From IMG/VR virus record IMGVR_UViG_3300027985_001430, positions 1-25,440 of that record: a stretch of DNA of 25,440 bases. The stretch is one strand, 5' to 3'. The translations under genes and the position numbers were made by a program. Positions within the stretch are counted from its first letter, which is position 1; every line of letters starts with the position of its first letter. The notes under the pieces are model-generated. The model saw only the letters and a program-made list of their open reading frames with translations, was not told the origin of the DNA and did not search any database. This DNA comes from a virus. This document shows, piece after piece, positions 1 to 25,440 of this stretch.

Positions 1-1054
1 TTGTAATCTGATCTTGAGAATCCCCCTCGAAATAACCTTTTTCTTCAACAGCCAAATCCACCTTTTCATTTTTATCTTTTTGCCACTGGGGCTCATCTGC
101 ATAAACTATTTTGTTTACATCCCATTTATAGTTCAAATCTTCTAAATTAGTATCTTTCAGCTTTGTGTCTTCATCCATAAATTGATTATAATCCAAGCTT
201 GTGCTCCAAATCTTTGAAGAATTTTTTGGAATAGGCTGGTCGTAGGCAACTTTGACGCTTTTGATTTCATTGTCAAAGATATCATATAGAGTTAAAAGAC
301 CCTCTACTCCTCTGATATCTCTGTCAGTTTTATTTGTAAATTCCAAGTCCATAGTAAACCAATCTGAAAAATCGCCCTCTACAAAATCCTTTTTATTTAT
401 TTTTATATCAACTTCATTTTCTTTAACTTTTTCTTGCTCTGCTGGCTCGTTATCATGTTGCGAACTTGCCAACTCAACGTTTGCGGTCTGATTTGAATTA
501 CCACCCGCTTTATTTTCTGCTATCTTTTCTTCCTTAATATTCCCAAGAATAATCGCCAAAAGAAAAACGCCTAAAACGGTTATAATCAATCCATGCTTAT
601 TTGAAAAATTTTCATCCTGAAAAACTTCTGATTTTTCCGCTTTCTTTTCGTATCTATTAGTTATTAAATGCATTATAATACCGCCGACAATACCGATTAC
701 AAAGGAAATAAAAATAATGAATGTCCCGCCGATTGCCGTTCCAACCGCAACACCGGCCTGTGCGAAACTGTCAGACGTGGAATTGATAGCCTGTGAGCCT
801 ATAACAAAAGTCAGAATAATTGCAGAAACAGGTAGCAAAAATAATGCTATTTCAGACAAGCGAAAACATCTTTCCATGATATGATTTTTTTCATTAAATT
901 TCCAAGTACTCCAAATTAAAATAGTCCAAATCAAAATAAACCCAATACCTATTTTATTGTTAGCTGTCATCCAGGCGTAATTTTGCGTAAATAGCAAAGC
1001 AGGAAAAAGAGCCAACAGAATTTTTAAAACTAAATGTTTTTTAGAATTTTCCAT
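1..1054 (-). CDS. Multi-pass membrane protein with extracytoplasmic C-terminal domain (partial, runs off the left edge)
   Basis: An open minus-strand frame starts at ATG 1054 and reaches the window edge without a stop, so 351 residues are visible and the C-terminus is missing. Reading it gives five hydrophobic segments (about residues 8-25, 34-51, 66-90, 102-131 and 155-172). A Lys/Glu/Asn-rich linker follows, then a soluble region from about residue 213 with the pattern EFTNKTDRDIRGVEG and TLYDIFD, typical of secreted beta-sandwich modules. The gene begins 14 bp after the lipoprotein stop and is probably co-transcribed with it. There is no Shine-Dalgarno sequence; the leader ATTTATAAAACATATG is identical to the one before the gene starting at 4574. 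Function is not recognised. A cell-envelope role is inferred from topology and the lipoprotein neighbour. Confidence 0.8.
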   Translation of the reverse strand, partial: MENSKKHLVLKILLALFPALLFTQNYAWMTANNKIGIGFILIWTILIWSTWKFNEKNHIMERCFRLSEIALFLLPVSAIILTFVIGSQAINSTSDSFAQAGVAVGTAIGGTFIIFISFVIGIVGGIIMHLITNRYEKKAEKSEVFQDENFSNKHGLIITVLGVFLLAIILGNIKEEKIAENKAGGNSNQTANVELASSQHDNEPAEQEKVKENEVDIKINKKDFVEGDFSDWFTMDLEFTNKTDRDIRGVEGLLTLYDIFDNEIKSVKVAYDQPIPKNSSKIWSTSLDYNQFMDEDTKLKDTNLEDLNYKWDVNKIVYADEPQWQKDKNEKVDLAVEEKGYFEGDSQDQIT

Positions 1055-1068
1055 ATGTTTTATAAATA

Positions 1069-1650
1069 TTAATTATTTTCACTATCCGTTTGTTCTTCAT
1101 ATTTTCCGATTTCCGCACCGAACATAGAACCAACATCGGAATAATCTCTTGAGACATCAAATTTAATATTTTCGTTGCCGGCTTTTTCTGACTCGCAGGA
1201 AGCGATCGGTTGATTATCTTCCGCGTCGATAAATTCAATTGATATTTTGTTAGTCGTATAACCATCAAGATATGAATTCATTTTATTTTCTGACTCAGTA
1301 TCGTCTGACTCCTGCAAATCTTTTAATGACTCTGGGTTAAAAACAGCCGCATTAAACATTGCGCAAGTAAGATTAATCAAAAAAGGCGAAGATGTTACTT
1401 TCTGTCCAAAAAAATCAGTAAACTCATCTTCATCTTTGATTTTATATTTCATGGCAACACTGGCATTCTTTGTTGCCTTGTTTCTATGGATTGTTACTTC
1501 AGAATCACCGTCAACATAACTCACATCATCGGTTATTATTTTATTTTCCGTGATTTTTGTTCCAGTTTCGGTTTGCTCGACTTTGGAACAACCACCCAGG
1601 AATAATACCGCTAATAAAATACTTAGCGTGAAATAAATTTTTTTGTGCAT
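1069..1650 (-). CDS. Predicted lipoprotein
   Basis: A 193-residue protein beginning MHKKIYFTLS, with a Lys-rich n-region, a hydrophobic core and the lipobox LFLGGC, so Cys21 should be lipidated after signal peptidase II cleavage. The mature part is polar and acidic, with many Asp, Glu and Ser, and no domain I can name. The frame is open 22 codons further upstream (to 1716), but that extension would bury the signal peptide and translates the structured leader, so the start at 1650 is preferred. It is followed after 14 bp by the membrane protein gene. It could be host chromosome or a phage-borne envelope modifier; the sequence does not decide. Confidence 0.8.
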   Translation of the reverse strand: MHKKIYFTLSILLAVLFLGGCSKVEQTETGTKITENKIITDDVSYVDGDSEVTIHRNKATKNASVAMKYKIKDEDEFTDFFGQKVTSSPFLINLTCAMFNAAVFNPESLKDLQESDDTESENKMNSYLDGYTTNKISIEFIDAEDNQPIASCESEKAGNENIKFDVSRDYSDVGSMFGAEIGKYEEQTDSENN

Positions 1651-1672
1651 ATTTTTAAAAAAGTTATAAATA

Positions 1673-1777
1673 GCAAAAAGCTCCCCGCCAGATGGCGATC
1701 TTGCGACCACCCGCAACCCTTTCGAGCCACGACCGACTAAGGTATGCTGAACGAGGAGTTCTTTACACCTTAGTCGG
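1673..1777 (-). promoter_or_regulatory. Structured RNA element in the lipoprotein leader
   Basis: Read on the minus strand, this leader contains an 11-bp perfect stem (CCGACTAAGGT with ACCTTAGTCGG, 1733-1743/1767-1777). That stem encloses a smaller GAAC-GAGGA-GTTC type hairpin. Next comes a branched element: outer GCTC/GAGC (1724-1727 and 1680-1683) enclosing hairpins TTGCG/CGCAA (1701-1716) and CGCC/GGCG (1686-1697), then TTTTT. The layout looks like a regulatory leader with a terminator-like end, or a small RNA. It fits no riboswitch class I can name with confidence. The plus strand of the 11-bp stem is also followed by ATTTTT, so it could stop plus-strand transcripts. Confidence 0.45.
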
Positions 1778-1826
1778 ATTTTTGACCATATCTTAAATAT
1801 AAGACTTAGGTCTGAATTGTATTAAT

Positions 1827-1855
1827 AATATATAATAAAATTAGGGAAAAATCAA
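1827..1855 (-). promoter_or_regulatory. Candidate promoter for the lipoprotein/membrane protein pair
   Basis: On the minus strand TTGATT (1850-1855) is followed after exactly 17 bp by TATATT (1827-1832), four of six and five of six matches to the sigma70 boxes. It lies just after the Fic gene stop. A transcript from about 1820 would have a leader of some 170 nt carrying the structured element. The region is very A/T-rich, so chance matches are likely. Confidence 0.35.
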
Positions 1856-1856
1856 G

Positions 1857-2942
1857 TTACCTCCTATCACCTATCTTTAATAATTTTATATAACCAGTGC
1901 TACGCCCCTGACCAACACGCTCAATCTTTTTAAGCCGCATCAACTTGTCTAATGCCTGCCTGACTGTTGGTTGAGCAACTTTGGTTTTCTTGGCAATCTC
2001 CATAGGGGTGGCGGCTTCTTCGGCTTCCTGCAAATACTGCCAAACGGCCATTTGTTTGGGGGTTAAAAGTTTTTCTATATTTTCTTTGGAGAGCAATTCA
2101 ACTGCCATCTGGGACTGTTTCAAAAAAATAGTAAAGAAAAATTTAAGCCATTCAGTGATATCTTCTTTGTCGGTTCCTATTGTCTTTTGACTTCTGCGTA
2201 ATGAAATATAGTATTCCGGCTTATTGTCCTCAACTAGCTTTTCATGGGATATGTATGGCATATATTCATAGCCTTCGCGAAGAAGCAGTAAATTTGTCAA
2301 AACTCGTGATATTCTGCCATTACCATCTCTAAAAGGATGGATTTTCAAAAACTCAACAATAAAATTAGCCACGATTAAAAGTACGTGGTATTTCCCTTTA
2401 TTCAAGGCTTCATTAGTCCATTCAACCAATTCCTGCATTTCTTTCGGCGTAAGATAAGCAGGAGTAGTATCAAAAAGCACACCCACTGATTCACCAGTCT
2501 CATTAATCATGTGAACTTTATTTTCTTGTTTTTTATAATCGCCTCTATGCTTTTGATCCTTATCTACATACTTGAGCAACTCACTATGAAAATGCTTGAT
2601 AGTCCCCTCGTTAAAACTGAGTGTTTTCCATGAATTAAAGACATTTTCCAATAATTCATAATATCCTTGAACTTCCTGCTTATCCCTATCAGTAAATTTT
2701 TGAATGGAGATGCCCCTCATCATTTTCTCAATGTCTTCATCACTTAGCTTTGCTCCCTCAATGCGGGTGGAAGCACCCGTAGAAGTGATTAAAACAGATT
2801 TTTTAAGACGGCCTAAAACCTGGGGGCTTAATTTCGCCCCGGCAATCCATTGTCCTTGCAGTTGATCAATTTGTGTTATGATAGACCAAATATTATCAGG
2901 AATATTCTGTAATCTTTGGTCGAAATTTCTATTTTTTACCAT
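1857..2942 (-). CDS. Fic family protein (probable AMP-transferase, self-inhibited type) with C-terminal winged helix
   Basis: A 361-residue protein with the Fic motif HPFRDGNGR at residues 202-210. In this family the motif His and the anion-binding loop transfer AMP (or a related phosphate group) from a nucleotide to a hydroxyl of a target protein. The N-terminal segment has S58-TRI-E62-G63, matching the [S/T]xxxE[G/N] inhibitory-helix motif; Glu62 would block ATP gamma-phosphate binding until relieved (class II Fic architecture). The C-terminus (about 288-355) is a winged helix-turn-helix with a PMEIAKKTKVAQPTVRQALD recognition region. All key residues are intact. The gene has its own promoter and a palindrome at the start site, suggesting self-repression. 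It could be a toxin-like host modifier carried by the phage or a host gene. Target unknown. Confidence 0.93.
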   Translation of the reverse strand: MVKNRNFDQRLQNIPDNIWSIITQIDQLQGQWIAGAKLSPQVLGRLKKSVLITSTGASTRIEGAKLSDEDIEKMMRGISIQKFTDRDKQEVQGYYELLENVFNSWKTLSFNEGTIKHFHSELLKYVDKDQKHRGDYKKQENKVHMINETGESVGVLFDTTPAYLTPKEMQELVEWTNEALNKGKYHVLLIVANFIVEFLKIHPFRDGNGRISRVLTNLLLLREGYEYMPYISHEKLVEDNKPEYYISLRRSQKTIGTDKEDITEWLKFFFTIFLKQSQMAVELLSKENIEKLLTPKQMAVWQYLQEAEEAATPMEIAKKTKVAQPTVRQALDKLMRLKKIERVGQGRSTGYIKLLKIGDRR

Positions 2943-2948
2943 ATATTT

Positions 2949-2973
2949 ATCTGATACATTAACTATATCAGAT
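2949..2973 (-). promoter_or_regulatory. Inverted repeat, candidate operator of the Fic gene
   Basis: ATCTGATA and TATCAGAT form perfect 8-bp arms around a 9-bp spacer. The element covers the predicted transcription start and touches the -10 box (2972-2977) of the Fic promoter. A dimeric winged-helix protein bound here would block transcription; the C-terminal domain of the Fic protein itself is the obvious candidate. Confidence 0.6.
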
Positions 2974-3000
2974 TATATCAAATTAGTAAAATAAAATCAA
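2972..3000 (-). promoter_or_regulatory. Sigma70-type promoter of the Fic gene
   Basis: On the minus strand TTGATT (2995-3000), a 17-bp spacer and a perfect TATAAT (2972-2977) precede the Fic start by 30 bp. The leader would be only about 23 nt and has no Shine-Dalgarno sequence. It sits directly downstream of the terminator at 3009-3034, so the Fic gene is insulated from the phage late transcript. Confidence 0.75.
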
Positions 3001-3008
3001 CATTTACA

Positions 3009-3034
3009 AAAACCTCACTTTGAAGCGAGGTTTT
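3009..3034 (-). terminator. Terminator at the end of the phage late operon
   Basis: A 26-nt hairpin with AAAACCTC and GAGGTTTT arms, extended inward through a G-U pair. The minus-strand copy runs into TTTTTG, typical of a Rho-independent terminator. Because the arms begin with A and end with T runs, it may work in both directions. It lies 28 bp after the stop of the last late gene. Confidence 0.8.
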
Positions 3035-3062
3035 CAGGTTTATTATGATAATTTTTGTGATT

Positions 3063-3389
3063 TTATTCAACCAGTAATTTTTTACTCAGATAGTCCTTTA
3101 CTTTTTCGCTTTTCCCTCCCAGGTTCCATCGCTTAATCTGATTTAGGGGATGCCTGCTCTTATAGTCATAAATCGTAAAAACAAGCTTCTTGTTGTTATT
3201 AATCACAAAAGCCCATTCAAGTCTAACCTTTTTGTCACGGCTCTCCCACTCGCCTTCTGCTCTGCAGTCGTGTGGTTCACCAAAAACCGATTTAAGCTGA
3301 TCCAAGGTAGCAAATACTGATCCAATCCTACCAGCGCCGATAACCTCCTTAAATTTAGCTGGCCTGATTTTTATGTTTGATTTAGTCAT
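3063..3389 (-). CDS. Small phage protein of unknown function (FTIYDYK...WNLGG motif)
   Basis: A 108-residue protein starting MTKSNIKIRP at 3389, so that it overlaps the upstream gene by only 8 bp; a longer frame to 3470 would overlap far more. The N-terminal half has a TLDQLKSVFGEP segment, then EWESRDKKVRLEWAF, FTIYDYK and WNLGGKS. I have the impression of similar small phage proteins with this pattern (a helix, then beta-strands with a conserved Trp-Gly-Gly end), but know no function. It is the last gene before the operon terminator, a position often used for non-essential, host-directed genes. Confidence 0.8.
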   Translation of the reverse strand: MTKSNIKIRPAKFKEVIGAGRIGSVFATLDQLKSVFGEPHDCRAEGEWESRDKKVRLEWAFVINNNKKLVFTIYDYKSRHPLNQIKRWNLGGKSEKVKDYLSKKLLVE

Positions 3390-3789
3390 GTTCAAAATAT
3401 AATTTAACAGTCTGCAAATGCGCCCTGTATAGTTTATCGATATCCAGCCACAGCGTTTCCCGGCCATCATTCGGAATCAAGCCGACTGCATCATCGTCAA
3501 CTATCAATGCGCCATCTCCCAAAATAATATTTTCTCCCACCTTTGGAGTAACCGGAAATACACCGTGAAACAAATCACCAATATGATCTGATTTGCGGGT
3601 TCTAATTACTTCGGCAATTAATCTGCCCTTTTTATCATTCTGGGATTTATCAAACAACAGCGTTTCTTCGTTATTAACTGAAGTAAATAATTTTACAAAA
3701 CCATACCTGTCACTTACACGCTCCCCTCGGTCCCAATTCAAAATACCGATGCCTAATAATATTTTATTTTTGGTTTTAGTCTTATTCAT
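3382..3789 (-). CDS. Hypothetical phage protein, 135 residues
   Basis: A soluble protein starting at ATG 3789, overlapping the upstream stop as ATGA and followed by an 8-bp overlap with the next gene. It is mixed alpha/beta with a basic N-terminus, an FHGVFPVTPKVGENIILGDG central stretch and a WLDIDKLYRAHLQTV helix near the end. No catalytic motif or membrane segment is visible and I do not recognise the family. GGAAAA sits 5 nt before the ATG, one of the few places with some Shine-Dalgarno resemblance. Confidence 0.75.
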   Translation of the reverse strand: MNKTKTKNKILLGIGILNWDRGERVSDRYGFVKLFTSVNNEETLLFDKSQNDKKGRLIAEVIRTRKSDHIGDLFHGVFPVTPKVGENIILGDGALIVDDDAVGLIPNDGRETLWLDIDKLYRAHLQTVKLYFEHD

Positions 3790-3977
3790 AATTTTTCCAG
3801 GTCATTATTCAAATCATCAATAACGATTTTAATAATCTCTTTCCTTGTCCGCTTTTTATTTCGATAATACGAACCATGAAAAAGCTCGACATATACATCA
3901 ATGTTCTCGCCGATTATTTCCAGCAAACTTGTTCCATTCCTGATCTCATCTTTCAAACTTCTTTTTGAGCGCTTCAT
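3786..3977 (-). CDS. Small basic hypothetical protein
   Basis: A 63-residue, highly charged, probably helical protein (MKRSKRSLKDE start, IIKIVIDDLNNDLEKL end). Its start lies inside the end of the upstream small gene (32-bp overlap), and its stop overlaps the next start as ATGA. No domain is recognised. The tight overlaps on both sides support it as a real member of the small-gene cluster. Confidence 0.65.
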   Translation of the reverse strand: MKRSKRSLKDEIRNGTSLLEIIGENIDVYVELFHGSYYRNKKRTRKEIIKIVIDDLNNDLEKL

Positions 3978-4116
3978 AATTTTTCATGATTAGTAAAATA
4001 GTGTTCCGGCACAAGCCGGACAGATCCGAAACCACGCGAATATCAAACATATTGGTCGCACCAGACCGTCTGACCGATTCATACGCTTTAAATTGTTCTT
4101 GTGTGATATTCTTCAT
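3946..4116 (-). CDS. 56-residue small protein (TNMFD...NTILLIMKNY pattern)
   Basis: Reading the minus strand from ATG 4116 gives a 56-residue protein starting MKNITQEQFKAYESV, continuing RRSGATNMFDIRVV and ending in EALKKKFER before TGA. It appears fully helical. Small phage proteins with a pattern like 'F..Y..V...G.TNM.D...V...S.L....V..IM..Y' are in my memory widespread in environmental phages, but their role is unknown to me. It fills what would otherwise be a gap of about 140 bp, sits 2 bp after the preceding stop and overlaps the next gene by 32 bp. Confidence 0.75.
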   Translation of the reverse strand: MKNITQEQFKAYESVRRSGATNMFDIRVVSDLSGLCRNTILLIMKNYEALKKKFER

Positions 4117-4118
4117 AA

Positions 4119-4574
4119 TTAATTGGGTTTATACCAAAATCCATACACGCATCTCGTGCCATCGCGGGAACAATCACTTATATCGTGAATAACCCCATCG
4201 ATTACGGCGACTAGATGCTTTGATACCCTAACAATTAAATTACCTCCCGGCAATTCTTCTTTATTAAGATGGACTTTGCAACCAGAGCCGAAAGTCATGC
4301 AAGACACCCACACCCAGCTCCAGTCTTTGATATATTGAGAATACACCTCTTTAAATACGCCGTATCTCGGGTTGGGTCCTTTACTTAATATTTTTTGCGC
4401 AACTTTATTCTTATGTTGCCATGCGTACATTTCCGCTTCACCCCAAAGACCATCATAAACTTTCTGATACGGTCTTTGCATAGAAATTGCTATTGCTCTA
4501 ACGGCGCAGTCACCAGCTTTCCCTCTATAGCCCGCTTTTTCCCTGCCGCCATCATCGTAGATAAAATTAGACAT
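4119..4574 (-). CDS. Papain-like (C39-like) fold phage protein, function unknown
   Basis: A 151-residue protein with GDCAVRAIAI near the N-terminus (Cys23 at a helix start) and VSKHLVAVIDGVIHD in the C-terminal half (His120, Asp126, His130/Asp131), ending RDGTRCVYGFWYK. The Cys-helix followed by a His-beta-strand order is that of papain-like and C39-like cysteine peptidases, where Cys and His form the active pair. I have seen this sequence type often in environmental phages with no assigned role. It follows the endolysin and starts a cluster of small genes. It could be a peptidase, deamidase or inactive fold member; substrate not inferable. The leader ATTTATAAAACATATG matches that of the gene starting at 1054. 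Confidence 0.8.
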   Translation of the reverse strand: MSNFIYDDGGREKAGYRGKAGDCAVRAIAISMQRPYQKVYDGLWGEAEMYAWQHKNKVAQKILSKGPNPRYGVFKEVYSQYIKDWSWVWVSCMTFGSGCKVHLNKEELPGGNLIVRVSKHLVAVIDGVIHDISDCSRDGTRCVYGFWYKPN

Positions 4575-4594
4575 ATGTTTTATAAATCCTCAAT

Positions 4595-4613
4595 CCGACA
4601 TTTTTGATGTCGG
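4595..4613 (-). promoter_or_regulatory. Short hairpin in the leader between endolysin and the Cys/His protein
   Basis: CCGACAT and ATGTCGG form a perfect 7-bp stem with a 5-nt A/T-rich loop, 21 bp before the start at 4574. On the coding strand it is preceded by a C-run and has no T-run after it, so it is unlikely to be a terminator. It may affect mRNA processing or translation. The 103-bp gap around it (4575-4677) is one of the few real intergenic spaces of the late operon. Confidence 0.4.
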
Positions 4614-4677
4614 GGGGAGGTTAACGTATTTCTAAAAACTTGGCAAGACTTGAATAATAACCAAGGTTACACGCTTT

Positions 4678-5190
4678 TTATAGCCCCTTGGCCACTTCCA
4701 GTACTTCTTCCAGTAATTTGATCAATTTATCTTTATTACTGCTTTCAACCTGGACAGTCTCCACCAAACTACGGATAAAATCAATATCCACGTTTTTGCC
4801 CGGACAGGTCTTTGGCGCATAATCCCGGTGAAATACAATGCCCTCTCTGGCAATACCGTACTGTTTAGTCAGCTTTTTGAGAAGATCGCGCAAAGCGAAA
4901 ATCTGAGCCGGTTCCGGCTTTTCCTCCTCAAAGTTGCCATCCAGACAAATATGGATGCACTGGCCATTGTTCATATCCGACTGATAACAGGCCGCTGTCT
5001 GCTCACCATCCTTGCGTGCCTGACGTACCCTGCCGTTTTTGGCAATCTCATAATTATAACCCAGATAAAAACCCAGACTGCTTTTAAAATTCCACTTCTC
5101 CCTGTGATAGTTATTATTCGCCTCGAACTGATCAGAATTTTTGTTAAACGATACAGCGCTGTGGTGTATCATGATAAATTTTGGAGTCAT
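4678..5190 (-). CDS. Endolysin: N-acetylmuramoyl-L-alanine amidase (Amidase_2/PGRP type)
   Basis: A 170-residue protein of the T7-lysozyme-like zinc amidase family, which cuts the bond between MurNAc and L-alanine in peptidoglycan. Visible motifs are IMIHHSA (His9 as zinc ligand), GYNYEI (Tyr47), and FHRDYAPKTCPGK, where His121 and Cys129 are the other zinc ligands and Lys127 aids catalysis. The catalytic domain ends near residue 145; the helical Lys/Glu/Leu-rich tail to 170 may be a wall-binding or oligomerisation helix. There is no signal peptide, so it needs a holin. The two genes just upstream are short membrane proteins, and the ATG comes 1 nt after the previous stop. Confidence 0.93.
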   Translation of the reverse strand: MTPKFIMIHHSAVSFNKNSDQFEANNNYHREKWNFKSSLGFYLGYNYEIAKNGRVRQARKDGEQTAACYQSDMNNGQCIHICLDGNFEEEKPEPAQIFALRDLLKKLTKQYGIAREGIVFHRDYAPKTCPGKNVDIDFIRSLVETVQVESSNKDKLIKLLEEVLEVAKGL

Positions 5191-5191
5191 A

Positions 5192-5419
5192 TTAATTTCT
5201 TATTATCATGTAAATTAAATTCAGAATATTCCCAACCCCCAAAAGTCCGATAAACCATTTAAGGTTGCGAATAGTAGTTGAAATCTCAATTCTGAACTGG
5301 GTATTTTTCTTAACATTGCCATTGGTTTCATCCAGACGCTTGATAATACCGCCATGCTCATTGGAGTTGTCATTTTTAAGATCCTTGATTTTATCAAGAA
5401 TCAGATCCAGTTTGTCCAT
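5192..5419 (-). CDS. XhlA-like lysis accessory membrane protein
   Basis: A 75-residue protein with a charged helical N-terminus (MDKLDLILDKIKDLKND, IIKRLDETN) and a single C-terminal membrane segment (about residues 54-73, FIGLLGVGNILNLIYMII). This is the layout of XhlA/haemolysin-type proteins in phage lysis cassettes, which assist the holin at the membrane. It is placed between a two-helix holin candidate and the amidase, 1 nt from each. Family assignment rests on topology and position only. Confidence 0.7.
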   Translation of the reverse strand: MDKLDLILDKIKDLKNDNSNEHGGIIKRLDETNGNVKKNTQFRIEISTTIRNLKWFIGLLGVGNILNLIYMIIRN

Positions 5420-5420
5420 G

Positions 5421-5585
5421 CTATTTGTCGTTTAAGTATTTTTTGTAAAAGCCCCGACCGATAAATACTGCCACGCCGATCAGGAGCAATACCGTCCCCT
5501 GCCAGATATTACTCTGAATAACAGCCACGCCGGTACTGACAAATATAGTGGCCACGGATAATAATAGTTCTTTTGTGTAATCCAT
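5421..5585 (-). CDS. Holin candidate (two membrane helices)
   Basis: From ATG 5585 the protein has 54 residues starting MDYTKELLL, with two hydrophobic segments (about 8-24 and 28-47) and a basic C-terminus (GRGFYKKYLNDK), the usual shape of a small class II holin that opens the membrane for the endolysin. The frame extends to a GTG at 5615 inside the fibre gene, but ATG 5585 avoids that overlap. It is followed by the XhlA-like protein and the amidase, giving a typical three-gene lysis cassette. Holins have little sequence conservation, so the call is by topology and place. Confidence 0.7.
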   Translation of the reverse strand: MDYTKELLLSVATIFVSTGVAVIQSNIWQGTVLLLIGVAVFIGRGFYKKYLNDK

Positions 5586-5605
5586 ACGATTTATATAATT
5601 AATTG

Positions 5606-7348
5606 TTAAAACCACATCCAGCTGACTTCATTAATGGAAACGTCAACCGTTTCACCGGTATTCCTACCTTTTAATCTGACAGCACCGACCAATTTCATGC
5701 CAACTCCCTCTTCCGCATTATTTCTGATACATTTCGCAAATGTAAATTTATAAATATCCGTTTCCATCATTTCTACGTCTTTAATTTCCATATCCTGTAA
5801 ATTCTCATCATCTCCGGCATCTACAAGACTAATTATTCCCTGAACATCAATTCTCATAATTACAGCTGTGGCGGTATAGCTGTATTTTAAATTTTCAGTC
5901 ATTGATAAAACATTACTGGCGATACTATCAATTGTTTTTATTTCCAGCTTTTCATTCTCCCTAATCAATACCCTGTCCCCGGCCTCAAATTGAGAAGCAT
6001 CTGATATCTCAACATCAGCCTGATCAGCGCTTGCCACACCAGCCAGATTTTTCTTTTCAACTATGTTCTGCTCAACATAGCAATTAACATTTATTGTTTC
6101 ATTTTCAGTCTCAATATTCTGTGTAAAATACCAGCCATATTTTGTCCGTCCTTCAGCCCCTGAAGAATAGCCGGTTGCAAAAGTTGGTGAACTGGTACCG
6201 GATATCACTCCGGCTTCAATTCTTACTCTTCCATTCCCGCCATGACCTCCTTGACCCTGAGAACTTAAGGTTCCATAAATATAGCCCAGTCCACCAACAC
6301 CACCATTAGCATGAATTAGATTAGAATTGATTGATGCTCCCAAAAGGCATACTATAAATACCGTTCCTCCGGCACCACCACCGCCCCCGCCCGACCGAAA
6401 GCTTGTGCTGTAAGCCTGCCCATCTTGGCCATCGTTTCCATTACAGTCAATTTCTCCTTCAACTACTAAAGTTTTGGTTTGTATCCTGATAATTCCCCCG
6501 CCAGAGCCACCTGAGCCAGCCTTTGTTGAAATACCGCCACTACCACCGCCTCCGCCTGAACCTCTTAAATATGCCAAGGTAAAAGTTGATAACTCAGCAT
6601 TGTTATACGTTGCCCCACCTTGTCCTGCGGCGTCTCCGGATATTAGGTTGCCTGTTCCACCCCCTGAACCATATCCTCCTCCACCACCGCCTCCGCCGGA
6701 ATTTTGCGAACTGGGATCAGCACAACCACCGCCTCCGCCGTTTCTTACTCCACCAGACACATTACTTCCTGTTCCTAACTCGGATGATCCTTGCTGGGCA
6801 TACGGCGAACCGTGCGAACCGCCGGAATGTCCTCTTCCTTTTGCGCTCAATACTCCACCGGCTTCAATCTTGAATTCTCCACGACATTTAATATTAAAGT
6901 TACCATTTACATATACAGTATGTCCGCTTTGAATCAATACGCTGTTAAAATTCATTTCACTCGACCAGGTAATATTTCCGGAACTAACAAAATCACCATC
7001 ACTGCCATCCCCAAGCTCAGGCGCAATCGGACGAATATATTTCCCATTTCCCGTATCCAGCACACCCATATATTTGCCAATTAGAGCCCCCAGAGGATAG
7101 GAATACACCAAATTGGCTGTCATGGTTAAAATATTGCCGTTCTTTGACTGAATTGTAGCCGTTTCAAAAGTACCATCACCATCATAAACTATAACCATTT
7201 CGCCTACAGTAAACTGAGAACCATCACCAACATTAATGTCAGTCTGACCGCTTAATGCTTCGTCTGTTAAATTATCGAATAACTCATCCACAATTGAATT
7301 GTCCAATAAGTTATCTTGTTTTATTCCTATTAGCTGTCGTATTGACAT
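5606..7348 (-). CDS. Tail fibre/adhesin with glycine-rich domain and duplicated flanking module
   Basis: A 580-residue structural protein. Residues about 36-92 and 444-500 are two copies of one small beta module (compare NVGDGSQFTVGEMVIVYD with EISDASQFEAGDRVLIRE, and ILTMTANLVYSY with VLSMTENLKYSY). Between them, residues about 115-165 look like a beta-solenoid (GHTVYVNGNFNIK), and about 170-380 are very rich in glycine with runs of 5 to 8 Gly. Glycine-rich domains of this type form polyglycine II bundles in the receptor-binding adhesins of some T4-like phages (such as S16 gp38), so a host-recognition role is inferred. It lies between tail-tip genes and the lysis cassette, the normal place of a receptor-binding protein. 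Confidence 0.75.
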   Translation of the reverse strand: MSIRQLIGIKQDNLLDNSIVDELFDNLTDEALSGQTDINVGDGSQFTVGEMVIVYDGDGTFETATIQSKNGNILTMTANLVYSYPLGALIGKYMGVLDTGNGKYIRPIAPELGDGSDGDFVSSGNITWSSEMNFNSVLIQSGHTVYVNGNFNIKCRGEFKIEAGGVLSAKGRGHSGGSHGSPYAQQGSSELGTGSNVSGGVRNGGGGGCADPSSQNSGGGGGGGGYGSGGGTGNLISGDAAGQGGATYNNAELSTFTLAYLRGSGGGGGSGGISTKAGSGGSGGGIIRIQTKTLVVEGEIDCNGNDGQDGQAYSTSFRSGGGGGGAGGTVFIVCLLGASINSNLIHANGGVGGLGYIYGTLSSQGQGGHGGNGRVRIEAGVISGTSSPTFATGYSSGAEGRTKYGWYFTQNIETENETINVNCYVEQNIVEKKNLAGVASADQADVEISDASQFEAGDRVLIRENEKLEIKTIDSIASNVLSMTENLKYSYTATAVIMRIDVQGIISLVDAGDDENLQDMEIKDVEMMETDIYKFTFAKCIRNNAEEGVGMKLVGAVRLKGRNTGETVDVSINEVSWMWF

Positions 7349-7357
7349 AAAAAAATA

Positions 7358-7771
7358 TTAAGTATAAAAAGCGGCCGACATGGACATGGATGTTGAAGTG
7401 ATACTGCCTGAAGTCGAAATTGTAATAGTTGATCCACTCCAAGTTATGCTCACCCCGCTACTGCTGGTGCCGGACGATGTATATAACTTGCCTTCTCTGT
7501 GAGTTACTGAAGTCCTGCCATCTTTTGCTAAAACCACCTGACTATTGTGTTGTTCTGAAAATCCTGTCGGATACCAGGAAAAATTAATAATTGCAAAATT
7601 AGCACCAGCTGGTACTTCAATACTCGACCCGCTGGCCGAACTGATATATTCCCAATGACTGGTCTGATTTAAAGTAATTATATTCTGCGCCAAATTTCTG
7701 ATCGCTTTTAAAATGGCATTTATTTCAAATGCAAATAATTTCTCCTGTTTTTGTTTATTGTTTAAACTCAT
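7358..7771 (-). CDS. Small Ser/Thr-rich tail protein
   Basis: Start taken at ATG 7771 (MSLNNKQKQEK, 137 residues), which overlaps the upstream gene by 17 bp; an alternative in-frame start at 7789 adds six residues. The N-terminus is a short helix (FEINAILKAIRNLAQNI). The rest is low-complexity beta-type sequence rich in Ser and Thr (SGTSSSGVSITWSGSTITIS). This build suggests a trimeric tip or fibre attachment protein. No family recognised; function inferred from position between the tail-tip genes and the glycine-rich fibre. Confidence 0.7.
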   Translation of the reverse strand: MSLNNKQKQEKLFAFEINAILKAIRNLAQNIITLNQTSHWEYISSASGSSIEVPAGANFAIINFSWYPTGFSEQHNSQVVLAKDGRTSVTHREGKLYTSSGTSSSGVSITWSGSTITISTSGSITSTSMSMSAAFYT

Positions 7772-7958
7772 AACTTCTGTATTTAGCAATATTCTTCTTT
7801 TTATTTTTCAAAAAATACGCCGGTCTGTTTTCTTTGTCAAAAATCTCTTTGGCGCCGTCAAATTCAGCTTCCAGCATTTCATGCTGAAGCCCCAGCCTGC
7901 TCACAATATCGTAGGCTTCCAGCTTGTCCTTGACTTCAATTTTAATATTTAAAATCAT
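7755..7958 (-). CDS. Small hypothetical protein in the tail-tip region
   Basis: A 67-residue protein (MILNIKIEVKDKLEAYDIV) whose start overlaps the upstream stop as ATGA and whose end overlaps the next gene. It is an alpha/beta mix with a basic C-terminus (LKNKKKNIAKYRSYEFKQ). No motif recognised. The overlap pattern supports translation coupling with the tail genes. Confidence 0.7.
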   Translation of the reverse strand: MILNIKIEVKDKLEAYDIVSRLGLQHEMLEAEFDGAKEIFDKENRPAYFLKNKKKNIAKYRSYEFKQ

Positions 7959-8521
7959 ACGCTTATAAAGGTATATTTCTGGCTGATCACCAGAACCGTA
8001 TTATTATCTTTCGCCCAGTTGAGGCCGGTCAAATGCGACCATAACCTGCCGGTATTCGGATTTTCATCGCCGTCAATCACATTGCCGAATTCAGTATAGA
8101 CTCCCGAACACTCAGTTTCAGTAAAAAAGGCGGTCAATAAAACCACATTCGAGCTGTCTGTTCCGCTGGCCATATCATTGCGATAATCTTCGACAATTAA
8201 CTGCGTATCATTAGCTGAAGCCGCACCTGATCCGGTCCCGAGTAGTGCCTTATTAATATGTCCTGTATATGAAGTGTCTCCGACCAGCCTTTTGATCAGG
8301 GCGTTAAATCCGCCATTGCAGATTACATTAAACCTGCGCTGTTCCTGTACTAAATTGCCTAAAATATAAAATCTCATAATGCCGGGAAACATCGGCCTTA
8401 ATCTGGCAATCATTTTATTAAACAACCGGTCTTTTTTGGTCAGTTTTGACTGATCATAAAACTTAGCGGTAATATCACCGATGGCGTGTGCATTTTCTTT
8501 TGTGTGTTTTTTTATAATCAT
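7955..8521 (-). CDS. Tail-tip/fibre-base protein
   Basis: A 188-residue protein. After a basic N-terminal region (to about residue 60) comes a beta-rich domain with VICNGGFNALIKRL, LLGTGSGAASANDTQL and EDYRND. This 'GTG...A.A.DT.L..E..R' pattern recurs in phage proteins that lie next to baseplate or fibre genes. Its position directly after the hub-like gene fits a tip protein holding fibres. Exact role unknown. Confidence 0.7.
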   Translation of the reverse strand: MIIKKHTKENAHAIGDITAKFYDQSKLTKKDRLFNKMIARLRPMFPGIMRFYILGNLVQEQRRFNVICNGGFNALIKRLVGDTSYTGHINKALLGTGSGAASANDTQLIVEDYRNDMASGTDSSNVVLLTAFFTETECSGVYTEFGNVIDGDENPNTGRLWSHLTGLNWAKDNNTVLVISQKYTFISV

Positions 8522-8525
8522 AAAG

Positions 8526-10025
8526 TTAACTTAATTCACTGGTATCCAGGCAAAACTCCCTTTCCGGGTCCGAGTGTCCCAATGGTTGGTACGGTGCCAG
8601 GACAAATATTGGTCTGACTCCGGCGCCAAAGGGATCCTTTTCAATCGATTCCTCTACTTCAACCGTCTGATGATCATATTCTTCTGAAGCCAGATTTATC
8701 TCTTCCCGAACCTGCACTGTCTGATAATCAAGATAATATTTCTTTAAAACCGCATTTTCGTTTAAAGTAACTTTTTTATTTTCCCCCACCAATAAGCTCT
8801 GCAAAAAGGAAATCATGCCTAAAGTTTTTAAAGTGGCCAGCTCGACAGTCCATTCTCCCTCAGTGGCAGTAAACATTTTTAAAGACACCCTCATAATCAA
8901 AAAGCTTTCGTTTATGCCTCTACCGGCCAGATTAACCGTAATTGTCTGCCCGGAGCTTAAACCGCTGATATATGTTCTAAACTCCCCCTCTCTGATTGTA
9001 TTAGCATAAGCTGACAATTGCGCCTCTCCATACTTTTTGGCCTCTTCCGTGGTTTTTATGCTCTTATCTATCTTTTTAAACTCAAACCGTCCGTAACTTG
9101 AAATACTGGCATTATCTTCAACCTGTGCCATAATCGGGATAAGATAATATCCGCTAATCTCAATTACATCACCGCTTAACGGCGGAATTACAAACCGCAC
9201 ATATTTCTCGTTATAACTCCAAAGACAATCAAAATTCTCATCACTATCCAAAAACTCCGTGCCAACCGTTACTTCCACGCTGTTCACCAAAACTGTCGGC
9301 TTTTTGGAAAATTTATAATCTGTGGCAAAACTTTTCTGATTACCGTCCCCGGTATGCGGTTTTGTCCGTTCATTATCTGATGTGATTTCTCCGCCCTCAA
9401 TAATTACTACATTCCTAAGCTGGCTTAAATCATTCTCAATCCCTAAACTGTCCCGGATATAATTATCACTGCCGTCCGCGATATTAAACGGCGCCGGTTC
9501 ATCATTCTTGGCAAAAAAGTGAATGTCTTTGCCATAGTCTATATACCAGCTGTAATTAAACAGCTCGCACAATTCGGTCAGACATTTGCTGACACTCAGA
9601 TTATTAAAAGCAACTACCGTAACTTCCAGATCGCAATTGACATGGTTATAGGTAACGCCAAATCCGGCCAGATAATTATCAACAATATAGGAAATAATCT
9701 CGTTAACTGTTTTATTCTCAAAGCGGTCAATTACCAGAATCCGATCGAGATCCAAAGTATAATCCTTGGTTTCAATCTCGTAATAAACCACATCCCCTTC
9801 GGCGTAATTGGCGACCCGGATGATTTTGCCGGCAAATATCAATTCTTCGCCGTCAAATACATCTACAACATCACTTATCTCCGGCTTATAGCTCTGCCCC
9901 TCAAAAACTTTAATTGTAAAATTGCACAAATTAGGCTGGTCATTAATATTGTCCTCAATTCCGAAACTTTCCCAGTCAACCAGGTTGGTTTTCTCTTCAT
10001 TGTTTATTTTGACAATTATATTCAT
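8526..10025 (-). CDS. Tail-tip hub protein (gpD/gp27-like baseplate fold, siphovirus Tal type)
   Basis: A 499-residue protein. The first 200 residues follow the pattern of hub proteins of the gp27/gpD type: a beta-barrel start (FAGKIIRV, YYEIETKDYTLDLDR), then NKTVNEIISYIVDNYL and the LSVSKCLTELCELFNYSWYID segment. A second barrel (about 310-410) has KKYGEAQLSAYANTI and GQTITV. The C-terminal 90 residues are acidic and helical (VQVREEINLASEEYDH) and may bind the tip proteins encoded next. It lies directly after the tape measure gene, where siphophages encode distal tail and hub proteins; here one protein seems to fill the main hub role. Confidence 0.78.
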   Translation of the reverse strand: MNIIVKINNEEKTNLVDWESFGIEDNINDQPNLCNFTIKVFEGQSYKPEISDVVDVFDGEELIFAGKIIRVANYAEGDVVYYEIETKDYTLDLDRILVIDRFENKTVNEIISYIVDNYLAGFGVTYNHVNCDLEVTVVAFNNLSVSKCLTELCELFNYSWYIDYGKDIHFFAKNDEPAPFNIADGSDNYIRDSLGIENDLSQLRNVVIIEGGEITSDNERTKPHTGDGNQKSFATDYKFSKKPTVLVNSVEVTVGTEFLDSDENFDCLWSYNEKYVRFVIPPLSGDVIEISGYYLIPIMAQVEDNASISSYGRFEFKKIDKSIKTTEEAKKYGEAQLSAYANTIREGEFRTYISGLSSGQTITVNLAGRGINESFLIMRVSLKMFTATEGEWTVELATLKTLGMISFLQSLLVGENKKVTLNENAVLKKYYLDYQTVQVREEINLASEEYDHQTVEVEESIEKDPFGAGVRPIFVLAPYQPLGHSDPEREFCLDTSELS

Positions 10026-10029
10026 ACAG

Positions 10030-11670
10030 CTATCCCAGTAAATTGCTGGCTTTTAATTTCTTGATCATTAAATCACCGATCCGCTCTGCTCCTTTGCGGT
10101 CCATAATCGTATTGCCTGAAATATTTACATTAATCACCGTGTTCTTACCGCCTAGCCGGTTATTAGGAATAATATTCCCACTTGCGCCCGGTACAAACAA
10201 TTCTGGCCCGGCTTCACCGACAACATAGGCCTTAGTTGGGCTGACAAATCCGCCGACTGCCCGGCCTCCGCCGAATCCCAGCGTATTGCCAATGGCGTTC
10301 TTCGCGCCCTGCACGATATTGAGCCTCTGAATACTGCTGATCAATTTGTCTATCCAGTCAATCACTTTTGATATTGTGGTGGTTGTTGCATCCCAGATTC
10401 CCTTAAATTTTTCTATGCCTGCGTTAGCCGCTTCAATAATGGTGGTTAAGGTCTGAATCAGGGCAATTAAGCTGACCTCAATAATCTTTGTTACCGCAAT
10501 CAGAGCGCCCAGTAAAATAACACCGATAATCTGGGCAAATGTTTCCAGAAACGGCATTAAAGGTTGCAAGGCTTCCCAGAGTTTCTGCAGTTCCGGCAAC
10601 AAGTTCTCCCTGAATACCAGAGCCACATTGTCCCAGGATGTCCTGAATATGGTTAAAAGACCCTGATAACGGTCAATAATATCCATCCCGGCCCTGACTG
10701 CATCCGCGAATTTGCCGGATACGTCAATCACAAATGAAATAGCGGTTTTTAATCCCTCAAAGGCCGTCATTAAAACCTGCCCGATAATATCGGCTGTGGC
10801 TTTGAGTTGCGGATTGATTTCGTTTTCTTCCGTGAATGCCCAGGAACGAAAACTTTTAATTGTCTGATAGACATACTCAATACTCGGCTTCATAGCATTA
10901 TCAAGCATATCTCCAAGAATTAATTTGAGGCTTACAATCCCGTCTTTAACTGAGTTCGATATTTTGTACCAGCTGTTCATGGCCTCGCTGTACGAGCCTT
11001 CCATTCTGGTGGCTTCTCCGATCATGGCATTGTACATGGCCTGCGATTTTTGTGCGTAAGTCAATTCGCTGGTTTTAATCCCGAGCTGAGTGGCCACATC
11101 AGAATAAACCTTGACCAGATTCATCTGAATGCCGTATTCGCTTAACAGCTCCGGCCGGAGTTTAACCACCGCTTCCATCATGGATTTGATTGCTTCATTG
11201 GAATTCTTGTTTGAAGCGGCCGCTACATCCCTGCCCCGGGCCACGATTTCCAAAGCCTGACTCTCACTCATATTGGTCATAATGGCGGTCTTGGTCAGTT
11301 CAATCGCGGTCAGCATGTCCTTGTTTTCCTCTCTGATGCTTTTCACCAGACTGTCTATCTGCTTTTTGCTCCAGTTATTATTTTCCCCCAGTTTATAAAT
11401 AACCGCTTTTGACTGCCCCAGTTGGCCGGTCAGGCTGATGCTTTCCTTAACCAGACTGCCGATACCGCTGGCCACCTTGCTGATCGTTCCGGCAATGGCG
11501 CTATAAGCCAGATTGCCGACCGCCACCGCCTTGGCCATGGAACCAAAAGAACTGGATGTAGTCTTTACACCTTCTGACATGCCGTTTAAAGCCTCGCTCA
11601 CTTTTTTCATTTCCGAGCTGGCGTTATCAACGGCTTTTAGTATGATTTGCAGTTCCTTGTTGTCGCTCAT
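10030..11670 (-). CDS. Tape measure protein
   Basis: A 546-residue protein, largely helical, with hydrophobic stretches (about residues 46-72 and 375-410) and coiled segments. Near the C-terminus (about 467-504) is the pattern GGFVSPTKAYVVGEAGPELF followed by VPGASGNIIPNN, which is very common at the ends of tape measure proteins. In siphophages this protein sets tail length and is ejected with the DNA. At about 0.15 nm per residue a tail near 80 nm would be expected (inference). The gene overlaps the frameshifted tail chaperone extension by 44 bp, as H does with T in lambda-like phages. Length is on the short side for the family. Confidence 0.92.
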   Translation of the reverse strand: MSDNKELQIILKAVDNASSEMKKVSEALNGMSEGVKTTSSSFGSMAKAVAVGNLAYSAIAGTISKVASGIGSLVKESISLTGQLGQSKAVIYKLGENNNWSKKQIDSLVKSIREENKDMLTAIELTKTAIMTNMSESQALEIVARGRDVAAASNKNSNEAIKSMMEAVVKLRPELLSEYGIQMNLVKVYSDVATQLGIKTSELTYAQKSQAMYNAMIGEATRMEGSYSEAMNSWYKISNSVKDGIVSLKLILGDMLDNAMKPSIEYVYQTIKSFRSWAFTEENEINPQLKATADIIGQVLMTAFEGLKTAISFVIDVSGKFADAVRAGMDIIDRYQGLLTIFRTSWDNVALVFRENLLPELQKLWEALQPLMPFLETFAQIIGVILLGALIAVTKIIEVSLIALIQTLTTIIEAANAGIEKFKGIWDATTTTISKVIDWIDKLISSIQRLNIVQGAKNAIGNTLGFGGGRAVGGFVSPTKAYVVGEAGPELFVPGASGNIIPNNRLGGKNTVINVNISGNTIMDRKGAERIGDLMIKKLKASNLLG

Positions 11671-11854
11671 TTATTTTTTTATTACGCTCTATTATGAAAG
11701 TGGCAACTTCATTGATAAAATCCCAGCGCTGATTCTGGTACTCCTGTTCGGTCCAGCCCATCTCCACACATACAAAAGCGCGAAAGCCTTCATAGCTGAA
11801 ATGACCGATCCGGACAAACTTGGCTACTTCGAACCACGAGCTTTGCTCTCCTCT
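11627..11854 (-). CDS. Tail assembly chaperone T extension (GT product by -1 frameshift)
   Basis: No start codon is needed: this 75-codon frame continues from the chaperone G gene after a -1 slip at 11854-11860. It reads RGEQSSWFEV, then AKFVRIGHFSYEGFRAFVC, MGWTEQEYQNQRWDFINEV and ends HTKSR before TGA at 11627-11629. The fused GT would have 171 residues (96 from G plus 75). T-type extensions of siphophage chaperones recruit tail tube subunits to the tape measure. The stop lies 44 bp inside the tape measure gene, a typical lambda-like overlap. It explains the gap of about 150 bp between G and the tape measure. Confidence 0.85.
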   Translation of the reverse strand, partial: RGEQSSWFEVAKFVRIGHFSYEGFRAFVCVEMGWTEQEYQNQRWDFINEVATFIIERNKKINERQQGTANHTKSR

Positions 11855-12141
11855 AAAAAATCCTGTACAAACTTTAAGCTTTCAACAATAAACCGAATAT
11901 CCTCAAAGCTGAATAGATTGACGTTTTCCGGTGTAATTGGCAGTTTCTGTTCTTTCTCATCCGTGGCATCCCAGTCCTCAATTACTCTACTAAAAAGAAC
12001 CAAAGTTTGCCTGATATCACCCTCCTCCTTTTCAATCGCTTCCACATCAGTTGCCAGAACGCCATCCCTGATTTTGATGGTTATTCCGCTTTTGGGAAGC
12101 TTTATGTTTTTAACTTCTCTTATGTCTTTTAATACTGGCAT
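11824..12141 (-). CDS. Tail assembly chaperone G
   Basis: A 105-residue protein, start taken at ATG 12141 (MPVLKDIREVKNIKLPKSG), 4 bp after the tail tube stop; a longer frame to 12162 would overlap that gene. Pattern: an N-terminal beta region (SGITIKIRDGVLATDV) and helices to SFEDIRFIVESLKFVQDFLEE. Chaperone G proteins bind the tape measure and keep it ready for tube assembly. Identification rests on place (between tube and tape measure), size, and the -1 frameshift extension, which together are characteristic of long-tailed phages. Confidence 0.85.
   Translation of the reverse strand: MPVLKDIREVKNIKLPKSGITIKIRDGVLATDVEAIEKEEGDIRQTLVLFSRVIEDWDATDEKEQKLPITPENVNLFSFEDIRFIVESLKFVQDFLEESKARGSK
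11838..11860 (-). promoter_or_regulatory. Programmed -1 frameshift site (T TTT TTA) with downstream hairpin
   Basis: On the minus strand the heptamer T TTT TTA (11860 to 11854) lies in the exact X XXY YYZ phase of gene G: codons GAT TTT TTA. Nine codons later G ends at TAG. Five nt after the heptamer is a small stem GAGC-AAA-GCTC (11848-11838). T TTT TTA is the same slippery heptamer used by HIV-1 gag-pol. The shift joins G to the T frame. Confidence 0.85.
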
Positions 12142-12145
12142 AGGC

Positions 12146-13120
12146 TTAATAGCTTGCAACAAGGTTGGTCAGTGTGGCTTCAATGCTTTTACTGTCACTT
12201 GCTGAATAAAAAGCCTTGAAACTGGCCGCTACCTTGGCAATTTCATTATTATCACCGCTAATAAGCGGCTCTCTTAATTTTATTTTGGCTAAGTCAATAA
12301 CCAGCTTGGGATTACTGCTTGCACCGATCGTAACATCGCCGTTTACGATTTCAATCCGCATCGCTTTCTGGTTGCCATTTAAGGTATAATCCATTAATAC
12401 CGTATCCTTAAAATTCATCTCAATTGAGCCTTCAATCGTCAACTGCTTATTTAAGAAATCCGCCGGTTCAATGCTTCCGAGCTTATCATCATCTTCGATG
12501 TTTTTATTGATATTGATCTCCACCTTTTTGACATCAATGGCGCTTGAGCCGGCCAGTCCGGCCATATCATCCGCCAGCCTCACATTGATATGCTGGCCTA
12601 AAAAATAATTCTCGGTAATATATCCGGGTGCATTGGCTTCCGCTACTCCGGCCTTGCCCCGCAGGGCAATTTCATACTTCAGATACTGGTTAACGGCCGC
12701 ATCCAGCTTGAATGTTTCGATTACCGAATTGGGATAAGCTTTTTGCTCATTGTCGCCCCTTTTAACCTCGACCGTCAGCGTTGGGTGCTTGGCTGACTGC
12801 AGAACCGCAAAAACATGGTCATATACACCAGTGTCCGCGGTTTCCACGCTCCCAACCTGGCCAAGCGTAGCTAAAAGAATCAGGCCAAAACTTTCATCAA
12901 ACACCTCGCCGGTAACCGTGCCTCCGCTCATTTTCTTGCTGATTTCCTGATCCTCGCTGTCTTCAATTACCCCCACAGCCCGCTCACTGACTGCTACTTC
13001 GATTTTGTCGTTAATATCTTCAGACAAAGGCTTTAGCCAGTAGCTGGGCGCCACCTTAACTCCTCTGGCGGTTTCTCTGCCAATGCCGATATTAAATTTG
13101 CGCTTTATTAATTCCGTCAT
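12146..13120 (-). CDS. Major tail tube protein
   Basis: A 324-residue protein from ATG 13120 (MTELIKRKFNIGIGRETARG); a TTG five codons upstream is possible but needs no preference. Features are the N-terminal GIGRETARGVKVAPSYWL, MSGGTVTGEVFDESFGLIL and a long beta-rich remainder (KYEIALRGKAG, QLTIEGSIEMNF). This is typical of siphophage tube proteins with an added Ig-like or insertion domain. Such proteins stack in hexameric rings around the tape measure. It lies between the tail terminator and chaperone genes. A 9-bp hairpin precedes the gene. Confidence 0.85.
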   Translation of the reverse strand: MTELIKRKFNIGIGRETARGVKVAPSYWLKPLSEDINDKIEVAVSERAVGVIEDSEDQEISKKMSGGTVTGEVFDESFGLILLATLGQVGSVETADTGVYDHVFAVLQSAKHPTLTVEVKRGDNEQKAYPNSVIETFKLDAAVNQYLKYEIALRGKAGVAEANAPGYITENYFLGQHINVRLADDMAGLAGSSAIDVKKVEININKNIEDDDKLGSIEPADFLNKQLTIEGSIEMNFKDTVLMDYTLNGNQKAMRIEIVNGDVTIGASSNPKLVIDLAKIKLREPLISGDNNEIAKVAASFKAFYSASDSKSIEATLTNLVASY

Positions 13121-13135
13121 ATTGTTGTATTTCAA

Positions 13136-13164
13136 AACATGCCGACCGAAAAGAACGGCATGTT
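13136..13164 (-). promoter_or_regulatory. Hairpin just upstream of the tail tube gene
   Basis: AACATGCCG and CGGCATGTT form a perfect 9-bp stem around an 11-nt loop, ending 15 bp before the ATG at 13120. On the coding strand it is followed by TTG rather than a long T-run, so full termination is unlikely. It may be an mRNA processing or 5'-stabilising element, or a partial attenuator, before a gene needed in high copy. Confidence 0.55.
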
Positions 13165-13172
13165 CTGCTTAT

Positions 13173-13361
13173 TTAATTTATTAATTCGTTTAGCTTTTTA
13201 TCCGCCTCCTTTTTGCTTTTAGCCTTGACGGTAATGTTGTGTTCCGGATAATTGTATTCCCGGCCCGGCTCTTTTTTATTTTCCCGGGTTTCAGGAATAT
13301 CTTCATTTTCCTTATCTGGCCTTAAGGCCTTGTCTTCGATTTGAGATTTTTTGACTGCCAT
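13173..13361 (-). CDS. Small charged protein between tail terminator and tube genes
   Basis: A 62-residue, very hydrophilic protein. The N-terminal two thirds look disordered (Lys, Glu, Asp, Pro rich). The C-terminal part, HNITVKAKSKKEADKKLNEL, has the look of a short beta-alpha element. No function recognised. It is free of overlaps and lies between two tail genes, so a minor structural or assembly role is possible. Confidence 0.7.
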   Translation of the reverse strand: MAVKKSQIEDKALRPDKENEDIPETRENKKEPGREYNYPEHNITVKAKSKKEADKKLNELIN

Positions 13362-13380
13362 ATTTTTGTTGATTAAATTA

Positions 13381-13791
13381 TTATGTTATTTGAATTAATT
13401 TTTTGCAGATTATTTCCATTTCCAATACCCGCATCAGAAGCTCCCGGTCTTCCCAGATAAACGAGCTTGATACCAGTACGTCATCGCAAACCCCGCCCAG
13501 AGTGTCATCATTATCAAACGCTTCGTCTATCTGATCGCTTAAACTGTTTAACAGGTTTTCTCCATCTTCCTGTCCGCGGGCTTCTTCGTTTACTTCCTGG
13601 ATTACCTGCACTTTGAATTTATAGTGCTTTAAAATCGTTTTAACGCTCATCCGCTCCTTTACGTTTTCCGTGCCTAAAATAACGGCCACCGGATACTCGC
13701 TGAATTCGCCCTTGTTGTATTTATAAACTTGTGCGATATCTTCAATCGCATCCAGTTTGTTATAAATTACATCTAAAATCTGGCTTCTCAT
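13381..13791 (-). CDS. Tail terminator (tail completion) protein
   Basis: A 136-residue protein with the usual size and layout of siphophage tail terminators: N-terminal helix (MRSQILDVIYNKLDAIEDIA), strand FSEYPVAVILGTE, central strand-helix (KFKVQVIQEV, ENLLNSLSDQIDEAF) and final strand. These proteins cap the tail tube and join it to the head. The start overlaps the gp10-like gene as ATGA. The assignment is mainly from gene order and secondary-structure pattern. Confidence 0.75.
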   Translation of the reverse strand: MRSQILDVIYNKLDAIEDIAQVYKYNKGEFSEYPVAVILGTENVKERMSVKTILKHYKFKVQVIQEVNEEARGQEDGENLLNSLSDQIDEAFDNDDTLGGVCDDVLVSSSFIWEDRELLMRVLEMEIICKKLIQIT

Positions 13792-14249
13792 ATGCTTTTG
13801 ATTATGCGTTCTAAAACGCTGACAAATATCCGTCTGACCTGATAATTAACTTTATCAATTGTCCGGTCCACAAACGGATTAGGCTTTATGCCTTTGCGCA
13901 TTATGCTTTTTTGTACCGCATAGGGATTTAATCCTTTCTTAATCGCCCAGATGCGCAGGGGTGCTCTTTTACTTTTAACCGACACATAATGCGGTTTTGT
14001 GCCTTCGTGTACTGCAACAGCGTATTCTTTTTTAGGAACAATAATTACACTCCCGCTACGCAACCTGATGCCGATACTCTGCCTCAAATGAGCGGTCACC
14101 CCAACCGGTGATTCTCTTTTCTCCTGTCCGGAAATAAGTTTGCCCGCATCCAAAAGGCCTCTCTGAATCTCACGATTGGCGGCCAGCGGATACATCCTGA
14201 ACACCTCTCTTAACTCGTTTATATTTTCAATCTTTATCTCAAACGGCAT
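13788..14249 (-). CDS. HK97 gp10-like head-tail connection protein
   Basis: A 153-residue protein with the family pattern: an N-terminal helix region (INELREVFRMYPLAANREIQ), SPVGVTAHLRQSI, and the core YAVAVHEGTKPHYVSVK. It ends with GIKPNPFVDRTIDKV, the 'P.PF...A' type motif common in gp10 proteins. They act at the head-tail joint. It lies between stopper and terminator genes, the standard order. An Arg/Lys-rich middle insertion (SKRAPLRIWAIKKGLNPYA) is visible, as in several relatives. Confidence 0.88.
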   Translation of the reverse strand: MPFEIKIENINELREVFRMYPLAANREIQRGLLDAGKLISGQEKRESPVGVTAHLRQSIGIRLRSGSVIIVPKKEYAVAVHEGTKPHYVSVKSKRAPLRIWAIKKGLNPYAVQKSIMRKGIKPNPFVDRTIDKVNYQVRRIFVSVLERIIKSI

Positions 14250-14250
14250 A

Positions 14251-14559
14251 TTAATTATTTGTTTTATAAATTATGGCTTCAATTCTGGTTAACGCGCCTC
14301 TTTCCAGCTTGCGGATGGCTTTAACGATATAGGTTTCACCCCCGCACTCCAGTCTGTCCGTTTCTCTGATATCTGAATGGCTTTCCGTATAGAGCTTAAG
14401 CATATCGGCCGGATTGCCCTCGCTTAAGAGAGTGTCCTCGGCCTTGATCGACATAATTGAGCCCTGAATTTCTCCAAGGAGCTCATAAATCTCCTTCTTT
14501 TTATCAGGAGTGCTTACCAACCGGTAAACAACTAATGTTTTGTTAAACGCGAATCTCAT
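14251..14559 (-). CDS. Head-tail stopper/joining protein
   Basis: A 102-residue beta-rich protein with TLVVYRLVSTPDKKKEI at the start and DIRETDRLECGGETYIVKAI in the second half. The 'D...GD.l...g..Y.V' type pattern is typical of head-tail joining (stopper) proteins that close the portal channel after packaging. It overlaps the adaptor gene as ATGA and stands 1 bp before the gp10-like gene, as in HK97-type phages. Confidence 0.8.
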   Translation of the reverse strand: MRFAFNKTLVVYRLVSTPDKKKEIYELLGEIQGSIMSIKAEDTLLSEGNPADMLKLYTESHSDIRETDRLECGGETYIVKAIRKLERGALTRIEAIIYKTNN

Positions 14560-15092
14560 ACTGAATACATTTTATAACGGGAAAGAATTGAGGCGATATC
14601 AGGCGATAAATGCTCTTCCCAGGAAATACCGGCATCGCCCAGATTTTCGGTTTTAATACCGTCGCTTTTGCGCTGATTCCATAGCTTGCCGACCAGTTTT
14701 AAAATCGCCAGTTTTAAATTATCCGGTACGTCTGAATCGGTATATCCGGCCTTGTAGCTTATTTTGTAATTCAGTTCACCTGACCTGACGGTTTTTAGCC
14801 GCACTATTCCCTGGTCTTTATAAAAAACATAATCCGTGTCCGGTAATGCCACCCAGCTACCATTGCTGTCATATTCCACGGTCAGGTCTTTCAGGTTTAA
14901 GTTATTATCCAGAAAAACATCGCCTTCTGTCTCATCACCATCAAAATACTCGGTAACCGAACCCTCCTTAATTTTGTTGTTAACCATGACCTCAGTCCAG
15001 CTGACAGCTCCTGATATCAAAAGTTCAATCACGCTGTCGTAATCGTTCACAGTCAAACCGATATAATTTTTAAATTCATCTGCGCTAATCAT
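14556..15092 (-). CDS. Head-tail connector adaptor (HK97 gp6-like)
   Basis: A 178-residue protein. N-terminal helices (MISADEFKNYIGL, YDSVIELLISGAVSWTEVMV) are followed by a beta insertion (about 45-115) and then YKAGYTDSDVPDNLKLAILK and a helical tail. The 'Y.aGy....vP..lk.Ai..l' pattern marks gp6-type adaptors, which form a ring under the portal. The first gene of the connector group after the capsid. Confidence 0.85.
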   Translation of the reverse strand: MISADEFKNYIGLTVNDYDSVIELLISGAVSWTEVMVNNKIKEGSVTEYFDGDETEGDVFLDNNLNLKDLTVEYDSNGSWVALPDTDYVFYKDQGIVRLKTVRSGELNYKISYKAGYTDSDVPDNLKLAILKLVGKLWNQRKSDGIKTENLGDAGISWEEHLSPDIASILSRYKMYSV

Positions 15093-15145
15093 ATTTATAA
15101 AACCTTAATTCCTGATCCCGAAAATAAGGACCAGGCATCAATGCT

Positions 15146-15361
15146 TTATACTTTTGAGCAGATTTTGGCATCAATCAGCTTCCTGGCTCTTTCCGGCTCC
15201 AGTCCGGCTACTTCACCTTTTAAATATGGAGTGTGCGCCTGATTAAACCTGACTCTGGTCAGATTTTTCTTTGGCGCTTTTTCCTTGCTTTCACTGCCTT
15301 TATTTTCCCGGCTGTCGCCCTCCTGATTAGGCTGTTGATTGTTTTTGTTGTTGTTTGCCAT
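15146..15361 (-). CDS. Small protein after the capsid gene (possible capsid-associated protein)
   Basis: A 71-residue protein with a disordered, Asn/Gln/Glu/Lys-rich first half and the compact end RVRFNQAHTPYLKGEVAGL then EPERARKLIDAKI. This 'Y..GEvAGl..e.A..Li..g' pattern recurs in small phage proteins encoded between capsid and connector genes. Some are annotated as head fibre or capsid-associated, but the role is not established. No membrane segment. Confidence 0.75.
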   Translation of the reverse strand: MANNNKNNQQPNQEGDSRENKGSESKEKAPKKNLTRVRFNQAHTPYLKGEVAGLEPERARKLIDAKICSKV

Positions 15362-15404
15362 AGCTTTGCTTTTAAAATTAAGTTAATTATAAATTCACTA
15401 TTTC

Positions 15405-15435
15405 CTCTCCACCTGCTTCAATCACAGGCGGAGAG
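15405..15435 (-). promoter_or_regulatory. Hairpin in the capsid gene 3' region
   Basis: CTCTCCGCCTG and CAGGTGGAGAG (coding strand) form an 11-bp stem with one G-U pair around a 9-nt loop, 18 bp after the capsid stop. GAAATAG, not a T-run, follows. It is therefore better explained as a 3'-stabilising or RNase-stop hairpin that raises capsid mRNA levels than as a terminator. Confidence 0.6.
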
Positions 15436-15453
15436 TATAACAATAAACCAGTT

Positions 15454-16518
15454 CTATTTTACTCCGGTCAGTTTCTTGCCCGCTTCCGGCATGGTAAACA
15501 CGCCGTCAACCGCTTCCGCTACTACCACCTCAGTCTGCAGTTTACTGATAACCTTGTCGGTATCAATAAACATCTCCTCGCCGTCTTTAATCCAGTAATA
15601 CCACGGATCAAAGAACAGGATTTCCGTTTCGTCCATGCCTACCCCCAGATTGCCAGGAATATCAGCACTCTCCAGAACCGGACGGTTGAAGATAGTCTGA
15701 TCCCGGACATCAAAGATCGGCATGTCGTTCTTGTCTTTAAGCGCTCTGATCAGCTTCATACCAGCGCCGGATGTCATAAACACCGCTTTTTCACGGTACT
15801 GTTCTGGTAACTCGTAATACAGATTCAGAAGATCATCATAACCGAAATCAACATCAGCCTGTGCAACCTCTCCCAGTCCGGCGCCCCTGACACCATTTGG
15901 CTTGCCTGAGCCGTCTCCAGCCACAAACGCTGTTTCCTCCGAATCCCTCAGTTTTCGGGAACTGAGCTCGCCGATAAAATCAACGATATTGAACGCTGAG
16001 GTATTAAGCAGTTTGCGCGGGATTAATACCCGGGCCGCCAGATAATAATCAGACAAACTCTTTTTCTCAATGGTCGGATTGCTCTGGTCAATACTGGCAT
16101 TATCATCCACCCAGTATGCGGTAACGCCTGTGCCTTCGGTCGGCAACTGGAAATTGCCGGACAGCTTAAACGAATAAGCCAGCTGGCGCATGCGCGAAAT
16201 TTTATCCTTTTTGGTAAGGATAAAATCCGCCAGTTCAGTCGGAATGGTGTGTCCGAAAGAGTTATTGCCGGTATCAATCGCCTTGTCTTCCAGCTTGCCA
16301 AAACACAGGTCTTTGACAAACTGAGCCGCTTTCTCTACCTTATCCTCCTCAGTTGGTTTTTTGATGTCGGCCAAACCTTTCTGGGTTTCCTTTAAAATCT
16401 CGTTTTTCAAATCCCCGACAATCTCTTTAACTCCGTCGGCAATCAGCTGGTTCAACTCTTTCATGGTGATTTCCTTGACTTCCTGATTGTTATTTTTTTC
16501 TTTTTCCTTTGGGTCCAT
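15454..16518 (-). CDS. Major capsid protein, HK97 fold
   Basis: A 354-residue protein. Residues 1 to about 75 are charged and coiled (IADGVKEIVGDLKNEIL), the expected delta domain that acts as built-in scaffold and is cut off by the protease encoded just upstream. The rest has HK97-family landmarks: PTELADFILTKKDKISRMR, the E-loop/P-domain start with FQLPTEGTGVTAYWVDD, and FVAGDGSGKPNGVRG at 199-212. The end has ILFFDPWYYWIKDGEEMFI. No separate scaffold gene is present. The start at ATG 16518 is 4 bp after the protease stop. Confidence 0.95.
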   Translation of the reverse strand: MDPKEKEKNNNQEVKEITMKELNQLIADGVKEIVGDLKNEILKETQKGLADIKKPTEEDKVEKAAQFVKDLCFGKLEDKAIDTGNNSFGHTIPTELADFILTKKDKISRMRQLAYSFKLSGNFQLPTEGTGVTAYWVDDNASIDQSNPTIEKKSLSDYYLAARVLIPRKLLNTSAFNIVDFIGELSSRKLRDSEETAFVAGDGSGKPNGVRGAGLGEVAQADVDFGYDDLLNLYYELPEQYREKAVFMTSGAGMKLIRALKDKNDMPIFDVRDQTIFNRPVLESADIPGNLGVGMDETEILFFDPWYYWIKDGEEMFIDTDKVISKLQTEVVVAEAVDGVFTMPEAGKKLTGVK

Positions 16519-16522
16519 AAGA

Positions 16523-17299
16523 TTATTTAGTTATTCTTAATACGTACTCGCAGGCTTTATCAGCCTGCTTGACTGCTTGCCTGATACGGAGCATTTTCTG
16601 CTTATCCGCTTGGGCTTCGACCTTTACCCCCTTGTTATCGAGGACTTTTAAATATTTTGCATATTTATAACTCAATTTGATCCGCTTCACTTCACCGCCT
16701 TTATAATAAATTTTCACCCGCATTTTTTTATAATCCACATCCACGTAGTCAACTGTTTTCTCTTTGGCTTCTTTTTTTTTATCATCCTTAACATTAATCA
16801 ACTGCGTATCCGGATTGGCACCGGCCAGTACCGGCGACCATTCATACAGCCGGACTTTTTTGATAATCCGGTTATCATTTTCGTCCCACTCATAATCAAG
16901 GATCTTAAAGCCAATGCTGAATTCATCAATTATGCCGAATTTGATATCACTGAATGACTCCCGGCCTCTCTGCGTTTCCAGATTAAACTGCGCCCGGATA
17001 AAAAGCCCCTTATCATCCTCTTCGCCTTTCAGAGTCTTGGCAATCGGTTCTTCCCAGTTATGCATCCAGACTCCCTTGGGCAGTTTCTTCCTCAGGCTCT
17101 CGACAAAAGCGCCCCGCCTGATAATATCCCCGACCAGGTCAACATTATCGAAAATCGATACATAGGCCTCAATAATGCCCTGGTCTTTTTCTTCCTTCTG
17201 CTCGATTATTTTGATCTCCGCCCTGGCTCTCACCCTGATCATCTTATTTTCAATTTCGCCGGAATGTTTGTTATTTTCTTTTTTTATTGGTTTTTTCAT
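16523..17299 (-). CDS. Prohead maturation protease (HK97 type, peptidase U35)
   Basis: A 258-residue protein. The protease domain (about 22-175) shows IIEAYVSIFDNVDLVGDII, GAFVESLRKKLPKGVWMHNW with catalytic His80, and DEFSIGFKI with Ser128, followed by YEWSPVLAGANPDT. These are the conserved positions of the U35 family, which cleaves the capsid delta domain and itself during head maturation. The Lys-rich C-terminal 70 residues are longer than the core requires and may bind scaffold or DNA. It lies between the portal and capsid genes. Confidence 0.95.
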   Translation of the reverse strand: MKKPIKKENNKHSGEIENKMIRVRARAEIKIIEQKEEKDQGIIEAYVSIFDNVDLVGDIIRRGAFVESLRKKLPKGVWMHNWEEPIAKTLKGEEDDKGLFIRAQFNLETQRGRESFSDIKFGIIDEFSIGFKILDYEWDENDNRIIKKVRLYEWSPVLAGANPDTQLINVKDDKKKEAKEKTVDYVDVDYKKMRVKIYYKGGEVKRIKLSYKYAKYLKVLDNKGVKVEAQADKQKMLRIRQAVKQADKACEYVLRITK

Positions 17300-17323
17300 A
17301 TGGTTGATGTGTTTAATAAATTA

Positions 17324-19393
17324 TTACAATGGAGTAAAATCGCATTTGCAGTTAGGATGAGTCTGACCCGGGATCTGTCCCTCAATGCTTTTGACCGTCC
17401 ATTCCTCCAGGCTCTTTACAATACATAAACTGCAGGCGCCGGGCGATAACAGCCATTCCACATCAGTATAGCCGTAATGCTCATAGGTCTTTCGGTGCGC
17501 TTCTACCACACCCCGGGATGTTTCGGTCCGGGCGATCATATCCGCCCGCGAATCCTTGGCAAAATCAAAAACCGCTTCCACCCTCTTGCTTAATTTCCCA
17601 ATATCTTCTCCCTCAGCAACACCCTCTTTCAGGGCTTCGGCAAAATTATCTATAGTCGTGTTATTAATCGTTTCTCCGGTTTCCTGGCTCACTTTAGCCA
17701 ACCACTCCCTGATAAAATCCATATCCACAATCATATCCTCGCCAACCAGTTCACTGGCTCCTCTTATGCCGGACATAACCGTCTCATACATCAGGGGTGA
17801 AATCAGGTCAATTGTAGCCTGTAATTCCTGGGTTTTACTGACTCCGTAATCTCCGGCAGTGTCCTTTTTGTAATTCTCTTTTAAACTTTCTATAAAGCGG
17901 ATTTTCTGCGCTTCAAAAAATTCAATAAATTTGCTTTTCCATAATTTCTCCAGCTGCACTTCCTGTTCCATGCGGGATTTATAAAACAACTCTTTTTGCT
18001 CGTCGCTTACTGTCTTTGTTTTATCTTTAATTATTTTTAAAACAACTTTTTTCTCGCCCTCAATTTTACTGATAATTTTATCCGTGGCTTTCCGGGCGAT
18101 TTTATTTATTCTCAGATTCCGGTTTAATATCCGCCTCTTTATGAGCTTTTGTGTTTTCAGGTTAATCTGTCCGCTTCTTCCGGCCTTTATTTTTATAAAC
18201 TGCTCCTGTTTTTGTTCGCCTCCGATTAACGGCATATTAGACAAGGGCATATAAATATAATCTCCGCCATTAACCGCTTCCAGTCCTTCCATTTCTCTGA
18301 TTTCATTAGTAGTCATCCATTTATTCCAGCTTTCAGTCTTTCTTTTTAAATCCATTTCCTGATCATCCCGGGCCAGTGGCTCAAAGGAAAGCCAGAGGTC
18401 GGTCCCAAATTTCGGCACTAAAAATTCATTCAACTGCTCAACCATTTCCGTGGCCAAAGGCTCCAGTGTCCATTTATTAAACACATACTCGGCCGCAACC
18501 GCACTGGCGCGGTTAACATCTTCAAACACACCCAGCACCGGCTTGGGTACGCCGAAAATAGAAAGTATTTCATCCCGGTTCATCTTCCGGCTTTCAATAA
18601 AATCCAGATCCTTCGGGGGCAGGCTGACCTGCTTATACTTCATTCCGCCCTCAAGAAGCATCGGCTTATAAGTATTCTCATAGCCCTGATATTCTTTCTC
18701 AAATTCCTTTTTAAGCCTTTTTCTTGTTTCCCTGCTGACATTGCTACTAGTTTCCAAAAACCCGCTCGGCCGGGCGTTGTTTTTGAGAAGATTGCTGTTT
18801 GACTGCAAAATATAATCATCATTCTCAGCGGTCATCCTGACGGCCTCAATCACGCCTATTCCCCGGTCGGGATTGCGGGGATTATAATTTTTTAAAAATA
18901 TCACTTCATCCGGCGAATAAGTTTTTTTGAATGTGCCGATCTGATAGGTGTAGCTCTGTAGCTGTCCATTCTTGTCTTTTTGCACCCGGAAGTATTCCGG
19001 CCGGGCAATGTAAATATTGCTTGGATATTTATCGCTTTCGTTAACTTTGGTCAGTACCCAGGGGCTGGCACCAAGTAAATCTCTGTAGATTATGCTTAAC
19101 TGAATAAAATTATATTTGGTCATTTCAGGGTTAACCCGATACAAAAGCTCCAGTAATTCATGTTCCAGGATTTCCTCCACATCGCCGTTTTTTTTAAGCC
19201 GGTAAAGCCTGAACTCAATCTGCGCCAAACCCATGCTTCTTCTCGCGACACATGCATATACCCAGGACTTATAAAAATCCAGGGCATCGCTTTTGGTAAT
19301 CACTCTGGCCATCATGCCAGTGTTCATAAAAAACGAGAACGGCACAGCTCCTTTGTGAACGATTGATTGGTATAATCTTTTAAAAATATTCAT
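17324..19393 (-). CDS. Portal protein fused to a MuF-type head morphogenesis domain
   Basis: A 689-residue fusion. Residues 1 to about 390 are an HK97-type portal: FYKSWVYACVARRSMGLAQI near the N-terminus, IYIARPEYFRV, ADDVIFLK-like SPDEVIFLKNYNP, and MNRDEILSIFGVPKPVLGV. After a Lys/Arg-rich linker (about 400-470) comes a helical region and a MuF domain: IARTETSRGVVEAHRKTYEH, then C654-x2-C657 and H679-PN-C682-K-C684, the usual possible metal site of this family. Portal proteins form the dodecameric DNA gate; MuF is a minor head protein, sometimes ejected. Most phages encode them separately; fusions are known but less common. Start codon 19393 is 5 bp after the large terminase stop. Confidence 0.93.
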   Translation of the reverse strand: MNIFKRLYQSIVHKGAVPFSFFMNTGMMARVITKSDALDFYKSWVYACVARRSMGLAQIEFRLYRLKKNGDVEEILEHELLELLYRVNPEMTKYNFIQLSIIYRDLLGASPWVLTKVNESDKYPSNIYIARPEYFRVQKDKNGQLQSYTYQIGTFKKTYSPDEVIFLKNYNPRNPDRGIGVIEAVRMTAENDDYILQSNSNLLKNNARPSGFLETSSNVSRETRKRLKKEFEKEYQGYENTYKPMLLEGGMKYKQVSLPPKDLDFIESRKMNRDEILSIFGVPKPVLGVFEDVNRASAVAAEYVFNKWTLEPLATEMVEQLNEFLVPKFGTDLWLSFEPLARDDQEMDLKRKTESWNKWMTTNEIREMEGLEAVNGGDYIYMPLSNMPLIGGEQKQEQFIKIKAGRSGQINLKTQKLIKRRILNRNLRINKIARKATDKIISKIEGEKKVVLKIIKDKTKTVSDEQKELFYKSRMEQEVQLEKLWKSKFIEFFEAQKIRFIESLKENYKKDTAGDYGVSKTQELQATIDLISPLMYETVMSGIRGASELVGEDMIVDMDFIREWLAKVSQETGETINNTTIDNFAEALKEGVAEGEDIGKLSKRVEAVFDFAKDSRADMIARTETSRGVVEAHRKTYEHYGYTDVEWLLSPGACSLCIVKSLEEWTVKSIEGQIPGQTHPNCKCDFTPL

Positions 19394-19398
19394 AAAAA

Positions 19399-20838
19399 CT
19401 ATAAACTTGATATTCTCAGTACCGCTTCTTTGCGGTCATAGAAAGTAAAGCAGAGCGCATCCCAGAAATCAGGGCTGGGAACTCCTCGTGCCAAAAGATC
19501 GTCTTTTGATTCCATCTGGATCTTGCCGTCTCCACCACTGGCTACTTTCCACTTAATCTCATCAACTTCGGCAAATTCAGAGCCGTAAACTCTGCCCTCT
19601 TTTTCGGTAATCATTTTTTTGGCTTTGAAGTTTGCTTCCGCCTTGATGTTTATGTACAGATTCATGCCCTCTTCTGACGGCTTATCATTTGCCCGGCAGG
19701 CATTAACATAAATCTCCTCCTCTTCCAGCCGGTCCACCACGCCTGATCCGACACCGACCACGTCCACAAACACGTCATAATCGTCAATTTTTTCCTCTCG
19801 AGAGATCAGCTTAATCTCATCCACGATTTTCATGGTGTTGCGGGTCTTCATCTTGCGCTTGATATATGCCCGCGGTTTGCCGGTTGCTTTATCGATCCCC
19901 CTGATGACAAACACTGTCCAGTTCCCGCCTCTGGCTACATCAACCCCGAGCTTTTTCCCGTGTTTCTTCAATTCCGGCTTTTCCTGGCAGTACATCACTT
20001 CCTGTTCCCGGGATGTCATCAATTTCCGGTAGCCTTTTGAATCCACATCATCCTCATCAGGGAATAAGCACTTATACAAAATATTCGATAATGGCAATTT
20101 CAAAGCCTTGTCCAAAAACTCTTTTGTATAACGCCCTTCTCTTAAAGCCTGATAACAATCGATATAAATTTTAAAATAATCCTTATCTTTCCATGTTTTT
20201 AAAAAATGATTATTGTGAAACGGATTGCCGATTTTGATATAGCAGGACTGAACACGCTCATTCCCGATTTTTTGTTTACCGGCCACCATCCTGAATACCG
20301 TGGCCTCAATCTCATCCGGAATCAAAGCGCTCTCATCCTGAATCACAATCCGGCCGCCTTCTCCCATGACTGACTTGACCCCCGACACAACGCTTCTGGC
20401 TTCAACACTTAAAGCAAATAATCCTCCGCCATTTCTTAAAACAATCCTGTCCTTGCTGGCTTCCTGCCTTAACATGTCAATCTTATCTTTCTTTTCAAGA
20501 AGTGAACTGAACATCGGACTATCGCCAATATGCTCAATGTAATACCGCATTATCTTTTTTGCCTGTTCTTTTTTCGGTGCTACTACCGGAATCAGTTCAC
20601 CCTGAATACAGCTCACAATAATGCAGGCCAGAGCCACGATCAAACTCTTTCCATACTGCGTACAGGCTATGATTTGAATGTACTCAAAATGCCTAAATAC
20701 TATTGCCCAGAAAATTACCAATTGCCCCGCGGTTATCACTTCGCTTGCCCGGTAGCCTTCTATGTTGAAATTAGCAAGCAGTGATAAGCATACTTCACGT
20801 TCCTCCGGCGGTATTTTTGGTAACTTTACTTTTAGCAT
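19399..20838 (-). CDS. Terminase large subunit
   Basis: A 479-residue DNA packaging motor. ATPase domain: Walker A-type CTQYGKS (residues 59-65), Walker B IVIQDES (Asp168, Glu169), coupling-type motif KIGNP. Nuclease domain (RNase H-like fold): GVDVARGGNW (Asp300), VFVDVVGVGSGVVDRL (Asp359) and SPDFWDAL (Asp457/Asp460) provide the metal-binding acidic residues. All key residues are intact. It pumps DNA through the portal and cuts concatemers. Its start lies 44 bp inside the small-subunit gene, suggesting coupled translation. Confidence 0.96.
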   Translation of the reverse strand: MLKVKLPKIPPEEREVCLSLLANFNIEGYRASEVITAGQLVIFWAIVFRHFEYIQIIACTQYGKSLIVALACIIVSCIQGELIPVVAPKKEQAKKIMRYYIEHIGDSPMFSSLLEKKDKIDMLRQEASKDRIVLRNGGGLFALSVEARSVVSGVKSVMGEGGRIVIQDESALIPDEIEATVFRMVAGKQKIGNERVQSCYIKIGNPFHNNHFLKTWKDKDYFKIYIDCYQALREGRYTKEFLDKALKLPLSNILYKCLFPDEDDVDSKGYRKLMTSREQEVMYCQEKPELKKHGKKLGVDVARGGNWTVFVIRGIDKATGKPRAYIKRKMKTRNTMKIVDEIKLISREEKIDDYDVFVDVVGVGSGVVDRLEEEEIYVNACRANDKPSEEGMNLYINIKAEANFKAKKMITEKEGRVYGSEFAEVDEIKWKVASGGDGKIQMESKDDLLARGVPSPDFWDALCFTFYDRKEAVLRISSL

Positions 20839-21265
20839 CTCCTTTTACTTTTAGCTTTTTAATCAGGCCGTCATAATCATTCCTGATCTCTTCCAGTTCC
20901 CGCGAATCATTTACATCAACCTCGCTTTTCGGCTTATACTTCGGATGCTTGCTCTTTAAGTAAAATATTATGGAGGCGGTATCGTCATTGGCAATTTTTT
21001 TAATTAATTTACTTTCTACATAACTGCGCTGATCCCATTCAAGGTCATCAACCTGCTCAGCAAACTCTTTGTCAGCCTCAATCCACCGGTAAAAGGTTTT
21101 GGGTGTAATGCCGATTCTTTTGCAGGCGATTGTGATTATCCCCTTGTTCTTTTCAAGCTCATCTAAAATTAACTTTTTGTTCTTTTTGGTACGAGCAATT
21201 ACCTTGGGTCTGTTTTCCCGTGATTCCCCCTTTTTTATAGTGTGACATTTGTGACATTTGCTCAT
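20795..21265 (-). CDS. Terminase small subunit
   Basis: A 156-residue protein with a helix-turn-helix at about 41-62 (KGIITIACKRIGITPKTFYR then WIEADKEF), an oligomerisation helical region and SIIFYLKSKHPKYKPK near 98-115, all typical of small terminases that recognise packaging sites. The acidic helix (SRELEEIRNDYDGLIKKL) may contact the large subunit. The N-terminal MSKCHKCHT holds one CxxC-like pair, unusual for the family and of unclear meaning. Gene order before the large subunit supports the call. Confidence 0.9.
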   Translation of the reverse strand: MSKCHKCHTIKKGESRENRPKVIARTKKNKKLILDELEKNKGIITIACKRIGITPKTFYRWIEADKEFAEQVDDLEWDQRSYVESKLIKKIANDDTASIIFYLKSKHPKYKPKSEVDVNDSRELEEIRNDYDGLIKKLKVKGDAKSKVTKNTAGGT

Positions 21266-21278
21266 AAAAATTTTTCCA

Positions 21279-21443
21279 TTAATTTGGGTAACTTTTGCGC
21301 CAAATCTCTATTTTTTTAGAGTATTTCTCTAACCTCGCTTTATTCCTGAATAATCGGTAATTTTTACACTTCTTTTTCATGCAATAATTGAATACTTTGC
21401 CGGTCTTAATCTCCTCCTGTTTCCTCAAGCAGTAAAAAATCAT
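21279..21443 (-). CDS. 54-residue basic Cys-containing protein
   Basis: From ATG 21443 (overlapping the methyltransferase stop as ATGA) the minus strand encodes 54 residues starting MIFYCLRKQEEIKTGKVF, with NYCMKKKCKNYR, ending WRKSYPN before TAA at 21279. Cys5, Cys21 and Cys26 with many Lys/Arg suggest a small nucleic-acid-binding or metal-binding protein, though a full four-ligand site is not visible. It fills the 170-bp gap before the small terminase gene with 13 bp to spare. Confidence 0.7.
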   Translation of the reverse strand: MIFYCLRKQEEIKTGKVFNYCMKKKCKNYRLFRNKARLEKYSKKIEIWRKSYPN

Positions 21444-22678
21444 AATTTCTTAGCCTTAAGCGATGTATGCTCCTCCCAGCGCTTGATAATAACATCAACA
21501 TATTTGGGGTCCAATTCCATACAAAAACATTTCCTTTTAAGTTGATCACACGCCATAAGCGTTGATCCAGAACCGCCAAATAGGTCAACTACAATATTTC
21601 CTCTTTCGCTGTTTTTCTTTAAAGCCCTTTCGGGAAGTCGTAATGGTTTTTGAGTAGGATGCACGTAATTCTGCGTAACATCCCTTTTCTCATACCAAAC
21701 ATCCATCAGCTCGCTGAAATCATCGAAATCCAAATGAAATACATCTTTTAAATTATTTATTTTCTTATTTTTAAAATGACTCTTTTTATTTTTCCAACCA
21801 ACCATGCATGGCTCATACTGCCGATGATAATCCTGCCCGCGTGAAAATACCATTGAATTTTTAAGCCAAATAATAATCTGGCTCATATGCCAGCCAGCCT
21901 GTTCAAAGGCCTGCCGGTTTATCCAGTTATTCTTATTGGCAAACCACCAATAAATCGTTACGTCATCAGTCGTGTGATTATATAAATTTTTTAAAATATC
22001 GGTGTAAAATTCCAGACATTCTTTATCGGTTTTTTTGTCGTTGAATATTTTGCCACCACTCCCGCCGAATTTAGTTGAACTGTAATCTAGTCCACCCGGC
22101 GATTTGTAATCAACATTATAGGGCGGGTCCGTAAATACCATTCTCCCAAGTTTGCCGTCCATTAATTTCTCAACATCTTCCGCTTTGGCTGAATCACCAC
22201 ACATTAAGCGATGTTCTCCCAGTTGATAAATATCTCCCAGTTTTGCATTTGGCTTTTTGATTTTCTTATACTCCTCTTCGGCATCAAACTCATCCTCTTC
22301 AATCTCGGCTATAAGATCCTTGTCAAAACCAGTTAATTCCAAAATACTCTCATCAAGCTCTTTTAATTCTTCAATTACCAATTCCATCTCCCAATCACTC
22401 TCATTAAGCTTATTATCTGCCAGACGATAAGCTTTGGCCTTTTTAGCTGGAAGATTAACCGTAATGCAGGGCACTACTTTTAATTTAAGCAACTTAGCGG
22501 CTTCAAACCTCCCATGTCCGACTATGATCACTTTGTTCTTATCCAAAACCAGGGGCTGGTTAAAACCAAACTCCTTGATGCTGTCAGCAATCTGTTTGAT
22601 CTGTTTAGCCGGGTGCTTTTTAGCATTCTTCTCGTATGGTTTTATGTCTTCAATTTTTATTTCCTCCTCTTTTGCCAT
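21440..22678 (-). CDS. ParB/Srx-domain DNA methyltransferase (N6-adenine or N4-cytosine)
   Basis: A 412-residue fusion. Residues about 8-115 form a ParB-like N-terminal domain (IKPYEKNAKKHPAKQIKQIA, GHGRFEAAKLL at 54-64, KAYRLADNKLNESDW). Residues about 145-405 are an amino-methyltransferase: LGEHRLMCGDSAKAEDV, motif IV TDPPYNVDY (DPPY at 184-187), HPTQKP, and motif I DLFGGSGST at 365-373. The order IV before I is the beta class. It would methylate phage DNA, most likely against host restriction or to mark packaging or replication. No restriction endonuclease gene is adjacent, so it is an orphan enzyme. The target sequence cannot be read from the gene. Confidence 0.95.
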   Translation of the reverse strand: MAKEEEIKIEDIKPYEKNAKKHPAKQIKQIADSIKEFGFNQPLVLDKNKVIIVGHGRFEAAKLLKLKVVPCITVNLPAKKAKAYRLADNKLNESDWEMELVIEELKELDESILELTGFDKDLIAEIEEDEFDAEEEYKKIKKPNAKLGDIYQLGEHRLMCGDSAKAEDVEKLMDGKLGRMVFTDPPYNVDYKSPGGLDYSSTKFGGSGGKIFNDKKTDKECLEFYTDILKNLYNHTTDDVTIYWWFANKNNWINRQAFEQAGWHMSQIIIWLKNSMVFSRGQDYHRQYEPCMVGWKNKKSHFKNKKINNLKDVFHLDFDDFSELMDVWYEKRDVTQNYVHPTQKPLRLPERALKKNSERGNIVVDLFGGSGSTLMACDQLKRKCFCMELDPKYVDVIIKRWEEHTSLKAKKL

Positions 22679-23054
22679 TTGATTCTGTATTTATAATATA
22701 AATATCTTTTATCGCTTTTTTATTGAATTTGCCGGATTTCATGACCTTTAAATAAGCCCTGGCCAGCTTATCAATAATATCTTCAATGTATTTTTTATAC
22801 CTTTTTATATCCTCAAAATTGCCCACTTTCATGCCCTGCAGGCTCCTGAGTGCCGGATCGCGCGGAACTTCAATGTGCCGGTTAATGTTCGCTCTTTCGG
22901 CTTTGCCGTCCTGATAGCGGATTAATACCGGCAGGGCGCCGACAATAAAAAACTGCGGTTTTTTAGCCAGGATACCGCTTTTGGTCTGAAAGCTGTGGTT
23001 AAAATCAACTTTCAGATAAAGATTATTTTGAATTTTAGTTTTTAAATTATTCAT
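22650..23054 (-). CDS. Hypothetical protein between the initiator and methyltransferase genes
   Basis: Start taken at ATG 23054 (MNNLKTKIQNNLYLKVDFNH, 134 residues), an 8-bp overlap with the initiator stop; a longer frame to 23159 would lie inside that gene. The N-terminal part is beta-rich (QFFIVGALPVLIRYQDGK). The C-terminal part is helical (FEDIKRYKKYIEDIIDKLAR) and ends Lys/Gly/Asn rich. It overlaps the methyltransferase start by 29 bp. No family recognised; its place in the replication block suggests a DNA metabolism role. Confidence 0.75.
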   Translation of the reverse strand: MNNLKTKIQNNLYLKVDFNHSFQTKSGILAKKPQFFIVGALPVLIRYQDGKAERANINRHIEVPRDPALRSLQGMKVGNFEDIKRYKKYIEDIIDKLARAYLKVMKSGKFNKKAIKDIYIINTESNGKRGGNKN

Positions 23055-23766
23055 ATGGTCGGTCTTTGTTCGGTCTAAAAAATTTTTTAAAGCCTGCTTC
23101 CTTGGCCAGCCCCATGGCACAAGCTCCTTTGTTTTTTGCGGTAGTGCTTTCTCCCACATCGATTAATATCTCAATAGTTTTTTGAAATCCGATTTGGTTT
23201 ATAACTTTGAGCCAGACTTTTAAATTTTTGTGATCATTTATTTTATCCAGCTGATATTCTAATTGCCCTCTCTGAGTATCCGATAGCGAGTTATCCACAT
23301 TTTGAAAATCAACGTTAACGTTGGATTTAGTAATATGATTATTAGTATTATGATTGTGTTCGTTTTGACGAACGGTTAAGGGGGTTTTGCGTTCTTTTTG
23401 ACGAACGGAACTGTTCGTTTTAAGGAACGGTTCAGCCAAGTCGTTCGTTTTAACGAACAGTTCGTCAACCTTGCCGGTCATTTTTATATACAGCTTATTA
23501 CCCTCCCGCCAGGTTTCGATATACCCGGCTTTGGCGATTTTTTTCACCCTCTCCGAAACTCGGCTTTTGGCTTTTATTCTGAGTAATGGCATCTCTTCCA
23601 GTAGATAGGCAAAATTAACCCAGGTAAAGCCGTTCTGGCGGTGTTTTTCCACTTTTTCACTTCTTGATGAACAGAGATAATATAAATAATCGAGAATGGC
23701 GCCATCGATTATATCGAGATCCGTTTTGGCCAGTATAATTTGATTGATATTGATGTTATACTTCAT
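23047..23766 (-). CDS. Replication initiator with winged-helix domain (lambda O-like arrangement)
   Basis: A 239-residue protein. Residues about 15-97 form a winged helix: DIIDGAILDYLYYLCSS, VNFAYLLEEMPLLRIKAKS, RVSERVKKIAKAGYIETWRE, then KLYIKMTGK. Residues 102-137 are a low-complexity linker (FVKTND, FLKTNS, VRQKE, VRQNE) whose DNA is a set of iterons, the same design as lambda O, in which the origin sits inside the initiator gene. The C-terminal domain (about 165-239) is helical and may contact helicase or loader. It lies in the early block next to an ATPase and is preceded by a structured leader with alternative pairing. Assignment is by architecture, not by a recognised family name. Confidence 0.78.
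   Translation of the reverse strand: MKYNININQIILAKTDLDIIDGAILDYLYYLCSSRSEKVEKHRQNGFTWVNFAYLLEEMPLLRIKAKSRVSERVKKIAKAGYIETWREGNKLYIKMTGKVDELFVKTNDLAEPFLKTNSSVRQKERKTPLTVRQNEHNHNTNNHITKSNVNVDFQNVDNSLSDTQRGQLEYQLDKINDHKNLKVWLKVINQIGFQKTIEILIDVGESTTAKNKGACAMGLAKEAGFKKFFRPNKDRPYE
23291..23463. other. Candidate phage replication origin (iterons, A/T-rich region, DnaA box)
   Basis: Four copies of a palindromic repeat, GTTCGTTTTRACGAAC with small variations, begin at 23358, 23391, 23413 and 23443 (spacing 33, 22 and 30 bp). Most copies go on into GGTT or AGTT. The best copy is a 7+2+7 palindrome (GTTCGTT/AACGAAC). Next to them, 23300-23357 has only about 13 G/C of 58 bases by my count and includes the 12-bp palindrome AACGTTAACGTT (23311-23322). 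At 23291-23299 is TTATCCACA, a perfect consensus DnaA box. Iterons, a melting region and a DnaA box together inside an initiator gene match a theta-type origin as in lambda. Confidence 0.8.
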
Positions 23767-23787
23767 CTTTTTGCATGGGGCTTGTTA

Positions 23788-23847
23788 CGGCCTTATAGCG
23801 CGGAATTTCGCATTGGTTCCGCCCTACAAGGCCGCAAGGGCCTTGTA
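23788..23847 (-). promoter_or_regulatory. Leader with mutually exclusive hairpins before the initiator gene
   Basis: Three complementary segments, read on the minus strand: A TACAAGGCC (23847-23839), B CGGCCTTGTAGGGCGGAA (23834-23817) and C TTCCGCGCTATAAGGCCG (23805-23788). A pairs with part of B as a perfect 9-bp stem. B pairs with C over 18 positions with two mismatches around an 11-nt loop. Both cannot form together, the arrangement of attenuators and translational switches. It lies between the small coiled-coil gene and the initiator start (23766). No T-run follows, so a translation effect or RNA processing is more likely than termination. Confidence 0.55.
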
Positions 23848-23848
23848 C

Positions 23849-24046
23849 CTAAAACAAGATAAATGTTTTGAAGGTATTTTTTTTATTATCTTTGGCTTTA
23901 AGGATCGCTTCGATTTCTGCTATGCGATGGCCGTCCCTCTCATTCTCTCGTTTTACGATTCTCCGAAATTCTCCCAGTAAATAATTACGTGATTGTATTC
24001 TTGATTTAAGTCTGATTTTCTCCGAGATGAGTCCCGGGACAGACAT
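23849..24046 (-). CDS. Small coiled-coil protein
   Basis: From ATG 24046, 1 nt after the ATPase stop, it encodes 65 residues starting MSVPGLISEKIRLKSRIQ. An alternative start at 24058 adds four residues. It is helical with alternating charged and hydrophobic residues (IAEIEAILKAKDNKK), and ends in a short hydrophobic stretch (TFILF). No function recognised; it may partner the ATPase or initiator. Confidence 0.7.
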   Translation of the reverse strand: MSVPGLISEKIRLKSRIQSRNYLLGEFRRIVKRENERDGHRIAEIEAILKAKDNKKNTFKTFILF

Positions 24047-24047
24047 G

Positions 24048-25205
24048 TTACTTAGCATCTTTGGCCTCCTTTCTAGCTTTTACCGTTTTTTTTACGCTGT
24101 TTTTATTATCATTCGCCACATCAGGAAACTCCTTGGCAAAATGATCCTTAATATTTATTTTTAATGTTTCGAGTCCGGCCTCAAGTTCAGCCAAACCTTT
24201 CTGTTTTATTTCCTCCCAGCTGTTGGTGTTAAAAACCAACTCTGATATTTCAATCCGTGATTTCTTGTCAGCCGCACCGGTGCTTGGCCAGGCTTTGAAT
24301 AACTCATTGGTAATTTTTTCCAGAGTTATCTCTTTGTTTCTGATATACTGCCTTTTGTCCTCCTCGGTTTTAAACAAACCGCTTGAGTCTGTTTCAGTCA
24401 CCTCCCTTCTTTCCGGATTGGCCAGCATATCGTCAATGGCCGGGGCAAAATTCTCAAAGTTTGGATTAATGAAAGTTTTGCCGTCAATTAAAGTCGACCG
24501 GTCTTTAATGACTGTAGCCTGGCGATATACTTTTTTATCCTTACCCAAAATCTCTTCAAACCTTTCCATAAGGACCAGAATATCCGGTTCATAGGCGGTT
24601 TCTCCCTCGACTTTCATTTTGACTCCCGATTTATAAATTTCCCTTTTGCCGGTGTCCGCATTAATCTCATTCTCGTATTCATATCCGGCTCTACCGCACA
24701 TGATGATGTGATACGGATCCCTAACTAATGGATCGGAAAATTCAGCTTTCCACATCGGCTTCAAGATTCCCCAGTCCTGGAACTGCAGATGATTGCGGTT
24801 CATTTTCCTCTTAAACGCTTCAACCGTGTCCTCCCAGACATGGGAAATTGAGTCAATCAGGAAAATATCACTGATCCCGGTTTCTCTCATGATTCGCATT
24901 GACTCCTTTAAATCAGCCAATGTCCTTGATTCCTTAACCAACAGTTCAATCCCCGCTTCATTAAATACTCTTTTTAAGAACTTAGCCGCCTTTTCAGTGT
25001 CGAACATGACAATTGGCTTTTTCGATTTAATCTTTTGATGTAAACCGATTGCCACCAAAGCTGATGTGTAGGTTTTACCTGATCCGGCAAACCCCTCAAA
25101 AGCGGCTTTAAAATACGGCTTGGTATTGGCCACCTGCATAAAAAAGTTGGCCAAATTTTTTGTAGACTGCGCCGTTGCAGCCTTTGTTAATGTTTTTGAT
25201 TGCAT
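24048..25205 (-). CDS. RecA-like AAA ATPase (AAA_24, phage Sak4-like annealing/recombination ATPase)
   Basis: Start taken at ATG 25205 (MQSKTLTKAA, 385 residues); ATGs at 25217 and 25238 are in frame and possible. The ATPase core has Walker A GFAGSGKT (38-45), a MFDTEKAA strand-helix, Walker B DIFLIDSIS (Asp118) with SHVWED next, and a later QATVIKDRSTLIDGK region. It matches AAA_24/Sak4 proteins, which help single-strand DNA annealing and recombination in phages. The C-terminal third is helical and charged, ending in a basic tail (KKTVKARKEAKDAK). It is the first gene of the minus-strand unit in this window. Confidence 0.88.
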   Translation of the reverse strand: MQSKTLTKAATAQSTKNLANFFMQVANTKPYFKAAFEGFAGSGKTYTSALVAIGLHQKIKSKKPIVMFDTEKAAKFLKRVFNEAGIELLVKESRTLADLKESMRIMRETGISDIFLIDSISHVWEDTVEAFKRKMNRNHLQFQDWGILKPMWKAEFSDPLVRDPYHIIMCGRAGYEYENEINADTGKREIYKSGVKMKVEGETAYEPDILVLMERFEEILGKDKKVYRQATVIKDRSTLIDGKTFINPNFENFAPAIDDMLANPERREVTETDSSGLFKTEEDKRQYIRNKEITLEKITNELFKAWPSTGAADKKSRIEISELVFNTNSWEEIKQKGLAELEAGLETLKINIKDHFAKEFPDVANDNKNSVKKTVKARKEAKDAK

Positions 25206-25215
25206 ATAATTCTGC

Positions 25216-25239
25216 ATTGGACTCTCGCAAAAATCCAAT
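25216..25239. promoter_or_regulatory. Inverted repeat before the ATPase gene
   Basis: ATTGGA (25216-25221) and TCCAAT (25234-25239) are perfect 6-bp arms with a 12-bp spacer. They stand directly upstream of the ATPase start at 25205 and overlap the -35/-10 area of a weak plus-strand promoter (TTGGAC 25217-25222, 16 bp, TATTAT 25239-25244). It could be an operator for either direction. Chance remains possible for arms this short. Confidence 0.35.
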
Positions 25240-25249
25240 ATTATTAATT

Positions 25250-25390
25250 CTTAGTCCGCTTGACTAATTCAAGCGGTTTGTGATAGGTTTGTAAGTAGGT
25301 TAAGGCCTTTTAAGAAATAGCGCTTTCTTAAGAGGCGTTCATAAACACCTATAGGCATCCGCCCCTTTTACGGGGTGGGTGTCTTTTTTT
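25250..25390 (+). ncRNA. Candidate plus-strand small RNA ending in a strong terminator
   Basis: The last 200 bases hold no supportable gene, but three hairpins lie in a row: CCGCTTGA/TCAAGCGG (25256-25276, 5-nt loop), a 12-bp stem with one G-U pair at 25306-25335 (CCTTTTAAGAAA/TTTCTTAAGAGG) and the terminator at 25356-25390. Only the plus-strand reading ends in a T-run, yet no plus-strand gene exists nearby. A transcript of about 140 nt from the weak promoter at 25217-25244 would explain this. Alternatively the terminator protects against converging transcription. Confidence 0.35.
25356..25390 (+). terminator. Rightward Rho-independent terminator
   Basis: CATCCGCCCC and GGGGTGGGTG form a 10-bp stem (two wobble pairs) around TTTTAC, followed by TCTTTTTTT. 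The G/C-rich stem plus seven Ts is a textbook terminator on the plus strand. On the minus strand no comparable T-run follows. Confidence 0.75.
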
Positions 25391-25440
25391 CTCGAAAATA
25401 ACCTTTGTCTGGCATTTTCAAGAATTTCGATATCCCTCCA

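Follow-up and report, generated by a model that had tools for sequence, protein, structure and literature searches.

Probable programmed -1 frameshifting at a T-rich heptamer in the tail assembly chaperone genes of a phage likely to infect Paceibacteria

Conservation of low-level -1 frameshifting between the tail genes G and T is widespread among long-tailed phages (PMC5009743). In phage lambda the fusion protein GT binds the tail tube subunits through its T part, and the partner of G is the tape measure protein (PMC5009743). A second described system is the HK97-type tail assembly chaperone cluster of GeneTack, in which the tail chaperone likewise changes frame and for two genes of which frameshifting of 6-7% was measured with reporters in E. 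coli (PMC3711429). That study selected A-rich heptamers (PMC3711429), and a T-rich site such as the one described here would have been missed. In the open-access literature searched, a scope that Xu 2004 (Mol. Cell) falls outside, no T-rich slippery sites were found in tail chaperones, and frameshift or tail-assembly terms were not found in two recent papers on Patescibacteria phages. The seven bases and the slippery phase of the site discussed here are identical to those of U_UUU_UUA in HIV gag-pol, but only the heptamer is common to the two, as there is no homology and both the ribosome and the downstream context are different.

The DNA analyzed here (the window) comprises positions 1-25,440 of the IMG/VR record IMGVR_UViG_3300027985_001430, a stretch of 25,440 nucleotides. 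Its G and T frames very probably encode a tail chaperone pair of the lambda G-GT type, expressed by programmed -1 ribosomal frameshifting in a long-tailed phage whose host is probably one of the Paceibacteria, which are ultra-small bacteria. The site is real but of an ordinary kind, already familiar from phage lambda, and the initial annotation was right to file it as a known design; what sets it apart is the T-rich heptamer and, probably, the host from the candidate phyla radiation (CPR).

As with gpG and gpGT of lambda, two products would be made from one message by a -1 shift near the 3' end of G, the genes lie between those for the tail tube and the tape measure protein, and the T domain would be made only as a fusion. 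All of the genes concerned are on the minus strand. The major tail tube protein is encoded upstream of G (12146..13135, an ORF listed from its TTG; Phage_tube_2, E 1.7e-17; phrog_290, E 9e-29) and the tape measure protein downstream (10030..11670; tape measure PHROGs, E to 6e-11), so that the order in the window, tail tube, G, tape measure, is the lambda-type G-GT arrangement. The tape measure ATG falls within the end of the T frame in the window. T continues for ~10 codons beyond this ATG in the clade of the window and terminates within the first codons of the tape measure gene in others. The systems differ in the heptamer, which is G_GGA_AAG in lambda and T_TTT_TTA here, and in the host, which is E. 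coli for lambda and probably a member of the Paceibacteria here. The likeness to lambda G and T is one of arrangement and analogy.

Gene G (11824..12141, minus strand) encodes the N-terminal part of the tail assembly chaperone, with 105 amino acids from ATG to TAG. Its start was placed at the ATG at 12141 and not at the upstream TTG at 12162 on the basis of a conserved MP[IV]LKD N-terminus. The AlphaFold2 model of G has a mean pLDDT of 89.6, and tail assembly chaperones top its BFVD search with E 1.3e-4 and 5.7e-4; the former is that of Bacillus phage Gemini, with a TM score of 0.63. The modeled fold thus resembles tail assembly chaperones and bears out the role that had been proposed for G from the letters of the sequence. 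No family was matched by G in a Pfam search, the sole significant PHROG match is annotated as of unknown function, and nothing was matched by the model in a PDB fold search. The identity of G to the window version ranges from 98% down to 36% among the relatives, with a pairwise minimum of 25%. The TAG of G lies shortly 3' of the heptamer and such a stop is retained in all relatives, which argues that both products are wanted.

The T frame (11627..11854, minus strand) is -1 relative to G and consists of 75 codons followed by a TGA at 11629-11627. Together with the 96 residues of G through the TTA, these 75 codons give a predicted GT protein of 171 amino acids, whose junction peptide in the window would read ...FVQDFLRGEQSSWFEVAK or ...FVQDFFRGEQ.... 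The coordinates of G, the slippery phase of the heptamer and its distance of nine codons from the stop had been reported correctly to the base, and the -1 frame of 75 codons to 11627 and the predicted 171-residue product were likewise confirmed from the sequence. When nine relatives were compared, the T-only region 3' of the G stop had a mean pS of 0.79 and a mean pN of 0.18 in the T frame, as opposed to pS 0.19/pN 0.31 and pS 0.25/pN 0.30 in the other two frames. These values indicate that the region is evolving as a protein under purifying selection in the T frame and in no other. The T model is a helical domain with a pLDDT of 79; T alone found no match in a BFVD fold search, and the T of the window alone matched no PHROG. 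Weak matches to phrog_9001 ('tail assembly chaperone') were obtained with five of eight homologues of T, the best with an E of 0.022. The earlier view that the frame reads like a protein is therefore upheld by purifying selection, and its assignment to a tail chaperone family is tentative. No match was found when GT and TerL were searched in INPHARED phages. The predicted GT supplies a gene product that is missing from the annotation of this phage group.

The slippery heptamer T_TTT_TTA (11860-11854, minus strand) stands in the context GAT TTT TTA, which is the X_XXY_YYZ phase of G, and nine sense codons separate it from the TAG. It is the only XXXYYYZ in slippery phase within G. Among the ORFs scanned in the window there are three further in-phase T_TTT_TTA, and a single in-phase site therefore proves little; it is conservation that carries the case. 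IMG/VR was scanned for close relatives with three queries, namely G, T and the tape measure protein, and a T profile then brought in more distant relatives. Bacterial genomes were scanned as well, which led to one Candidatus Paceibacterota metagenome-assembled genome (MAG), and a search of its class led to a second genome. Related phages with the heptamer out of phase or with stops in the T frame had been named in the initial annotation as what would speak against frameshifting. All T-type relatives have T_TTT_TTA in phase and an uninterrupted, conserved T frame, which makes 20 distinct G/T pairs including the window, drawn from many samples and two bacterial chromosomes; more distant homologues have an A run at the same place, as discussed below. 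Across 13 G genes that were aligned, Phe95 is TTT in 13/13 and Leu96 is TTA in 13/13, and the invariant leucine columns 4, 15 and 89 use 3, 4 and 4 different codons, respectively. From the codon usage of the window (GAT 0.69, TTT 0.77, TTA 0.29), the chance of the codon string GAT TTT TTA is roughly estimated at ~15% per lineage, and the invariance of the heptamer over roughly ten deep lineages thus appears far beyond chance, even as a rough estimate over lineages that are not fully independent.

By the mechanism proposed, most ribosomes would terminate at the G stop and release G, and a minority would slip by -1 through tandem slippage of tRNA-Phe and tRNA-Leu on U_UUU_UUA, enter T and make GT. 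By analogy with lambda, the partner of G would be the tape measure protein and GT would use its T part to recruit tail tube subunits, and both G and GT would depart before the tail is completed. The gene order, the in-phase heptamer, the conservation of the site and of the T frame, and the fold resemblance of G are observed; that the ribosome makes the slip, at what rate, and what G and GT do are inferred from these. In E. coli A_AAA_AAG is shiftier than U_UUU_UUA (PMC5009743). The lower shiftiness of U_UUU_UUA would suit a low GT fraction, with the reservation that this is an E. coli figure that may differ on Paceibacteria ribosomes.

Stimulatory elements were sought on both sides of the heptamer. 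No conserved Shine-Dalgarno-like stimulator was seen by eye in the sequences 5' of it. The small stem 5 nt downstream in the initial annotation does exist in the window as the mini-hairpin GAGC-AAA-GCTC (11838..11848, minus strand), but no close relative keeps all four of its base pairs, so that it is specific to the window and probably incidental. A possible larger stem-loop region with an approximate span of 11785..11848 (minus strand) is not beyond chance in the window, where the downstream fold has p 0.29-0.49 against a null of synonymous recoding. Several members reach p 0.006-0.02 against synonymous recoding of T at their best folding length, values whose significance is inflated by taking the best of three lengths. 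Four relatives (L011, L012, L018 and L020) have a stem GCCAAuCCGC/GCGGuUUGGC that begins 6 nt downstream of the heptamer, and L050 has a related stem that is shifted. In L047, L048 and L083 the stems AGCGACC/GGUCGCU, AGCGGCC/GGUCGCU and AGCGACGAA/UUCGUCGCU begin ~5 nt downstream, with one C-G to G-C change among them. No stable structure downstream of the heptamer was found by folding in L084-L086 and L089, and a stimulator conserved across the whole family was not found. The stems in some clades are suggestive, and they do not appear to be a defining part of the site.

The split between G and T could be explained in other ways. Transcriptional slippage, in which the T run makes RNA polymerase stutter and the ribosome reads the shifted mRNAs in the pool normally, has in its favor that T6 is a homopolymer run and that the sister homologues L088 and L091-L096 carry an A run of ~8-10, a length known to slip (An, n>7; PMC3711429). 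The threshold for T runs is n>8 (PMC3711429), whereas each of the 20 T-type sequences has a run of exactly six T, never longer, and then an A. Tandem tRNA slippage is also the better fit for an exact X_XXY_YYZ phasing with an invariant A, and we consider slippage by the polymerase improbable. It is less likely still that T is a separate gene with its own start codon whose overlap with G is incidental. The T of the window does contain a GTG at codon 29 and an ATG at codon 31 (counted from zero), and GTG, TTG or ATG codons also occur inside T in some relatives. These starts are scattered over unconserved positions, none is present ahead of the conserved domain, and most of them would cut off at least a third of it; in L050 the only start codon is at codon 40. 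The statement in the initial annotation that the T frame has no start codon accordingly holds for the sequence before the conserved domain and not for the whole frame. A separate gene would, in addition, give no reason for the TTT TTA codons to be invariant.

The two other explanations have next to no probability. Indels are possible in metagenomic contigs and could have split a single G+T frame, either as a sequencing error or through decay. An example may be the relative L098, whose G is apparently broken by several frame changes, so that it is probably an assembly error and not a natural in-frame G-T fusion. The same split and the same heptamer in the 20 distinct sequences from many samples and two bacterial chromosomes, along with the purifying selection on T, speak against an error or a decayed gene at this locus. 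Readthrough of the G TAG would extend G in its own frame, and in the window that frame is indeed open for some codons past the stop. The relatives show no coding pattern there (frame offset 1, pS 0.19, pN 0.31), and stops occur in the G frame past the TAG, for example in L011; the pS/pN pattern specific to the T frame rules out that the G frame is read through or that the region is non-coding.

The A-run sisters L088 and L091-L096 have homologous T domains with G-like partners in the same -1 arrangement, and their overlap has A_AAA_AAA or A_AAA_AAG within the A run and no T_TTT_TTA. The use of A runs by these more distant homologues of the pair indicates that the slip site has turned over within the family while the protein pair was kept. 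The run lengths for transcriptional slippage (A runs n>7, T runs n>8; PMC3711429) are not reached by the T-type members with their six T, and the A-run sisters are within range. A runs of ~8-10 can also slip in transcription, so not all of the A-type members may work on the ribosome. A speculative and rather unlikely extension is that recoding itself was swapped within one family, the T_TTT_TTA members being ribosomal and the A8-A10 sisters partly or wholly dependent on transcriptional slippage. Alternative recoding mechanisms are used for dnaX in different bacteria; if the swap were true, tail chaperones would offer a case of one protein ratio being set by alternative recoding mechanisms. The natural variants of the site (T6A, A runs, with and without stems) are a ready list for comparing frameshifting.

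The host of this contig is inferred from its relatives. L050 is on an 81-kb contig of the Paceibacterota MAG, where the prophage has rpsI, rpoA and further ribosomal genes on one side and an integrase on the other, and a related prophage in the second genome (G363) adjoins ftsZ. Since these two near relatives are prophages in chromosomes of Paceibacteria (Patescibacteria/CPR), the window is probably a Paceibacteria phage, and the integrated state of both suggests that it is of the temperate type. The first prophage comprises L050, L053 and L054 (G001 contig C24, beside rpsI/rpoA, integrase L053:9873-10781) and the second L062 and L063 (G363 contig C28, beside ftsZ/ftsA). The recoding site is thus well conserved in phages that are probably those of Patescibacteria, and little is known of decoding by the ribosomes of these hosts. 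Loss of the ribosomal protein bL9 by the host was considered as an aid to frameshifting and was rejected; bL9 was not found in the G001 MAG and is present in G363 and in 136/192 sampled genomes of the class. Among the genomes sampled from the class of G001, the bL9 N-terminal domain was found in 136/192 as compared with 183/192 for uL3, a patchy distribution that is uncorrected for genome incompleteness.

An AAA-type protein of the window (24048-25235) is 88% identical to its counterpart in the first prophage, which also speaks for a Paceibacteria host. The large terminase of the window (19399-20838) has only 27% identity, over the C-terminal 164 residues, to that of this otherwise close prophage (L054:2899-4263), and the difference between these two proteins suggests that this phage group has exchanged its packaging gene. 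Several other genes of the window were also identified. One ORF of 689 amino acids (17324-19393) combines a portal protein with a Mu F-like domain at the C-terminus (Phage_portal, weak Phage_Mu_F), and an N6/N4 DNA methylase is fused to a ParB-like N-terminal domain (21440-22678). A Fic/DOC family protein whose C-terminal region is winged-helix-like (1857-2942) lies where the phage gene set ends. At 5606-7348 there is a 580-amino acid glycine-rich protein with long GGGG runs, which is probably a tail fibre or adhesin.

Follow-up and report, generated by a model that had tools for sequence, protein, structure and literature searches.

Where does a virus of uncultured bacteria begin to copy its DNA, and whose proteins does it call upon to do so? 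The question is raised by a single gene of the virus record IMGVR_UViG_3300027985_001430, whose 25,440 bases, possibly a fragment, are called here the window. The portal, capsid, protease, tail-tube and amidase genes of the window lie on the minus strand, as does the gene of a putative winged-helix initiator, and in the linker-coding part of the latter a preliminary description had noticed four palindromic iterons next to an A/T-rich region and a perfect DnaA box. It had taken these for a probable lambda-style origin making use of host DnaA. That an origin is embedded in the initiator gene and bound by its own initiator is well favoured by the comparative analysis reported here, and for the additional step, assistance of this origin by the host's DnaA, the balance tips slightly towards the affirmative. 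What is directly observed is the sequence elements, a conservation that exceeds the demands of coding, and a DnaA box that most close-subfamily genes retain while its place shifts.

Along the gene the elements succeed one another as four iterons, an A/T-rich tract, a 14-bp palindrome and the DnaA box (Table 1).

Table 1. Coordinates of the candidate origin, its gene and the adjoining genes in the window.
Feature	Position	Strand	Basis or remark
Iteron 1, GTTCGTTTTAACGAAC	23443..23458	+	pattern scan
Iteron 2, GTTCGTTTTAAGGAAC	23413..23428	+	pattern scan
Iteron 3, GTTCTTTTTGACGAAC	23391..23406	+	pattern scan
Iteron 4, GTTCGTTTTGACGAAC	23358..23373	+	pattern scan
A/T-rich, trinucleotide-periodic tract, probable unwinding element	23326..23352		overlaps two 14-mers 15 bp apart
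Perfect 14-bp palindrome, CAACGTTAACGTTG	23310..23323		between tract and DnaA box; core kept in close subfamily; unmentioned in the preliminary description
Perfect DnaA box, TTATCCACA	23291..23299	+	sole perfect box in the window
Predicted recognition helix, aa 67-79	23530..23568	-	model; residue 68 (23563-23565) changes with iteron type
Initiator gene	23047..23766	-	239 aa; winged helix about aa 1-106, disordered linker 107-158, C-terminal helical domain 163-223
ATPase gene, neighbour of the initiator	24048..25238	-	profile match, PHROG 1366 (function unknown)
Next gene in the cluster, extent as listed	22650..23159	-	ORF list

A gene that looks by eye like the ATPase gene also lies upstream of the initiator in two related prophages (L021 and L022). 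The real start of the next gene in the cluster is probably an ATG near 23054, which would make it overlap the initiator stop. Near the left end of the record, a Fic/DOC-family gene (1857-2942) has weak winged-helix matches in its tail. A match to the profile PHROG 7405 is found at the ParB-like beginning of a methyltransferase gene (21440-22678) and again in the C-terminal part of the initiator (23098-23280), so that one domain may be common to ParB-like and initiator proteins. A Pfam scan of 20 window proteins (20 of the 68 listed ORFs, in a record that may be a fragment) recognised no helicase, primase or helicase loader. The GC-skew peak that had been anticipated at 23.3-23.5 kb is missing: the skew climbs to about zero at 23.0-23.75 kb without reversal on either side, and it is uninformative here because the main genes are all on one strand.

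The iterons are 16-bp palindromes of the form GTTC-N8-GAAC, which follow each other at start-to-start distances of 33, 22 and 30 bp in plus-strand order. Allowing up to three mismatches, one finds the 16-mer pattern 10 times in the window where 1.61 are expected; seven of the ten lie at the array (both strands counted), and none of 100 shuffles reaches 10. Codon-preserving shuffles of the gene, which has four, gave at most three palindromes in 20,000 trials, and this in 27 of them. The repeat is moreover translated in two frames within the gene, as FVKTN and as VRQNE, which makes the DNA rather than the peptide the repeating unit.

How far are these features shared? A scan of viral contigs yielded 18 related loci, two of them copies, and a genome scan added four, from MAGs whose titles read Paceibacterota, Falkowbacteria, Gracilibacteria and Thaumarchaeota. 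In profile searches against genomes, matches numbered 3/379 in the phylum of genome G001, 4/380 in its class, 3/288 in the class of G003 and 4/111 in the order of G002, samples that overlap, contain the query genomes and include two weak matches later dropped (L071, L075). The close subfamily is made up of 14 rows with the C-terminal domain in common, whole or in part, and the wider family of 11 more that have the winged helix and a linker of repeats plus tract, with different C-termini. Left out were the window's own rows (L001, L002), L011 and L014 as duplicates of L010 and L013, and the dropped pair, both weak partial matches with internal TGA; repeat fetches of the same places (L025-L035, L037-L043, L046-L069, L216-L220) were uncounted, and a human-gut phage record (L080, E 0.1) was excluded from use. 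Three partial genes (L008, L009, L074) were kept, and the distant L044, L045 and L070 stand outside the subfamily counts.

Across this set the iteron spacing, whose comparison in relatives had been proposed in the preliminary description, is recurrent at 22, 30 and 33-34 bp. In gene order it reads 30-22-33 in the window, L003, L004, L005 and L072, 33-22-34 in L015 and L016, 33-22-22 in L010 and L012, 30-22-24 in L036, and 22-24 or 22-23 in L013, L023 and L024. Deviating arrangements are found in L006 (31-24), in L007, L022 and L073 (43-24, with degenerate palindromes) and in L021 and L074 (52-33), while L017-L020 carry other repeats and no GTTC-type iterons. In none of the 28 genes compared is the linker peptide kept with the palindromes gone, the outcome by which the preliminary description would have been refuted: peptides change, and lost palindromes take the peptide with them, as iteron 2 has done in L021 and L074. 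As a search pattern for viral contigs, two adjacent perfect iterons gave no match, and a palindrome plus half-box matched six contigs, five of them known members; the sixth match (L221, 7250-7295) lies at an unrelated phage gene boundary and is probably due to chance.

The A/T-rich tract is made of repeated AAT/CAT/ACT codons, and A+T reaches 79% over 23323-23356. On its minus strand it includes a family motif, ATAATACTA, which is exact in 20 of the 28 genes checked and has one mismatch at the tract in four more, being absent from the tract region of L074, L044, L045 and L070. As a lone marker the motif was tried and abandoned: its 16-mer matched at least 120 viral-contig stretches, and of 80 loci examined only L135 is initiator-like, as the best initiator-profile match among them (E 0.1). 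Outside the family, then, the motif has no diagnostic value. Nor do we claim a DnaA-trio reading of the tract: the (.A.) pattern fits, but most runs of Asn codons would fit too. In the DnaA-box/DnaA-trio system (BUS), as outlined in a section of PMC8287927, the box lies 0-16 bp from at least three trios; the perfect box of the window ends some 23-26 bp before the tract, beyond this limit, the published program allows two mismatches, and Asn codons make trio-like runs trivial. Between tract and box, the second palindrome has a 12-bp core, AACGTTAACGTT, that is exact in 13 of the 14 subfamily rows and confined to the close subfamily among the loci checked.

The constraint on these stretches was measured by comparing same-residue codon pairs among seven divergent representatives of the subfamily, with the expectation drawn from codon usage. 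The winged helix stays near expectation, with 511 identical codons among 1141 pairs (473 expected); the iteron region has 222 among 288 (130), the A/T tract 82 among 83 (40), the 14-bp palindrome all of its 72 (32) and the box region 20 among 26 (14). None of 20,000 column permutations reaches the excess seen in the linker. The C-terminal part also exceeds expectation (488 of 822 against 350), partly on account of its last codons, a separate feature: these (TTTAGACCGAACAAAGACCGAC, window 23047-23079) are as frozen as the origin, with 76 of 77 same-residue pairs identical, and possibly represent one more DNA element or a signal used by the overlapping gene that follows. Just before TTTAGACCGAACAAAGACCGAC, L003, L004 and L008 have seven T against the window's six, which gives a shorter protein, the DNA beyond being nearly identical. 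Could the repeats nevertheless be the mere echo of a repetitive peptide? The linkers are of low complexity, as that explanation would have it, yet we give it practically no credence, for their synonymous codons are nearly frozen, one repeat serves two frames and codon shuffles never give four palindromes. The earlier statement that the linker is repetitive because the DNA is repetitive is thereby supported, and the linker peptide would be a by-product of DNA signals.

What kind of protein might bind the array? For the window initiator no Pfam family rises above its curated cut-off, DUF2067 (E 0.019) being the only one reported and lying under its own; the PHROG matches are 7405 (C-terminal part, E 6e-5) and 8453, both of unknown function, and no replication-initiation profile of either collection is matched. 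Among 19 aligned family members, phrog_270 (replication initiation) is matched by six, the window protein not among them, and an O-like PHROG by one. The RepA_N Pfam profile is absent for the window protein at E 0.1 and for all 19 members at E 0.01, and no convincing match came out of sequence searches against solved structures (best E 0.48 and 0.049). In an AlphaFold2 model (mean pLDDT 69.8, pTM 0.42), linker residues 107-158 fall under pLDDT 50 and are flanked by two better predicted domains. Structural comparison identifies the N-terminal one as a winged helix: it aligns over 103-106 residues, at Z 7.4-7.8, with 4pql, 4pt7, 4pta and 5kbj, whose titles read initiator, Rep or DNA binding protein and which we take to be pSK41-type N-terminal domains, scores that are tied with those of many unrelated winged helices, repressors included. 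The four-helix C-terminal domain has no clear PDB match, and its best score (Z 6.2, to an RNA-binding domain) may reflect merely a common helix arrangement; a second structural comparison covered 36 chains. These are the results that bear on a DnaD-like C-terminal domain of the pSK41 / RepA_N kind, and a figure legend in PMC13059738 has a DnaD-like initiator among mapped phage genes. By these searches the initiator would belong to no named family.

The best evidence in the analysis that this protein would bind the iterons comes from covariation. In the 26 genes with a complete N-terminus, residue 68 is Ser alongside GTTCG/CGAAC-type repeats in nine and Gly alongside GTTCA/TGAAC-type repeats in seven; three closely related genes pair Ser-Ala with hybrid repeats, and the iteron type is unclassifiable in the remaining seven (L017-L020, L044, L045, L070). 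L010, L012 and L013 contain contrary single half-site strings, and the window, L004, L005 and L072 have one TGAAC each. In the predicted recognition helix a single residue thus varies in step with one palindrome base, which ties the initiator to the repeats. Mapped onto the winged-helix tree, the Ser/CG label calls for three changes, only one of them forced by well-supported branches, so that the covariation rests on few independent changes.

The reading that we prefer is a theta-type phage origin inside its own initiator gene. Dimers of the initiator would bind the four phased palindromes through their winged helices, as the covariation suggests, then wrap the DNA and melt the adjoining A/T tract, as could be expected from the layout and by analogy with lambda and plasmids; host DnaA on the nearby TTATCCACA might aid opening of the tract or delivery of the host helicase. 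Codon freezing, codon shuffles and covariation all support the earlier placing of a probable origin in this gene. The palindromes might instead act in repression of the operon, or in plasmid-like segregation of a prophage, and have no part in the start of replication, a proposal helped by the equal scores that winged helices of other function (AspA, TubR, MarR and LexA types) and initiators obtain. We consider it very improbable: the array lies mid-gene with a tract and a DnaA box adjoining, promoter-like sites in the region are at chance level (2 against 2.9 expected) with none at the array, and both the phrog_270 matches in the family, which do not include the window protein, and the annotation of Campylobacter and Tetrasphaera phage relatives as RepO or replication initiation proteins speak for replication.

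The DnaA step demands an argument of its own. Neither the loose consensus TTWTNCACA (2 matches against 3.12 expected) nor TTATCCACA with one mismatch (9 against 7.49) is enriched in the window, and the box therefore needed comparative support, which the subfamily supplied. A perfect TTATCCACA is present in 11 of the 14 close-subfamily genes, in three places and both orientations: at gene position 468 in the window, L003, L004, L005 and L008, at the roughly aligned position 444 in L007, L022 and L073 (the two may be a single inherited gain), at 328, in opposite orientation and between iterons 1 and 2, in L072 and L009, and at 297, ahead of iteron 1, in L074; in the partial genes L008 and L009 the place was assigned by alignment. 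L021 has only TTATCCCCA at 328, L023 only TTATTCACA at 429, and L006 no box even with one mismatch in the gene and 300 bp around it. When the 14 genes were shuffled with codons preserved, 20,000 trials gave a box in at most five of them; with one gene per cluster, four of seven clusters have it against a shuffle maximum of three, and 500 permuted 9-mers attained at most one cluster. The flanks of the close subfamily are free of perfect boxes over 74,643 nt.

Outside the close subfamily, none of the 11 wider-family genes has a perfect box; of the distant genes, L044 has one and L045 and L070 have none. The wider-family flanks, 56,579 nt in all, hold eight perfect boxes at 6 of 11 loci, four of the eight outside any ORF of at least 50 aa. 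They lie at L010 1897, 2182 and 4803, L012 1818, L013 1396, L020 2658, L024 613 and L036 1764, and on one strand five of them read AAGTTATCCACAG(A/G)T.

Two other accounts of the box compete with an assisting DnaA. An origin run by the initiator alone, in the manner of lambda or pSK41, would leave the box with no DnaA role, as a by-product of VDN/VDK codons or of shared ancestry. The protein context does raise the chance of a box to at most about 0.10 per gene, three of the 14 subfamily genes are without a perfect one, L006 entirely, and so are the 11 wider-family genes; set against this are the 11 boxes in three places and two orientations, beyond anything the shuffles produced in genes or in clusters, and we hold this account for doubtful, while granting it some weight. 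The box might otherwise control transcription near the origin, as activator site or roadblock, and have nothing to do with melting or helicase loading. Part of PMC3985674 describes DnaA-protected, DnaA-box-like sites of lambda downstream of the pO promoter, and in the wider family the box at L012 1818 stands, by eye, beside a promoter-like sequence; no promoter-like site adjoins the window's box, however, and the place of the box shifts within the origin array, which leaves a transcriptional role unlikely. The preliminary description thus gains comparative backing for a link to host DnaA, direct use of which can at present only be surmised.

On the host side, a DnaA domain IV match was obtained in six of seven genomes examined. 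The GGRDHTT motif of DnaA, which reads TTATCCACA, is found in five of six host-side genomes, and G003 has GNRNHTT. Within 2.5 kb of six host dnaA genes the boxes are mostly imperfect, with one perfect box in total, and ACGTTAACGT, the core of the second palindrome, was not found in six smaller host dnaA loci. Genome-wide, TTATCCACA shows no enrichment over its reversed control in the named prophage hosts G001 (8 against 7) and G002 (9 against 9), and exceeds it in the other four genomes searched.

Who are these hosts? Prophage L021 lies on the same contig as rpoA, rplQ, rplM and rpsI, ribosomal and RNA polymerase genes, and L022 on the same contig as ftsZ; the head and tail gene order of L021 is that of the window, large terminase excepted (all by eye). 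With relatives sitting as prophages beside host genes in Paceibacterota and Falkowbacteria MAGs, integration in Patescibacteria is indicated for this phage group. The host of the window is likely a Paceibacterota-like patescibacterium, judging from its relatives, in line with the candidate-phylum host envisaged earlier. L024, in the MAG titled Thaumarchaeota, has its kin in Patescibacteria and is possibly a mis-binned contig. By tblastn, more remote relatives are found in the phages Campylobacter PC22 and DA10 (RepO) and Elizabethkingia TCUEAP2 (E 1e-4 to 5e-4), with Fusobacterium phiFN37 (E 0.7) and Tetrasphaera TJE1 (E 0.03) doubtful kin at such values; those of Campylobacter and Tetrasphaera phages are annotated RepO or replication initiation protein. 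The Campylobacter, Elizabethkingia, phiFN37 and TJE1 genes have, by eye, a similar N-terminus and mid-gene repeats of their own, followed by an A/T-rich tract in all named phage relatives except TJE1. They differ from the window in repeat sequences and C-termini, at 25-33% identity.

Taken jointly, the data allow a bolder reading, conceivable as a whole although we would sooner doubt than adopt it. A lineage of Patescibacteria phages would have host DnaA as obligatory partner, a single free-floating box, on either side of the array or inside it and kept while moving, taking the place of a phage helicase loader. A single residue in the recognition helix would largely determine specificity, Ser going with GTTCG and Gly with GTTCA, and by this simple code origins could switch compatibility group, while CAACGTTAACGTTG would mark a further host or phage factor. 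The candidate gives phages of reduced bacteria that are not in culture an origin that is short, precisely placed and open to test, and its relatives document how DnaA boxes turn over in nature, much as they were moved in the engineered origins of P1. Should DnaA prove necessary, the phages would depend on the initiator of the host chromosome, and the module might underlie a replicating vector in hosts for which genetic tools are scarce. Among the best matches in the open-access literature there was no paper on an origin or a DnaA box in Patescibacteria phages.

How does the locus compare with known origins? In lambda, according to passages of PMC5043065, O dimers occupy four inverted repeats within O and an adjacent 40-bp A/T region opens; PMC3985674 describes a pair of DnaA-box-like sites close to where O begins. 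The window has both the inverted-repeat iterons inside an initiator gene and the adjoining A/T-rich region, and in layout "lambda-style" is apt. It differs in its repeats (16 bp instead of 19), in the perfect DnaA box beside the array, in a protein without sequence match to a lambda O family, and in that no P-like loader was recognised among the 20 ORFs scanned out of the 68 listed in this possibly incomplete record. An equally good parallel is pSK41, where, according to PMC5703833, the origin lies centrally in rep and the encoded residues are dispensable; the same review states for staphylococcal plasmids that plasmid DnaA boxes have not been detected. The window resembles the RepA_N type in its origin-like array mid-gene between two domains; it departs from it in a protein without RepA_N profile match and a C-terminal domain without clear PDB match.

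Iteron plasmids furnish the third comparison. The iterons of P1, RK2, R6K and pSC101 are located outside rep. They are mostly direct repeats bound by monomers, and in P1 the DnaA sites can be deleted, one moved beside the iterons still giving a working origin (excerpts of PMC5043065). The window shares with these plasmids the combination of iterons, A/T tract and DnaA site, and differs in that its iterons are palindromes inside the gene; the natural shifts of the box, kept in 11 of 14 subfamily genes, parallel the P1 constructs. The origin would accordingly be of a known kind, in a variant absent from the best open-access matches, with a DnaA box retained yet shifting within an origin-in-gene, in phages of Patescibacteria and with an initiator of no named family.
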